Positions 1 to 64,000 of a stretch of 64,000 nucleotides of DNA are shown piece by piece. The position numbers were made by a program, and so were the translations under genes. Every line of letters starts with the position of its first letter. Position 1 is the stretch's first letter. Origin of the DNA: Ramlibacter sp. Leaf400 (GTDB lineage Bacteria; Pseudomonadota; Gammaproteobacteria; Burkholderiales; Burkholderiaceae_C); contig NZ_LMQL01000011.1 of the NCBI RefSeq assembly GCF_001424545.1, forward strand, positions 100,593-164,592, in the 5' to 3' direction. The notes beneath the pieces are model-generated. The model had not been told where the DNA came from. It made no database searches and saw nothing but the letters and a program-made list of their open reading frames with translations.

Positions 1-64
1 ACTTGCACCAACGCGGCCCCATCCGCCGGGGCGGACAGGATTTACCCGCGCGAAACACGCTGGC

Positions 65-1045
65 TCAGCCGCCCGTCTTCACCACCAGCCGGCCGCGCAC
101 CTGCCCGGCCATGAGGCGCTGCGCATGCCCGATCGCATCGGCCAGCGGGATCTCGGTGGTGATCGCCTCCAGGAGCTTCGGGTCGAGGTCGCGCGCCAGC
201 CGCGACCAGGCCTGCTCGCGCAAGGGCATCGGCGCCAGCACGCTCTCGACGCCCAGCAGGCTCACGGCACGCAGGATGAAGGGCGCCACGGTCGCCGGCA
301 GGTCCATGCCCTGGGCCAGCCCGCAGGCCGCGACGGCGCCGCGGTAACGCGTCTGCGCGCAGGCATTGGCCAGCGTGTGGCTGCCCACCGCGTCGACCAC
401 GCCGGCCCAGCGCTCCTTCTGCAGCGGCTTGCCGGGCGCGGAAAGTTCGGCGCGGTCGATGACGGCGGACGCGCCCAGCTGCCGCAGGAAGCCCTCTTCG
501 CCCGCCTTGCCGGTGGCCGCGACCACGCGGTGCCCGAGCCGGGCCAGCACCGCGATCGCGATCGAACCGACGCCGCCGGTCGCGCCCGTCACCAGCACCT
601 CGCCATCTCCCGGCTTCAGGCCGTGCTTCTCGAGCGCCAGGATGCACAGCATGGCGGTGTAGCCGGCCGTGCCGATGGCCATCGCCTGGCGCGTCGTGAA
701 GGCCTCGGGCAGGCGCACCAGCCACTCGCCCTTCAGTCGGGCGCGGCCGGCCAGGCAGCCCTTGTGCGCCTCGCCCACGCCGAAGCCGTTGAGCACGACT
801 TCGTCGCCGGGCTTCCACTTGGGCGAGGCGCTCTCCACCACGCGGCCCGCGCCGTCGATGCCGGCCACCATGGGCCAGCTGCGCACGATGGGCGAGCGGT
901 TGGTGATCGCCAGGGCGTCCTTGTAGTTCAGCGTGGAATACGCCACCTCGACGGTGACGTCGCCCTCGGGCAGGAAGTCGTCGCCGACCTCGCGGACGGC
1001 CGCCGAGAATTCCGGGGCCTTGTCCAGCACGAGGGCCTTGAACAT
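65..1045 (-). CDS. acuI: Acrylyl-CoA reductase / YhdH-type quinone oxidoreductase
   Basis: A 326-residue zinc-independent medium-chain dehydrogenase/reductase. The N-terminus (MFKALVLDK, then STLNYKDAL) is typical of the AcuI/YhdH subfamily, and a Rossmann loop TGATGGVGS lies near residue 150. AcuI proteins reduce acryloyl-CoA to propionyl-CoA with NADPH, which removes a toxic intermediate, so that is the likely role in the cytosol. The real substrate cannot be read from sequence. The gene starts 6 bp after a small membrane-protein gene on the same strand, so the two are probably co-transcribed. The subfamily call is firm; the physiological substrate is inferred. Confidence 0.85.
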   Translation of the reverse strand: MFKALVLDKAPEFSAAVREVGDDFLPEGDVTVEVAYSTLNYKDALAITNRSPIVRSWPMVAGIDGAGRVVESASPKWKPGDEVVLNGFGVGEAHKGCLAGRARLKGEWLVRLPEAFTTRQAMAIGTAGYTAMLCILALEKHGLKPGDGEVLVTGATGGVGSIAIAVLARLGHRVVAATGKAGEEGFLRQLGASAVIDRAELSAPGKPLQKERWAGVVDAVGSHTLANACAQTRYRGAVAACGLAQGMDLPATVAPFILRAVSLLGVESVLAPMPLREQAWSRLARDLDPKLLEAITTEIPLADAIGHAQRLMAGQVRGRLVVKTGG

Positions 1046-1051
1046 CGCGGG

Positions 1052-1342
1052 CTACTTCGGCTCGACGTCGGTGATGTCGCGCACCGGCACGCGCGCACGT
1101 CGCGGCACGTAGCCGGGGGCCGGGCGGGCGCTTTCGCTCCAGCCGCCCGGGGCGCCGCGGCGGCGCGCGGCGGCGAGCAGGACGGACCACACGGGTTTGC
1201 CGCCCAGGCGGACCCAGCCGGAGTGCAGCAGCCACAGCACGGCGCCGACGAAGCTGACGACCAGCATGCCGGCGGCGACCACCAGGCCGGCCGCCAGGGC
1301 CAGCAGGTGCATCAGGAAGGCGAGGAAAGCGGGCATTCGCAA
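1052..1342 (-). CDS. Small hypothetical membrane protein
   Basis: A 96-residue protein that I do not recognise. Residues 5 to about 45 are strongly hydrophobic and could form two membrane-spanning helices (FLAFLMHLLALAAGL and a following valine/leucine-rich stretch). The C-terminal half is soluble, rich in arginine and proline, and ends in an acidic tail. It lies directly upstream of the acuI-like gene with a 6-bp gap and downstream of clpB, on the same strand. The reading frame has typical high-GC codon usage and an ATG start. No function is proposed. Confidence 0.6.
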   Translation of the reverse strand: MRMPAFLAFLMHLLALAAGLVVAAGMLVVSFVGAVLWLLHSGWVRLGGKPVWSVLLAAARRRGAPGGWSESARPAPGYVPRRARVPVRDITDVEPK

Positions 1343-1445
1343 AAAGTCTCTCGTGAAACGTCGCTGGAAGAGTCCAGTTTGGCCCGCCCCGGCGGACCGG
1401 GCAAGCGGGCCCGGATTTGCCCCTGACCGCCGTCGGCTACTGGCC

Positions 1446-4070
<2,625 letters not shown>

Positions 4071-4093
4071 GGATGGACCTCCGTTGCCCTCGA

Positions 4094-4121
4094 AGCTTAG
4101 GCTTGTCCATTGGTTTTCAAG
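4094..4121 (-). promoter_or_regulatory. Candidate sigma-32 (heat-shock) promoter of clpB
   Basis: On the minus strand CTTGAAA (4121-4115) matches the RpoH -35 consensus exactly. Twelve bases further on, GCCTAAGCT (4102-4094) is a weak match to the CCCCATNT -10. Its position 24-51 bp upstream of the clpB start fits a heat-shock promoter. The -10 element is the weak part of the call. Confidence 0.5.
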
Positions 4122-4178
4122 GGTTACCGGGTGCGCCATGGCTCAGCGGCGGCACTGTCCAGAAACTAGAATCGCGGG

Positions 4179-4757
4179 ATGCAGATCCACCAGGTGTCGG
4201 TGACCTACCAGGCCGAGCAGGACCGCCTGCTGCTGCGCGTGAGCAGCACCACCGGCGATGAGATGCGGCTGTGGCTCACGCGCCGGCTCATGATCGGGCT
4301 GTGGCCCCTGCTGACCCGGCTGCAGACCGAGCAGCTGCTGCGAAGCGAGGCCGGCGCCGCTTCCATGGACCTGAGCGACCAGGAGCTGCGGCGCATGCTC
4401 ACGGAATTTCGCAAGGAGGAGTTCCTGCAGCGGGCCGACTTCGACACCCCTTACGAGGACAAGGGCAGCCACCCGCTGGGCAGCGAGCCGCTGCTGGTGA
4501 CCGACATCGACGCCTCGCCCCTGCCCAACGGCCGGCTGCGCCTGGCATTCAACGAGCGCGGGGCGGTGGCCGGCGGCGACAAGCCGCGCGGCTTCCAGCT
4601 CGAGATGGACCTGCGGCTGGTGCAGGGCATGATGCACCTGCTCGAGCAGTCGCTGGTGCGCGCGCAGTGGCGCGAACCCTTCGTCATGCCCACCTCGCCC
4701 GCCGTCGAGGGCGCCGAGGCGGAGTTCGGCGAAGAGCGGCCGCGCTACCTCAACTGA
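4179..4757 (+). CDS. Conserved hypothetical protein
   Basis: A 192-residue soluble protein without signal peptide or membrane segment. It opens with [20 protein letters not shown] and contains a [12 protein letters not shown] segment, an acidic middle part and a possible C-terminal strand-rich half ending near residue 165. I believe it belongs to a family conserved in Burkholderiales with no assigned function, but I cannot name a domain. It diverges from clpB across a 108-bp gap and converges on the flavin monooxygenase gene, so it is probably a single-gene transcript. Confidence 0.7.
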
Positions 4758-4772
4758 GCGAAGGCTGCGGCC

Positions 4773-6005
4773 TCAGCCGCGCGGGCCGGGGTCCAGCGAA
4801 AAACCGGCGATCCGCTTGTACTCGTCCGAGATGCGGCGCAGCTCGTCCTGGCTGATCAGGTCGTCGATCGTGCCGGGGAAAGGCCGCCCGCCGCTGAGTT
4901 CGTCCGCGCGGATGTTGATGAAGTCCGGTGGCACCGAACGGTTGGTCTCCACGATGCGCGACGTAGGGCCCAGGCGCTGCGCCTCGTAGCGCGCCAGCGC
5001 CGCCACGCCGTCGCCGGCCGCCAGTTCCCCCGCCAGCACGCGCGCATCGATCAGCGCCTGGGCGGAGCCGTTGGAGCCGCGCGGGTACATCGGGTGGGCG
5101 GCGTCGCCCAGCAGCGTGACGCGGCCGAAGGTCCAGCGCGGCACCGGGTCGCGGTCCACCATCGGGTACTCGAAGATCTGCGCGGCGCCGCGGATCAGCG
5201 CCGGGACGTCGAGCCAGTCGTAGCGCCAGTCGGCGAACAGGTCGACGAAGTCTTCGGGGCTGCCGGCCCGGTTCCAGTCGTTCTTGGGTGCGCCCGTCCG
5301 CTGGATCTCGGCCACCCAGTTCACCAGCTGGCGCCCCTGGCCGTCGACGTTGTCGACGATCGGGTAGATCACCATCTTGCCGGTGCCGATGGAGCCGATG
5401 CGAAGGTAGCTGCGGCCGGTGAGGATGGGCGGGTGCAGCGTCACGCCGCGCCAGGTGTTGATGCCGGCGAAGGCGAGCTGCTCGTCCGGGTAGAACTGCC
5501 GGCGCACGGCGGAGTTGACGCCGTCGCACGCGACGGCCACATCGGCCTGCGCGGACGGGAGCGCCGCGCCGCCGCTGGTCTGCAGTCGCAGGGTGACGCC
5601 CTGCTCGTCCTGGTCGACGCCGATGCAGCGGTGGTCCAGGTGCACGGCCTGCGGCCCCAGGCGGTCCAGCACGGCCTGGTACAGCACGCGGTGCAGCTTG
5701 CCCCGGTGGAGGCCGATCTCCGGAAGTTCGTAGCCGGCGTGGCGGCCGCGCGGCTCGCGGTAGATGAACTGGCCCCAGCGGTTGAAGAACACGCTCTCCA
5801 GGTTCTCGATGCCCAGCGGCTCGACCTGGGCCTGCAGCCCGAGCGCCGCGATCTCGCGCATGGCGTGCGGCAGCAGCGTGATGCCCACGCCGATCTCGCG
5901 CACCTCGGGCACGGTCTCGTAGACGTCGCACGCGATCCCGTGGCGGTGCAGCGACAAGGCGAGCGCCAGGCCCCCGATGCCGCCGCCGATGATGGCTACG
6001 CGCAT
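4773..6005 (-). CDS. FAD-dependent monooxygenase (PHBH/salicylate hydroxylase type)
   Basis: A 410-residue class A flavoprotein monooxygenase. It has an N-terminal dinucleotide-binding GGGIGGLALA motif, a VACDGVNSAVR (DG) motif near residue 165 and an LLGDAAHPMYP (GD) motif near residue 295 that binds the FAD ribityl chain. Such enzymes hydroxylate aromatic or polycyclic rings using NAD(P)H and O2; the substrate is not predictable here. It starts 7 bp after the Bug receptor gene on the same strand, so solute capture and ring oxidation may share one transcript controlled by the divergent MarR gene. Confidence 0.88.
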   Translation of the reverse strand: MRVAIIGGGIGGLALALSLHRHGIACDVYETVPEVREIGVGITLLPHAMREIAALGLQAQVEPLGIENLESVFFNRWGQFIYREPRGRHAGYELPEIGLHRGKLHRVLYQAVLDRLGPQAVHLDHRCIGVDQDEQGVTLRLQTSGGAALPSAQADVAVACDGVNSAVRRQFYPDEQLAFAGINTWRGVTLHPPILTGRSYLRIGSIGTGKMVIYPIVDNVDGQGRQLVNWVAEIQRTGAPKNDWNRAGSPEDFVDLFADWRYDWLDVPALIRGAAQIFEYPMVDRDPVPRWTFGRVTLLGDAAHPMYPRGSNGSAQALIDARVLAGELAAGDGVAALARYEAQRLGPTSRIVETNRSVPPDFINIRADELSGGRPFPGTIDDLISQDELRRISDEYKRIAGFSLDPGPRG

Positions 6006-6012
6006 ACCTGCC

Positions 6013-7011
6013 TCATTCAGCCGTGATGCCTTGGGACTTGATCAGCTTGGCCCAGCGCTCCGCGTCCTGCTCGACCAGGCGGCGGAAGTCCTCGGGCGTG
6101 CTGCTGGCGGGGTCCATGCCCTGAGTCTCGAAGGCGGTGCGCACCTCGGGCAGCGCCAGGATGTCCTTGAGCTCGCGGTTCAGGCGCGCCACGAAGTCCG
6201 GCGCCGTGCCGGGCGGGGCGAAGATGCCGTACCACATGTCGACGTTGACATTGCCGGCGCGCGCCTCGGTGAGCGTGGGCACCTGAGGCAGCAGCGCGTG
6301 GCGCTTCTCGCTGCCGATGCCCAGGGCCACCAGCTTGCCCGTCTTGACGTGCGGCAGCGCCACGTGGATGGGCAGGAACATCAGCTCGACCTGCCCGCCC
6401 AGCAGGTCGGTCACGGCCCCGGCCGTGCCGCGGTAGGGCACGTGGGTGACGGAGATGCCGCTGGTGGCCTTGAAGAGCTCCATCGACAGGTGATGCGGCG
6501 TGCCCACGCCGGGGCTGGCGTAGTTGATGGTGCCGGGCCTGGCCTTGGCGGCCTGCACCAGGTCGGCCGCCGTGCGCCAGCCGGCATTGGCGTGCGTCAC
6601 CAGCAGCAGCTGGCCCCAGCTGGTGAGCGACACCGGGGTGAGGTCCCTGACCGGGTCGAACGGCAGCTTGGGGTAGAGGCTGCGGTTCATCACCAGCGTG
6701 TTGACGCTGACCAGCAGCGTGTTGCCGTTGGGCGCGGCGCGCACCACCGCTTCGGTGCCGATGTTGCCGGAGGCGCCGGCACGGTTGTCCACCACCACCG
6801 TGCGGCCCAGCCGTTCGCCCAGGCGGGGCCCGACGGTGCGGGCGATCAGGTCGATGCCCGTGCCGGGCGTGAAAGGCACGATCAGCCGCAGCGGCTGGGC
6901 GCCTGCGCCACCCCCGGCGGCGGGCGGCTGCGCTGCGGGCTGCGCGTGCAGCGCCGTGGCGGCCGCACCCAGCCCCAGGGCCAGCAGGAGACGACGGGAG
7001 ATGCTCGGCAT
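6013..7011 (-). CDS. Tripartite tricarboxylate transporter receptor (Bug/TctC family)
   Basis: A 332-residue periplasmic solute-binding protein. The N-terminus MPSISRRLLLALG followed by an alanine-rich stretch is a signal peptide, perhaps Tat-like because of the paired arginines, with cleavage after ALHAQ. The mature part carries Bug landmarks: IVPFTPGTGIDLIAR, VVVDNRAGASGNIG and NYASPGVGTPHHL. No TctA/TctB membrane partners are in the window, as is usual for orphan Bug proteins in Burkholderiales. Start 7011 is chosen because GGAG lies 6 bases upstream; an in-frame ATG at 7035 lacks this. It precedes the monooxygenase gene by 7 bp. Confidence 0.9.
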   Translation of the reverse strand: MPSISRRLLLALGLGAAATALHAQPAAQPPAAGGGAGAQPLRLIVPFTPGTGIDLIARTVGPRLGERLGRTVVVDNRAGASGNIGTEAVVRAAPNGNTLLVSVNTLVMNRSLYPKLPFDPVRDLTPVSLTSWGQLLLVTHANAGWRTAADLVQAAKARPGTINYASPGVGTPHHLSMELFKATSGISVTHVPYRGTAGAVTDLLGGQVELMFLPIHVALPHVKTGKLVALGIGSEKRHALLPQVPTLTEARAGNVNVDMWYGIFAPPGTAPDFVARLNRELKDILALPEVRTAFETQGMDPASSTPEDFRRLVEQDAERWAKLIKSQGITAE

Positions 7012-7033
7012 CGCAGGCTCCACTTGAGTTCGC

Positions 7034-7603
7034 ATGCTAACGAGTATGGCGACCGGGGACCGCAAGGCACAATCCACGGATTCCCTAGCCGAGCCACCGC
7101 CCGCCCCCGTGCCCACTTCCGCCTCCCGCACCACCACCCTTTCGCGCCTGTACGCCCGGCCCGGCTTCCTGCTGCGCCGCGCGCACCAGATCTCCGCCGC
7201 GGTGTTCGAGGACGAGTGCCGCGACCTCCAGCTGACGCCGGCCCAGTTCGGCGTGCTCACCGTGCTCAAGTCGCACCCCGGGCTGGGCCAGTCGAACCTG
7301 GCGCGCGCGCTGGGCTTCGACAAGGTGACGGTGCTGCGCGTGCTGCGCGGCCTGGAGTCGCGCGGCCTGGTCGAACGCGAGTCCTCGGCCGGACGGCGCA
7401 ACGTGTCGGTGCAGCTCACTCCGGCCGGCTCGCGCACCCTGGAGAGCGCGCAGAAGCCCGCCGAGCGCGCCTACCGCCGCCTGATGGCCCCGCTGGACCG
7501 CGAGCAGCAGCAACAGCTGCTGGCGCTGCTGCAGCTGCTGACCGGCGAACTGGAAGACGAGGCGCGGGCCGCCTTCGTGCCCCCCGCGCGGCAGGAAGGC
7601 TGA
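7034..7603 (+). CDS. MarR-family transcriptional regulator
   Basis: Up to 189 residues with a MarR winged helix: GFLLRRAHQISAAVFEDE (helix 1), LTPAQFGVLTVL, a recognition helix in GFDKVTVLRVLRGLESRGL and the wing region ERESSAGRRNVSVQLT. These proteins are usually dimeric repressors released by small phenolic ligands. The gene diverges from the Bug/monooxygenase genes and probably controls them. The start is uncertain: ATG at 7034 or 7046, or GTG at 7109, which would leave a normal 97-bp divergent promoter region. None has a clear ribosome-binding site. It ends 9 bp before the convergent moaE. Confidence 0.88.
   Translation: MLTSMATGDRKAQSTDSLAEPPPAPVPTSASRTTTLSRLYARPGFLLRRAHQISAAVFEDECRDLQLTPAQFGVLTVLKSHPGLGQSNLARALGFDKVTVLRVLRGLESRGLVERESSAGRRNVSVQLTPAGSRTLESAQKPAERAYRRLMAPLDREQQQQLLALLQLLTGELEDEARAAFVPPARQEG
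7043..7072 (-). promoter_or_regulatory. Candidate promoter of the Bug-monooxygenase operon
   Basis: On the minus strand TTGTGC (7072-7067) and CATACT (7048-7043) are separated by 18 bp and lie about 35-60 bp upstream of the Bug start. The region overlaps the proposed 5' end of the MarR gene, which is what one expects if the regulator controls the divergent operon. Confidence 0.35.
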
Positions 7604-7612
7604 GGGGCCCGT

Positions 7613-8098
7613 TCAGCCGGCGTTGCCGGCGCGGATGCCCCAGCGCGCCAGGGCCTGGTCGTCGCTCACGCGCGCATCGACCCACTGCTCGCCCTGCGGC
7701 GTGCGTTCCTTCTTCCAGAACGGCGCCTGCGTCTTGAGGTAGTCCATCAGGAACTCGCAGGACTGGAAGCTCTGGCCGCGGTGGGCCGAAGTGACGGCGG
7801 CCAGCACGATCTGGTCGCCCGGCATCAGCAGGCCGACGCGGTGCACCACGCGTGCGGCGAAGATGTCGAAGCGCCTGTGCGCCTCGTCGATCATGGCCTC
7901 GATCGCCTTCTCGGTCATGCCCGGGTAGTGCTCGAGTTCCATCGACAGCACCGGGCTGTCGCTGCCCTGGTTGGCCGTGCGCACGGTGCCGACGAAGCTG
8001 CAGACCGCGCCGACCCGGTGGTCCTGGCGACGCAGCGCCTCGAGTTCGGCCGACACGTCGAAGTCGGCGGCCTGGATGGACACGCGCGGCGCGGCCAT
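7613..8098 (-). CDS. moaE: Molybdopterin synthase catalytic subunit MoaE
   Basis: A 161-residue large subunit of molybdopterin synthase, which inserts two dithiolene sulfurs into cyclic pyranopterin monophosphate. Family landmarks are VGAVCSFVGTVR, LELEHYPGMTEKAI-like text, RVGLLMPGDQIV and the lysine-rich KTQAPFWKKE near residue 130 that holds active-site lysines. Length agrees with E. coli MoaE (150). Its ATG starts 1 bp after the moaD stop, so the two subunits are translated together. It is the last gene of the minus-strand hom-thrC-mobB-moeA-moaD-moaE block. Confidence 0.96.
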   Translation of the reverse strand: MAAPRVSIQAADFDVSAELEALRRQDHRVGAVCSFVGTVRTANQGSDSPVLSMELEHYPGMTEKAIEAMIDEAHRRFDIFAARVVHRVGLLMPGDQIVLAAVTSAHRGQSFQSCEFLMDYLKTQAPFWKKERTPQGEQWVDARVSDDQALARWGIRAGNAG

Positions 8099-8099
8099 C

Positions 8100-8354
8100 T
8101 CAGCCTCCGGTGACGGGCGGGAAGAAGGCGACCTCGCCGCCTTCGCGCAGGGCCGTGTCGTCGTCCGCCATCACCTGGTCCAGCGCCATGCGCACCGCCT
8201 TGCCACCGCCCAGCGCCTGGGCATAGGGCTCGCCCAGCGCGACCAGTTCGTCGCGCAGCGCGGCCAGGCTGGCCGCCGCGGTCTGTCGCTCCTCGCCCCC
8301 GCGGCCCATGGCCTCGCGCACCGAGGCGAAGTAACGCAGCTGGATCTTCTTCAT
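8100..8354 (-). CDS. moaD: Molybdopterin synthase sulfur carrier subunit MoaD
   Basis: An 84-residue ubiquitin-like protein opening MKKIQLRYFASVREAMG and ending in the required Gly-Gly (PPVTGG). The C-terminal glycine is thiocarboxylated and donates sulfur to MoaE for dithiolene formation. Its ATG overlaps the moeA stop in an ATGA junction, so translation is coupled. MoaE follows after 1 bp. It is easily missed because the same frame is open far upstream in the antiparallel shadow of moeA. Confidence 0.95.
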   Translation of the reverse strand: MKKIQLRYFASVREAMGRGGEERQTAAASLAALRDELVALGEPYAQALGGGKAVRMALDQVMADDDTALREGGEVAFFPPVTGG

Positions 8355-9574
8355 GACAGCAGCTCCGCGAGCGGCAGGAAGCGCACGGCGTCGCCGCGCG
8401 CAATGGCCTGGCCGGGCGGGTTGTCGACGAAGCCGTCGCACCAGACCGTGGAGGTCAGCACGCCCGAGCTCTGGTTGGGGAACAGCTGCAGCACGCCCTG
8501 GGCATCGCGCCGAACGCGCAGGAACTCGCGCCGCTTGTCCGGCCGCTTCCAGTCGAAGCCGGCCTGGAGCGTGACCGCCGCGGGCGCGAACGCGGTCGCG
8601 CCCTGCAGCTTGAGCAGGAAGGGCCGCACCAGCAGCAGGAAGGTGATGAAGCTGGACACCGGGTTGCCGGGCAGGCCGAGGAAGTGGGCCTGGCCCACCT
8701 TGCCGTACGCGAAGGGCTTGCCGGGCTTCATCGCGATCTGCCAGAAGTCGAGCGAGCCGAGCTGCTCGACGGCGGGCTTGATGTGGTCCTCTTCCCCCAC
8801 CGACACGCCACCGCTGGTGAGGATGACGTCGTGGCCCTCGGCCGCGGTGCGCAGCGCCTGCACGGTCGCTTCGCGGTTGTCCGGCACGATGCCCAGGTCG
8901 CCCAGCTCGCAGCCGCAGCGCGCCAGCAGCTGGCGCAGGAAGAAGCGGTTGGAGTTGTAGATCGCGCCGGGCGGCATGCGCTCGGGCGGCACGGTGCCGG
9001 GCATCACCAGCTCGTCGCCGGTGGAGAACAGCGCCACTTTCGGCCGCCGCGCCACCTGCAGCCGGTCGCAGCCGATGCCGGCGGCCAGGCCGCAGGCGGC
9101 CGGGCCCAGCCGGTGGCCGCGCTGCAGCACCACGGCGCCGCGGGTGACGTCCTCGCCCGCGCGGCGGATCCACTGCCCTTCCGCGGGCACGGTCTGGATG
9201 CGCACGGCCGACTCGCCCACCGCCTCGGTCTGCTCCTGCATCACGATGGCATCGGCGCCTTCGGGCACCGGCGCGCCGGTGAAGATGCGGGCCACGGTGC
9301 CGGGCGGCAGCGGCTGCGCCGCCTGGCCGGCCGGGATGCGCTGGCTCACCGGCAGCACCACGCCCTCGTCGGGGATCTCGGCGCGGCGGACGGCATAACC
9401 GTCCATGGCGCTGTTGTCCTGCGGCGGGATCTGCAGCGGCGAGATCAGGTCCTGCGCCAGCACGCGGCCATCGGCGTCGAAGGTGGCGATGCGCTCGACA
9501 CCGGACAGCGGAACCGCACGGCCCAGCAGGTCGGCCAAGGTCTCGTCCAGCGATCGCAGCGCCGGTCTCGTCAC
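8351..9574 (-). CDS. moeA: Molybdopterin molybdenumtransferase MoeA
   Basis: A 407-residue enzyme that inserts molybdate into adenylylated molybdopterin. Typical segments are SPLQIPPQDNSAMDGYA near the N-terminus, IFTGAPVPEGADAIV, VALFSTGDELV, NRFFLRQLL and VGEEDHIKP, and a C-terminal domain IV with GLPGNPVSSFITF. The GTG at 9574 (VTRPALRSLDE) is taken as the start because it overlaps the mobB stop in a GTGA junction; an ATG at 9625 would extend into mobB with no family-like residues. Its stop overlaps the moaD start. Confidence 0.95.
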   Translation of the reverse strand: MTRPALRSLDETLADLLGRAVPLSGVERIATFDADGRVLAQDLISPLQIPPQDNSAMDGYAVRRAEIPDEGVVLPVSQRIPAGQAAQPLPPGTVARIFTGAPVPEGADAIVMQEQTEAVGESAVRIQTVPAEGQWIRRAGEDVTRGAVVLQRGHRLGPAACGLAAGIGCDRLQVARRPKVALFSTGDELVMPGTVPPERMPPGAIYNSNRFFLRQLLARCGCELGDLGIVPDNREATVQALRTAAEGHDVILTSGGVSVGEEDHIKPAVEQLGSLDFWQIAMKPGKPFAYGKVGQAHFLGLPGNPVSSFITFLLLVRPFLLKLQGATAFAPAAVTLQAGFDWKRPDKRREFLRVRRDAQGVLQLFPNQSSGVLTSTVWCDGFVDNPPGQAIARGDAVRFLPLAELLS

Positions 9575-10104
9575 GCGTACATCTCCGGGTCGTATTCGAA
9601 ACGGTGGCCATTGTCGACCAGCCACTGCGCCATCGCATCCGGATCGTTCAGGTCCAGCACCGGGCGCAGGGTTGCTTCGGGCAGCTGGTCGGGCGTGTCG
9701 GTCGCGATCGCGGCGATGAAGTCGTCCTCCGGGTAGCGCGCCGCCTTGCCGGGCTCGGCCCGCCAGACCTCGACCTTGAGCAGGTTGCTCTGCTTGAAGC
9801 CTTCGACGATCACCCAGTCGACGCCGTCGTACAGCTCGGCGATCAGCTGGTGCACGGTGAGCTGGGCCTCCCGCTCGAACTCGCGCACCAGCGCCAGGCG
9901 GCGCCGCGACGCGACCACCACCTCGAAGGCGCCCGCTTCGCGATGCCGGTAGGTGTCCTTGCCGGGATGGTCGATGTCGAAGCTGTGGTGCGCATGCTTG
10001 ACCACCGAGACGCGCAGCCCGCGCAGCTTGAGCGCGGGGATGAGGCGCTCGATCAGCGTGGTCTTGCCAGAGCCGGAGTACCCGGCGAAGCCGACGACTT
10101 TCAT
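9571..10104 (-). CDS. mobB: Molybdopterin-guanine dinucleotide biosynthesis adaptor MobB
   Basis: A 177-residue GTP-binding adaptor that assists MobA in attaching GMP to the molybdenum cofactor. It starts MKVVGFAGYSGSGKTT, with the P-loop lysine at residue 14, and has the conserved VSVVKHAHH segment (near residue 40) and DWVIVEGFKQ (near residue 110). mobA is not in the window. It sits 4 bp after thrC and overlaps moeA by 4 bp, so the cofactor genes appear to be read through from the threonine genes. Confidence 0.94.
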   Translation of the reverse strand: MKVVGFAGYSGSGKTTLIERLIPALKLRGLRVSVVKHAHHSFDIDHPGKDTYRHREAGAFEVVVASRRRLALVREFEREAQLTVHQLIAELYDGVDWVIVEGFKQSNLLKVEVWRAEPGKAARYPEDDFIAAIATDTPDQLPEATLRPVLDLNDPDAMAQWLVDNGHRFEYDPEMYA

Positions 10105-10108
10105 GCGG

Positions 10109-11524
10109 TCAACCGCACTGGGCGGCGATGTAAGTCTGCACCCGGGCCACGTCGGCCGGCAGCACCGTCACCCGCCGGGGCAGGCTCTCGATGCCTTCGA
10201 AGCGGGCCGGCCGCTCGGGCTCGCGGCCCAGCGCCTCGACGATGGTGGCGGCGAACTTCACCGGCAGCGCCGTTTCCAGCACGACCATCGGAACGCCCGG
10301 CTGCAGGTGCTGGCGCGCCACCTTCAGGCCGTCGGCCGTGTGCGTGTCCACCATCGCGTGCAGGCGCTCCCAGGTGTCGCGGATGGTGGCGACGCGGTCG
10401 GCGTGGGTGCTCTTGCCGCTGACGAATCCGAAGCGCTCACGGGCCTGCGCGAAGGCCGGGTCGCGGCCGAGGTCGAAGCGGCCGGTGCGCGGCAGCTCGT
10501 CGGCGAACAGGGCGCGGGTGCGGGCGGCGTCGCGGCCGAGCAGGTCGAACACGAAGCGCTCGAAGTTGCTGGCCTTGCTGATGTCCATCGAGGGGCTGGA
10601 CGTCTCGTGCGTGTCGGCGCCTGACCGAACGCGGTACACGCCGGTGCGGAAGAACTCGTCCAGCACGTCGTTCTCGTTGGTGGCCAGCACCAGGCGGCCG
10701 ATCGGCAGGCCCATCATGCGGGCCACGTGGCCCGCGCAGATGTTGCCGAAGTTGCCGGAGGGCACCGCGAAGTCGACCTTCTGCGCAGAGGCCTGGAAGT
10801 AGCCCGCGAAGTAATAGACCACCTGGGCCATCAGCCGGGCCCAGTTGATCGAGTTGACCGTGCCGATGCGGTAGCGGCGCTTGAACGCCAGGTCGTTGCT
10901 GACCGCCTTGACGATGTCCTGGCAGTCGTCGAACACGCCCTCGATCGCCAGGTTGTGGATGTTGGCGTCCTGCAGGCTGAACATCTGGGCCTGCTGGAAG
11001 GGGCTCATGCGGCCGCGCGGCGAGGTCATGAAGACCCGCACGCCCTTCTTGCCGCGCATCGCGTATTCGGCGGCGCTGCCGGTGTCGCCGGAGGTGGCGC
11101 CCAGGATGTTCAGCTCTTCGCCGCGGCGGGCCAGCTCGTACTCGAACAGGTTGCCCAGCAGCTGCATGGCCATGTCCTTGAAGGCCAGCGTCGGTCCGTT
11201 GGACAGGGCCTGGAGGTACAGGCCGTCCTCGAGCTTGCGCAGCGGGACGATCGCCTTCGTGCCGAACACCTCGGGCGTGTAGGTCTTGGCGCAGATCGCG
11301 CGCAGGTCGGCCGCCGGGATGTCGTCGATGTAGAGCGAGAGGATCTCGAAGGCGAGCTCGTGGTACGGCAGCCCGCGCCACTGGTCCAGCGTGGCCGCGT
11401 CGACCTGCGGATAGTGCTCGGGGAGGTAGAGGCCGCCGTCGGGCGCCAGGCCCTCGAGCAGGATCTCGCAGAAGTGCTTGCGGTCGGGATGGCCCCGCGT
11501 CGAGACGTACAGCACGGGAGTCAT
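10109..11524 (-). CDS. thrC: Threonine synthase
   Basis: A 471-residue PLP enzyme that converts O-phosphohomoserine to threonine. The N-terminus MTPVLYVSTRG and the long proteobacterial form (about 470 residues) match class I ThrC. LSNGPTLAFKDMAMQ carries the PLP-binding lysine, and LGATSGDTGSAAEYA is the phosphate-binding glycine/serine loop. It lies downstream of hom on the same strand, separated by a roughly 70-bp hairpin-rich repeat, so the last two steps of threonine synthesis are adjacent. mobB follows after 4 bp. Confidence 0.97.
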   Translation of the reverse strand: MTPVLYVSTRGHPDRKHFCEILLEGLAPDGGLYLPEHYPQVDAATLDQWRGLPYHELAFEILSLYIDDIPAADLRAICAKTYTPEVFGTKAIVPLRKLEDGLYLQALSNGPTLAFKDMAMQLLGNLFEYELARRGEELNILGATSGDTGSAAEYAMRGKKGVRVFMTSPRGRMSPFQQAQMFSLQDANIHNLAIEGVFDDCQDIVKAVSNDLAFKRRYRIGTVNSINWARLMAQVVYYFAGYFQASAQKVDFAVPSGNFGNICAGHVARMMGLPIGRLVLATNENDVLDEFFRTGVYRVRSGADTHETSSPSMDISKASNFERFVFDLLGRDAARTRALFADELPRTGRFDLGRDPAFAQARERFGFVSGKSTHADRVATIRDTWERLHAMVDTHTADGLKVARQHLQPGVPMVVLETALPVKFAATIVEALGREPERPARFEGIESLPRRVTVLPADVARVQTYIAAQCG

Positions 11525-11592
11525 CGCCCGCCCGGCCGCCCGAAGGGCGATAGCCCCCTCGGGGGGCAGAGAACGAAGTGAACGTGGGGGCT
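11525..11592. repeat. Hairpin-rich intergenic repeat (Comamonadaceae type)
   Basis: The gap between hom and thrC holds GCCCGAAGGGC- and CCCCCTCGGGGG-type short inverted repeats followed by AGAGAACGAAGTGAACG. I recognise this as a kind of repeat often found between genes in Comamonadaceae. A structurally similar element lies at about 31020-31100. It has no U-run, so it is not a classical terminator. Confidence 0.5.
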
Positions 11593-11599
11593 CATGTTT

Positions 11600-12906
<1,307 letters not shown>

Positions 12907-12910
<4 letters not shown>

Positions 12911-14133
12911 GAGGAATGACGCTTGCGGTAGTGGTCTAGGAATTTCGCGATGCGGCCGATGGCCTCGCGAAGGTCGTCCTCGTGCGGGAGGAAGACGATG
13001 CGGAAATGGTTGTTGTCCGGGTAGTTGAAGCCCGAGCCCTGCACCAGCATCACGCGCGTCTCCTGCAGCAGCTCCAGGAAGAACTGGCGGTCGTCGGCGA
13101 TCGGGTAGACCTTGGGGTCGAGCCTGGGGAACATGTACAGCGCCGCCTGCGGCTTGACGCAGCTGACGCCGGGGATGGCGGTGATCAGCTCGTAGGCCAC
13201 GTCGCGCTGGCGGCGCAGGCGCCCGCCGGCGCCGATCAGCTCGTTGATGCTCTGGTAGCCCCCCAGCGCGGTCTGGATCGCGTACTGGCCGGGCACGTTG
13301 GCGCACAGGCGCATGTTCGAGAGCATGGTCAGGCCCTCGATGTAGTCGGCCGCGTCGCGCTTGTCGCCCGACACCACCATCCAGCCGGCGCGGTAGCCGC
13401 AGGAGCGGTAGCTCTTGGACAGCGAGTTGAAGGTGAGCGTGAGCACGTCGTCCGACAGGCTGCCGATGGCGGTGTGCTTCACGCCGTCGTACAACACCTT
13501 GTCGTAGACCTCGTCGGCCAGGAGCACCAGCCCGTGCTGGCGCGCGATGGCCACGATGTCCTTGAGCAGCGCGTCGGAGTACAGCGCCCCCGTCGGGTTG
13601 TTCGGGTTGATGACGACGATGCCCTTGGTGCGCGGCGTGATCTTGGCGCGCAGGTCGTCCAGGTCGGGCATCCAGCCGTTGGACTCGTCGCAGCGGTAGT
13701 GCACCGGCGTGCCGCCCGACAGGCTGGTGGCCGCGGTCCACAGCGGGTAGTCGGGCGAAGGCAGCAGCAGCTCGTCGCCGTCGTTCAGCAGCGCGTTGGT
13801 GGCCATGGCGATCAGCTCGCTGGCGCCGTTGCCCAGGTAGACGTCGTCCAGCGCGACGCCCTGGATGCCCTGCTGCTGGGTGTAGTGCATCACCGCCTTG
13901 CGCGCGGCGAAGATGCCCTTGCTGTCCGAGTACCCCGCCGAATTGCCGAGGTTGCGGATCATGTCCTGCTGGATCTCCTCGGGCGCGTCGAAGCCGAACA
14001 GGGCGAGGTTGCCGATGTTGAGCTTGATGACCTTGTGGCCCTCTTCCTCCATGTGGCGGGCCGCGTCCATGATCGGCCCGCGGATGTCGTACAGCACGTT
14101 GGCCAGCTTGGCGGATTTTTGGACGGTCTTCAA
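12907..14133 (-). CDS. PLP-dependent aminotransferase (AlaA/AlaC type)
   Basis: A 408-residue class I aminotransferase with the PLP lysine in SLSKSYRSCGYRAGW (Lys240) and the NPNNPTGA and LLADEVYDKV motifs. It resembles the glutamate-pyruvate aminotransferases AlaA/AlaC. I take TTG at 14133 (reads LKTVQKSAKLANVLYD) as the start because AGGAGG lies just upstream and homologous proteins begin there; the upstream ATG at 14277 adds 48 unlikely residues that overlap the divergent gene. It heads the threonine and molybdenum-cofactor block and overlaps hom by 4 bp. Alanine versus another amino donor cannot be settled here. Confidence 0.9.
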
Positions 14134-14236
14134 AGCCCCTCCTGCGGCGGCGTTGTCAAGGGTGAAACCTATAATTTGACCATAGATCGGATGGGCTGCC
14201 GCCCGCTCGATTCCCTCGAATCCCTCCCCTTTTTCC

Positions 14237-14614
14237 ATGAAGCTCCAACCCGACCGCTTCGACGTGCAGGCCATCACCGGCTATGGCCCCGGCTGGGTGG
14301 GCGTGGGCAGCGACCGGATCACCCACAGCGTGATCCTGAGCTCGCGCGGCGAACGCATCGACTGGGCCGCGGGCTCCTACGAGGACCTGGGGCCGCAGCA
14401 CTTCGTGCGGCTGGCCGAGTTGCAGGCGGAAGTGGTCATCTTCGGCAGCGGCGCGCGCATCCGCTTTCCCCGGCCGGCCTGGCTGCGTCCGCTGGCCGAG
14501 CGGGGCATCGGCCTGGAGACCATGGACACGGCCGCGGCCTGCCGCACCTACAACATCCTGGCCCAGGAAGGTCGGCAGGTCGCCGTGGCTCTGCTGCTGG
14601 AGTCGGGCGACTGA
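14237..14614 (+). CDS. Mth938-like domain protein (DUF498 family)
   Basis: A 125-residue protein of the Mth938/Xcc1710 family: MKLQPDRFDVQAITGYGPGW, then a compact alpha/beta fold with VVIFGSGARIRFP and a C-terminal METMDT-like segment before AACRTYNILAQEGR. Human NDUFAF3, an assembly factor of respiratory complex I, shares this fold, but the bacterial role is unknown. It diverges from the aminotransferase. A TATAAT hexamer at 14170-14175 lies 61-67 bp upstream but has no convincing -35. Confidence 0.85.
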   Translation: MKLQPDRFDVQAITGYGPGWVGVGSDRITHSVILSSRGERIDWAAGSYEDLGPQHFVRLAELQAEVVIFGSGARIRFPRPAWLRPLAERGIGLETMDTAAACRTYNILAQEGRQVAVALLLESGD

Positions 14615-14715
14615 GCGGCGCGCGTCGCCCCTTTCGGGTAAAATCTCGTGTTGCCAGCCGGCCTCGCGCGCGCGGTCTCCCTGGGCACTTTTCCTGTCAC
14701 ACGAGTACAAAATCC

Positions 14716-15192
14716 ATGGCGATCGTTGTCAACAAGCCCATCCCCGAATTCGAAGCGAACGCCACGGGCGGCCTGAAGGTCAGCAATACGTCCCACCTCG
14801 GCCACATCCTGGTGCTGTACTTCTACCCCAAGGACAACACCCCGGGCTGCACCACCGAGGCCATGCAGTTCCGCGACAAGTACAAGGACTTCGTGAAGGC
14901 CGGGGCCACCGTCTTCGGCGTGTCGCGCGACAACATGAAGTCGCATGACGACTTCAAGGCCAAGCTCGAGCTGCCCTTCGAGCTGATCGCCGACACCGAG
15001 GAAAAGATGTGCCACATGTTCGGCGTGGTCAAGAACAAGATCATGTACGGCAAGAAGGTCAAGGGCATCGAGCGCAGCACCTTCCTGATCGGCGCCGACG
15101 GCATCCTCAAGCAGGAGTGGCGCGGCCTGAAGGTGCCCGGCCACGTCGACGAGGTCCTGAAGGCCGTCAAGCTGCTCAAGAAGGCCGCCTGA
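14716..15192 (+). CDS. bcp: Thioredoxin-dependent peroxiredoxin Bcp
   Basis: A 158-residue atypical 2-Cys peroxiredoxin (AhpC/TSA family, PrxQ group) that reduces H2O2 and organic peroxides with thioredoxin. YFYPKDNTPGCTTEA carries the peroxidatic cysteine near residue 46. The second cysteine of the usual CTTEA-C pair is replaced (CTTEAMQF), and another cysteine appears at KMCHMFG near residue 99, so the resolving partner is not obvious. ATG at 14716 follows a purine-poor leader. An inverted repeat GCCTGT-cagca-ACAGGC lies just downstream. Confidence 0.94.
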   Translation: MAIVVNKPIPEFEANATGGLKVSNTSHLGHILVLYFYPKDNTPGCTTEAMQFRDKYKDFVKAGATVFGVSRDNMKSHDDFKAKLELPFELIADTEEKMCHMFGVVKNKIMYGKKVKGIERSTFLIGADGILKQEWRGLKVPGHVDEVLKAVKLLKKAA

Positions 15193-15255
15193 TCCGTCCG
15201 TGACGCCTGTCAGCAACAGGCGCCGCACCGAGGTGGTCGCTTCACGGGCCTTGTG

Positions 15256-15343
15256 CATAATGGGCTCATGCAGTTGATCACGGCGCTTCGCGTCGACACC
15301 GCATCCGAAGGAAAAGCCGCCGGGCTCGCCAGGCGGCTTTTTC
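15256..15343 (+). ncRNA. Candidate small RNA or attenuated leader upstream of phoH
   Basis: CATAAT (15256-15261) is a good -10 with only a weak -35 (TGGTCG, 16 bp upstream). About 75 bases later lies an intrinsic terminator. A transcript from about 15268 to 15343 would be a short, GC-rich RNA with a GCGCTTCGC mini-hairpin and the terminator stem. It could be a free small RNA or a leader that limits phoH transcription. It contains an in-frame ATG but no convincing ribosome-binding site. Confidence 0.35.
15312..15343 (+). terminator. Intrinsic terminator
   Basis: AAAAGCCGCC and GGCGGCTTTTT pair around a 10-base loop (15312-15342), giving a GC-rich stem followed by a U-run. It lies between bcp and phoH, 40 bp before the phoH start. 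Confidence 0.85.
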
Positions 15344-15382
15344 GTTTCATGACCCCTGCTTCATCCAGGAACGTCCTGCCCT

Positions 15383-17062
15383 ATGCCGCTGCCCCCCGCC
15401 CCCACGAAACGCGCCGCCCTGCTCCCGCCCGAGGCCTACGACGCCCCGGCCCGGTCCTCGCACAAGGCTGCTCGAAAATCGGAGGCTGCCGGCGCGGAAA
15501 ACCCGCTGGCTGAACGCCCGCAGGCCGAGGACTTCGACCCGCGCGGCGGTGGCGAGCGCGAGACCGCGCATCCCGTCGCCTTCCAGGACGAAGCCCCCGT
15601 CGCCGAAAGGCCGCAGCAGGCGCGCAAGCGTCCCGCCGCCGAGCCCGCCGGCCGCCGCAAGCCCAAGACGACCGGCCCCACCAAGCTGTTCGTGCTGGAC
15701 ACCAACGTGCTGATGCACGACCCGATGTGCCTGTTCCGCTTCGAGGAACACGACATCTTCCTGCCGATGATCGTGCTGGAGGAGCTGGACGGCCACAAGA
15801 AGGGCACCACCGAGGTCGCCCGGAACGCACGCCAGGCCAGCCGCTCGCTCGATGCCCTCGCGGGCGCGCAGGGCGCGGACATCAGCGCGGGCCTGAAGCT
15901 CGAGTCGACCGGCCACACCGAAGCCGGCGGCAACCTCTTCTTCCAGACCCAGGCGCTGGCCAACCACCTGCCGCCCAGCCTGCCGCAGGGCAAGGCGGAC
16001 AACCAGATCCTGGGCGTGGTGCAGGCGCTGCGCGAGCAGCATTCGCCGCGCGACGTGGTGCTGGTCTCCAAGGACATCAACATGCGGGTCAAGGCCCGCG
16101 CGCTGGGCCTGGCGACCGAGGACTACCGAAACGACAAGACGCTGGACGACCTGGAGCTGATGTACTCCGGCGCGCTGGCGCTGCCGCCGGACTTCTGGGC
16201 CAAGCACGGCAAGACTGTGGAGAGCTGGCAGAGCGGCCAGACCACCTTCTACCGGGTGACCGGGCCGATCGTGCCCAGCCTGATGATCAACCAGTTCGTG
16301 TACTTCGAGGCGCCGGGCGAGCCCAGCCTGTACGCGCGCGTGACCGAGATCCGCGGCAAGACCGCCGTGCTGCGCACACTGAAGGATTACGGGCACCTGA
16401 AGAACGCGGTCTGGGGCGTGACCACGCGCAACCGCGAGCAGAACTTCGCGATGAACCTGCTGATGGACCCCGAGGTCGACTTCGTCACGCTGACCGGCAC
16501 GGCCGGCACCGGCAAGACGCTGATGGCGCTGGCCGCCGGCCTCACGCAGGTGCTGGACGATCGCCGCTACACCGAGATCATCATGACCCGCGCGACCGTG
16601 AGCGTCGGCGAGGACATCGGCTTCCTGCCCGGCACGGAAGAGGAAAAGATGGGCCCCTGGATGGGCGCGCTGGACGACAACCTGGAGGTGCTGGCCAAGA
16701 CCGACACCGGCGCCGGCGAATGGGGCCGCGCGGCCACCAACGAGCTCATCCGCAGCCGCATCAAGATCAAGAGCATGAACTTCATGCGCGGCCGCACCTT
16801 CCTCAACAAGTACGTCATCCTGGACGAGGCGCAGAACCTGACGCCCAAGCAGATGAAGACGCTGATCACGCGGGCAGGCCCGGGCACCAAGATCATCTGC
16901 ATGGGCAACCTGGCGCAGATCGACACGCCCTACCTCACCGAAGGCTCATCGGGCCTCACCTTCGCGGTCGACAAGTTCAAGGGCTGGCCGCACAGCGGCC
17001 ACATCACGCTGGCGCGCGGCGAGCGTTCGCGCCTGGCCGACTTCGCCAGCGAAGTGCTCTGA
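15383..17062 (+). CDS. PIN-PhoH family ATPase/ribonuclease (PhoH2 type)
   Basis: A 559-residue fusion. Residues 1-95 are a low-complexity, proline/alanine/arginine-rich, probably disordered extension. A PIN nuclease domain starts near residue 100 (LFVLDTNVLMHDP, with acidic metal ligands also in EELDGHKKG and KDINMRV). A PhoH ATPase domain follows from about residue 350 with Walker A GTAGTGKT (near 372) and ILDEAQNLTP Walker B. Such proteins are thought to be RNA helicase/ribonucleases related to toxin-antitoxin PIN enzymes. The gene stands alone downstream of an intrinsic terminator. Confidence 0.92.
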   Translation: MPLPPAPTKRAALLPPEAYDAPARSSHKAARKSEAAGAENPLAERPQAEDFDPRGGGERETAHPVAFQDEAPVAERPQQARKRPAAEPAGRRKPKTTGPTKLFVLDTNVLMHDPMCLFRFEEHDIFLPMIVLEELDGHKKGTTEVARNARQASRSLDALAGAQGADISAGLKLESTGHTEAGGNLFFQTQALANHLPPSLPQGKADNQILGVVQALREQHSPRDVVLVSKDINMRVKARALGLATEDYRNDKTLDDLELMYSGALALPPDFWAKHGKTVESWQSGQTTFYRVTGPIVPSLMINQFVYFEAPGEPSLYARVTEIRGKTAVLRTLKDYGHLKNAVWGVTTRNREQNFAMNLLMDPEVDFVTLTGTAGTGKTLMALAAGLTQVLDDRRYTEIIMTRATVSVGEDIGFLPGTEEEKMGPWMGALDDNLEVLAKTDTGAGEWGRAATNELIRSRIKIKSMNFMRGRTFLNKYVILDEAQNLTPKQMKTLITRAGPGTKIICMGNLAQIDTPYLTEGSSGLTFAVDKFKGWPHSGHITLARGERSRLADFASEVL

Positions 17063-17151
17063 TCGTTCCGGCGCACGGCCGCCCAGCGCGGCTGTAGCGT
17101 CCGGTTGCGAAGACGCCCCCAAGCGGGCACACCCGGCTAAGCTTGCCGGCA

Positions 17152-17604
17152 ATGACTCCTTCACTTCCGACCAGACGGTGCCTGGCCGCGGCCCTGGTGG
17201 CCGCTTCGGGCTCCTGCTGGGCCGCCCTGGGCGAGCCCGCGGCGGCGCTCGCGCGCGTGGCCGGCACCACCAGCGTCACGGCGCAGACGCCGGCGGGCGC
17301 GCGCTACACGCAGCTGACGCGCAGACTGGAGTCCGGCACCGAGGTGCGCGAATACGCGGATGCCGCAGGCACGGTGTTCGCGGTGTCGTGGAGCGGTCCC
17401 TTCCTGCCCGACCTGCGCGCGCTGCTGGGGACCCACTTCGCGGCGCTCGAAGAGCATGCGTCCGGCGTGGGCCGTGCTTCGGCCGTCAGCATCCAGCGGC
17501 CGGAGGTCGCCATCCTGTCCGGTGGGCGCATGGGCGCCTTCCAGGGCCGGGCGTGGCTGCCCCGCCAGCTTCCCGCGGGCTTCGACCCCCGCGCCGTGCC
17601 ATGA
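17152..17604 (+). CDS. DUF2844 secreted protein
   Basis: A 150-residue exported protein. MTPSLPTRRCLAAALVAASG is a signal peptide with likely cleavage after SCWA. The mature part matches what I know of DUF2844: ALGEPAAALARV, YTQLTRRLESGTEVREYAD and a central VFAVSWSGPFLPDLRALLG. Function is unknown. Its TGA overlaps the ATG of the DUF3443 lipoprotein gene, so the two are translationally coupled and probably act together in the cell envelope. ATG 17152 is preferred to the TTG at 17143. Confidence 0.85.
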   Translation: MTPSLPTRRCLAAALVAASGSCWAALGEPAAALARVAGTTSVTAQTPAGARYTQLTRRLESGTEVREYADAAGTVFAVSWSGPFLPDLRALLGTHFAALEEHASGVGRASAVSIQRPEVAILSGGRMGAFQGRAWLPRQLPAGFDPRAVP

Positions 17605-18842
17605 ACGCCCGCACTTCTTCCTGGATCGACAAGGCGATGCTGGGCCTGGCGGCCTGCGGGTTCGCCCTGCTCGCCAGCTGCGGCGGCGGCGGGGGCGGCG
17701 ACAACGCGACGGCGATGCGCGGCGCGGGCAGCGGCACCTCCAGCGTGTCCACGCCCTTCGTGCCGGGCGCCAACGTGCTGCAGGTGCTGGTCGACACCGG
17801 CACCGACGGCACCTCGATCAACACGCCCTTCGTGACGGTGCGCGTCTGCCAGCCGGGCACGACCACCTGCGCGGATATCGACCACGTCGTGCTCGACACC
17901 GGTTCTTCGGGCTTGCGCGTCGCGGCGTCGGCCCTGCCCGCCGGTTTCGCCCTCGCTCCCATCACCAACTCCGACGGCAATGCGGTCGGCCAGTGCGCCC
18001 AGTTCGCCAGCGGCTTCTCGTGGGGTTCGGTGCGCGTGGCCGACGTGCGCATGGGCGGCGAGGTCGCGAGCAGCCTGCCGATCCAGGTGGTGAACGATCC
18101 GGCCGCGCCCTACTCGCAGGTGCCGGCGTCCTGCTCGTCCACCGGGCCCAACATCGGTTCGGGCCGCGGCGCCAACGGCATCCTCGGCGTGGGCTTCTTC
18201 AAGGAGGACTGCGGCTCGGCCTGCGACGTCGGCGTGCCGGGTGCGCCCAACTTCTACTACGGCTGCACCGGCGGCGGCGCCTGCACGCCGAGCCGGCTGG
18301 CCCTGGCCAACCAGGTGAGCAACCCGGTGATCTCCTTCGGCGCCAACAACAACGGCGTGGTGGTCGTCATGCCGCCCGTCCCGACCGGAGGCGCCGGCGA
18401 AGCGACCGGCTCGCTGATCCTGGGCGTGGCCACGCAGGCGAACAACCAGCTGGCGGGCGCGACGATCTTCTCCGCGGACGCGCAGGGGTTCTTCACGACC
18501 ACCTACAAGGGCGTCAGTTTCCCCGCCAGCTTCCTGGACAGCGGCTCGAACGGGCTGTTCTTCAACGACGCTGCGCTGCCCTCGTGCGGCGACTTCTACT
18601 GCCCGGGCACGACACCGCTTTCGCTGACCGCCACCAACACGTCGGCCAGCGGCCTGTCCGCCCCGGTCGACTTCTTCATCGACAGCATCACGGCGATCCG
18701 GCCCGGCGCGGCCGCGGCCCACATCGGCGGCACCAACGGCATCCCGGGCAGCTTCGACTACGGGCTGCCGTTCTTCTTCGGGCGGTCGGTGTTCGTCGGC
18801 TACGCCGCGCCCAACGGGCCCGGACCTTTCTGGGCCTACTGA
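17601..18842 (+). CDS. DUF3443 lipoprotein, predicted pepsin-like aspartic peptidase
   Basis: A 413-residue protein with a lipoprotein signal (FALLASC lipobox) and a glycine-rich linker. Two Asp-Thr/Ser-Gly motifs stand 214 residues apart: VLDTGSSGLR (Asp99) and FLDSGSNGLFF (Asp313). After the first comes ANGILGVGFF (residues 191-200), which resembles the DGILGLG segment of pepsins, and near the end FFFGRSVFVGY resembles the pepsin strand after LGD. This is the layout of a bilobal A1 aspartic peptidase. Many cysteines suggest disulfides. The family label is DUF3443; the peptidase call is my inference. It is coupled to DUF2844 and converges on dnaB 7 bp away. Confidence 0.8.
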   Translation: MNARTSSWIDKAMLGLAACGFALLASCGGGGGGDNATAMRGAGSGTSSVSTPFVPGANVLQVLVDTGTDGTSINTPFVTVRVCQPGTTTCADIDHVVLDTGSSGLRVAASALPAGFALAPITNSDGNAVGQCAQFASGFSWGSVRVADVRMGGEVASSLPIQVVNDPAAPYSQVPASCSSTGPNIGSGRGANGILGVGFFKEDCGSACDVGVPGAPNFYYGCTGGGACTPSRLALANQVSNPVISFGANNNGVVVVMPPVPTGGAGEATGSLILGVATQANNQLAGATIFSADAQGFFTTTYKGVSFPASFLDSGSNGLFFNDAALPSCGDFYCPGTTPLSLTATNTSASGLSAPVDFFIDSITAIRPGAAAAHIGGTNGIPGSFDYGLPFFFGRSVFVGYAAPNGPGPFWAY

Positions 18843-18849
18843 GACCCGC

Positions 18850-20259
18850 TCAGAAGTCGCTGCCGCCGCCGTTGGCGAGCGATTCGAACTTGGTCAGGTT
18901 CTTGAGGAAGGCCAGCTTCACCGTGCCGGTGGGGCCGTTACGCTGCTTGCTGATGATGATCTCGGTGACGCCGGGCTCCTTGGAGTCCTTGTTGTAGTAG
19001 TCGTCGCGGTAGATGAACATGATGACGTCGGCGTCCTGCTCGATGGCGCCCGATTCGCGCAGGTCGCTCATCATCGGCCGCTTGTCGGTGCGCGACTCCA
19101 CGCCGCGCGACAGCTGCGACAGCGCGATCACCGGGCAGCCCAGCTCCTTGGCCAGCATCTTCAGGCCACGCGAGATCTCGCCCACCGCCGTGGCCCGGTT
19201 TTCGTCGCTCATGCCCGAGGACACGCTCATCAGCTGCAGGTAGTCGATCACGATCAGGCCGAGCTTGCCGCCGCACTGGCGGGCCAGGCGACGCGCGTTG
19301 GCGCGCAGCTCGCTCACCGTGAGGCCCGGGGTCTCGTCGATGTGCAGCGAGACGTTGCGCAGCTTCTCGATCGCCTCGGTCAGCCGCGGCCACTCGTCGT
19401 CGGTGAGCTTGCCGGTGCGCAGGTGGCCCTGGTCGATGCGGCCGATCGAGCCCACGATACGAACGGCCAGCTGCGAGGCGCCCATTTCCATCGAGAACAC
19501 CGCCACCGGCAGGCCCTCGTTGAGCGCCACGTGCTCCGCGATGTTGATGGCGAAGGCCGTCTTGCCCATGGAGGGCCGCGCCGCAAGCACCACCATGTCG
19601 CCGGCCTGCAGCCCCGACGTCATGCGGTCCAGGTCGTAGAAGCCGGTGGGCACGCCCGTGATGTCGTTCGGGTTGTCCGCCATCTCCTGGACCCGGTCCA
19701 GCAGCTGGACCACCAGGCTGTCCATGCCCTGGAAGCCCTGCTTCATCCGCGAGCCTTCCTCGCCGATGTTGAAGATCTTCTGCTCCGCCTCGTCCAGGAT
19801 CTGGTCGACCGCCTTGCCCTGCGGGCTGAAGGCGGCGGTGGCGATCTCGTCGGAGGCCGACACCAGCTTGCGCAGGATGGAGCGCTCCCGCACGATCTCC
19901 GCGTAGCGCCGGATGTTGCTGGCGCTGGGCACGTACTGCGCCAGCGAGTTCAGGTACGCCAGGCCGCCGATCTCCTCGGCCTTGCCCAGGCTTTGCAGGT
20001 GCTCGTAGACGGTGACCACGTCGGCCGGCCGGCTGGCGTTGATCAGCGCGCCGATGCCCGCGTAGATCAGGCGGTGCTCGTAGCGGTAGAAGTCGGCGTC
20101 GGCGAGCAGGTCGCCCACCCGGTCCCAGGCGCCGTTGTCGATCAGCAGGCCGCCCAGCACGCTGGACTCGGCTTCGATCGAATTGGGCGGCACGCGCAGC
20201 TGCGCGACCTGCCGGTCCCGCGGGAATTCGTCGTTCACGGGCGTCAGGACGGCGGACAT
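18850..20259 (-). CDS. dnaB: Replicative DNA helicase DnaB
   Basis: A 469-residue hexameric helicase that unwinds DNA ahead of the replisome. It has an N-terminal domain (PPNSIEAESSVLGGLL), a linker and a RecA-like C-terminal domain with Walker A ARPSMGKTAFA (Lys233), LIVIDYLQLM (Walker B) and SQLSRGVESR. No intein is present. ATG 20259 (MSAVLTPV) has GGAG 6 bases upstream and is preferred to the ATG at 20292. It is downstream of the rpsF operon on the same strand but separated from it by a strong terminator and two DnaA-box-like motifs. Confidence 0.98.
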   Translation of the reverse strand: MSAVLTPVNDEFPRDRQVAQLRVPPNSIEAESSVLGGLLIDNGAWDRVGDLLADADFYRYEHRLIYAGIGALINASRPADVVTVYEHLQSLGKAEEIGGLAYLNSLAQYVPSASNIRRYAEIVRERSILRKLVSASDEIATAAFSPQGKAVDQILDEAEQKIFNIGEEGSRMKQGFQGMDSLVVQLLDRVQEMADNPNDITGVPTGFYDLDRMTSGLQAGDMVVLAARPSMGKTAFAINIAEHVALNEGLPVAVFSMEMGASQLAVRIVGSIGRIDQGHLRTGKLTDDEWPRLTEAIEKLRNVSLHIDETPGLTVSELRANARRLARQCGGKLGLIVIDYLQLMSVSSGMSDENRATAVGEISRGLKMLAKELGCPVIALSQLSRGVESRTDKRPMMSDLRESGAIEQDADVIMFIYRDDYYNKDSKEPGVTEIIISKQRNGPTGTVKLAFLKNLTKFESLANGGGSDF

Positions 20260-20339
20260 GGGGTTCTCCTCGGCCCGAATGCTAGGGGCCACGCTGAAAA
20301 AGGTCGAGGCACAACGCTGGGAAGATCGCGTTGAGAACC

Positions 20340-20369
20340 TGTGGATGAATGGGCGGAGCCTGTGGATTG
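20340..20369 (-). promoter_or_regulatory. Two DnaA-box-like motifs upstream of dnaB
   Basis: The nonamer CCTGTGGAT occurs twice (20338-20346 and 20359-20367), 21 bp apart. Read on the minus strand, the boxes are TCATCCACA (8 of 9 to TTATCCACA) and CAATCCACA (7 of 9). They are about 80-110 bp upstream of the dnaB start. Confidence 0.35.
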
Positions 20370-20385
20370 CGCGAAGCCCAAAAAG

Positions 20386-20413
20386 AAAAAGACCGGTGCG
20401 GACCGGTCTTTTT
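20386..20413 (-). terminator. Terminator of the rpsF-priB-rpsR-rplI operon
   Basis: A perfect 12-bp inverted repeat, AAAAAGACCGGT and ACCGGTCTTTTT around GCGG, with A/T tracts on both sides. It lies 66 bp after rplI and can terminate in both directions. Confidence 0.92.
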
Positions 20414-20478
20414 CTATCCGAAGGACAAGGCTGCGCAGCAGCCTTGTTTCGTCTCTGGAGCGAAGCGGTTTCTGCGGT

Positions 20479-20931
20479 TTAAGCGGTCTCGCCGTAGACC
20501 GTGATGTTGATGTCCACCACCACGTCCGTGTGCAGCGCCACGCTGACGGTGGAATCGCCCACCGTCTTGATCGGGCCGTTGGGCATGCGCACCTGCGACT
20601 TGTTCACCTTGTAGCCCTGCTTGCCCAGCTCCTCGGCGATGTCGAAGTTGGTGACCGAGCCGAACAGGCGGCCGTCGACGCCGGCCTTCTGCGTCAGCTT
20701 GAGCGTGGTGCCGGAGAGCTTCTCGCCCTGGCCTTGCGACTCCTTCAGCTTGGCGGCGGCGACCTTCTCCAGCTCGGCGCGCTTGGCTTCGAATTCGGCC
20801 TTGTTCGCCTCGGTGGCGCGGCGGGCGCGGCCGGACGGGATCAGGAAGTTGCGGGCGTAGCCGTCCTTGACCTTGACGATCTCGCCGAGGCTGCCGAGGT
20901 TGACGACCTTGTCCAGAAGAATGACTTGCAT
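20479..20931 (-). CDS. rplI: 50S ribosomal protein bL9
   Basis: A 150-residue ribosomal protein that binds 23S rRNA near the L1 stalk. The family signature is complete: [19 protein letters not shown] followed by [16 protein letters not shown], a long connecting helix rich in Lys, Glu and Ala, and a C-terminal domain with [14 protein letters not shown]. It is the last gene of the rpsF-priB-rpsR-rplI operon, 13 bp after rpsR, and is followed by a strong terminator. Confidence 0.99.
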
Positions 20932-20944
20932 GGTCCTTGGCTCC

Positions 20945-21226
20945 TCAGATGCGGTGCTGGTCGCTGTACGGGACCAGGGCCAGGAAGCGAGCGCGCTTGA
21001 TGGCGGTGTTGAGCTGGCGCTGGTAGATCGCGCGGGTGCCGGTCAGGCGCGCCGGGATGATCTTGCCGTTCTCGGCGACGAAGTCACGCAGCGTGTCGAC
21101 GTCCTTGTAGTCGATCTCCTCGACGCCGGCGACGGTGAAGCGGCAGAAGCGCTTGCGCTTGAACAGCAGCGACTGGGTGTTGCGCTTCGGACGCTTGTCC
21201 TTGTTGAATTTCTTGAACGTGGCCAT
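20945..21226 (-). CDS. rpsR: 30S ribosomal protein bS18
   Basis: A 93-residue ribosomal protein that pairs with bS6 on the platform of the small subunit. It shows the typical [17 protein letters not shown] segment, then [20 protein letters not shown] and a basic C-terminus. The N-terminal extension is lysine/phenylalanine-rich ([16 protein letters not shown]). The single CRF cysteine is of the zinc-free type. It lies 16 bp after priB. Confidence 0.99.
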
Positions 21227-21242
21227 GGTGTGCCTCTTTTCT

Positions 21243-21530
21243 CTAAACGGGTTCGAACGACTGGATGTGGAGCACCGTGTGCTTGCCGTTGCGTGGTGTG
21301 GCCAGGAATCCCCGGAAGGACCAGGCGCTGCCGACCGGTTGGCGGACGATGCCTTCCGCCACGCTTCCGATCGCCACCGCCTTGACCGCCGCCTTCACCT
21401 GCCGGGCCTGGCCGGCTTCGAGGACTTCGGACTCGTGTTCGAGCCTCAAGTCCAGGGCCGGGAGCCCCGCCGGGGTGTAGCGCAGTGCGCTGGTCTCGGC
21501 GATGCGGGCGGACAGGCTGACCTGGTTCAC
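21243..21530 (-). CDS. priB: Primosomal replication protein N (PriB)
   Basis: A 95-residue single OB-fold protein that binds single-stranded DNA and helps PriA reload the replisome at stalled forks. Recognisable parts are [31 protein letters not shown] and [11 protein letters not shown], with a C-terminal [12 protein letters not shown]. Its place between rpsF and rpsR is the usual betaproteobacterial and enterobacterial order. Sequence divergence from E. coli PriB is normal, so gene order carries much of the weight. Confidence 0.95.
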
Positions 21531-21558
21531 CGGCGGACGGGCCGCAACGGCAGGCGAC

Positions 21559-21924
21559 TTACGACTGGTACTCCGCCTGCTGGGCCTTGCGCGCTTCCTC
21601 GCGCTCGACGGTCTTCATCATGGAAGACGGGCCGGTGTCGGCCTTCTTCTTCTGGACCGTCAGGTGACGCAGCACGGCGTCGTTGAAGCGGAAGGCGTGC
21701 TCGAGCTCGCCCATCACGTTCTGGTCGGCCTCGATGTTCACGCACAGGTAGTGCGCCTTGGCGAGCTTGTTGATCTGGTAGGCCAGCTGGCGGCGGCCCC
21801 AGTCCTCGACACGGTGCACCTTGCCGCCGCCGGCGGTGATCATGCCCTTGTAGCGCTCCAGCATGGCCGGAACCTGTTCGCTCTGGTCCGGGTGGATCAG
21901 CAGCACGATTTCGTAATGACGCAT
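21559..21924 (-). CDS. rpsF: 30S ribosomal protein bS6
   Basis: A 121-residue ribosomal protein, first gene of the rpsF-priB-rpsR-rplI operon. It begins [18 protein letters not shown], continues with [17 protein letters not shown] and YLCVNIEAD, and ends in a charged tail. ATG 21924 is preceded by AAGGAGA at 4-5 bases, which rules out the longer frame that starts at 22023. Transcription probably starts at the extended -10 near 22032. Confidence 0.99.
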
Positions 21925-22031
21925 GGACTCTCCTTGTGGATCAGCCACCCGCTGCGTCGCGACCCGGAAGGTCGCTGCCCCGAGGCGCAAAAAGGCGCCC
22001 GAAACGGCGGTGTGGCAAGGCAAAGCCGATG

Positions 22032-22040
22032 ATTATAGCA
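22032..22040 (-). promoter_or_regulatory. Extended -10 promoter of the rpsF operon
   Basis: On the minus strand TGCTATAAT (22040-22032) is a perfect TATAAT with the TG extension. No good -35 is visible, which extended -10 promoters tolerate. Transcription from about 22025 gives a leader of roughly 100 nt, long enough for autoregulation by bS6-bS18. Confidence 0.65.
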
Positions 22041-22048
22041 GCCGGGCG

Positions 22049-22522
22049 CTACCGGTCGCTCAGGGCGCTCTCCAGGGGCGAGTAGCGGTCAGCCCCCACG
22101 GCGTCGCGGATGCGCGGGGCCAGCTGGGCCAGGTCCTCGTAGCTGGTGGCCGCCTCGACCGCGAGGTTGAGCCGGAATCCGCGCAAACCCAGGGCCGCCG
22201 TCAGTTTGGTCGCGATGGGATACGCCTGGGCGTAGCGTTCCTGGGGAGTCCGCTGCCTGTGCTTCTGGGCCGCCGACTCGGCCGCGCGGGCGGCGGAAAG
22301 CTCGGCCGCGGTCGCCTCGGGCGCCATGTCGCGCACCAGGCCCAGCTCGAGGAGCCGCACCAGTTCCTGCCGGTCGATGCCGGCCACGGCCATGGCGGCG
22401 TGGAGGTCGGCGACGGTGCGCTTGCCGTCCACCAGGATCAGTGCCGAGCGCTGGCGCGGCGTCAGCGGGACCGAGCGGTCCTGGACCACCCTGGATCCCA
22501 GCTCCGTCTTCACAACGATCAT
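22049..22522 (-). CDS. Conserved hypothetical protein
   Basis: A 157-residue soluble protein. ATG 22522 (MIVVKTELGSRVVQD) is preferred over 22621 because the extra residues are low-quality. The first half (TPRQRSALILVDGKRTVADLHAAM, then DRQELVRLLELGLVRD) looks like a small winged-helix or PATAN-like helical module; the second half is alanine-rich with a helical ERYAQAYPIATKL segment. I do not recognise a named family, though such proteins are common in Comamonadaceae. It stands between the rpsF promoter and the terminator of the MHS transporter gene. Confidence 0.65.
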   Translation of the reverse strand: MIVVKTELGSRVVQDRSVPLTPRQRSALILVDGKRTVADLHAAMAVAGIDRQELVRLLELGLVRDMAPEATAAELSAARAAESAAQKHRQRTPQERYAQAYPIATKLTAALGLRGFRLNLAVEAATSYEDLAQLAPRIRDAVGADRYSPLESALSDR

Positions 22523-22618
22523 GTGCCCTCCATCGCGGCCGTCGAGTCTTCCGCTGCGATTCAGGATGGCACAGCCGTACGCGAGCCTGCATTGGGCCTT
22601 TCCCGACGGCGCTCTAAG

Positions 22619-22645
22619 CAAAAAAGCCCGCCGTAAGCGGGCTTT
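22619..22645 (-). terminator. Terminator of the MHS transporter gene
   Basis: AAAGCCCGC (22623-22631) and GCGGGCTTT (22637-22645) form a 9-bp stem with a CGTAA loop. On the minus strand it is followed by a run of T, 22 bp after the transporter stop codon. Confidence 0.85.
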
Positions 22646-22667
22646 GCGAAATGCGATCGGTCCGATC

Positions 22668-24359
22668 TCAGTCGCGGGCGTAGATGTCCACGTCCTTGGT
22701 CTCGCGCACGAACAGCAGGCCGATGATGAAGGTGCCGGCCGCGACGATCACCGGGTACCACAGGCCGTAGTAGATGTCGCCGGTGGCCGCCACCATCGCG
22801 AAGGCCGTGGTCGGCAGCAGGCCGCCGAACCAGCCGTTGCCGATGTGGTACGGCAGGCTCATGGAGGTGTAGCGGATGCGGGTCGGGAACAGCTCCACCA
22901 GCATCGCGGCGATCGGGCCGTACACCATGGTCACCAGGATGACCAGGTAGACCAGGATCACCAGCACCATGACCTTGTCCATCTTGGCCGTGTCCGCCCC
23001 CTGCATCAGGCCGTTGGCCTTGGCCGTGTCGCCCAGCTGCTTGCGGAATTCGGCCAGGGTCTTGGCGCTGTCCGGCGAGAACGCGTCACGCTTGTCGTTC
23101 AGCGTGGCGCTGGGCGCGGTCAGCACCTTGTCGGCGATGGAGATGGTCGCCGGGCCGGTGCCCGCCTTGTTCTCGTACGGGATGTAGGCCTGGGTGAGCG
23201 CGCGCTTGGCGATGTCGCACGAGGTGCGGAAGTCGATGTCACGCGCGATCGGGCTGCCCTGGAACGAGCATTCCTTCGGGTCGGCCGTGATGGTCACGCG
23301 GGTGCGGGCCTGCGCTTCCACCAGGGCGGGGTTGGCGTACTTCAGCAGCATCGGGAAGACGGCGAAGTAGGTCAGCGCGGCCAGCAGGCAGCCGGCCATG
23401 ATGATCGGCTTGCGGCCGATGCGGTCGGACAGCGCGCCGAACACGATGAAGAACGGCGTGCCGATCAGCAGCGAGGCGGCGATCAGCAGGTTGGCCGTCG
23501 TCACGTCCACCTTGGCGATCGTCGTCAGGAAGAACAGCGCGTAGAACTGGCCCGTGTACCAGACCACGGCCTGGCCGGCGGTCAGGCCCAGGAGCGCCAG
23601 GATGACGATCTTCAGGTTCTTCCACTCGCCGAACGACTCGGACAGCGGCGCCTTGGAAGTCTTGCCCTCGGCCTTCATCTTCTGGAAGGCCGGCGACTCG
23701 TTCAGCGACAGCCGGATCCACACCGAGATGCCCAGCAGCACGATCGACAGCAGGAACGGAATGCGCCAGCCCCAGTCGCCGAAGTCCTTCTCGCCCAGGA
23801 AGTTGCGCACGCCCAGGATCACCAGCAGCGACAGGAACAGGCCCAGCGTGGCCGTCGTCTGGATCCACGAGGTGTACGCACCGCGTTTGCCGTGCGGCGC
23901 GTGCTCGGCGACGTAGGTCGCGGCACCGCCGTACTCACCGCCCAGGGCCAGGCCCTGCAGCAGGCGCAAGGCGATCAGGATCACCGGGGCGGCCACGCCG
24001 ATGGAGGCATAACCGGGCAGCAGGCCGACGATGAACGTCGACGCGCCCATGATCAGGATCGTCACGAGGAAGGTGTACTTGCGCCCGATCATGTCGCCCA
24101 GTCGGCCGAACACGATGGCGCCGAACGGACGGACCAGGAAGCCCGCCGCGAAGGCCAACAACGCGAAGATGTACGCGGAGGTCGGATCCAGGCCGGCGAA
24201 GAACTGCCGGGCGATGATCGCCGCCAGCGACCCGTACAAGTAGAAGTCGTACCACTCGAACACCGTGCCGAGCGACGAGGCGAAGATGACCTTCTTTTCC
24301 TCTCTCGTCATCGGCTGGGAGGACGCCTTGGGCGCCTTGCCAGCAGTCGCTGTCGACAT
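22668..24359 (-). CDS. MHS-type major facilitator transporter with periplasmic insert
   Basis: A 563-residue metabolite:H+ symporter of the ProP/ShiA/KgtP group. MFS signatures are GRLGDMIGRKYTF after helix 2, PGYASIGVAAPVILIALRLLQGLALGGEYGG, and GALSDRIGRKP after helix 8. It is about 110 residues longer than usual: residues about 347-459 form a soluble insert between late helices with two cysteines (Cys364, Cys381) that could pair. Substrates of this group are organic acids or osmolytes; none can be assigned. A good ribosome-binding site (GGAG) precedes ATG 24359, and tandem TGACGTCA palindromes lie upstream. Confidence 0.88.
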   Translation of the reverse strand: MSTATAGKAPKASSQPMTREEKKVIFASSLGTVFEWYDFYLYGSLAAIIARQFFAGLDPTSAYIFALLAFAAGFLVRPFGAIVFGRLGDMIGRKYTFLVTILIMGASTFIVGLLPGYASIGVAAPVILIALRLLQGLALGGEYGGAATYVAEHAPHGKRGAYTSWIQTTATLGLFLSLLVILGVRNFLGEKDFGDWGWRIPFLLSIVLLGISVWIRLSLNESPAFQKMKAEGKTSKAPLSESFGEWKNLKIVILALLGLTAGQAVVWYTGQFYALFFLTTIAKVDVTTANLLIAASLLIGTPFFIVFGALSDRIGRKPIIMAGCLLAALTYFAVFPMLLKYANPALVEAQARTRVTITADPKECSFQGSPIARDIDFRTSCDIAKRALTQAYIPYENKAGTGPATISIADKVLTAPSATLNDKRDAFSPDSAKTLAEFRKQLGDTAKANGLMQGADTAKMDKVMVLVILVYLVILVTMVYGPIAAMLVELFPTRIRYTSMSLPYHIGNGWFGGLLPTTAFAMVAATGDIYYGLWYPVIVAAGTFIIGLLFVRETKDVDIYARD

Positions 24360-24406
24360 GACTTGTCTCCTTGTGGTTGGGGTCCTGCGAGTCTTCGCAG
24401 CCCCAC

Positions 24407-24425
24407 TGACGTCAGGCTGACGTCA
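24407..24425. promoter_or_regulatory. Tandem TGACGTCA palindromes (candidate operator)
   Basis: Two identical octamer palindromes TGACGTCA at 24407-24414 and 24418-24425, centres 11 bp apart (about one helical turn), each preceded by C. They are 48-66 bp upstream of the MHS transporter start, and TTGACG at the distal copy could serve as a -35. The arrangement suggests a repressor or activator site on one face of the DNA. Confidence 0.45.
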
Positions 24426-24451
24426 AAAAGACCAAAGCCTCGGTGATAACC

Positions 24452-26512
24452 CTAGGAAACCGGCTTTTGCCGCCACAAGAGGCTGACCAGGACCGTGACC
24501 ACGACGCCCGCCGGGACGCCGAACACGCCGGCCGAGATCGGCTGGATGCCGAACCACAGGTCCGGGCCCGGGGCCAGGGACAGCAAGGCCCGCAGCGCCG
24601 GCGCGTTGATCGCCATGTAGCAGATGGTCAGCGACAGGCCGACGACCATGCCCGCAACCGCGCCCGGCCCCGTGGCGCCCCGCCAGAAGATGCCCAGCAC
24701 CATGGCCGGCACGAAGGCCGAAGCCGCGAGCGAGAACGACGCGGCCACCAGGGGAAGGATCTCCGCCGGCTTGAGCGACGCCACCACCGCCGCGACCAGG
24801 GCGACCGCCAGCAGCGCGAACTTCGAGAGGATCACGCGGTGCTCGGGCCGCACCGTGGGCCGGATCTCGTGGCAGTAGATGTCGCGCACCAGCGCGTTGC
24901 TGATCGTGAGCAGCAGGCCGTCCGCAGTCGACAGCGCCGCCGCCAGTCCGCCGGCCGCGACCAGCCCCGAGATGACATAGGGCAGCCCGCCGAGTTCGGG
25001 CGTGGCCAGCATGATCATGTCGGCCGCCAGCCGGATCTCGCCCCACTGCAGCACGCGGTCGCCGTTGACGTCCTCCACCGACAGCAGCGAGGCGTCAAGC
25101 CGCGACCACTGCGCCATCCACGAGGGCAGCGCATCGAAGCTGCTGCCCACCAGGTTGTTCATGACCTCGAACTTCACCAGCACCGCCAGGGCCGGCACGC
25201 TGATGTAGACCAGCACGATGAAGAACAGCGACCAGGCCACCGACTTACGCGCCTCCGAGACGGTGGGCGTCGTGTAGTAGCGCGTGAGCAGGTGCGGCAG
25301 TCCGGCCGTGCCCACCATCAGGCAGAACATCAGGGCCAGGAAGTTCATGCGCGATTCGCTGAAGGTCTTGCGCGCTTCTTCGTCCCCCGCGGGATCACCG
25401 GTGAAGGGCTGCGCATGGCGCGGCACGCCACCCAGGGGACGGGCCCGGTCGTAGTTCTCCTGCATCGCCCGCGTCCACTGCTCGCGCGCGATCTGCTCGT
25501 CCTTCGGCAGCGCGGCCAGCGCGCGGTTGGCCCGCACGATCAGGTCGGAGTCGGCCTCCTGGGCCTTGAGCTGGCGCACGCGCGCCTGCGCCGCCGCACG
25601 GTCCTCCCGCAGCGCCTTCGGGATGTTCTGCAGCTTGCGCTCGTACTCGCGGGCCCGCTGCAGGTGGATCGCGGCCACCTCGCGCTCGGCCGGGTCCTGC
25701 GCGAGCTTGCGTTCGAGTTCGCTGATCTTGGCGACCTGCGAGCCGTAGACCAGGGGCGCCAGCGGGTTGCCCAGCTGCTTGTACGCCAGCCACGACACCG
25801 GGATGAGGAAAGCCAGCAGCAGCACCACGTACTGCGCCACCTGCGTCCAGGTGATGGCGCGCATGCCGCCCAGGAACGAGCAGAGCAGCACGCCGCCCAG
25901 GCCCAGGAGGATGCCGATCTCGAACTGCACGCCCGTCAGCCGCGAGGCGATCAGGCCGATGCCGTAGATCTGCGCCACGACGTACGTGAACGAGCACAGC
26001 ACCGCGGACAGCGCCGCGATGATCCGCGGCCAGCGCCCGCCGTAGCGCTCGCCGAAGTAGTCGGGCACGGTGTGCAGGTTCATTCGCCGCAGGTGCGGCG
26101 CCACCAGCAGCGCCACCAGGCAGAACCCGCCGGTCCAGCCCAGCAGGTAGGCCAGCCCGCCCGTCTGCGTCTCCGAGCCGCTGAACCCCTGCAGATAGAG
26201 GCCACCGGCCAGGCTGATGAAGGAGGCCGCGCTCATCCAGTCGGCGGCCGCCGCCATGCCGTTGTACATGGCGGGGATGCGCCGGCCCGCGACGTAGTAC
26301 TCCTCGGGTTCGCTGGTGCGCCGCGAGATGCCGATGGCCGCATAGGACATCACGCTGACGAAGATGAAGATGGGACCGAGCCAGAACCGCGACAGCCCGG
26401 CCTGCTCCGCCCACGCCAGCAGCGCCAGCACCGTGACCACGCCGGTCACGTAGATGGCCAGCATCAGGTGCAGCCGGCGCTTGTAGTCCGCGTACTCGCG
26501 GGCCTCAGGCAT
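24452..26512 (-). CDS. Sodium:solute symporter large subunit (ActP-like, VC_2705 subfamily)
   Basis: A 686-residue SSS-family transporter. The core has GRRIPAMYNGMAAAADWMSAASFISLAGG, LSTADGLLLTISNALVRDIY and about 13 helices. It has two departures from the classical form: a charged coiled-coil insert (about residues 256-358) and DVNGDRVLQWGE (residues 481-492), which fits an EF-hand calcium loop. Transporters of this subgroup work with a DUF4212 subunit and take up short carboxylates such as acetate; the substrate is inferred. It overlaps the DUF4212 gene by 8 bp, and ppsA lies upstream on the same strand. Confidence 0.9.
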   Translation of the reverse strand: MPEAREYADYKRRLHLMLAIYVTGVVTVLALLAWAEQAGLSRFWLGPIFIFVSVMSYAAIGISRRTSEPEEYYVAGRRIPAMYNGMAAAADWMSAASFISLAGGLYLQGFSGSETQTGGLAYLLGWTGGFCLVALLVAPHLRRMNLHTVPDYFGERYGGRWPRIIAALSAVLCSFTYVVAQIYGIGLIASRLTGVQFEIGILLGLGGVLLCSFLGGMRAITWTQVAQYVVLLLAFLIPVSWLAYKQLGNPLAPLVYGSQVAKISELERKLAQDPAEREVAAIHLQRAREYERKLQNIPKALREDRAAAQARVRQLKAQEADSDLIVRANRALAALPKDEQIAREQWTRAMQENYDRARPLGGVPRHAQPFTGDPAGDEEARKTFSESRMNFLALMFCLMVGTAGLPHLLTRYYTTPTVSEARKSVAWSLFFIVLVYISVPALAVLVKFEVMNNLVGSSFDALPSWMAQWSRLDASLLSVEDVNGDRVLQWGEIRLAADMIMLATPELGGLPYVISGLVAAGGLAAALSTADGLLLTISNALVRDIYCHEIRPTVRPEHRVILSKFALLAVALVAAVVASLKPAEILPLVAASFSLAASAFVPAMVLGIFWRGATGPGAVAGMVVGLSLTICYMAINAPALRALLSLAPGPDLWFGIQPISAGVFGVPAGVVVTVLVSLLWRQKPVS

Positions 26513-26759
26513 GGGGCCGGTCCTCTTCCTCGGGGTCCAGGCGGTCCATCGCCCAGGCGTAGACCACGACGATGGCGATGAAGACGATCAGCGCGCCCTG
26601 CGCGGCCAGCCAGTAGAAGAAGGGCCAGGGGCCGATGGAGAACTGCAGTTCGTGGGCGAAGAAGCAAGCCGCGAAACTCACCAGCGCCCACACCACCAGC
26701 AGGCCGGCCTTGAGCGCCAGGACCTGAGGTTTGTGGGATTCCTGGCGCGGCGAACTCAT
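26505..26759 (-). CDS. DUF4212 small subunit of sodium:solute symporter
   Basis: An 84-residue membrane protein with two helices (VLALKAGLLVVWALVSFAACF and FFYWLAAQGALIVFIAIVVVY) separated by AHELQFSIGPWPF, the DUF4212 signature, and an acidic C-terminus. It is known as the partner of SSS transporters in the acetate/lactate uptake group. It overlaps the large-subunit gene by 8 bp and ends the 55-bp gap after ppsA. Confidence 0.93.
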   Translation of the reverse strand: MSSPRQESHKPQVLALKAGLLVVWALVSFAACFFAHELQFSIGPWPFFYWLAAQGALIVFIAIVVVYAWAMDRLDPEEEDRPHA

Positions 26760-26814
26760 CGGGGAATCTTCTCACCGCGGCGCCCCGCCGCGGTTAGGGA
26801 TTCCCTCAGGCGCT

Positions 26815-29208
<2,394 letters not shown>

Positions 29209-29389
29209 GGGAAAACTCCAGAAGTTGAAACCGGGTCTGCGCTCCAGCGGCGCGAGCGGCCATGTCCGTCGGTTCGGCTTTGTGCTTGTTCGAATGGGCC
29301 AAAACGCTTCATGACAGGCGGCTGATAATTGCCGGCCATTGTAGGCACGCGGGGGGTACCGCGGCCTGGCACTGGTCTGAAAGCATCAC

Positions 29390-30220
29390 ATGGCCTCGCA
29401 GCACACCCGCACCGTGTTCTTCATCTCGGACGGCACCGGCATCACGGCCGAGACCTTCGGCAACGCCATCCTGGCCCAGTTCGAATTCAAGCCGCGGCAC
29501 GTGCGCCTGCCCTTCATCGACACGGTGGACAAGGCGCACCAGGTGGTTCGGCAAGTGAACCACGTGGCCGAGGTCGAGGGCCGGCGGCCGGTGGTCTTCA
29601 CCACGCTGGTAAACGTGGAGATCCTGCAGGTCATCGAGGACGGCTGCAAGGGCATGCTGCTGGACATGTTCGGCACCTTCGTGCGGCCGCTGGAGATCGA
29701 GCTGGGCATGAAGTCCAACCACCGCGTGGGGCGCTTCTCCGACGTGAGCAAGAGCAAGGAGTACCACGACCGCATCGAGGCGATCAACTTCAGCCTGGCG
29801 CACGACGACGGCCAGAGCAACCGCGACCTCGACATGGCCGACGTGATCCTGGTGGGCGTCAGCCGCAGCGGCAAGACGCCGACCTCGCTCTACCTGGCGA
29901 TGCAGCACGGCCTGAAGGCGGCCAACTACCCGCTGATCCCCGAGGACTTCGATCGCCAGCAGCTGCCCGGCGCGCTGGTGCCGCACCGCAAGAAGATCTT
30001 CGGCCTGACCATTCAGCCCGAGCGGCTCTCCGAGATCCGCAACGAGCGCCGGCCCAAGTCGCGCTACGCCGCGCTGGAGAACTGCCGCATGGAGGTGGCC
30101 GAGGCGGAGGCCATGATGAGGCGCGCCGGCATCCGGTGGCTGTCGACGACCACCAAGTCGATCGAAGAGATCGCCACCACGATCCTGCAGGAGATCCGGC
30201 CGGAACGGCTCGAGTACTGA
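29390..30220 (+). CDS. ppsR: PEP synthase regulatory protein (bifunctional kinase/pyrophosphorylase)
   Basis: A 276-residue DUF299 protein that inactivates PpsA by ADP-dependent phosphorylation of a threonine and reactivates it by phosphorolysis. It opens with [22 protein letters not shown] and has the P-loop [15 protein letters not shown] near residue 155, then the [10 protein letters not shown] segment. The divergent position next to ppsA supports the assignment over the related PPDK regulators. Confidence 0.97.
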
Positions 30221-30325
30221 AAGCCGGCCCGGCCGACGGCGGCCTTGAAGTCGCCGGATTCGCCGCAACCCTGTCAATGGCCCGGCTCCGATCGGGCCGG
30301 TCTGGCTCGGCCATGGCGGCTTTCA

Positions 30326-30362
30326 ATAGCCAAAAGCCATGAGTTGAATTGAGTCAATGAAT
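30326..30362 (+). promoter_or_regulatory. Candidate OxyR binding site upstream of ahpC
   Basis: ATAG-N7-CCAT-N7-ATTG-N7-GAAT with exact 7-bp spacing matches 12 of the 16 specified bases of the OxyR consensus ATAG-N7-CTAT-N7-ATAG-N7-CTAT. It ends directly at the proposed -35 of ahpC, the position OxyR uses for activation. Confidence 0.5.
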
Positions 30363-30391
30363 TGGCTTAATTGACCCGGCGGCCCTAACCT
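30362..30391 (+). promoter_or_regulatory. Candidate ahpC promoter
   Basis: TTGGCT (30362-30367) and TAACCT (30386-30391) are 18 bp apart. Both hexamers are imperfect, as is usual for an activator-dependent promoter. The start codon of ahpC is about 47 bp downstream, preceded by GAGGA. Confidence 0.4.
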
Positions 30392-30438
30392 ATCGACTTC
30401 CAACGAGCCATCGGCAACTTCAAAGAGGAAAAGCACAA

Positions 30439-31011
30439 ATGTCCCTGATCAACACGCAAGTCGTCCCCTTCCAGGCCACCGCCTACCACAAGGGCAAGTT
30501 CGTCCCGGTTTCGCAGGACAACTTCAAGGGCAAGTGGTCCGTCGTGGTCTTCTACCCGGCCGACTTCACCTTCGTGTGCCCGACCGAGCTGGGCGACCTG
30601 GCAGACAACTACGCCGAGTTCCAGAAGCTGGGCGCCGAGGTGTATGGCGTGTCCACCGACACCCACTTCACCCACAAGGCCTGGCACGACACGTCCGACA
30701 CCATCAAGAAGGTGCAGTACCCGCTGATCGGCGACCCCAGCCACCAGCTGGCCCGCTTCTTCCAGGTGCTGATCACCGAGGGCGAGGACACCGGCCTGGC
30801 GCTGCGCGGCACCTTCATCATCGATCCGGAAGGCCGCATCAAGACCATCGAGGTGCACGACAACGGCATCGGCCGCGACGCCAAGGAAACGCTGCGCCGC
30901 CTGAAGGCCGCCCAGTACGTGGCCGCGCACCCGGGCGAAGTCTGCCCCGCCAAGTGGAGCGAAGGCGCCGAGACGCTCAAGCCCTCGCTGGACCTGGTCG
31001 GCAAGATCTAA
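30439..31011 (+). CDS. ahpC: Alkyl hydroperoxide reductase peroxidase subunit AhpC
   Basis: A 190-residue typical 2-Cys peroxiredoxin that reduces H2O2, organic peroxides and peroxynitrite. The peroxidatic cysteine is in [13 protein letters not shown] (Cys47) and the resolving cysteine in GEVCPAKW (Cys169). It is reduced by AhpF, encoded 174 bp downstream. A GAGGA ribosome-binding site precedes ATG 30439, and an OxyR-like site lies upstream. A strong hairpin terminator separates it from ahpF, which allows more AhpC than AhpF to be made. Confidence 0.98.
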
Positions 31012-31019
31012 AGAACTAG

Positions 31020-31100
31020 GACCACCCCGAAGCGCCTTCGGCGCCTCCCCTCAAGGGGCGCCACCAGCGGCCCGGCAAAGCCGGTTCGGCGGTGGCCGCG
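31020..31100. repeat. Hairpin-rich intergenic repeat
   Basis: A run of short inverted repeats, GCGCCTTCGGCGC, CCCCTCAAGGGG and GGCCCGGCAAAGCCGGTT, between ahpC and ahpF. I recognise the style from Comamonadaceae intergenic repeats; it resembles the 11525-11592 element in structure, not in exact sequence. Confidence 0.45.
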
Positions 31101-31106
31101 CCCCCC

Positions 31107-31148
31107 AAGGCCCGGGTGTGCCCTTGCGCACCCGGGCCTTTGCTTTTT
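31107..31148 (+). terminator. Intrinsic terminator after ahpC
   Basis: A perfect 12-bp stem, AAGGCCCGGGTG (31107-31118) with CACCCGGGCCTT (31129-31140), followed by TGCTTTTT. It lies between ahpC and ahpF and probably makes ahpF expression partial. Confidence 0.85.
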
Positions 31149-31185
31149 CCGAACCCCAAGAACACATCCCGAAGGGAGCCCCCGA

Positions 31186-32754
31186 ATGCTCGACGCCCAA
31201 CTCAAGACCCAGCTGGCCGCCTACCTGGAGCGCATCTCGCAGCCGGTGGAGATCACGGCGGTGCTGGACGACTCGCCCGCCTCGCGCGAGATGCAGGCGC
31301 TGCTCAAGGACATCGCCGAGGCCTCGCCGCTGATGCGGGTGGTGGAGACACGCGATGCCGGTCCGCACCGCGCGCCCTCGTTCGCCGTCAACCGCCCTGG
31401 CCAGAACCACGGCCCGCGCTTTGCCGGCCTGCCGATGGGCCATGAGTTCACCTCGCTGGTGCTGGCGCTGCTGCAGGTGGGCGGCTACCCGCCCAAGGTG
31501 GAGCAGGAGCTGCTGGAGCAGATCCGCGCGATCGACCAGGACCTGGAGTTCGAGGTCTACGTGTCCCTGACCTGCCACAACTGCCCGGACGTGGTGCAGG
31601 CGCTCAACCTGATGGCGGTGCAGAACCCGCGCATCAGGACCACCATGATCGAAGGCGGCCTGTTCCAGGACGAGATCGAGCAGCGCCAGATCATGGGCGT
31701 GCCCACGGTGTTCCTGAACGGCACCATGTTCGGCAACGGCCGCATGACGCTGGAGGAGATCGTCGCCAAGGTGGACGCCAATGCCGGCCAGCGCGAAGCG
31801 CAGAAGATCTCGGGCAAGGACCCGTTCGACGTGCTGATCGTCGGTGGCGGCCCCGCCGGCGCCGCGGCCGCGGTGTACGCGGCGCGCAAGGGCATCCGCA
31901 CCGGCATCGCGTCGGAGCGCTTCGGCGGGCAGGTGCTGGACACGCTGGGCATCGAGAACTTCGTCTCCATCAAGGAGACGGAAGGCCCCAAGTTCGCGCT
32001 GGCGCTGGAGGAACACGTGCGCCACTACGACGTGGACATCATGAACCTGCAGCGCGCCAAGGCGCTCAAGCCGGGATCCGGGCTGATCGAGGTGGAGCTG
32101 GAGAACGGCGCGGCCCTCAAGGCGCGCAGCGTGATCCTGTCGACCGGCGCCCGCTGGCGCAAGCTGGGCGTGCCTGGCGAGGAGCAGTACCGCAACAAGG
32201 GCGTGGCCTACTGCCCGCACTGCGACGGCCCGCTGTTCAAGGGCAAGCGCGTGGCGGTGGTCGGCGGGGGCAACTCCGGCGTGGAAGCGGCGATCGACCT
32301 CGCGGGGATCGTGAGCCACGTGACGCTGATCGAGTTCGGCGACCAGCTGCGTGCCGACGCGGTGCTGCAAAGCAAGCTGGCCAGCCTGCCCAACGTGACC
32401 ACGATCCTCAACGCCCAGACCACCGAAGTGACGGGCGACGGCCAGAAGGTGAACGGGCTGGTCTGGCAGGACCGCGCTTCGGGCGAGAGCCGGCGCGTGG
32501 ACCTGGAAGGCGTGTTCGTGCAGATCGGCCTGGTGCCCAACACCGAGTGGCTCAAGGGCACGCTCGAGCTGTCGCGGCACGGCGAGATCGTGGTCGATGC
32601 CAAGGGGCAGACGTCGATCCCCGGCGTGTTCGCGGCGGGCGACGCGACCACGGTCCCGTTCAAGCAGATCATCATCGCGGCCGGCGACGGGGCCAAGGCC
32701 GCGCTGGGGGCCTTCGACCACCTGATCCGCAGCCCGGCGCCGGTGGCGGCCTGA
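31186..32754 (+). CDS. ahpF: Alkyl hydroperoxide reductase flavoprotein AhpF
   Basis: A 522-residue FAD enzyme that passes electrons from NAD(P)H to AhpC. The N-terminal tandem thioredoxin-like domain carries the CHNC disulfide (Cys130, Cys133). The thioredoxin-reductase-like part starts with [21 protein letters not shown] (FAD) and has the CPHC pair (Cys343, Cys346) and [17 protein letters not shown] (NAD(P)H). Length and spacing match E. coli AhpF. It follows ahpC on the same strand, and bfr comes 65 bp later. Confidence 0.98.
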
Positions 32755-32764
32755 TGTTCTGGCG

Positions 32765-32806
32765 GAGCGGAAATGGCGCGAGAATGAAGCGTCACTTTCC
32801 GCTCCA
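32765..32806. repeat. Inverted repeat before bfr
   Basis: GGAGCGGAAA (32765-32774) and TTTCCGCTCC (32797-32806) are a perfect 10-bp inverted repeat with a 22-base loop. It ends against the AGGAGA ribosome-binding site of bfr, so it could act as the ahpF 3' hairpin or influence bfr translation. There is no U-run. Confidence 0.55.
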
Positions 32807-32819
32807 GGAGAACTAGAAA

Positions 32820-33302
32820 ATGCAAGGCGATCCCGGCGTCATCCAGCACCTGCAGGCGCAGCTGAAGAACGAGCTGACAGCCACCAACCAGTACTTCCTG
32901 CATTACCGCATCCTCAAGCACTGGGGCTTCGACCGCCTCGCGAAGAAGGAGTACGAGGAGTCGATCGGCGAGATGAAGCACGCCGACCGGCTGATGGAGC
33001 GCATCCTGTTCCTGGACGCCCTGCCCAACCTGCAGGACCTGGGCAAGCTGATGGTCGGCGAGAACGTGCCGGAGATCCTGGAGTGCGACCTGCGCAGCGA
33101 GCGCGGCGCGCAGGCCACGGTCAAGGAAGGCATCGCGCATTGCGAAGCCGTGCGCGACTACATCTCGCGCGAGATCCTGGAGCGCATCCTCGAGGACACC
33201 GAGGAGCACATCGACTACCTCGAGACCCAGCTCGACCTGCTGGGCAAGGTCGGCCTGCAGAACTACCTGCAGTCGGCCATGGGCGAACCCGCATCCGAGT
33301 GA
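32820..33302 (+). CDS. bfr: Bacterioferritin
   Basis: A 160-residue iron-storage protein that forms a 24-mer shell with haem at dimer interfaces. Ferroxidase ligands are visible in NELTATNQYFLHY (Glu near 18), SIGEMKHADRLMERI (Glu and His near 51-54, haem-binding Met near 52), and LERILEDTEEHIDYLE (Glu and His near 127-130). AGGAGA precedes ATG 32820. It follows ahpF and precedes a Fur-like box and siderophore receptor, while its partner bfd lies at 36547. Confidence 0.97.
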   Translation: MQGDPGVIQHLQAQLKNELTATNQYFLHYRILKHWGFDRLAKKEYEESIGEMKHADRLMERILFLDALPNLQDLGKLMVGENVPEILECDLRSERGAQATVKEGIAHCEAVRDYISREILERILEDTEEHIDYLETQLDLLGKVGLQNYLQSAMGEPASE

Positions 33303-33317
33303 GCGTCCGTCCGCGCG

Positions 33318-33336
33318 AATGCGACTGATTCGCATT
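33318..33336. promoter_or_regulatory. Fur-like box upstream of the TonB-dependent receptor
   Basis: AATGCGACTGATTCGCATT is a 19-bp interrupted palindrome with 7-bp arms. It differs at two central bases from the box at 36472-36490. It precedes a TAGAAT -10 (33342-33347), so bound Fur would block the promoter of the receptor gene. Confidence 0.7.
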
Positions 33337-33453
33337 TGAGCTAGAATCGCGGCCGATCCCGGCCAGCCAAGCCTGCGCGCCCGTCCTGCGGCGCGCCTCC
33401 AGCCAGCCTCCCCAAAGAACGCCCGCACGAGCGGGCACACCCTGGAGGCCGCC

Positions 33454-35712
33454 TTGGCACAAGAAAACTCGAATCCGTCCCCCGCCCTGCTGCCGCTGGG
33501 CGCCCTGCTGTTCGCCGCTTCGGCCGGCGCCTGGGCCCAGTCGGCGCAACCGACCGAAACCCGCAGCCTCGCCCCCGTGGTGGTGAAGGAACAGGCCGAG
33601 GCGCCCGAGGGCAAGGAGGCGCTGCGCGCCACCACCACCCACATCGGCCGCGGCACGCAGCAGCTGCGCGACATCCCGCAATCGCTGACCGTCGTCACCG
33701 AGAAGCTGATGGACGACCGCAACCTCGACACCGTCAAGGATGCGCTGCGCAGCACGGCCGGCGTCAGTTTCCTGGCGGCCGAAGGCGGCGAGGAGGACAT
33801 CCGCCTGCGCGGCTTCTCGCTGGCCGGCACCGGCGACATCTTCCTGGACGGGATGCGCGACCCCGCGTTCTACGACCGCGACACCTTCAACCTCGACCGC
33901 ATGGAGGTGCTGCGCGGCTCGGCGTCCATGCTGTTCGGCCGCGGCTCCACCGGCGGCGCCGTCAACCAGGTGAGCAAGGTCCCGCGCCTGATCAACGAGC
34001 ACGAGGTGACGACCACGGTGGGCAACCACCAGTACGGGCGCATCACGGGGGACTTCAACTTCCACACCGGTGAAGACGCGGCCCTGCGCGTGAACCTGAT
34101 GCGCACCCGCGCCGACAACAACGGCTCGGGCAGCAGCCTCGACAAGTACGGCGCGGCCGGCTCGTTCCGCTGGGGCATCGGGCGGCGCGACGAGTTCCTG
34201 GCCAGCCTCTACTGGCTGGACAACGACAACGGCATCAACTACGGACTGCCGTGGATCCGCCCACGCGCCACCGACACGAGCGCCTCCAACACCATCATCC
34301 CCGGGCTGGACCCCAGCTCCTACTACGGCATGGCCAGCGACCGCAACAACGGCGGCGCCAAGATCGCCAGCTTCGGCCACATCCACCGTTTCGACAACGG
34401 CGGCGAACTGCGCACCCAGCTGCGCAAGGGCGAGTTCGAGCGCGACCTGCGAGCCAGCGCGATCCGCTTAGCGCCCGCCGCCGCGCAGCCCGGACGCGCC
34501 GCCGCGGACCTGGGCAACTTCGGCCCGGGCACCGTGTTCACCCGCGGCACCAGCCTGAAGATCCAGGACGTCGACACCCTGCACGTGCAGAGCGACTACT
34601 CGGGCAAGTTCCAGGCGCTGGGCCTCCAGCACGAGCTGCAGACCGGCATCGACGCCGCGCGCGAGGAGAAGACCGTTTTCGCCGCCCGTTCGGCGGCGCA
34701 GGGGGGCGTGGACCTGGTCAAGCCGACCACGCTGGCCGGCACGCCCGACGACGGCGCGTCCATCGACGAGTCGCGCCGCGTGCTGCGCCTGGGCAACCAG
34801 TTCACCGCCAAGGGCTGGGGCGCCTACGTGCAGGACCTGGTGCAGGTGGCGCCGCACTGGAAGGTGCTGGGCGGCCTGCGCTACGACAGCCTGGACGGCC
34901 GCTATGACCAGTTCAACCTCCCCACCAACGCCGCCGGCCCGGTGACGGCCGTGAACTTCGCGCAGAAGATCTCCGAGGTGAGCAAGCGAGTGGGCCTGCT
35001 GTACCAGCCCGACGCCCTGCGCTCCTTCCACTTCTCCTACGGCACCTCGTTCAACACCTCGGGCGACACCTACTCGTACAACGCCCAGAGCGCCAACACG
35101 CCGCCCGAGCAGAGCGAGAACATCGAGGTCGGCGCCAAGCTGGACTCGGCCGACAAACGCTACTCCACCCGCCTGGCCCTGTTCCGCTCGACCAAGAAGA
35201 ACGAGCGCAACACCGACCCCGACACCGCCGCCGACCGGCTGCTGCTCTCGGGCAAGCGCCACACGGCGGGCGTGGAAGTCGACGTGGTCGGCCGCCTCAC
35301 GCCCAAGTGGGAGGTCTACGGCTCGTACATGTGGATGCCGATCGCCAAGGTCGACGAGGCCGCTTCCACCGCCACGACCGTGGGCAACCGGGTGGGCGAC
35401 CGCCCGGGCCTCACGCCCAAGCACAGCGGCACCGTGTGGAGCACCTACCAGCTCACGCCGAAGTGGCGCGTGGGGGGCGGCCTGAATTTCCGCAGCGAGC
35501 AGTCGCCCGCCGACGTGACCGCGCCGGCCTGGGAAGCGCCAGGCTTCGTGACGGCCGACCTGATGGCCGAGTACGCCATCAGCTCCTCGATGATGGTCAA
35601 GGCCAACCTGTCCAACATCACGGACAAGCTCTACGGCGAGTCGCTCTACCGCGGCCACTACGTGCCCGGCGCCGGCCGCCTGCTGCAGGTGGCCCTGTCC
35701 GCCAGGTTCTGA
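33454..35712 (+). CDS. TonB-dependent siderophore receptor (Fiu/FhuE type)
   Basis: A 752-residue outer-membrane receptor. A signal peptide ends at GAWAQ. The plug domain has [22 protein letters not shown] and [21 protein letters not shown]; the 22-strand barrel ends with the terminal phenylalanine motif [10 protein letters not shown]. The family takes up ferric siderophores, often catecholates, with energy from TonB-ExbB-ExbD encoded downstream. The start is TTG at 33454 with TGGAGG 5 bases upstream; no ATG is available. A Fur-like box lies upstream and the PiuC gene follows after 28 bp. Confidence 0.93.
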
Positions 35713-35740
35713 TCCACCTGTCCCCAGCACAGCCGCCGCC

Positions 35741-36421
35741 ATGCTCCTGACCCTGCCCGACCTGCTGACCGAAGACGAACTCGCGCTCGCCCGGCGCCTG
35801 CTGGCGCAAGCCCCCTGGGCCGACGGGCGCATCGGCGCCGGTTCGCAGGCCGTGCAGGCCAAGAACAACGAGCAGTTGCCGGCCGACTGCGAGGCCGCGC
35901 GCAGCATCGGGGCGATCGTCCTCGGTGCGCTCGACCGCTCGCCGCGGTTCCTCTCGGCCTGCCTGCCGCGCAAGGTGTTCCCGCCGCGCATCAACCGCTA
36001 CTCGGGCGCGACCAACGCGTACGGGCGGCACGTGGACGGGTCGATCCGCTTCGGCGAGAACGGCCAGCGCGTGCGCACGGACATCTCCTGCACCGTCTTC
36101 CTGTCCGATCCCGGGGATTACGACGGCGGCGAGCTGGTCATCCACGAGCCGGGCGACGAGCGCCGCTTCAAGCTGCCGGCCGGGCACGCCGTGCTCTACC
36201 CCGGCACCCACGTGCACGAGGTCTCGCCGGTCACGCGCGGAGCCCGCATGGCGGCCTTCTTCTGGGTCGAGAGCCTGGTGCGCACCGACGAGCAGCGCCG
36301 CCTGCTGCACGAATTCGACCTGGCCCTGACCGAAGTGCGGCAGGGCGCGGGCGAAAGCCCCGCCACCGTCGCGCTGATGGGCACGTACCACAACCTCCTG
36401 AGGATGTGGGCCGACACCTGA
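35741..36421 (+). CDS. Fe(II)/2-oxoglutarate hydroxylase, PKHD type (PiuC/YbiX)
   Basis: A 226-residue prolyl-4-hydroxylase-like dioxygenase. Iron ligands fit [11 protein letters not shown] (His-x-Asp) and [18 protein letters not shown], which holds the distal His and the 2-oxoglutarate-binding Arg. PiuC/YbiX genes regularly sit behind iron-regulated siderophore receptors, as here (28 bp after the receptor). Its substrate is unknown; modification of a siderophore or of the receptor has been suggested in general. Likely Fur-controlled with the receptor. Confidence 0.94.
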
Positions 36422-36466
36422 GCCGGGATCGACCGTCGCGCTGAAGCCCGACCGTCATCATAGTTA

Positions 36467-36496
36467 TTGCAAATGCGATCGATTCGCATTTATACT
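36467..36496 (+). promoter_or_regulatory. Fur-like box within the bfd-tonB operon promoter
   Basis: AATGCGATCGATTCGCATT (36472-36490, extended by one A/T pair on each side) is a perfect-arm palindrome. It lies between TTGCAA (36467-36472, -35) and TATACT (36491-36496, -10), with 18-bp spacing. Such placement gives tight repression by Fur-iron. Confidence 0.75.
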
Positions 36497-36546
36497 GCGA
36501 GCCAGTCACCCCGATCCTCAACCGCCAGCCAAACCCTCTCCGAGCC

Positions 36547-36792
36547 ATGATCGTCTGCGTCTGCCACCGCGTTTCCGACCGGGACATCGCCCGCCACGTC
36601 CGCGCCGGCATGGACTTCAGCGACATCCAGCTGGAGCTGGGGGTGGCGACCCAGTGCGGGCAATGCGAGAGCTGCGCCCGCGACGTGGTCGCCCAATGCA
36701 GCGCCACCGCCCCGGTCGCCGCCATCCAGCTCGCCCCCCGCATCTCGGAGAGCCCGGCATGGAATTCGTCGTCACCCTGGGCGGCTGCCTGA
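36547..36792 (+). CDS. bfd: Bacterioferritin-associated ferredoxin
   Basis: An 81-residue [2Fe-2S] protein that releases iron from bacterioferritin. It begins [14 protein letters not shown] with the Cys4/Cys6 pair and has QCGQCESC with Cys37/Cys40, the spacing expected of Bfd. The last 20 residues (after about 60) are not family-like and overlap a small downstream ORF. It is first in the Fur-box-controlled bfd-tonB-exbB-exbD-hemP cluster. Confidence 0.93.
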
Positions 36793-36854
36793 TCCTGGTC
36801 GTCGTCGCCGCCTGCTGGGCCCTCCGCGGCAAGGGTCCGCAGGGCCGTTCCTAA
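36759..36854 (+). CDS. Possible 31-residue membrane microprotein
   Basis: A short frame from ATG 36759 to TAA 36854 that overlaps the end of bfd and stops 3 bp before tonB. The product is one hydrophobic helix ([20 protein letters not shown]) with a basic tail (RGKGPQGRS). GGAGAG lies about 10 bases upstream of its ATG. The shape, one helix and positive-inside tail, looks like a real small membrane protein, but length alone cannot prove it. It may also serve to couple translation of tonB, which lacks an obvious ribosome-binding site. Confidence 0.4.
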
Positions 36855-36857
36855 ACT

Positions 36858-37565
36858 ATGGGCCCCCCCGCCGCTTCCCTTCCCGTGCCCGCGTCCCGCA
36901 CCCACCGCAACACGGCCATCGCCGCCGGGGTGGTGCTGTTCCACGTGGCCGCCCTGTGGGCCCTGCAATCCGGGCTGCTGCGCCGCGCCGTCGAGGTGAT
37001 CGTGCCGGTCGAGATCCTGGCCCAGATCGTCGAGCCGCCCCAGCCCAAGGTCGAGCCGCCGGCCCCCAGGCCCGAGCCGCCCGCGCCGGCCCCGCCGCCC
37101 AAGCCCGCCCCGGTGCGCAAGGTGCAGCCGCCCCCACCGCCGCAGCCGGTCGCGGTCCCTTCCCCCGCCCCGTCGCCCCAGGCGCCCGTGGGCGTGACCA
37201 CGCCGCAACCGCCCGCACCGCCGATCGCGGCCCCCGTGACCGAGGCGCCACCTGCGCCGCCGGCCCCGCCCGCACCACCGCGCATCGAACTGCCCTCCAG
37301 CAGCGCCGACTACCTGCAGAACCCGCCGCCGGCCTACCCGGCGATGAGCCGCCGCCTGGGCGAGCAGGGCCAGGTCATGGTGCGCGTGCTGATCGGCGCC
37401 GACGGCACCGCGCAGCAGGCCCAGGTCAGCCGCTCCAGCGGGTTCGAGCGGCTCGACCAGGCCGCGCTGAACGCCGTGCTGAAGTGGCGCTACGTGCCCG
37501 GCAAGCGCGGCGGCGTGCCCGAGACCATGTGGTTCAACGTGCCGATCAATTTCGTTTTGGAGTGA
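36858..37565 (+). CDS. tonB: Energy transducer TonB
   Basis: A 235-residue protein linking the inner-membrane proton motive force to outer-membrane receptors. A single N-terminal helix (AIAAGVVLFHVAALWALQSG, about residues 20-40) is followed by a long proline-rich periplasmic spacer (PPQPKVEPPAPRPEPPAPAP-like, to about residue 145) and a C-terminal TonB domain with PPPAYPAMSRRLGEQGQVMV and LKWRYVPGKRGG. It heads tonB-exbB-exbD with a 7-bp gap to exbB. The start has no clear ribosome-binding site. Confidence 0.95.
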   Translation: MGPPAASLPVPASRTHRNTAIAAGVVLFHVAALWALQSGLLRRAVEVIVPVEILAQIVEPPQPKVEPPAPRPEPPAPAPPPKPAPVRKVQPPPPPQPVAVPSPAPSPQAPVGVTTPQPPAPPIAAPVTEAPPAPPAPPAPPRIELPSSSADYLQNPPPAYPAMSRRLGEQGQVMVRVLIGADGTAQQAQVSRSSGFERLDQAALNAVLKWRYVPGKRGGVPETMWFNVPINFVLE

Positions 37566-37572
37566 GAAGAAG

Positions 37573-38289
37573 ATGGATTCCCAGTTCGGACTCGTGAACC
37601 TCTGGCAGCAGGGCGACATCGTCACCAAGGGCGTTGCGCTGCTCCTGCTCGGCATGTCCCTGGCCTCGTGGATGGTGATCATCATCAAGGCGCTGGACCT
37701 GCGCCGCTACGCCTCGCAGGCGCGCCGCATCGAGAGCTTCTGGCACGCCGCCGACTTCGCCGACGGCCTGAACAAGCTGGGCACCGACCCGGCCAACCCG
37801 TTCCGCACGCTGGCGCTGGAGGGCCGCGAGGCTGCCGCGCACCACCACGCGCAGCCGCAGCTGCACGACTCGCTGGACGCCAGCGAGTGGCTCACGCGCA
37901 GCCTGCGCAACTCGATCGACGAGTCCACCGCGCGGCTGCAGGCGGGGCTGGCGGTGCTGGCCTCGGTCGGCTCCACCGCGCCCTTCGTGGGACTGTTCGG
38001 CACGGTCTGGGGCATCTACCACGCGCTGCTGGCGATCAGCGCCGCCGGCCAGGCCACCATCGACAAGGTGGCCGGCCCGATCGGCGAGGCGCTGATCATG
38101 ACGGCGCTGGGCCTGGCGGTCGCCATTCCCGCCGTCCTGGGCTACAACGCCCTGGTGCGCGGCAACAAGTCGGTGCTGTTCCGCCTGAACCGCTTCGCAC
38201 ATGACCTGCACGCCTACCTGGTGACGGGCGCCCGCGTGTCCACCGCCAATGGCACGACCCGCGTGGTGCCGATGAAGAAGGGAGCCTGA
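37573..38289 (+). CDS. exbB: Biopolymer transport protein ExbB (MotA/TolQ/ExbB family)
   Basis: A 238-residue inner-membrane protein forming the proton channel with ExbD. It has three helices: about residues 20-40 (GVALLLLGMSLASWMVIIIK), near 130-150 (LAVLASVGSTAPFVGLFGTVWGI) and near 170-195 (GEALIMTALGLAVAIPAVLGYN). These carry the conserved GLFGTVWGI and GEALIMTALGL motifs. It lies 7 bp after tonB and 1 bp before exbD, consistent with the TonB complex. Confidence 0.95.
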   Translation: MDSQFGLVNLWQQGDIVTKGVALLLLGMSLASWMVIIIKALDLRRYASQARRIESFWHAADFADGLNKLGTDPANPFRTLALEGREAAAHHHAQPQLHDSLDASEWLTRSLRNSIDESTARLQAGLAVLASVGSTAPFVGLFGTVWGIYHALLAISAAGQATIDKVAGPIGEALIMTALGLAVAIPAVLGYNALVRGNKSVLFRLNRFAHDLHAYLVTGARVSTANGTTRVVPMKKGA

Positions 38290-38290
38290 C

Positions 38291-38707
38291 GTGGCCTTCG
38301 GCACCCAGGACGAAACCGACGAGGTGATGAACGAGATCAACATGACGCCCCTGGTGGACGTCATGCTGGTCCTGCTGATCATCTTCATCATCACCGTCCC
38401 GGTGATGAAGCACTCGGTCAACATCGACCTGCCGCGCGCCACCAACCAGCCGCAGGACCCCAAGCCGCAGACCATCCGGCTGTCGGTGGACGCCTCCGGC
38501 GCCTACTGGTGGAACGAGGGCCAGGTGACCGACGCCGACCTGCCCCGGCTGCTGCGGGCCGAGGCCGCGCGCGAGCCGCAGCCCGAACTGCACATCCGCG
38601 GCGACAAGGACGTGCGCTACGAGCGCGTGGCGCAGGCGATGGCGGCGGCGCAGCAGTCGGGCCTGCGCAAGATCGGCTTCATCACCGAACCGAAGGCGGC
38701 GCAATGA
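38291..38707 (+). CDS. exbD: Biopolymer transport protein ExbD
   Basis: A 138-residue protein with one helix (DVMLVLLIIFIITVPVM, about residues 24-42) preceded by MNEINMTPLVDVML, which holds the proton-accepting aspartate. The periplasmic domain includes IRLSVDASGAYWWNEG and ELHIRGDKDVRYERV. It starts at GTG 38291 with GGGAG upstream, 1 bp after exbB, and its stop overlaps the hemP start. Confidence 0.95.
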   Translation: MAFGTQDETDEVMNEINMTPLVDVMLVLLIIFIITVPVMKHSVNIDLPRATNQPQDPKPQTIRLSVDASGAYWWNEGQVTDADLPRLLRAEAAREPQPELHIRGDKDVRYERVAQAMAAAQQSGLRKIGFITEPKAAQ

Positions 38708-38907
38708 GCCCGGGCCGGCCGGTTTCGCATCCGCACGCGCAACCCGAGGCGGCGGCCGGCGCGGCCGAGGCCCGCGTGCCTGTGCGACCGCCGCTGGTGG
38801 ACAGCAGCCAGCTGTTCCAGGGGCATCGTGCGGTGGAGATCCACCACAACGGCGAGCTCTACCGGCTGCAGGCCACCCGCACCGGCAAGCTCATCCTGAC
38901 CAAGTGA
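38704..38907 (+). CDS. hemP: Hemin uptake protein HemP
   Basis: A 67-residue protein. The C-terminal half fits HemP/HmuP: VDSSQLFQGHRAVEIHHNG followed by YRLQATRTGKLILTK. The N-terminal 30 residues are alanine/proline-rich and unstructured. In several bacteria this small protein is needed for full expression of haem uptake genes. Its ATG overlaps the exbD stop, so it belongs to the tonB operon even though no haem receptor gene is in the window. It is followed by a tandem hairpin repeat. Confidence 0.93.
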   Translation: MSPGRPVSHPHAQPEAAAGAAEARVPVRPPLVDSSQLFQGHRAVEIHHNGELYRLQATRTGKLILTK

Positions 38908-38912
38908 CGCGA

Positions 38913-38985
38913 AGCGTCATCCCCGCGCAGGCGGGGATCCAGTTCACAGCCAGCGTCATCCCCGCGCAGGCGGGGATCCAGTTCA
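38913..38985. repeat. Two tandem copies of a dispersed 34-bp hairpin repeat
   Basis: Two copies (38913-38946 and 38952-38985, period 39 bp) of a unit beginning AGCGTCATCCCCGCGCAGGC and ending GATCCAGTTCA. Each holds the stem ATCCCCGC-GCAG-GCGGGGAT. It is the widespread chromosomal repeat whose translation gives the spurious peptide WIPACAGMT. It separates hemP from the convergent HbpS-like gene. Confidence 0.85.
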
Positions 38986-39393
38986 TCAAAGCCCGATGGC
39001 GGCGATGCCGGCGCGCGCGATCTGTGCGTCCTCGGTGGACTTGACGCCGCTCACGCCCACCGCGCCCAGGCACTGGCCGTCCTTCAGGATCGGAACGCCC
39101 CCTTCCAGCATGCCGCGCAGCTGCGGCGCGCTCAGGAAGGACACCCGGCCGCCGTTGATCATCTCCTCGTAGACGCGGCTCTCGCGGCGGCCCAGGGCGG
39201 CGGTGTTGGCCTTGGCGGGCGCGATCTGGGCCGAGATCGGCGCCGCGCCGTCCAGGCGCTGCAGCCACAGCAGGTGGCCGCCGTCGTCGACGATGGCGAT
39301 GGACACGGCCCACTGGTGCTTGAGGGCCTCCGCTTCGGCGGCGGCGGCGATCTTCTTGATGTCGGACAGTTCGAGGGCAGGCTTGGTGTTCAT
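38986..39393 (-). CDS. GlcG/HbpS family protein (haem-binding-like)
   Basis: A 135-residue protein of the GlcG/HbpS/PduO-C family: IKKIAAAAEAEALKHQWAVS, IAIVDDGGHLLWLQRLDGA and GGVPILKDGQCLGAVGVSG. HbpS of Streptomyces binds haem and senses redox state, while GlcG homologues sit in glycolate operons; neither role is proven here. ATG 39393 (MNTKPALELS) is chosen over 39426. It converges on the tonB-hemP operon, which makes a haem link tempting. Confidence 0.85.
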   Translation of the reverse strand: MNTKPALELSDIKKIAAAAEAEALKHQWAVSIAIVDDGGHLLWLQRLDGAAPISAQIAPAKANTAALGRRESRVYEEMINGGRVSFLSAPQLRGMLEGGVPILKDGQCLGAVGVSGVKSTEDAQIARAGIAAIGL

Positions 39394-39523
39394 GGTGCTT
39401 GCAGGGAAAAAATGAGCCCGAAGCATAACGGCCGGCGCGAGGGGCTATTCGGGCGCCACTGTCGCGGAACCAACCTAGAATCGTTCCGTCTAACGGGCCT
39501 GTTGAGGCCAAGGAGCTCAGGAA

Positions 39524-40219
39524 ATGAACCAACATGTGACCACCCCTTCCGGCTACGGCGGCTATGCCCTGCCCTCGCTGCAGGAGCGCAACCGTGTGCT
39601 GCGCAACACCTACTGGCTGCTGGCGCTGTCCATGGTGCCCACGGTGCTGGGCGCCTGGCTGGGCGTGGCCACCGGCATCACCCGCGCGATGTCGCCGGGC
39701 GTCGGCCTGGTCGTCTTCCTGGTGGGCGCGTTCGGGTTCATGTTCGCCATCGAGAAGTTCAAGAACTCCGCGGCCGGCGTGCCGATCCTGCTGGCGTTCA
39801 CCTTCTTCATGGGCCTGATGCTCTCGCGCCTGCTGGGCATGGTGCTCGGCTTGGCCAACGGCACCGGGCTGATCATGACGGCCTTCGCCGGCACCGGCGC
39901 GATCTTCCTGGGCATGGCGACGATGTCCACCCTCGTCAAGCGCGACCTGTCGAGCATGGCCAAGTTCATGTTCATCGGCGCCGTCCTGGTGCTGGTGGCG
40001 GGCATCGCCAACGTGTTCCTGCAGAGCAGCGCGCTGATGATCACCCTGTCGGTGCTGGTGATCGGCATCTTCTCGTTCTTCATCCTGTACGACCTCAAGC
40101 GCGTGCGCGACGGCGAGGAGACCAACTACATCACCGCCACCCTGGGCGTGTACCTGAGCCTCTACAACATCTTCCAGAGCCTGCTGGCCATCTTCGGCAT
40201 CGGCGGCAGCTCCGACTGA
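39524..40219 (+). CDS. Bax inhibitor-1/YccA family membrane protein
   Basis: A 231-residue inner-membrane protein with seven predicted helices, starting after VLRNTYWLLALSMVPTVLGAW. The family landmarks are AFTFFMGLMLS and the C-terminal FILYDLKRVRDGEETNYI, followed by YLSLYNIFQSLLAIFG. E. coli YccA binds and inhibits the FtsH protease; YbhL and YetJ relatives conduct calcium. AAGGAG precedes ATG 39524. It stands alone and ends in a bidirectional terminator shared with rlmD. Confidence 0.92.
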   Translation: MNQHVTTPSGYGGYALPSLQERNRVLRNTYWLLALSMVPTVLGAWLGVATGITRAMSPGVGLVVFLVGAFGFMFAIEKFKNSAAGVPILLAFTFFMGLMLSRLLGMVLGLANGTGLIMTAFAGTGAIFLGMATMSTLVKRDLSSMAKFMFIGAVLVLVAGIANVFLQSSALMITLSVLVIGIFSFFILYDLKRVRDGEETNYITATLGVYLSLYNIFQSLLAIFGIGGSSD

Positions 40220-40235
40220 GGGCTCCGGCTCCAAC

Positions 40236-40265
40236 GAAAAAAGGGCGCTCTCGGCGCCCTTTTTC
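40236..40265. terminator. Bidirectional terminator between the BI-1 gene and rlmD
   Basis: AAAGGGCGC (40240-40248) and GCGCCCTTT (40254-40262) with a 5-base loop, A-run on the left and T-run on the right. It serves both convergent genes. Confidence 0.88.
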
Positions 40266-40282
40266 ATTGGCCGTTCGCGCCT

Positions 40283-41680
40283 TCAGTCGTCGCGGTCGAA
40301 CACCGCGATGCTCTCCACGTGGGCCGTGTGCGGGAACATGTTCACCGCGCCGGCCGCGCTGCAGCGGTAGCCGGCCTGGTGCACCAGGAGGCCGGCGTCG
40401 CGCGCCAGGGTCGCCGGGTTGCAGCTCACGTAGACGATGCGCTGCGGCGCACGCCAGCCCCCGGCCAGCTCGGGCTGCTGGTGCAGGTCGGCCATCGCCT
40501 TGGCCAGCGCGAAGGCGCCTTCGCGCGGCGGGTCCACCAGCCATTTCTGAGCATCGCCGTCCTGCACCAGTTGCTGCGGCGTCATCTCGAAGAGGTTGCG
40601 GGCCGCGAAAGTCACCGGCGCCAGCGGCCGCCGGGCCGCGTTGCGCGCCAGGTTCTCGCGCGACCGCGCCACCAGCACCTCGCTGCCCTCGATGCCCAGC
40701 ACCTCGCGCGCGCGGGTGGCCAGCGGCAGGGTGAAGTTGCCCAGGCCGCAGAACCAGTCGATCACCCGGTCGTCGGAACGCACGTCCAGCAGCCGAAGCG
40801 CCGTGTCCACCAGCACGCGGTTGATGTGCGGGTTGACCTGGGTGAAATCGGTCGGCCGGAAAGGCATGGTGATGCCGAACTCCGGCAGCGCGTAGGCCAG
40901 TTCCGGCCCGCCCTCGTCCAGGAGGCGCACGGTGTCCGGCCCCTTGGGCTGCAGCCACCACTGCACGCCAGGATGCTCGAGGGCGAAAGTGCGCAGCCTG
41001 GCGAGGTCGCCCTCGCTCAGCGGCTCCAGGTGGCGCAGCACCAGCGCCGTGACCTCGTCCCCGCAGGCCAGCTCGATCTGCGGGCAGGTCTCGATCGCGT
41101 CCATGGAACCGATCAGCGCCCGCAGCGGGAGCAGCAGGTCGCTGACGTGCTGCGGCACCACGTGGCATTCGCGCATGTCGGCCACGTAGCGGCTCTTGCG
41201 CTCGTGGAAGCCGATCAGCACCGTGCCCTTCTTGCGCACGTGCCGCACCGAGAAGCGGGCGCGCCAGCGGTAGTTCCAGGCCGGGCCCTCGATCGGGCGC
41301 AGCACCCTTTCGGGCTTCACCTTGGCCAGGTGCCAGAGGTTGTCCTCCAGCACCCGCTGCTTGACCGCCACCTGCGAGGAAGCGTGCAGGTGCTGCATCT
41401 TGCAGCCGCCGCAGGCGCCCTCGTGCAGGCCGAAATGCGGGCAGCGCGGCCGCACGCGCTGCGACGATTCGCTGTGGATCTCAATGAGCTGGGCCTGCTC
41501 CCAGTTGTTCTTGCGGCGGGTCACCTTGGCGCTCACCACCTCGGTGGGCAGCGCGCCGTCGATGAACACCACCTTGCCGTCGGCGCGGCGGGCCACGCCC
41601 TGCGCCTCGATGTCCAGCGCGTCCACGCGGAGCCAGCCTTCCGGCAGCTCGGGTGCGGCGCTCTCGTTCTCTCCTGTCAT
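40283..41680 (-). CDS. rlmD: 23S rRNA (uracil-1939-C5)-methyltransferase RlmD
   Basis: A 465-residue SAM-dependent RNA m5U methyltransferase. An N-terminal TRAM domain (about residues 15-75) is followed by the iron-sulfur cluster cysteines in [17 protein letters not shown] and a catalytic domain with [16 protein letters not shown] (SAM), LVDPPREGA and the nucleophilic cysteine in [12 protein letters not shown]. Length agrees with E. coli RlmD (433). It is monocistronic, converging on the BI-1 gene. Confidence 0.95.
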
Positions 41681-41726
41681 CCCTCGATTGTCTCAGGCCA
41701 TACTGGCGGCCCGCCGAAAGGACGCC

Positions 41727-42143
41727 ATGGACATCCGCATCTGCATCGACGTGCCCGACCTGGAACGCGCCATCGCCTTCTACACGGCCGGCCTCGGCCT
41801 GCGCCCGGGCCGGCGCCTGGGCGACGACTGGGCCGAGCTGCTGGGCGGCGGCAGCACGATCGACCTGCTCGCGAACGCGTCCGGCACCGCGCCCCTGGGC
41901 GAGGCCCATCCCCAGCGCCGCGACTACCAGCGGCACTGGACGCCGGTGCACCTGGACTTCGTGGTCGACGATGTCGACGCCGCCGTGAAGCGGCTGGTGG
42001 ACCAGGGTGCGAAGCTGGAGCGCCCCGTGCAGGACCGGCGCTGGGGCCGCATGGCCAACCTGGCCGACCCCTTCGGCCACGGCCTGGACCTGCTGGAATT
42101 GCGCGGCCGCGGCTACGACGAGCTGCTGCAGCCCGCGGCCTGA
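41727..42143 (+). CDS. VOC (glyoxalase/bleomycin-resistance) family protein
   Basis: A 138-residue protein with two beta-alpha-beta-beta-beta units: ICIDVPDLERAIAFYTAGLG and VHLDFVVDDVDAAVKRLVD. The C-terminal half ends in NLADPFGHGLDLLEL, the usual VOC metal-ligand strand. The clear metal ligand at the N-terminus (usually His or Gln) is not obvious, so catalysis versus binding is open. ATG 41727 has AAAGGA upstream. It diverges from rlmD and converges on the exonuclease gene 7 bp away. Confidence 0.88.
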   Translation: MDIRICIDVPDLERAIAFYTAGLGLRPGRRLGDDWAELLGGGSTIDLLANASGTAPLGEAHPQRRDYQRHWTPVHLDFVVDDVDAAVKRLVDQGAKLERPVQDRRWGRMANLADPFGHGLDLLELRGRGYDELLQPAA

Positions 42144-42150
42144 ACGCGCT

Positions 42151-42936
42151 TCAACGCCAGGCGTCCAGGTACTCGCGCCAGTGCGGCTCGGCGCCGGCCA
42201 GTTCGGCCAGCGCGTTCTTCACCATCGCGACCTCCTGCTCGTACTCGGCCTCGGTGAGGCCGCCGCGCATCTTCTGGTAGCGGCAATACACCAGGTAGGT
42301 GTTCATCACGTCGGTCTCGCAGTAGCGGCGGATGTCCTCCAGCTTGCCGTCCTGGTAGGCCTGGAACACCTGCGAGCCGTCCATCCCCATCTTGCCGGGG
42401 AAGCCGCACAGCTTGGCCATGGCATCCAGCGGCGCACTGGCGCGCGGCTGGTACATCGCCAGCAGGTCCATCAGGTCCAGGTGCCGCATGTGGTAGCGGC
42501 TGATGTAGTTGTTCCACTTGAACTCGCGGTCGTCGTCGCCGAGGTCCCAGTACTTGTCGGCCACCACGCCGTGCCGCAGCCCGCGGTAGTGCAGCACCGG
42601 CAGGTCGAAGCCACCGCCGTTCCAGCTGACCAGCTGCGGCACGTGCTTGTCGATGCTGTTGAAGAAGTTCTGCACCACCTTGCCTTCGCTCGCGCCGTCG
42701 CGGTCGACGAACGAGTGCACGCGCAGCCCTTCGGCGTTGCGGAACACGCAGCTGATGACCAGCACGCGCTGCAGGTGGAGCGGCATGAAGTCGCTCTGGC
42801 CCCGGACTTTCCGCTCCTCGACCCAGGCCTCGTAGACCTGCTGGTCGCTGCTCTCGGCGGGCGAATCGCGCAGCAGCCGCAGGCCCGAAACGTCGGGGAT
42901 GGATTCGATGTCGAAGACTAGGACAGGCCAACTCAT
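42151..42936 (-). CDS. Predicted 3'-5' exonuclease related to PolB exonuclease domain
   Basis: A 261-residue DnaQ-like nuclease (family DNA_pol_B_exo2). Motif Exo I is VLVFDIESIPDV (Asp and Glu near residues 8-10), Exo II is LVSWNGGGFDLPVL near residue 105, and Exo III is RRYCETDVMNTYLVYCRYQ near residue 210. There is no polymerase domain. The start may be ATG 42936 (MSWPVLVF) or ATG 42963, nine codons earlier; both ATGs lie in the arms of a perfect 16-bp inverted repeat. rpoS lies 90 bp upstream on the same strand. Confidence 0.9.
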   Translation of the reverse strand: MSWPVLVFDIESIPDVSGLRLLRDSPAESSDQQVYEAWVEERKVRGQSDFMPLHLQRVLVISCVFRNAEGLRVHSFVDRDGASEGKVVQNFFNSIDKHVPQLVSWNGGGFDLPVLHYRGLRHGVVADKYWDLGDDDREFKWNNYISRYHMRHLDLMDLLAMYQPRASAPLDAMAKLCGFPGKMGMDGSQVFQAYQDGKLEDIRRYCETDVMNTYLVYCRYQKMRGGLTEAEYEQEVAMVKNALAELAGAEPHWREYLDAWR

Positions 42937-42967
42937 GAAGGGCACTTTAGCAGTGCCCTTCATGAGT
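42931..42967. repeat. Perfect 16-bp inverted repeat over the exonuclease start
   Basis: ACTCATGAAGGGCACT (42931-42946), loop TTAGC, AGTGCCCTTCATGAGT (42952-42967). All 16 positions pair, and each arm contains an ATG of the exonuclease frame. As RNA it would bury the start codon in a stem; as DNA it could be an operator. There is no U-run. Confidence 0.8.
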
Positions 42968-43025
42968 CGGCCCGCTGCGGCTTCAGGAGCCCCCACCCCG
43001 CCCGCCCCGGAGGGGGAGGGTTCGC

Positions 43026-44030
43026 TCAGAACAGCGCTTCCCGGTTGATGCCGCTGCGCGTCATCTGGCGCTTGAGCTTGAGCAGCGCCTCGTTCTGGAT
43101 CTGGCGCACCCGCTCGCGCGTGAGGCCCAGGCGCTCGCTCAGGACTTCCAGCGTCTCGGGCTCGCGGTCCTTCAGGCCGAAGCGGCCTTCCAGCACTTCC
43201 TTCTCGCGCTGCGACAGCGTGTCGATCCAGGTGGCCAGGAGGCGTTCGACCTCGTGGTTCTGGGTGACGCCGGTGGGATCGGCCGCCAGTTCGTCGGCCA
43301 GCGAGTCGCCCAGCGTGTGCTCGTCGTCCGAGCGGTCCAGCGCCGCGTCCAGCGAGCGCGGCGCCTCGGCCATGGCCAGCAGGTCGGCCACGTCCTGCAC
43401 GTTGCGCCCGAGCAGCGCGGCCACGTCCTCCACCCGCACGCCGTCGCCGCCGATGCCCACGCGCGCGGCCTGGAAGGCGGGATCGTTCTCCAGCGTGCGG
43501 CGCGCCCGCAGCACCTGCTGCAGCTCTCGCACCACGTGCACGGGCAGGCGGATCACGCGGCCCTGGTTCATCACCGCGCGCTCGACGGACTGCCGGATCC
43601 ACCAGGTCGCATAGGTGGAAAAGCGGAAGCCCCGCTCCGGCTCGAACTTGTCGATGGCGTGCATCAGGCCGAGGTTGCCCTCCTCGATCAGGTCGGACAG
43701 CGGCACGCCGCGGCCGAGATAGCCCTTGGCGATGCTGACCACGAGCCGCAGGTTGTGCTCGATCATGGACTGGCGGGCCTGGAAGTCGCCGGCGCGCGCG
43801 CGGGTGGCGGCGGCGAACTCCTCCTCGGCGGTGAACAGCTCGGTGCGCCGCACGTCGCGCAGGTAGAGCGTGAGCGTGTCGCTGGACTCGCCGGCGACGT
43901 CGGTCCTGAGCTCGCGGCCATTGGGGACCACCGCTTCCGGCTCCGCCGGCGCCTCGGCAGGATCGGGGGGCACGCCTTGTCCCATCGCGCCCGGATCAGG
44001 TGTCGTGCCCTTTCCGTTGCGCTTGGCCAT
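43026..44030 (-). CDS. rpoS: RNA polymerase sigma factor RpoS
   Basis: A 334-residue sigma-70 family factor of the stationary-phase class. Region 1.2 is [21 protein letters not shown]; region 2 has [17 protein letters not shown] and [18 protein letters not shown] (region 2.4); region 4.2 is [20 protein letters not shown]. The acidic, proline-rich N-terminus (residues 1-45) is longer than in E. coli. The assignment to RpoS rather than RpoH rests on region 1.2 and on the nlpD-pcm-surE neighbourhood. It starts 2 bp after the nlpD stop. Confidence 0.96.
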
Positions 44031-44032
44031 GG

Positions 44033-44986
44033 CTACCTCGGCGCCAGCAGGCGGGCGGGATCGACAGGCTTGCCCTGCCGGCGGATCTCGAAATGCAGCT
44101 TCACCCTGTCAGTGTCGCTGGAACCCATCTCGGCGATCTTCTGTCCCTTGCGAACCGACTGGTCTTCCTTGACCAGCAGCGCCTGGTTGTGGGCGTACGC
44201 CGTGAGGTAGGTGTTGTTGTGCTTGAGGATGATGAGGTTGCCGTAGCCGCGCAGGCCGGCGCCGGCGTAGACCACGCGGCCATCGGCCGCGGCCAGCACC
44301 GGGTCGCCCGCCTTGCCGCTGATGTCCAGGCCCTTGTTGCGCACCTCGTCGAAGGTGCCCACGACCGCCGTGTTGCCGGGCGCGGGCCAGGCCCACGCGA
44401 TCTCGTCGCCGGCCGGGATGGGCGGCTGCGACGCATCGGGCCCCGGTGCGGCGGCCGTCACGGTGGCGCGCGGCGCGCTGGCCGAGGCCGTGGGCGACGA
44501 AGCCGCTGCGAGCGGCGCGGAGGCGGCCGACACCGGCGTGGACGCCGCGCCGGCCGGCGCCGACGCCGCACTGGCCGGCTGGGCCGCCACGGGCGCGGCC
44601 GCGACGGTGGACGATGCCACCGGCCGCACGATCGCCGACTCGGGCGGCGGCGTCACGCGGATCACCTGCCCCACCTCGAGCACGTTGGGGTTGTCCATGC
44701 CGTTCCAGCGCGCGATGTCGCGCCAGTTCTGGCCGCTGTCCAGGCCGATGCGGATCAGCGTGTCGCCGGGACGCACCGTGTAGTAGCCCGGCTTGCCCGC
44801 GTTCTCGGCACCTGGCAGGGGGCGCAGGGCGGGATCGGGGGCGACCACCGCGGAGACGGGCGGCTGCCCGCTGCTGCGATCCACCACCGGCGCAGGCGAA
44901 CGCGCGCGCGACGCGCAGCCGGCGAGCACCAACGCCGCCAACACCAGCGCCACACCTTTGCCCGCGTGCCAGGCCATGCCCTTCAT
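44033..44986 (-). CDS. nlpD: NlpD-like lipoprotein (LysM + degenerate M23)
   Basis: A 317-residue envelope lipoprotein with lipobox VLAGC. LysM begins at [18 protein letters not shown], an alanine/serine-rich linker follows, and the M23/LytM domain covers about residues 210-317. Catalytic metal ligands are lost: the usual HxxxD reads GLDIS and the usual HLHFEIR reads KLHFEIR. This is typical of NlpD/EnvC activators of amidases, which open the cell wall during division. It lies between pcm and rpoS on one strand, as in many proteobacteria. Confidence 0.93.
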
Positions 44987-44999
44987 CGTTCCAGTTCCT

Positions 45000-45776
45000 T
45001 CAAGCGATGCCGGATTTTAGGGGGACGAAGTGAACCGTCTCAAGAATGCTTCGCCGCACTTCGGTGGCCGTCTTCTCCAGCAGCATCAGCGACTGCCTTC
45101 CGCCCGGCACGACAGTGGGCGCGATGATTCGCCCGCCGACGGCGAGCTGATCGACCCAGGCGCGAGGGACCGCTTCGCCTCCAGCGGCCGCGATGATGCC
45201 GGCGTAGGGCGCGCCCTTGGCGAAACCTTCCATGCCGTCGCCGAACAGCAGGTGCACGTTGGCCAGCCGCAGGGGCCTGAGGTTCTCGCGCGCCCTGTCG
45301 TGCAGGCCGCGCAGGCGCTCGATGCTGTACACCTCGGTGGCCACCTGCGCGAGCACGGCGGCCTGGTAGCCGCAGCCGGTGCCGATCTCCAGCACACGAC
45401 CCAGGCGCGCGCCCCCGGGCGTCGTCCCCAGCAGCAGCTCGACCATCCGCGCCACCACGCTGGGCTTGGAGATGGTCTGGCCCAGGCCGATCGGCAGGCT
45501 GGTGTCCTCGTAGGCCTGGTTGACCAGGGCGCTGTCGACGAAGCGGTGCCGCTCCACGCGGCCCAGCGCGCCCAGCACGCGCGGATCGGCCACGCCCTGC
45601 CCCGCCAGCCGCGTCACCATGCGCGTGCGCACCGCTTCGGAATCCAGGCCCACGCCCTGCGGGCGCAGCGGCGTCACCGACGACACGCCCGTGCGCGCCG
45701 AGACGGCCCGTTGCGGCTGCTGCGGCTTCGCCTGCGAGGGACCGAGTTGCGCGGGAAATCCAGGGCGGCGGGTCAT
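45000..45776 (-). CDS. pcm: Protein-L-isoaspartate O-methyltransferase
   Basis: A 258-residue SAM methyltransferase that repairs isoaspartyl residues in ageing proteins. The SAM motif is [16 protein letters not shown], preceded by the family hallmark [11 protein letters not shown] and [19 protein letters not shown]. About 45 residues of low-complexity N-terminal extension precede the conserved part, so a later start is possible. Its ATG overlaps the surE stop (ATGA), and it continues into nlpD and rpoS. Confidence 0.95.
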
Positions 45777-46537
45777 CGCCCACCCGCGAAGCGGCCCACG
45801 CGCGCGGACCAGTCGGCCAGGCCGGCGTGGTCGGTGAGGTCCACCTTCAGCGGCGTGACCGACACGCGCCCCTGCGCGGTGGCATGGAAGTCGGTGCCGT
45901 CGGCACCATCCTTGGGCAGGCCGGCGCCACCGATCCAGTACATGGTCTGGCCGTGCGGGCTGGGCTGCGGGATCACCTTCTCGGCCGCGTGCCGCCGGCC
46001 GAGCCGGCAGACCTCGAAGGGGCCGAGCTCGCCTTGCGCGCGGTTGGGGATGTTCACGTTGAGCAGGAAGGGACGCTCCGCATCCAGCCCCTGCTCCAGC
46101 ACGCTCTGCACCAGTTCGCGCGCCTTGCGCGCGGCCGCGTCCAGGTGGCCCCAGCCCTTCTCGACCTGCGAGAACGCGATGGCGGGGATGCCGAACAGGT
46201 AGCCCTCCATCGCCGCGCCCACCGTGCCCGAGTAGATGGTGTCGTCGCCCATGTTGGCGCCGTTGTTGATGCCGCTGACCACCAGGTCGGGCCGCCAGTC
46301 GAGCAGGCCGGTGAGCGCGATGTGCACGCAGTCGGCCGGCGTGCCGTTCACGTAGCGGAAGCCGTTGGCGCCTTCCTGCACGTACAGCGGCGAATGCAGC
46401 GTGAGCGCGTTGGACTTGGCGCTGTTGTTGTGCTCCGGGGCGACCACCTCGACATCGGCGAGGTCGCGGATCGCTTCGTGCAGGGCCACCAGGCCGGGGG
46501 CCTGGTAGCCGTCGTCGTTGGACAGGAGGATCTTCAT
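45773..46537 (-). CDS. surE: 5'/3'-nucleotidase SurE
   Basis: A 254-residue survival protein that removes phosphate from nucleoside monophosphates. [15 protein letters not shown] carries the metal-binding Asp8-Asp9 pair, with [14 protein letters not shown] and [20 protein letters not shown] completing the active site. It is the first gene of surE-pcm-nlpD-rpoS, a classic stationary-phase cluster, and overlaps pcm by 4 bp. Confidence 0.97.
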
Positions 46538-46640
46538 GCGGGGCAGCCTGCGGCCATTGTAGGGGTGGGGTCGCCGCTGGGACTGCCCGGCGCGGGCGCG
46601 GTGCCTATGATGGTCCGCTTTGCGCAACAAGGAGACCGGC

Positions 46641-47615
46641 ATGCACGCCTGGCTATGCGAGAACCCCGTCGGCGTCGACGCGCTGCAGTGGAAGGAGTTG
46701 CCCACGCCCAGGCCCCAGGCCGGCCAGGTGCTGGTGCGCATCGAGGCGGCGAGCCTGAACTTCCCCGACCTGCTGATCGTGCAGAACAAGTACCAGATCA
46801 AGCCGCCGCTGCCCTTCGTGCCGGGGTCGGAGTACGCGGGCCTGATCGAGGCGGTGGGCGAAGGTGTCACGCAGCTGAAGGTGGGCCAGCGCGTCGCCTG
46901 CCTCTCGGGCACCGGCGGCTTCGCCACCCACACGCTAGCCCCGGCGGCGCTGTGCATGCCGCTGCCGCCCGGCTTTCCCGCGGTGGACGCGGCCGCCTTC
47001 ATCATGATCTACGCGACCTCGCACCATGCGCTGGTGGACCGCGCGCAGCTCAAGCCCGGCGAGACGGTGCTGGTGCTGGGCGCGGCCGGCGGCGTGGGCA
47101 CGGCCGCGATCCAGATCGCCAAGGCCAAGGGTGCACGGGTCATCGCCGCGGCGTCCAGCGACGAGAAGTGCGAGCTGTGCAAGTCCATCGGCGCCGACGC
47201 CACCATCAACTACAGCCAGGGCAGCCTGCGCGACGCGATCAAGGCCGCCACCGACGGCAAGGGCCCCGACGTGGTCTACGACCCGGTGGGCGGCGAGTAC
47301 GCCGAGCCGGCCTTCCGCTCCATCGCCTGGCGCGGCCGCTACCTGGTGGTGGGCTTCGCCTCCGGGCCCATCCCCTCGCTGCCGCTCAACCTGCCGCTGC
47401 TCAAGGGCGCGTCGCTGGTCGGCGTGTTCTGGGGCGACTTTGCCCGCCGCGAGCCCAAGGCCAACGCCGACATGATGGGCGAGCTGGCCCAGTGGTACGC
47501 CGAAGGCAAGGTCAAGCCGGTGATCGACCGCACCATGCCGATGGCGCAGCTCAAGGAAGCCTACGCGCACATGGGTTCGCGCGGCGTGAAGGGCAAGCTG
47601 GTGATGGTGAACTGA
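46641..47615 (+). CDS. NADPH:quinone oxidoreductase family protein (MDR)
   Basis: A 324-residue medium-chain reductase without catalytic zinc. It has [18 protein letters not shown], the nucleotide-binding [20 protein letters not shown] near residue 150, and a C-terminal [20 protein letters not shown]. It may reduce quinones or activated alkenes; the substrate is unknown. ATG 46641 is chosen because AAGGAG precedes it, against a TTG at 46620. It diverges from surE and ends in a strong terminator. Confidence 0.9.
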
Positions 47616-47632
47616 GGACGGGCGCGCCAAAG

Positions 47633-47665
47633 AAAAAAGCCGGCAGCGTGGGCTGCCGGCTTTTC
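47633..47665 (+). terminator. Terminator of the quinone oxidoreductase gene
   Basis: AAGCCGGCAG (47637-47646) and CTGCCGGCTT (47653-47662) form a 10-bp stem flanked by an A-run and a T-run, 18 bp after the stop. It also lies just downstream of tRNA-His on the other strand and may end that transcript. Confidence 0.9.
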
Positions 47666-47677
47666 TTCATGGGTGTC

Positions 47678-47754
47678 TGGGGTGGCTGATGGGACTCGAA
47701 CCCACGACGACCAGAATCACAATCTGGGACTCTACCAACTGAGCTACAGCCACC
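47678..47754 (-). tRNA. tRNA-His(GTG)
   Basis: A 77-nt tRNA including an encoded CCA. The acceptor stem GGTGGCT pairs with AGCCACC, with the extra 5' G (position -1) opposite C73 that marks tRNA-His. The anticodon loop TTGTGAT gives GTG (complement at 47718-47720), and the T-loop is GGTTCGAGTCC. It lies downstream of ppiD with its own TATAAT 13 bp upstream. Confidence 0.97.
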
Positions 47755-47767
47755 GTCGAAGGCCGAG

Positions 47768-47773
47768 ATTATA
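47768..47773 (-). promoter_or_regulatory. -10 element of tRNA-His
   Basis: A perfect TATAAT on the minus strand, 13 bp before the tRNA 5' end, following a GCCCGC-ACC-GCGGGC inverted repeat. The -35 is weak. Confidence 0.5.
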
Positions 47774-47796
47774 GCCCGCGGTGCGGGCCTTCCGGT

Positions 47797-49725
47797 TCAG
47801 CGCTGCGCGGTGGCTCCGGTCTCCGGCGCGGGCCGGGGCACCAAGATCTGTGCCTTGAAGCGTTCGCGCAGCAGGTTGTAGTAGGCCAGCCCTTCGGCCG
47901 ACGTCCACAGGCGGGTGTACTGCGCCACTTCCTGCTGGGCGACCGGCGCGGCGGGCGCCTCGCGCGGGAGCGACTTGTTCACCTTCACCACCGCGTAGCC
48001 TTGCGGCCCCAGGTCGACGCCGGTCAGCTGCGGCAGCGCGGCCGGGTCGGCGCGCAGGGCGGCCTCCACCACTTCCGGCGGCAACTGCGATTGCTCGGAG
48101 CGCGAGACCACGGTGGGCGCGGACAGGTTGGCGCCGGCCGGGGCGGCCTTCCAGGCGGCAAGCTTTTCCTGGCCTTCCTTCTTGGCCATCTCGGCGGAAC
48201 GGGTGGCGACCAGGCGCTGGCGCACCTCGTCCTGCACTTCCGCCAGCGGACGCGTGCGCGCCGGGCTGTACTGCGTGATGCGGGCCGAGGCGAGCTGGCC
48301 CGGGGCGATCTCCACCGCCTCGGTGTTGCGCTTCTTCTCCACGCTGTCGGGCGAGAAGACGGCGCCCAGGAACTTGGGATTGACCAGCGGGCCGCTGGCG
48401 CCCGGCGCCGGCGTGCGCGCCACGTTGGCGGCGCTGCGCACCTCCAGCTTGAAGCGCTCGGCCACGGACTTGAAGCCGTCGGACGCTTCGTAGACCGCGT
48501 TACTGAAAGCGTCGGCCGACTCGGCGAACTTGCGCTGGGCCTGCTCCTTGCGCAGCTGCGTCTCCAGCTCGGGCCGCATCTGCTCGAAGGTGCGCTGCTG
48601 CGGTGCGCGCACGTCGGTCACCGTCACCACGTGCCAGCCGAACTCGGTCTCGGCCAGGCCCAGCTCGCCCTTCTTCAGGCCGAACACCACGTCTTCCAGC
48701 GCCTTGCTGGCGTAGCCGCCGCGCGCCGACCAGTCCAGGTCGCCGCCGTTGGCCGCCGACACCGTGTCGGCGGAGTTCTTCTTGGCCAGCTCGGCGAAGG
48801 CCTGCGGCGACTTGCGCGCGGCTTCCAGCAGCTCCTGCGCGCGGGCCTTGGCCTTCTCGCGTTCGGCGGCCGGCGCGCCCTTGGGCACCTGCACCAGGAT
48901 GTGGCTGGTGCGGCGCTCCTCCTGGCCGGCCATGCGCGCGGCGTTCTGCTCGTAGTAGGTCTTGAGGTCCTGCTCGTTGACCGCGATGCTCTTTTGCACC
49001 GAGGCCAGGTCCAGCACCAGATACTCGATGGCGGCCTGCTCGGGCGCCTGGAACAGCTGCGGGTTCTCCTTGTAGAAGGCCTCGATCTCCGCCGGCGTGG
49101 GGTTCACCTTGGACTGGTAGGCGGAAGCGTCGAAGCGGCCCACCTGCACCTCGCGGCGCTCGAAGAAGGCGCCCAGCGACACGGAAGCCTGCGCCGGCGT
49201 GGCCAGGCCGGTGCCCGTCACCCCGCCCAGCACCTGGCGCTGCGCGATCTCCTCGCGCACCTGCTCCTCGAACATCTGCGGCGTGAGGCCCTGGCGGCCG
49301 AGCATCTGCTTGTAGGCGTCCATGTCCAGGCGGCCGTCGGGGCCGCGCAGCGAGGCGATCACCTCGTTGCCCTGCAGCTCGCGCGCGAGCCGCTGGTCGC
49401 TGGCGGTCAGCCGGCCCTTGGCCGCGGCGGCGACCAGCACGCGGTCGCGCACCATCTGCTCCAGCGTGGCGAAGCGGGCCTGCGGCGAATCGGCCAGCTT
49501 GGCGTCGAGGGTGGGCATCTGCTCGCGCAGGCGGTCGATGCGGTTCTTGTGCTCGTTGTCCCAGTCGGACTGCGTGATGGCGCGGCCGTCGACCTTGGCG
49601 ACAGTGGCGCCGCGCTCCTGGTAGCGGTTGTAGCCTTCCAGGCCGAACAGCACGAACGAAGGCACGATCAGGATGAACAGCAGCACCTGCATGATCCTGT
49701 TGTGCTTGCGGACGAAATCAAACAT
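47797..49725 (-). CDS. ppiD: Periplasmic folding chaperone PpiD (SurA-N/rotamase)
   Basis: A 642-residue membrane-anchored chaperone at the Sec translocon. One N-terminal helix (IMQVLLFILIVPSFVLFGLEG, residues 12-32) is followed by a SurA-N-like domain, a parvulin PPIase domain with RTSHILVQVPKGA and FAELAKKNSADTVSAANGGDL (about residues 265-365), and a C-terminal chaperone part. E. coli PpiD is 623 residues. It lies between tRNA-Val and tRNA-His on the same strand. Confidence 0.92.
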   Translation of the reverse strand: MFDFVRKHNRIMQVLLFILIVPSFVLFGLEGYNRYQERGATVAKVDGRAITQSDWDNEHKNRIDRLREQMPTLDAKLADSPQARFATLEQMVRDRVLVAAAAKGRLTASDQRLARELQGNEVIASLRGPDGRLDMDAYKQMLGRQGLTPQMFEEQVREEIAQRQVLGGVTGTGLATPAQASVSLGAFFERREVQVGRFDASAYQSKVNPTPAEIEAFYKENPQLFQAPEQAAIEYLVLDLASVQKSIAVNEQDLKTYYEQNAARMAGQEERRTSHILVQVPKGAPAAEREKAKARAQELLEAARKSPQAFAELAKKNSADTVSAANGGDLDWSARGGYASKALEDVVFGLKKGELGLAETEFGWHVVTVTDVRAPQQRTFEQMRPELETQLRKEQAQRKFAESADAFSNAVYEASDGFKSVAERFKLEVRSAANVARTPAPGASGPLVNPKFLGAVFSPDSVEKKRNTEAVEIAPGQLASARITQYSPARTRPLAEVQDEVRQRLVATRSAEMAKKEGQEKLAAWKAAPAGANLSAPTVVSRSEQSQLPPEVVEAALRADPAALPQLTGVDLGPQGYAVVKVNKSLPREAPAAPVAQQEVAQYTRLWTSAEGLAYYNLLRERFKAQILVPRPAPETGATAQR

Positions 49726-49756
49726 CAGCGACTCTCAATCAATGAACGCGAGGCCC

Positions 49757-49790
49757 GGAAAAAACGAAAGGCGAACATTCCGTTCGCCTT
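49757..49790 (-). terminator. Terminator after hupB-tRNA-Val
   Basis: AAGGCGAAC and GTTCGCCTT pair around ATTCC (49768-49790). On the minus strand the stem is followed by TCGTTTTTT, 10 bp after the tRNA end and before ppiD. Confidence 0.85.
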
Positions 49791-49799
49791 CGCTGGGGT

Positions 49800-49875
49800 T
49801 GGTGGGTGCTGACGGGATCGAACCGCCGACCTACGCCTTGTAAGGGCGCCGCTCTACCAGCTGAGCTAAGCACCC
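49800..49875 (-). tRNA. tRNA-Val(TAC)
   Basis: A 76-nt tRNA with encoded CCA. The acceptor GGGTGCT pairs with AGCACCC, the anticodon loop CTTACAA gives TAC (complement at 49840-49842), and the T-arm is GGCGGTTCGATCCCGTC. It lies 16 bp after hupB and has no separate promoter in that gap, so it is probably processed from the hupB transcript. Confidence 0.97.
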
Positions 49876-49891
49876 CACCGGCAGCCAGTCA

Positions 49892-50164
49892 TCAGTTCAG
49901 CGCATCCTTGAGCGCCTTGCCGGGACGGAACTTGGGCACCTTGGCAGCCTTGATTTTAATCTGCGCGCCGGTGCGGGGATTGCGGCCGCTGCGGGCGGCG
50001 CGCTTGCCGACGGCGAAGGTGCCGAAGCCCACCAGCGACACGGAGCCGCCTTTCTTCAGCGTCGTCTTGACGGCGCCGATCATCGATTCCAGCGCACGCG
50101 TAGCTGCCGCTTTCGAGATGTCGGCATGCTTCGCGATGTGCTCGATCAGTTCGGTTTTGTTCAC
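49892..50164 (-). CDS. hupB: Nucleoid protein HU (beta type)
   Basis: A 90-residue DNA-bending protein. [20 protein letters not shown] and [25 protein letters not shown] are the HU signature, with the flexible DNA-wrapping arm around residues 55-75. The start codon is GTG at 50164 and has only a poor ribosome-binding site. A strong promoter and a large hairpin lie in its 130-nt leader. tRNA-Val follows after 16 bp. Confidence 0.96.
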
Positions 50165-50218
50165 AGGAGCCCCTCGTTCAGAGTAAGAGTTTGGACAGGT
50201 CGTCTCTTAAAAATTTTC

Positions 50219-50279
50219 GTCTCCCGCTCCTGGTTGCCCGCCGGTCGCGGTGCCGTTGCCAGGAGGAGGGAGACTTTTT
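50219..50279. promoter_or_regulatory. Long stem-loop in the hupB leader
   Basis: GTCTCCCGCTCCTGG (50219-50233) pairs with CCAGGAGGAGGGAGAC (50259-50274) around a 25-base loop that can itself fold. On the plus strand a T5 run follows directly, as in an intrinsic terminator; on the minus strand (the hupB direction) GAAAATTTTT follows. It could stop upstream-reading transcripts or attenuate hupB. Confidence 0.65.
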
Positions 50280-50304
50280 GAGCAGCCGCAGGCCACTGCC
50301 GCCG

Positions 50305-50333
50305 ATTAAAGCCACGGTGACAAACCGTGTCAA
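50305..50333 (-). promoter_or_regulatory. hupB promoter
   Basis: On the minus strand TTGACA (50333-50328) and TTTAAT (50310-50305) are separated by exactly 17 bp, nearly consensus for sigma-70. The spacer holds a CACGGT-TTGTC-ACCGTG inverted repeat. Transcription would begin near 50298, giving a leader of about 130 nt. Confidence 0.75.
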
Positions 50334-50451
50334 CAAGGCTCGCAGCTTTACAACAGCCGGGGGCGGATTCTAGGCGCAAGCCTTGCGTGGCGCGGGTTTC
50401 CGGGCCGCGGGGCCACGAACTTTGTCACGCGAAGGGGCGCCGGAACGAGCC

Positions 50452-51537
50452 TCACAAGGCCGCTGCGATGGCCTTGCCCACGTCCGTTGTCGAGGCCTTG
50501 CCGCCGATGTCGGCGGTGCGCGGCGCACCGGACTGGGGATCGAGCACCTGCTCGATCGCGCGCAGCACCGCGTCGTGCGCCTCCTTGTGGCCCAGGAACT
50601 CCAGCATCATCGCGCCGCACCAGATCTGGCCGATCGGGTTGGCGATGTTGCGGCCCGCGATGTCCGGCGCCGACCCGTGCACGGGCTCGAACAGCGAGGG
50701 GAACTTGCGGTCCGGGTTCAGGTTGGCGCTGGGCGCGATGCCGATGGTGCCGGTGCAGGCCGGCCCCAGGTCGCTGAGGATGTCGCCGAACAGGTTGCTG
50801 GCCACCACCACGTCGAAGAAGTCCGGCCGCTGCACGAAGTGGGCGGTGAGGATGTCGATGTGGAACTTGTCGGTCTTCACGTCGGGATAGGCCTTGGCCA
50901 TCTCGGCCACGCGCTCGTCCCAGTACGGCATGGTGATGGCGATGCCGTTGGACTTGGTGGCGCTCGTCAGGTGCTTCTTCGGGCGCGACCTGGCCAGCTC
51001 GTAGGCGAACTTCAGCACCCGGTCGACGCCCACGCGGGACATCACCGTCTCCTGCATGACGATCTCGCGCTCGGTGCCCGGGTACATGCGGCCGCCGATG
51101 GCGGAGTACTCGCCCTCGGTGTTCTCGCGCACGATGTACATGTCGATCTCGCCGGGCTGGCGGGGGCTGCCGTCGCGGCGCACCACCGGCGCGATGATGC
51201 CGGGCATCAGGCGAGCGGGCCGCAGGTTCACGTACTGGTCGAACTCGCGGCGGAACAGCAGCAGCGACTGCCACAGCGACACGTGGTCGGGGATCTTGTC
51301 GGGCCAGCCGACCGCGCCGTAGAAGATGGCGTCGTGGCCGCCGATGCGCTCCTTCCAGTCGTCCGGCAGGTACTTGCCATGCTTCTCGCAGTAGTCCCAG
51401 CAGCCGAATTCGAAGATGTCGAAGGCCAGGTCGATGCCGAACTTGCGGGCGGCGGCCTCCATGACACGGATGCCCTCGGGCATGACTTCCTTGCCGATGC
51501 CGTCGCCGGCGATGACTGCGATGCGTTTCTTGCTCAC
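50452..51537 (-). CDS. Tartrate/D-malate dehydrogenase (TtuC/DmlA family)
   Basis: A 361-residue member of the isopropylmalate dehydrogenase superfamily. It starts SKKRIAVIAGDGIGKEVMPEG and contains FGCWDYCEKHGKYLPDDW, YIVRENTEGEYSAIGGR and DILSDLGPACTGTIGIAPSA, the tartrate dehydrogenase subgroup pattern. It oxidatively decarboxylates D-malate or acts on tartrate; which one is open. The start is GTG 51537 with AGGAG 6 bases upstream, overlapping the stop of the dehalogenase gene (GTGA). E. coli dmlA is likewise divergent from a LysR regulator. Confidence 0.9.
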   Translation of the reverse strand: MSKKRIAVIAGDGIGKEVMPEGIRVMEAAARKFGIDLAFDIFEFGCWDYCEKHGKYLPDDWKERIGGHDAIFYGAVGWPDKIPDHVSLWQSLLLFRREFDQYVNLRPARLMPGIIAPVVRRDGSPRQPGEIDMYIVRENTEGEYSAIGGRMYPGTEREIVMQETVMSRVGVDRVLKFAYELARSRPKKHLTSATKSNGIAITMPYWDERVAEMAKAYPDVKTDKFHIDILTAHFVQRPDFFDVVVASNLFGDILSDLGPACTGTIGIAPSANLNPDRKFPSLFEPVHGSAPDIAGRNIANPIGQIWCGAMMLEFLGHKEAHDAVLRAIEQVLDPQSGAPRTADIGGKASTTDVGKAIAAAL

Positions 51538-52418
51538 GGGTTGCTCCTGAAGAAGGCGAGGGTTTCGTCGAGCAGAAGGGCCGGCGCCTCTTCCGCGATG
51601 TAGTGGCCGCAGGGCAGGCTGCGGCCGGAGAAATCGGTGGCGGCCGCGCGCCAGAGCGCGGGCACGTCGAAGCAGCGGCCCACCGCGCCGTGCTCGCCCC
51701 ACAGCACGCGCAGCGGCTGCGTGAGACGCCGGCCGGCGTCCTGGTCGGCCTGGTCGTGCGCCAGGTCGATGCCGGCGCCGGCCCGGTAGTCGGCGCAGAT
51801 CGCCTCCGCGTTGCCGGCGATCGCCGCGCAGCGCTCGTACTCGGCCAGCGCCTCCGGTGCGAAGGCGGCCAGGCCGGCATGGCGCCCGCCCATCACGCTG
51901 CGCACGAAGCGGCGCGGGTCCGACGCGATCAGCGCTTCGGGCAGGGGCGGCGGCTGGATCAGGAAGAACCAGTGCCAGTAGGCGCGGGCGAAAGCCTCGC
52001 TGGTGTTGCGGTACATGGCCAGCGTCGGCGCGATGTCCAGCAGCAGCAGGCGCTCGACCGCGTCGGGATGGTCCAGTGCCAGGCGGTGCGCCACCCGGGC
52101 GCCGCGGTCGTGCGCCAGCACCTGGAAGCGCTCGTGCCCGAACCGGCGCATGGCTTCGATCGCATCCAGCGCCATCTCGCGCTTGGCGTACCGGGCCGAC
52201 TGGTCGCCGGCCGGCGGCCGGCCGGAGTCGCCGTAGCCGCGCAGGTCCATCAGCACCAGTTCGAACTGCTCGGCCAGCCGCGGCGCCACGCGATGCCACA
52301 TCGCGTGCGTCTGCGGATGGCCGTGCAGCAGCAGCAGGGGCGCGCCCTGCCCCGCCCGGCGCACGTTGATCGTGACGCCGTCGCGCTCGATGCGCTCGCT
52401 TGAGAAGCCTTCCAGCAT
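51534..52418 (-). CDS. Alpha/beta hydrolase, predicted fluoroacetate/haloacetate dehalogenase
   Basis: A 294-residue alpha/beta hydrolase with HGHPQTHAMWHRV and DLRGYGDSGRP. Compared with the fluoroacetate dehalogenase RPA1163 as I remember it, every key residue is found: nucleophile Asp104, Arg105 and Arg108 (HDRGARVAHR), Asp128 (LLLLDIAP), His149-Trp150 (YWHWFF), Tyr211 (ADYRAG) and His272 (GHYIAEE). These would bind carboxylate and halide. Predicted reaction: haloacetate to glycolate. It is transcribed first and overlaps the TtuC/DmlA gene by 4 bp, divergent from a LysR gene. Confidence 0.85.
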   Translation of the reverse strand: MLEGFSSERIERDGVTINVRRAGQGAPLLLLHGHPQTHAMWHRVAPRLAEQFELVLMDLRGYGDSGRPPAGDQSARYAKREMALDAIEAMRRFGHERFQVLAHDRGARVAHRLALDHPDAVERLLLLDIAPTLAMYRNTSEAFARAYWHWFFLIQPPPLPEALIASDPRRFVRSVMGGRHAGLAAFAPEALAEYERCAAIAGNAEAICADYRAGAGIDLAHDQADQDAGRRLTQPLRVLWGEHGAVGRCFDVPALWRAAATDFSGRSLPCGHYIAEEAPALLLDETLAFFRSNP

Positions 52419-52493
52419 GGGACCGATTCTGGCACTCGCGGGCGGAGCGAAACAGCAATAATCCGGCAAGCCATTCTTTCCATTCGAGCAGCA

Positions 52494-53459
52494 ATGAAGC
52501 CCAGCCTGGACCGCGCCGACCTCGAGCTGCTGCTCTCGATCCGCGAGCACGGCAGCCTGGCCGGCGCCGCCTCGGCCGCGGACGTCGTGCCTTCCGTGGT
52601 CACCAAGCGGCTGGCCGCGCTGGAAGCGCGGCTGGGCCTGAAGCTGTTCCAGCGCACCACGCGCCGGGTGGTTCCCACCGCCGAGGGCGAAGGCCTGTGC
52701 GAGCGGGCCACCGGCCTGCTGGCCGGCTTCCAGGCCATGGAGGCCGAGCTGCGGGAGCGCCACAAGGACCCGGTGGGCCGCATCCGGCTGGCGGCCACCT
52801 TCGGCTTCGGCCGCACGTGGCTGGGCCCGGCGATCGCCGAGTTCCAGCAGCGCCATCCGCAGCTGGAGGTGCAGCTGCAGCTGACCGAGCAGCTGCCCGA
52901 CCTGGCCGTCGAAGGGTTCGACGGCGCGGTGTGGCTGTGGGCGGTGCGCGGCCCGCGCGCCACCGAATGGACGGCCCGGCGGCTGGCGCGCAACCAGCGC
53001 GTGCTGGTGGCCGCGCCCGACTACCTGGGCCGGCACGGCACGCCGGCCGGCATCGACGACCTGGCGGCGCACCGCTGCCTGGTGGTGCGCGAGAACGAGC
53101 GCTTCGACGTCTGGCGCCTGCAGCGCGAGCGGGACCGCAGCGAAGTGCGGGTGCGGGTGGGCGGGCCGCTCTCGAGCAATTCCGGCGAGCTGGTGCGCGA
53201 CTGGTGCCTGGCCGGCCACGGCATCATGCTGCGCAGCCTCTGGGACATCGCCGGCGCGCTGGCTTCGGGCGAGCTGGTGCGCGTGCTGCCTGCCTATGCG
53301 ATGACCGATGCCGACATCCACTGGCTGGCGCCGCACACGCCCACGACACCCAGGCGGATCCGCCTCCTGGTCGACTTCCTGGTCGAGCGCTTCCGCGGCG
53401 AGCCCTGGCGGTTCAGCCCCGCACCGGCCGCACCACGAGGCTCACGCCCACGGCGGTGA
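52494..53459 (+). CDS. LysR-family transcriptional regulator (DmlR-like)
   Basis: A 321-residue regulator. The winged helix-turn-helix is in LELLLSIREHGSLAGAASAA followed by VVTKRLAALEARLGLKLFQRTTRR; a periplasmic-binding-like effector domain follows from about residue 90 (RIRLAATFGFGRTWLGP). It diverges from the dehalogenase/dehydrogenase genes across 75 bp and probably activates them in response to a hydroxy- or halo-acid. Its last 47 bp overlap the end of the convergent EamA gene. Confidence 0.92.
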   Translation: MKPSLDRADLELLLSIREHGSLAGAASAADVVPSVVTKRLAALEARLGLKLFQRTTRRVVPTAEGEGLCERATGLLAGFQAMEAELRERHKDPVGRIRLAATFGFGRTWLGPAIAEFQQRHPQLEVQLQLTEQLPDLAVEGFDGAVWLWAVRGPRATEWTARRLARNQRVLVAAPDYLGRHGTPAGIDDLAAHRCLVVRENERFDVWRLQRERDRSEVRVRVGGPLSSNSGELVRDWCLAGHGIMLRSLWDIAGALASGELVRVLPAYAMTDADIHWLAPHTPTTPRRIRLLVDFLVERFRGEPWRFSPAPAAPRGSRPRR

Positions 53460-54315
53460 GCGCCACGCCGGCCACGATGGCGGCGGTGATGGGTTCGCCG
53501 AACAGCGCCCAGGCCATCAGCGCCGTGGTGGGCGGCACCAGGTACATGAGGCTGGTCACCGTGGTCGCGGCGCCGCGCTGGATCAGCAGGTACAGCAGCG
53601 AACTGCCCCCCAGCGTGAGGCCGAGCACCGACCAGGCCATCGCGCCCACGAGTTCGGCGTTGACGCCGCCCGTGGCCGTGGTCCAGCGCATGCCCTCGCC
53701 TTCGGCCAGCGCCAGCGGCAAGGTGACCAGGAACGCGGCCGCCAGCTGCACCAGGTTGGCCGTGCGCACGTCGCAGGGCTTGACGAACCGCTTCTGGTAG
53801 AGCGTGCCGGCCGTGATCGACAGCAGCGCGACGAGGGCGAACATCAGGTTGCGCGCATGGACCTCGCCCATGCCCAGCTTCTGCCAGACCACCAGCAGCA
53901 GCCCCGCCAGCCCCAGCCCCAGGCCCATCCACTGCCGGCGGCCGACGTCGCCGCCGCGCCCCGACACCCAGAACGCGGTCAGCACCGGCTGCAGGCCCAC
54001 CAGCAGCGCCGCAAGCCCCGCGCCCATGCCGTCCTTCACCGCTGCCCAGACGCCGCCGAGGTAGCCTGCGTGCATGAGGATGCCGGTCACGGCCAGGTGG
54101 CCCCATTGCGTCCGGCCCCGGGGCCAGGCGGCGCGGGCCCACGCGGCCCAGGCCAGGAAGCAGGCGACCGACAGCACGTAGCGCATCGCCAGGAACTTCA
54201 TCGGCGGCGCGTGCGGCATGCCATAGCGCGCGACGATGAAGCCGGTGGCCCAGATCAGGACGAAGACGACGGGCATGGCCCGCACCAGCAGGTCCTGCCG
54301 GTCGGAATCGGTCAT
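53413..54315 (-). CDS. DMT superfamily (EamA) transporter
   Basis: A 300-residue inner-membrane protein with ten predicted helices in two EamA repeats: first from MPVVFVLIWATGFIVARYG, second from NLMFALVALLSITAGTLYQK. Members export amino acids or metabolites; the substrate here is unknown. ATG 54315 is used (MTDSDRQDLLV). It begins 5 bp after pgsA on the same strand and overlaps the LysR gene tail to tail by 47 bp. Confidence 0.9.
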   Translation of the reverse strand: MTDSDRQDLLVRAMPVVFVLIWATGFIVARYGMPHAPPMKFLAMRYVLSVACFLAWAAWARAAWPRGRTQWGHLAVTGILMHAGYLGGVWAAVKDGMGAGLAALLVGLQPVLTAFWVSGRGGDVGRRQWMGLGLGLAGLLLVVWQKLGMGEVHARNLMFALVALLSITAGTLYQKRFVKPCDVRTANLVQLAAAFLVTLPLALAEGEGMRWTTATGGVNAELVGAMAWSVLGLTLGGSSLLYLLIQRGAATTVTSLMYLVPPTTALMAWALFGEPITAAIVAGVALTAVGVSLVVRPVRG

Positions 54316-54320
54316 GGCGC

Positions 54321-54890
54321 TCACTTCACCCGCTTGCGGATCTCGGGCAGGGCCTTCTGCAGGTAGTACACCATCGACCAGACGGTCAGGATGGCCGCGC
54401 CCCAGATCAGCCAGTGGCCCCACACGCCGGTGTGGAACAGGCCGAAGAGCGGGCCGTCGTACAGCAGGAACGGAATGGCCACCATCTGCACGGTGGTCTT
54501 GACCTTGCCCAGCATGTGAACGGCCACGCTGCGCGACGCGCCGATCTGCGCCATCCACTCGCGCAGGGCGGAGATGGCGATCTCGCGGCCGATGATGATC
54601 AGCGCCACGAACACGTCGGCCCGTCCCAGGTGCACCAGCACCAGCAGCGAGGCACAGACCAGGAACTTGTCGGCGACCGGGTCGAGGAAGGCGCCGAAGG
54701 CCGATGTCTGCTTCAGGCGGCGGGCGAGGTAGCCATCCAGCCAGTCGGTGAGCGCGAACACGATGAACATCACCGTGGCCACCAGGTTCTGGAACGACTC
54801 GGGCGGCGTGCGCAGGTAGAACACCCCGACGATCAAGGGGATCGCGACGATGCGCGTCCAGGTCAGGATCGTGGGGACGGTGAAAAACAT
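54321..54890 (-). CDS. pgsA: CDP-diacylglycerol-glycerol-3-phosphate 3-phosphatidyltransferase
   Basis: A 189-residue membrane enzyme making phosphatidylglycerol phosphate, the precursor of PG and cardiolipin. The CDP-alcohol phosphotransferase motif is DWLDGYLARRLKQTSAFG followed by AFLDPVADK, which gives the four aspartates. It starts MFFTVPTILTWTRIVAIPLI with several helices. ATG 54890 is the family-typical start. It follows the TonB-like lipoprotein gene by 46 bp. Confidence 0.95.
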   Translation of the reverse strand: MFFTVPTILTWTRIVAIPLIVGVFYLRTPPESFQNLVATVMFIVFALTDWLDGYLARRLKQTSAFGAFLDPVADKFLVCASLLVLVHLGRADVFVALIIIGREIAISALREWMAQIGASRSVAVHMLGKVKTTVQMVAIPFLLYDGPLFGLFHTGVWGHWLIWGAAILTVWSMVYYLQKALPEIRKRVK

Positions 54891-54936
54891 GGGCGCGATT
54901 CTGTCATGGCGCCCCAGGGAGCGGCTCGCAGGTCCT

Positions 54937-55431
54937 TCAGGGCGTGGCTTCCACCAGCGAGCGAAGCTGGAACTTGAGGTCCTCGTTGTACAGGAAGGTC
55001 TCGTTGAACTGCCAGGGGCGCGGCAGGTGGCCCACCGGGCCGAAGGGCGCGGCACGCCGGATGGCGCGCATCGCCATCTCCAGCGTCTGCGGCGACTGCT
55101 TGGGTGTGCGCAGCACGGTGATGTCGCGCACCGAGCCGTCGCGGTTCAGGTGGACCTGCAGCACGGGGATCGACTGCAGCGGGTCGGGCAAGGGACCGGC
55201 GAAGGTCTCGCCCGGATTGGCGGCGTGGATCCGCTGGGCCGCGCGCAGCTTGTAGTCGCTCCACTCGCGCGCGCGGGCGGACGACGACGGGATCGGGATG
55301 CCCGTGCCAGCCACCGTGGCCGGTTGCGCCCCGGGCGAAGCGACGCTGGCCGTCGTCGACGCGGGGCCGGGCGCGCCGCAGGCGGCCAGCAGGCCGGCCC
55401 AGGCACAGGACAGGGTCTTAATGAAGCGCAC
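54937..55431 (-). CDS. Lipoprotein with TonB-like C-terminal domain
   Basis: A 164-residue protein starting at GTG 55431 (reads [13 protein letters not shown]) with lipobox LLAAC. After a short linker, the C-terminal part ([20 protein letters not shown] and following) resembles a TonB/TolA C-terminal domain. There is no membrane helix for ExbB contact, so it is unlikely to transduce energy. It overlaps the end of uvrC by 14 bp and precedes pgsA. Role unknown; an envelope structural or scaffolding role is a guess. Confidence 0.75.
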
Positions 55432-57502
55432 GATAGATTTCCTCCGCCAGTTCTCGCCCGATGCCTTCCACCGAGGCGATGTCGTCCACACCCGCGGAAG
55501 CCACGCCGCGGATCCCGCCGAAGCGTTGCAGCAGGCGGGCCCGCTTCTTGGCACCGATGCCCGGGATCTCCTCCAGTTTGCTCCCCCCCACGCGCACCTT
55601 GGCGCGCCGGGCCCGCATGCCGGTGATGGCGAAGCGGTGCGCCTCGTCGCGGATCTGCGCCACCAGCATCAGCGCCGCCGAGTCCTTGCCCAGGTACACC
55701 TTCTCGCGGCCGTCGGCGAACACCAGTTCCTCCAGCCCGACGCGGCGGCCCTCGCCCTTCTCCACGCCGACGATGACCGACAAATCCAGTCCCAGTTCGG
55801 CGAACACCTCGCGCGCCATGCTCACCTGGCCCCGGCCGCCGTCGACCAGCACCAAGTCCGGCAGGCGCGGCGCGCCGCCGCCACGGGTGGACGGCTTCCT
55901 GCGCGGGGCTTCTCCTGTTTCAGCGGTCGGTAGGGCAAGCGGCTCCTCGCTCGAAGCGTCTTCGGCCTCCGGCGGGGGCGCCTCCTCCTGCCCGATGGGC
56001 GGCGCCGCCTCCGGCGAATCGCGCCCGGCCTCGGCCAGCCGCGCGTAGCGGCGGGTGAGCACCTGGCGCATCGCGGCGTAGTCGTCACCCGGCGTGATGC
56101 CGTCGATGTTGTAGCGGCGGTACTCGCCGTTCTGCATCCGGTGGTGGTGGAACACCACGCACGAGGCCTGCGTGGCCTCGCCCGCCGTGTGCGAGATGTC
56201 GAAGCATTCGACGCGGAAGGCGTCCAGTTCGTCGGGCTCCAGGTGCAGCGACTCCACCAGGGCACGGGTGCGGGCCTGCTGCGAGCCCTCCTCGGCCAGC
56301 AGGCGGGCCAGCTGCAGGCCGGCGTTCTTCTCGGCCATCTCCAGCCACAGCCGGCGCTGCTCGCGCGGCTGGTGGACGGCGTTGATCTTCACGCCGGTCT
56401 GCTCGGACAGCGCGGCAACCAGCGGCCGGCTGACCGCCACGCTGGTGATCAGCGTGGGCGGCACGGGCACGCCGATGTAATGCTGCGCGATGAAGGCCTC
56501 CAGGATCTGCACCTCGACCGGCTGCGCCGGCGCGGCGTCCTGCGCGTCGTCGAAGTCCTGCACCGCGGCCGCGTCCTCGACGTGCGAGGGGAAGTACGGC
56601 CGGTCGCCCAGGTGGCGGCCGCCGCGCACCATGGCCAGGTTGACGCAGGCCTTGCCGCCCTGCACCTTCACGGCCAGGACGTCCGCGTCCTTGTCGGAGC
56701 CGGTGTCCACCGACTGCTGGTGCAGCACCTTGGACAGCGCCGACATCTGGTTGCGCAGCTCGGCCGCCTGCTCGAATTCCAGCTTCTGCGCATGCTGCAC
56801 CATCCGCGCCTCCAGCTGCGCCAGCACCGCCTGCGTCTCGCCGCGCAGGAAGGCCTCGGCGTTGCGCACGTCCTCGCGGTAGTCCTGCGGCGACACCAGG
56901 TTCACGCAGGGCCCCGAGCAGCGCTTGATCTGGTAGAGCAGGCAGGGCCGCGTGCGGTTGGCGAACACGGTGTCCTCGCAGGTGCGCAGGCGGAACACCT
57001 TCTGCAGCAGCTGGATCGACTCCTTCACCGCCCACGCGCTGGGGTACGGGCCGAAGTAGCGGTGCTTGCGGTCCACCGAGCCGCGGTAGTAAGCGACCCG
57101 CGGGAAGTCGGCCGCCGAATGCCCGCCCTGCCCCGCACCCGGATCGTCGAAGCCGACCTTGTCCGGCGCGCCGTGGATCTTGAGGTACGGGTAGCTCTTG
57201 TCGTCCCGGAACAGGATGTTGTAGCGGGGGTCGAGCGCCTTGATGAGGTTGTTCTCGAGCAGCAGCGCCTCGGCCTCGGAGCGCACCACGGTGGTCTCCA
57301 TGCGCGCGATGCGGGAGATCATGTGGCCGATGCGCGTGCCGCCGTGGTTCTTCTGGAAGTAGCTGGAGACGCGCTTTTTCAGGTTGCGCGCCTTGCCCAC
57401 GTACAGCACGCCGCCCTCGGCATCGAAGTAGCGGTACACGCCGGGCAGCTGCGGGAGCGCGGCCACCTCGGCCAGCAGTTGGTCGGAATGCACGGCGGAC
57501 AT
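55418..57502 (-). CDS. uvrC: Excinuclease ABC subunit C
   Basis: A 694-residue nuclease that makes both incisions in nucleotide excision repair. An N-terminal GIY-YIG domain ([20 protein letters not shown]) is followed by a cysteine cluster (CPCL-type text around [15 protein letters not shown]), the UVR UvrB-binding domain near residue 210, an RNase H-like domain with [12 protein letters not shown] and [10 protein letters not shown], and a C-terminal helix-hairpin-helix ([20 protein letters not shown]). A 65-residue acidic, proline-rich insert (about residues 490-550) is unusual. It diverges from earP with only 19 bp between starts. Confidence 0.97.
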
Positions 57503-57521
57503 CGCTTCGTATTATCCCGGC

Positions 57522-58601
57522 ATGCTCTGGGACATCTTCTGCAAGGTCATCGACAACCACGGCGACATCGGCGTGTGCTGGCGCCTCGCCGCCGACCTCG
57601 CCGGGCGCGGCGACACCGTGCGGCTGTGGGTCGACGACGGGAGTGCACTGGCCTGGATGGCGCCGCACGGCCACCCCGGCGTCCAGGCCCTGCCCTGGGG
57701 CGATTGCATCGGGGCCGAGCCGGGCGACGGGGTGGTCGAAGCCTTCGGTTGCGAACTGGAGCCGGCCTTCATCGCGGCGATCGCGGCGCGCACGAAAGCC
57801 ACCGGCATGCAACCGGCCTGGATCAACCTCGAATACCTGTCCGCCGAGCCCTGGGTGGAGCGCTGCCACGCCCTGCCCTCGCCGGTGATGAGCGGCCCGG
57901 GCGCGGGGTTGAGCAAGCACTTCTTCTATCCCGGCTTCACCCCGGCCACCGGAGGCTTGATCCGCGAGCCCGACCTGCTGGCTCGGCAGCAGGCTTTCGA
58001 TCGCGCCGCGTGGCTGGGCGAGCGCGGCATCGAAGCGGACGGCGGCCGCGTGGTCAGCCTGTTCTGCTACGAACCGCCCGGCCTGGCCGCCTTCCTGGCG
58101 CAGCTCGCGCGCGACGGTCAGGCCACCCGCCTGCTGGTCACCTCCGGCCGCGCCGAAGCGGCGGTCCGGGGCCTGCTCGCCAGTGGTTTCGACCCCGGCG
58201 CGCTGCGCCTGCACTGGCTGCCCCTGATGCCCCAGCGGGAGTTCGACCACCTGCTCTGGGCCTGCGACCTCAACCTGGTGCGTGGCGAGGATTCGCTGGC
58301 GCGGGCGCTCTGGGCCGGCCGGCCGGCGGTGTGGCACATCTACCCCCAGCACGACGACGCGCACCTGGCCAAGCTCGACGCTTTCCTGGTCTGGCTGGAC
58401 GCCCCGCCCGACCTGCGCGCCTTCCATTCGGCCTGGAACGAGGGGGGCGAGCCGGTGCTGCCGGCCGACCTGCGCCCCTGGCAGGCTTGCGCGCAGGGGG
58501 CGCACCGGCGCCTGGCGGCTCTGCCGGACCTGACCGGCCAACTGCAGCGCTTCGCCCGGAATCTGTCCGCTCTCCCGGGACGGGCAATGGTTTCGAAGTA
58601 A
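57522..58601 (+). CDS. earP: EF-P arginine rhamnosyltransferase EarP
   Basis: A 359-residue GT-B glycosyltransferase that attaches rhamnose from dTDP-rhamnose to Arg32 of EF-P. The N-terminus [20 protein letters not shown] contains the family DNHGDIGV motif with its catalytic aspartate. The C-terminal nucleotide-binding half has [21 protein letters not shown] and [19 protein letters not shown]. It lies 109 bp upstream of efp on the same strand, the usual pairing. Confidence 0.96.
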
Positions 58602-58710
58602 AATTCAAGGCTTTGCGCGGGTTGGCTTTCGAAGCCGGCCTTCGCGCCCTTCCGCCGCCCTCCCGCGCTCGACGCCAGCGCCCCGCGGCCTACTTTCGCT
58701 CAAGCTACCG

Positions 58711-59265
58711 ATGAAAATCGCTCAAGAAATCCGCGCCGGCAACGTGATCATGCAGAACGCCGCCCCCTGGGTCGTGCTCAAGACGGAATACGCCCGCGGC
58801 GGCCGCAACGCCGCCACCGTCCGCATGAAGCTCAAGAGCCTGCTGTCCAACCAGGGCACCGAAGTCGTCTTCAAGGCCGACGACAAGATGGACCAGATCG
58901 TCCTGGACAAGAAGGACTGCACCTACTCCTACTTCGCCGACCCGATGTACGTCTGGATGGACAGCGAGTACAACCAGTACGAGGTCGAGGCCGAGAACAT
59001 GGGCGACGCCCTGAGCTACCTCGAGGAAGGCATGCCCGCCGAGGTGGTGTTCTACGAAGGCAAGGCGATCTCGGTGGAACTGCCCACCAGCGTCGAGCGC
59101 GAGATCACCTGGACCGAGCCGGCCGTCAAGGGCGACACCTCGGGCAAGGTGCTCAAGCCCGCCAAGATCGCCACCGGCTTCGAGATCGGCGTGCCGATCT
59201 TCGTCGCGCAGGGCGACAAGGTCGAGATCGACACCCGCACCGGGGAATACCGCCGCCGCGTCTGA
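58711..59265 (+). CDS. efp: Elongation factor P (Arg32 type)
   Basis: A 184-residue factor that relieves ribosome stalling at proline runs. Three beta-barrel domains are present, starting [20 protein letters not shown]. The tip loop [14 protein letters not shown] carries Arg32, the residue rhamnosylated by EarP, in place of the lysine used by EpmA organisms. The C-terminal domain ends [15 protein letters not shown] strong terminator follows 20 bp downstream. Confidence 0.98.
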
Positions 59266-59284
59266 GCGGCAGCGCTTTCCGACG

Positions 59285-59308
59285 AGGCTCCGCGAGGAGC
59301 CTTTTTTT
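59285..59308 (+). terminator. Terminator of efp
   Basis: AGGCTCC-GCGA-GGAGCCT followed by a run of seven T, 20 bp after the efp stop codon. Confidence 0.93.
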
Positions 59309-59339
59309 CGCCTCGCCAAGATCCTTCGCCGGCCCTACC

Positions 59340-60143
59340 GTGGACTTCGACTTCGAGCTGATCGCCGCGCCGTTCCGGATGCAGCCGGGGCTGCGCAAGC
59401 TCGGGCCGGATGAGCCGCAGCTCACCCCGCTGGGCACGGACAGCGCGTTGTACCGGGAGAAGCTGGCGGTGGTGCAGGCCGGCGGCTCGCGGCTGCAGGT
59501 GCCCGGCTTCGACCCCGCGCCCGCCCTGGCGGCCATCGCCGCGCAGGCCCGGCGCGAGGGGCACCCGGCCTTCGACCCCGGCTCGCTCGAACTGGCTTTC
59601 GAAGAGGACTTCGCCATCCTCGACGGCGACACCGGCGCCCTGCCCTGGCTGAGCGTCTGCGTGCCCTCGCACTGGGCGCCCGAGGACAAGCTGGGCCTGC
59701 CGTTCGCCGCCGTGCATGCGCCGGTGGCCGACGCCACGACGCTGCTGGCGGCCGCGCCGCACCTGGTGCGACTGGCCACGTCGGGCGACCGCTGGGAGCG
59801 TCACGTGTGGACCGTCAGCCCTTCGCCGCGCCACGACCAGCATCCGCGCCGCCATGCCCGCACGCCCTGGCCGGCCGCGGCGGACGACACGGATGGATTC
59901 GCGCGCCAGTGCTGGTTCCGCGCCGAGCGCCAGACCTTCCTGCCGGTGGGCCAGGGCACGCGGCAGGCGGTGTTCACCATCCGCGTGATGCTCGCGCCGC
60001 TGGCCGAAGTGGTGGACACCCCCGCCAAGGCCGCGCGCCTGCACGATGCGTTGGCCTCGATGACGCCGGCGGTGCTGGTCTATAAGGGCCTGGCGCCCGC
60101 GCGCGAGCCGCTGCTGCGCTGGCTGGCCGGGACGGCGGCCTGA
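59340..60143 (+). CDS. DUF3445 protein (haem-dependent oxidative N-demethylase-like)
   Basis: A 267-residue soluble protein of the DUF3445 family. Landmarks are RMQPGLRKLGPDE, the lipase-like FAILDGDTGALPWLSVCVPS and FRAERQTFLPVGQGTRQAVFTIR near residue 200. Members of this family have been described as haem-dependent oxidative N-demethylases; whether the haem ligand is kept here I cannot say. The start is GTG at 59340, 31 bp after the efp terminator. Its TGA overlaps the ATG of the AEC transporter (TGATG), so the two are coupled. Confidence 0.8.
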   Translation: MDFDFELIAAPFRMQPGLRKLGPDEPQLTPLGTDSALYREKLAVVQAGGSRLQVPGFDPAPALAAIAAQARREGHPAFDPGSLELAFEEDFAILDGDTGALPWLSVCVPSHWAPEDKLGLPFAAVHAPVADATTLLAAAPHLVRLATSGDRWERHVWTVSPSPRHDQHPRRHARTPWPAAADDTDGFARQCWFRAERQTFLPVGQGTRQAVFTIRVMLAPLAEVVDTPAKAARLHDALASMTPAVLVYKGLAPAREPLLRWLAGTAA

Positions 60144-61030
60144 TGGAGCTGCTGCTTCGCATCGCGCAGGTCATCGTGCCGGTGTTCCTCATCGTCGCGA
60201 TCGGCTTCCTCTACGCGCGCCGGGTGCGGCCCGACATGACGTGGTTCAACCGCATCGTGCTGGACATCCTGTCGCCGCTGCTGGTCTACACGGCCCTGGC
60301 CGGCAAGGAGTTCCGCCTGCAGGACCACGGCACGCTGCTGATGGCCGGCGCGCTGCTGATCGTCGCCTGCGGGCTGCTGGCCTGGCCCCTGGCGCGGGCC
60401 CTGCACGTCCAGCCGCGCACCCTGGTGCCGGTGGTGATGTTCAACAACTGCGGCAACATGGGCCTGCCGCTCGCGCTGCTGGCCTTTGGGCCGGCCCAGC
60501 TGGGCGCGGCGGTGGCGCTGTTCTCGGTCAGCAACCTGATCCACTTCTCGCTGGGCGCGCGCGTCACCAGCGCGCATGCACGCACGCGCGACCTGCTGCT
60601 CAGCCCGCTGATGATCTCGTCCGCCCTGGGCTTCGCCAGCGCGGCCACGGGCGTGCGTCCGCCCGACATGCTGATGACCGGCATGCGGCTGCTGGGCGAG
60701 GCCATGCTGCCGCTGATGCTGTTCGCGCTGGGCGTGCGGCTGACCACGCTGCGGCTCGAGGACCTGCCCAAGGGCCTGCTGGGCGCGGTGGCGCGGCCGG
60801 TGATCGGCATGCTGCTGGCGGTGCCGATGGCCTGGGCCCTGGACCTCGGTGGGCCGGCGCGGGCGCAACTGATCCTGTTCGGCGCGCTGCCGCCGGCCAT
60901 CATGCAGTTCCTGCTGGCCGAGCGTTATGGCCAGGAGCCCGAACGCGTGGCCGCGATGATCCTGCTGGGGAATGCCGTGGCCGTGCTGTTCGTGCCCCTG
61001 GGGCTGGCGATCGCTTTGCCGGGGGGCTAG
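60143..61030 (+). CDS. AEC (auxin efflux carrier) family transporter
   Basis: A 295-residue inner-membrane protein with about ten helices. It begins LLLRIAQVIVPVFLIVAIGF and has the family asparagine motif VVMFNNCGNMGLPLALLAF near residue 100, with PPAIMQFLLAERYGQ near the end. AEC members export or import organic acids and amino acids; substrate unknown. Its start overlaps the DUF3445 stop by one base. Confidence 0.88.
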   Translation: MELLLRIAQVIVPVFLIVAIGFLYARRVRPDMTWFNRIVLDILSPLLVYTALAGKEFRLQDHGTLLMAGALLIVACGLLAWPLARALHVQPRTLVPVVMFNNCGNMGLPLALLAFGPAQLGAAVALFSVSNLIHFSLGARVTSAHARTRDLLLSPLMISSALGFASAATGVRPPDMLMTGMRLLGEAMLPLMLFALGVRLTTLRLEDLPKGLLGAVARPVIGMLLAVPMAWALDLGGPARAQLILFGALPPAIMQFLLAERYGQEPERVAAMILLGNAVAVLFVPLGLAIALPGG

Positions 61031-61088
61031 CGAAGAGGCGCTGCCTCCGTCCTGCCCCGACCCGGGCCTTTGCCCGCAAAATCGGTTC

Positions 61089-61952
61089 ATGTCTTCGAAC
61101 CGCGACCTCCACGACAAGCGCCTGGCCGACGCCTGGGCCACCCTGAAATCCCATTCCGACGCCGGTCTCCCGCTGGACCCCGACGCCAGCCGGCTGGCCT
61201 TCGCCGACCCCGAGTTCCTGCTGCGCCGCGAGACCCGCGGCATCCGCTTCCAGCTCGAGCTGCTCAAGCCCGACCTGGAGCAGCAGGCCCACGGCATCGA
61301 GAACACCATCGTGGTGTTCGGCAGCGCCCGCTTTCGCAGCGAAGAGGAGGCGGTGGCGCTGGTGGCGGCAGCCGAGGCCGGCGGCGACGAGGCGGTGATC
61401 CGCCGCGCCAAGGCGCTGGCCCGCAACGCCCACTACTACGAAAAGGCCCGGGCGTTCGGCAAGCTGGTGGCGCAGTACAGCGCCGGCAAGGAACCGCGCG
61501 ACATGCTCTTCATCTGCACCGGCGGGGGGCCCGGCATCATGCAGGCCGCCAACCGCGGCGCCTACGAAGGCGACGGCATCAGCGTGGGCCTGGCGATCGC
61601 GCTGCCGATGGAAGAGGCGGCCAACCCGTACGTCACGCCGGCGCTGTCGTTCAAGTTCCACTACTTCGCGCTGCGCAAGATGCATTTCATGATGCGCGCC
61701 AAGGCGCTGGTGGCCTTCCCCGGCGGCTTCGGCACGCTGGACGAGCTGTTCGAGGTGATCACCCTGGTGCAGACCCGCAAGTCCAAGCAGGTGCCCATCG
61801 TGCTGTTCGGCTCCGAGTACTGGAAGCGGCTGATCAACTTCGACGTGCTGATCGAGGAAGGCGTGATCTCGCCGGCCGACCTGGAGCTGTTCAGCTACGC
61901 CGACGACGCCGAAACGGCCTGGGAAGCGATCAAGGCCTTCTACCGGCTCTGA
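61089..61952 (+). CDS. LOG family protein (lysine-decarboxylase-like, cytokinin riboside phosphoribohydrolase fold)
   Basis: A 287-residue Rossmann-type protein. IVVFGSARFRSEEEA and FICTGGGPGIMQAANRGAYEG form the nucleotide-binding region, and VAFPGGFGTLDELFEV is the PGGxGTxxE motif of LOG enzymes, which release adenine-type bases from nucleoside monophosphates. It is of the longer class with a roughly 75-residue N-terminal helical extension, so the natural substrate is uncertain; AMP is most likely. Its tail overlaps the convergent MFS gene by 13 bp. Confidence 0.88.
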   Translation: MSSNRDLHDKRLADAWATLKSHSDAGLPLDPDASRLAFADPEFLLRRETRGIRFQLELLKPDLEQQAHGIENTIVVFGSARFRSEEEAVALVAAAEAGGDEAVIRRAKALARNAHYYEKARAFGKLVAQYSAGKEPRDMLFICTGGGPGIMQAANRGAYEGDGISVGLAIALPMEEAANPYVTPALSFKFHYFALRKMHFMMRAKALVAFPGGFGTLDELFEVITLVQTRKSKQVPIVLFGSEYWKRLINFDVLIEEGVISPADLELFSYADDAETAWEAIKAFYRL

Positions 61953-63097
61953 GGCCCGGCCGGGCTGGAAAGCCGCATCGACAGGCGCGTGCCGCCCACG
62001 GCGAGCAGCGCCGTCGCCCAGAACACACCCGAGATCCCGATCACGGCGCCGGCCGCGCCGAACAGGATGGGCATGGCCACGCTGGAGGCGTTGATGGCCA
62101 TCAGGCGCAGGGCCAGAGCTTGGCCGTGCCGGTGCTCCGGCGTGATCTGGTGCAGCGTGCTCATGATCATCGGCTGGACCGAGCCGAGCGCGATGCCCAG
62201 CAGCACCGAGCACAGGCCCATCGCCAGGGCCGAATCCAGCAGCGGATAGATGAGGAACAGCACCGCCGTGCACGCCAGCGCGCCGGTGAGCACCGCCCAT
62301 TCGCGCAGGTAGGCGGCCACGGCCGGCATGATGACGCGCACCACCACCGCCGCGATGGCGAAGGCCCCGAGGATGGTGCCGATCACCGAGGCCGACAGCC
62401 CGCGCTCGTGCCCCAGCACCGGCACAACGAACGTGTGGACGTCCCAGCAGGACGACAGGAACCAGTTGACCAGCAGCAGCCGGCGGAAGCCCTGGTCGCG
62501 CAGCAGGTCCCAGGCCGCCGCTTCCCGGGTGCCGGGCGGCCGCTCCACCGGCGGCAGCTCCTTGGCATTGCGCACCCAGAACCAGGCGATCACCGGCAGC
62601 ACCGACATCAGCAGGAAGGCGACCCGGAAGCCGCCGCTGTCGATCGCCACGCCCGCGGCGAACGGGCCCAGGAAGTTGGAGAACGCCGGCCCGATGGCCA
62701 GCCAGGAGAACACCTGCTTGAGCTGGGTCGGCCCCTCGGCGGCGCGGCCCACGTGGCGCTGCAGCGCGATGGAGGCCGCACCGGTCGCGCCGCCGGTGAG
62801 CAGCGCGGCCACGCACAGCACGGGGAAGATGGGGAACGCCACCGCCAGGCTGCAGCCCACGGTGGCGGCCAGCGAGGCCCATCCGAAGGGACGCCGCAGG
62901 CCGTGGCGGTCGGCGTAGCGGCCGGCCGGCAGCGCCAGGAACACCTGGGTCAGCGCGAACAGCGCCAGCAGCACGCCGACCGCGGCTTCGCTGTAGCCAC
63001 TGCGCAGCGCGAGCAGGGGCGTGGCCAGCCGCATGCCGGCCATGCTGGCGTGCAGGAAGATGTGGCCGGTGATCAGCCGGGCGAGCTCGCCCGACAT
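61940..63097 (-). CDS. MFS transporter
   Basis: A 385-residue permease with twelve predicted helices. The conserved loop between helices 2 and 3 reads PAGRYADRHGLRRPFG; the rest is leucine/alanine-rich and gives no substrate clue. ATG 63097 (MSGELARLITG) is preferred over 63151, which would overlap rmuC. It starts 8 bp after the rmuC stop on the same strand and overlaps the LOG gene tail to tail. Confidence 0.88.
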   Translation of the reverse strand: MSGELARLITGHIFLHASMAGMRLATPLLALRSGYSEAAVGVLLALFALTQVFLALPAGRYADRHGLRRPFGWASLAATVGCSLAVAFPIFPVLCVAALLTGGATGAASIALQRHVGRAAEGPTQLKQVFSWLAIGPAFSNFLGPFAAGVAIDSGGFRVAFLLMSVLPVIAWFWVRNAKELPPVERPPGTREAAAWDLLRDQGFRRLLLVNWFLSSCWDVHTFVVPVLGHERGLSASVIGTILGAFAIAAVVVRVIMPAVAAYLREWAVLTGALACTAVLFLIYPLLDSALAMGLCSVLLGIALGSVQPMIMSTLHQITPEHRHGQALALRLMAINASSVAMPILFGAAGAVIGISGVFWATALLAVGGTRLSMRLSSPAGPQSR

Positions 63098-63104
63098 TCC
63101 GGAA

Positions 63105-64000
63105 CTAGGCCTGGCTGCTGTCACCTTCGCTGTCGCTGTCGCCGATGGCATCGGCCACCAGGGGGGCCGGCAGCGACTTGGTGGGCTTGACCCCGAGGCT
63201 GCGCAGCATCTCGGCCTGGCGGATGACGTTGCCCTTGTTCTTGGTGAGCTTGTCGAAGGCTTCGCCGTACGCGTCGCTGGCCTGCTTGATGTTGCGGCCC
63301 ACCTTTTCGAGGTCGGACACGAAGGCCGTCAGGCGGTCGTACAGCTCGGCGCCGCGCCGGGCGATCTCCTGCGCGTTGCGGTTCTGGGCCTCTTGGCGCC
63401 ACAGGTGGGCCACGGTGCGCAGCACGAACAAAAGCGTCGAGGGGCTGACCAGCAGCACGTTCTTGTTCCACGCCTCCATGAAGAGGCCGGAGTCGTCCGT
63501 GATGCCCAGCATGAAGGCCGGCTCGATGGGCACGAACATCAGCACGAAATCGAGCGACTTGAGCCCGTACAGCAGCTGGTAGTTCTTCTCGGACAGGCCC
63601 TTGACGTGGGCGCGGATGGACTCCAGGTGGCGCTTGCGGGCGGCCACGCGCACGTCGTCGTCGTCGGTGCTCGCGTATTCCTCGTACGCCACCAGCGACA
63701 CCTTGGCGTCGACGACCAGGTTGCGCTCTTCGGGCAGGCGGATCACCACGTCCGCCTGGGCCCGGCCGCCCTCCTCCCGGTTCACGCTGGCCTGGGTCTC
63801 GTACTCCACGCCCTTGCGCAGGCCGCAGCCCTCCAGCACCCGCTCCAGGATCAGCTCGCCCCAGTTGCCCTGCACCTTGGCCGAGCCCTTGAGCGCCGAC
63901 GTCAGGTTCTTGGCCTCGTCGGCCAGCGTGCGATTGAGTTCGAGGAGTTGCAGCACCTGCTGGGCCAGCGCCGAGCGCTCCTTGCCCTCGGTGTCGTACA
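63105..64000 (-). CDS. rmuC: DNA recombination protein RmuC (partial, 5' end outside window)
   Basis: The C-terminal 297 residues of RmuC; the frame stays open to the window edge, so the start lies beyond 64000. The nuclease-like core is clear: GNWGELILERVLEGCGL, ADVVIRLPEERNLVVDAKVSL, and later LDFVLMFVPIEPAFMLG and VLLVSPSTLLFVLRTV. RmuC limits DNA inversions and is a PD-(D/E)XK-like protein. The tail is acidic and low in complexity. The MFS gene follows after 8 bp. Confidence 0.93.
   Translation of the reverse strand, partial: YDTEGKERSALAQQVLQLLELNRTLADEAKNLTSALKGSAKVQGNWGELILERVLEGCGLRKGVEYETQASVNREEGGRAQADVVIRLPEERNLVVDAKVSLVAYEEYASTDDDDVRVAARKRHLESIRAHVKGLSEKNYQLLYGLKSLDFVLMFVPIEPAFMLGITDDSGLFMEAWNKNVLLVSPSTLLFVLRTVAHLWRQEAQNRNAQEIARRGAELYDRLTAFVSDLEKVGRNIKQASDAYGEAFDKLTKNKGNVIRQAEMLRSLGVKPTKSLPAPLVADAIGDSDSEGDSSQA

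Follow-up and report, generated by a model that had tools for sequence, protein, structure and literature searches.

How could a bacterium export a pepsin and hold it inactive if no propeptide is attached to it? This question is raised by two adjoining genes in the window, the 64,000 nt stretch of Ramlibacter sp. Leaf400 DNA analysed here (contig NZ_LMQL01000011.1), one encoding a DUF2844 protein and the other a DUF3443 protein. An initial annotation had read the DUF3443 product as a pepsin-like lipoprotein with a secreted partner that could be its chaperone, inhibitor or substrate. Such a reading of the sequence, if correct, would provide a testable function for both DUFs together and could yield new acid-protease candidates.

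The DUF2844 gene (17152..17604, + strand) encodes 150 aa and matches PF11005 (109.1 bits, E 1.9e-31, cut-off 22.4). The DUF3443 gene (17601..18842, + strand) encodes 413 aa, of which residues 57-413 match PF11925 (374.7 bits, E 5.9e-112, cut-off 25). Neither protein matches any other Pfam family up to E 1. The DUF3443 ATG at 17601 overlaps the DUF2844 TGA at 17602-17604, giving an ATGA that can be read directly from the sequence (17601..17604, + strand) and that would couple translation of the two genes. By eye, the DUF2844 protein begins with a signal-peptide-like segment without a lipobox. Upstream of the pair, in the same orientation, lies a PhoH-like gene; downstream, on the opposite strand, lies dnaB.

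Fold, active site and export of the DUF3443 protein

Structure prediction followed by comparison with PDB structures gave a bilobal pepsin fold across the whole DUF3443 core, which is almost certainly correct. At the level of a predicted structure, the pepsin-like reading is thus upheld for both fold and active site. The motifs on which it was built are all present in the translation: the first and second putative catalytic motifs, DTGSSG (Asp99; 17895..17912, + strand) and DSGSNG (Asp313; 18537..18554, + strand), lie 214 residues apart, GILGVG occupies residues 193-198 (18177..18194, + strand) and supplies the hydrophobic-hydrophobic-Gly of the N-lobe psi loop (Gly196), and FFFGRSVFVG occupies residues 391-400. 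The C-lobe Gly (Gly388) plus the segment after it reads DYGLPFFFGRSVFVG (18756..18800, + strand).

Conservation of the two aspartates, without which the initial reading would have fallen, is complete: both are invariant in 33/33 rows that the Pfam model collected, the remaining 32 rows sharing 30 to 46% identity with the window protein, and the motifs are therefore beyond chance. Ser102, Gly196, Gly315 and Gly388 are likewise invariant in these 33 rows. All six positions are also invariant in a set of 63 rows, in which Asp99 and Ser102 are biased because the loci were found by a pattern containing DTGS. The lobe 1 psi loop reads I/V/L, then L/I/V, then Gly196 in 33/33 rows; in lobe 2 Gly388 is found in 33/33, yet the pair of residues before it is often Asp-Trp. 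PF00026 does not match the window DUF3443 protein up to E 1, or anything in its own genome, and among 398 phylum genomes it exceeds its cut-off in 6, none of these matches being DUF3443.

From model residue 54-59 the core aligns with the first residues of mature pepsins. Residues 1-44 have pLDDT < 50, and the segment ahead of the core is a variable linker rich in Gly/Ser/Ala/Pro. As the core opens where mature pepsins start, and the preceding stretch is disordered and variable, a propeptide is not visible.

The lipobox noted initially is found in the translated leader as LASC, ending in Cys27 (17670..17681, + strand) and followed by GGGGGG, so that the +2 residue is not Asp. By a pattern rule rather than a trained predictor, a lipobox is present in 109/113 loci (108/112 distinct). 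The +2 residue among these 109 is Gly in 97, Thr in 6, Asn in 4, Ser in 1, Ala in 1 and Asp in none, although some of the six Thr cases may be Cys in repeats mistaken for lipoboxes. Four loci lack the pattern: one has masked bases, L072 begins at the edge of its contig, the frame of L064 starts immediately ahead of the core, and L102 has a seemingly ordinary signal peptide. The rule by which Asp at +2 sorts lipoproteins comes from E. coli, and the Gly that follows Cys27 suggests anchoring in the outer membrane. The protein may belong to the outer rather than the inner membrane, and could be held at the surface rather than in the periplasm.

The spacing from lipobox to first motif is ~72 residues in the window protein but 148 to 377 in 21/109 loci, so that additional sequence separates anchor and core in these members; one of the 21 gives a sub-threshold match to a bacterial Ig-like domain. 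In L006 (439-2601) and several Duganella/Massilia loci, the anchor is separated from the pepsin core by additional repeats or Ig-like stretches, which could extend the reach of the core away from the membrane. Ten cysteines are conserved besides C27. C204 and C208 are missing together, from the same 10/33 rows, a pattern that a disulfide between them would be expected to give; paired cysteines would fit an oxidising compartment.

Distribution and pairing with DUF2844

DUF3443 exceeds the Pfam cut-off in 10/398 phylum genomes (11 with any match), in 19/200 genomes of the order (20 with any match) and in 0/14 control genomes. When named genomes were scanned with the family alignment, at least 557 tblastn-confirmed loci were obtained, of which the best 80 were used. 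These best 80 are mostly from Burkholderiales (Ramlibacter, Duganella, Rugamonas, Collimonas, Paraburkholderia, Trinickia), with a few from Chromobacterium, Gallionella and MAGs labelled Acidobacteriaceae; the nearest named relatives among them are Ramlibacter, with 53% identity in the best segment. In total 126 DUF3443 loci were collected, equal to 122 distinct ones (duplicates L004/L111, L039/L182, L041/L188 and L045/L186). The 122 include partial genes, with L036 in two frames and L041 and L072 at contig edges, and the partial or duplicate rows L012, L033, L035 and L037 were left out of the counts.

L064 and L071 are on contigs named as a Bordetella parapertussis MAG, with DUF3443 ~50% identical to that of the window, and look like misnamed environmental bins. 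Pairs on MAG contigs labelled Acidobacteriaceae (L091, L097, L104) reflect either cross-phylum transfer or wrong binning. One 2.8 Mb genome (G576) has three diverged DUF2844-DUF3443 pairs (L026, L034, L036), the third with its DUF3443 split in two frames and possibly broken.

A survey of co-occurrence, as recommended in the initial annotation, bears out the link between the two families. DUF2844 exceeds its cut-off in 18/200 genomes, and 18/18 of these have DUF3443 (Fisher p ~1e-24, uncorrected for relatedness). Across the 200 genomes, 21/21 DUF2844 places adjoin DUF3443, one of the matches (G415) having an internal stop. The remaining DUF3443 genome (G470) has a weaker DUF2844 directly after the gene. 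Among the collected loci, 117/122 distinct ones have DUF2844 in the same locus. Of the other five, L041 (= L188) begins at a contig edge, and L002, L092, L184 and L194 are solo within flanks of ~1.5 kb (4 kb for L092). Each solo copy shares its genome with a pair (L002 with the window pair, L092 with L070, L184 with L193, L194 with L190). L002 (1282-2568, contig C10) is a second DUF3443 in the genome of the window; its dyad is intact (DTGSSG, DTGTNS), it lacks DUF2844 in its 1.5 kb flanks, and its neighbour is a convergent, lipoprotein-like ORF of 191 aa.

All 109 measured pairs are on the same strand, with DUF2844 first in 105 and second in 4, and the intergenic distance is at most ~300 nt in all but 2. 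L031, where a wider model found DUF2844 downstream, is a fifth locus with reversed order. Since the order is reversed in 5 loci, the pairing is more than frozen gene order. Tree distances of the two families are correlated (r 0.82 over 108 distinct pairs, against a maximum of 0.14 in 1000 permutations). In three multi-copy genomes, 9/9 copies have the same nearest relative in the DUF2844 tree as in the DUF3443 tree, compared with 69% over all 108, which means that paralogous pairs remain matched. No third gene is common across genera in the best 80 of the at least 557 named loci.

In the window, the pair lies between phoH and dnaB (17062-18850), which are direct neighbours, without the pair, in the relatives L165, L174, L176 and L178. 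Twelve genomes of the same genus were fetched by phoH: 8 have phoH then dnaB with neither DUF detected there, G638 has the pair, and for three the stretch covered contains no dnaB and no pair. DUF3443-fetched loci added two further genomes in which this site is occupied: G642 has the pair, whereas G653 has kept DUF3443 and is missing DUF2844. The solo gene between phoH and dnaB is that of L184 (1226-2565), with DUF2844 undetected beside it and a full pair elsewhere in its genome (L193). The copy at this site in a congener (L190) is 80% identical to the window DUF3443. Because filled and empty forms occur in congeners, the unit has been gained or lost en bloc here. Neither phoH nor dnaB was found in the flanks of L002-L117 (L001 is the window itself).

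Proposed roles of the two proteins

The pair is probably a cassette in which one gene encodes an aspartic endopeptidase for export and the other its cognate helper. DUF3443 would be made with a lipoprotein signal and anchored through Cys27 on a flexible Gly/Ser tether. Its two lobes would each contribute one aspartate (Asp99, Asp313) to a shared cleft, in which an activated water cleaves peptides. DUF2844 would be exported in parallel, having been synthesised from the overlapping genes just ahead of the enzyme, and would most likely bind it once in the periplasm, acting either as a chaperone for folding or as an inhibitor. In this picture the fold, the conserved dyad, the lipobox pattern, the pairing and the co-divergence come from computation, whereas catalysis, placement in the outer membrane, binding and the role of the partner are inferred. 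Granted a pepsin fold and a working peptidase, we lean towards one of these two roles. In eukaryotic pepsins, folding and silence during transit are the work of the propeptide, and DUF2844 may do this job in trans. It is a good candidate for such a role because it is small, exported, made ahead of the enzyme, never found without DUF3443 in the 200 genomes, and matched to it at the level of individual copies. Its predicted beta4-alpha-beta3 fold (pLDDT 88.3) has no clear match in a PDB structure search, so the proposed role comes from genetics and not from structure. More tentatively, and with more doubt than confidence on our part, the propeptide of these exported, lipid-anchored bacterial pepsins could now be a separate gene. 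DUF2844 would then be a cognate prosegment that acts in trans, folding the enzyme and keeping it silent on the way to its position in the envelope, and a single DUF2844 could serve solo enzyme copies in the same genome.

The main rival has an active pepsin-type peptidase with DUF2844 as its dedicated substrate, for example a signal or matrix protein being trimmed. Tight pairing and co-divergence suit enzyme and substrate equally, and the DUF2844 N-terminus is conserved just past the putative signal peptide (A24, L26 and G27 in at least 90% of rows), as a substrate might be. However, the invariant W80, G82 and G132 lie inside the folded domain (pLDDT blocks ~96), unlike an exposed cleavage site, and solo DUF3443 copies would be without a local substrate. 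We regard this as unlikely.

A pepsin fold that is non-catalytic, binding extracellular peptides or glycans with its aspartates kept for binding or structure, is a further alternative. In ungapped counts, the position that we take to be that of the pepsin flap Tyr75 has Phe in 28/33 rows and Tyr in 5/33, and the one presumably equivalent to pepsin Trp39 has Arg in 32/33. Both departures would suit this alternative, and non-catalytic pepsin-fold proteins do exist, such as the TAXi inhibitors. Non-catalytic pepsin relatives usually lose one aspartate, however, whereas here 32/33 rows keep both D[TS]G triads despite 30 to 46% identity (the exception, L007, has DTA in lobe 1). Loss of catalysis is improbable on this evidence, and DUF3443 is probably a working peptidase. 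A third alternative denies any physical or functional connection and puts the pairing down to common descent and gene order. It would fit the one usual order and the part of the r of 0.82 that is species history, but it is very improbable indeed given that DUF2844 exceeds its cut-off without DUF3443 in 0/200 genomes, that order is reversed in 5 loci, that no third gene is conserved alongside the pair across genera (best 80 of at least 557 loci), that copies within one genome stay matched, and that congeners have the empty form of the site.

Comparison with known aspartic peptidases

In the papers searched, DUF3443, DUF2844 and PF11925 are not mentioned, and no protein is described that combines export, a two-lobed pepsin fold and a dedicated partner. 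DUF3443 may already be placed among the aspartic peptidases in MEROPS or InterPro. Like family A1 (pepsin, rhizopuspepsin, endothiapepsin, BACE), DUF3443 has a two-lobed core, DTG and DSG motifs and a psi-loop Gly in both lobes. Unlike that family, it is missed by PF00026, has 214 residues between its aspartates and no visible propeptide, and comes with a lipid anchor and a tightly linked second gene. A C-lobe likeness to bacterial pepsin homologues is also apparent by eye, between L139 (DSGTNGIYLN and GLPLMNNYFTVF) and the window DUF3443 (DSGSNGLFFN and GLPFFFGRSVFV).

PecA is a surface-associated mycobacterial aspartic protease of the PE_PGRS type, according to the available part of its description (PMC6819658). 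It is a substrate of type VII secretion, whereas DUF3443 is a predicted lipoprotein. The PecA models NF038019 and PF20729 give no match to the window DUF3443 protein; for the paralogue L002 they give sub-threshold matches (E 0.0034 and 0.044), whose 16.7 and 13.5 bits are far under the respective cut-offs of 150 and 33. Retropepsin-like peptidases have one lobe. RloA of Pseudomonas aeruginosa, in the portion of the report available, belongs to secreted retropepsin-like peptidases with signal peptides and has RloB and RloC as operon neighbours (PMC12239564); it is like DUF3443 in being an exported bacterial aspartic peptidase and unlike it in being retropepsin-like. With PecA and the Rlo peptidases described, exported bacterial aspartic peptidases are not new as such.

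Shewasins A and D, pepsin homologues of bacteria, share with DUF3443 a bilobal form and an origin in Proteobacteria. In the available text of Rawlings and Bateman 2009 (PMC2761423), A1 homologues are listed for seven bacterial species, with a predicted signal peptide in none. Shewasin D, again from the accessible part of its report, is active at acid pH, inhibited by pepstatin and mainly cytoplasmic (PMC4814920). As far as these portions of the two sources go, bacterial pepsin relatives are thus few and, like the shewasins, lack signal peptides (PMC2761423, PMC4814920), whereas DUF3443 combines export signals with a full predicted pepsin fold.
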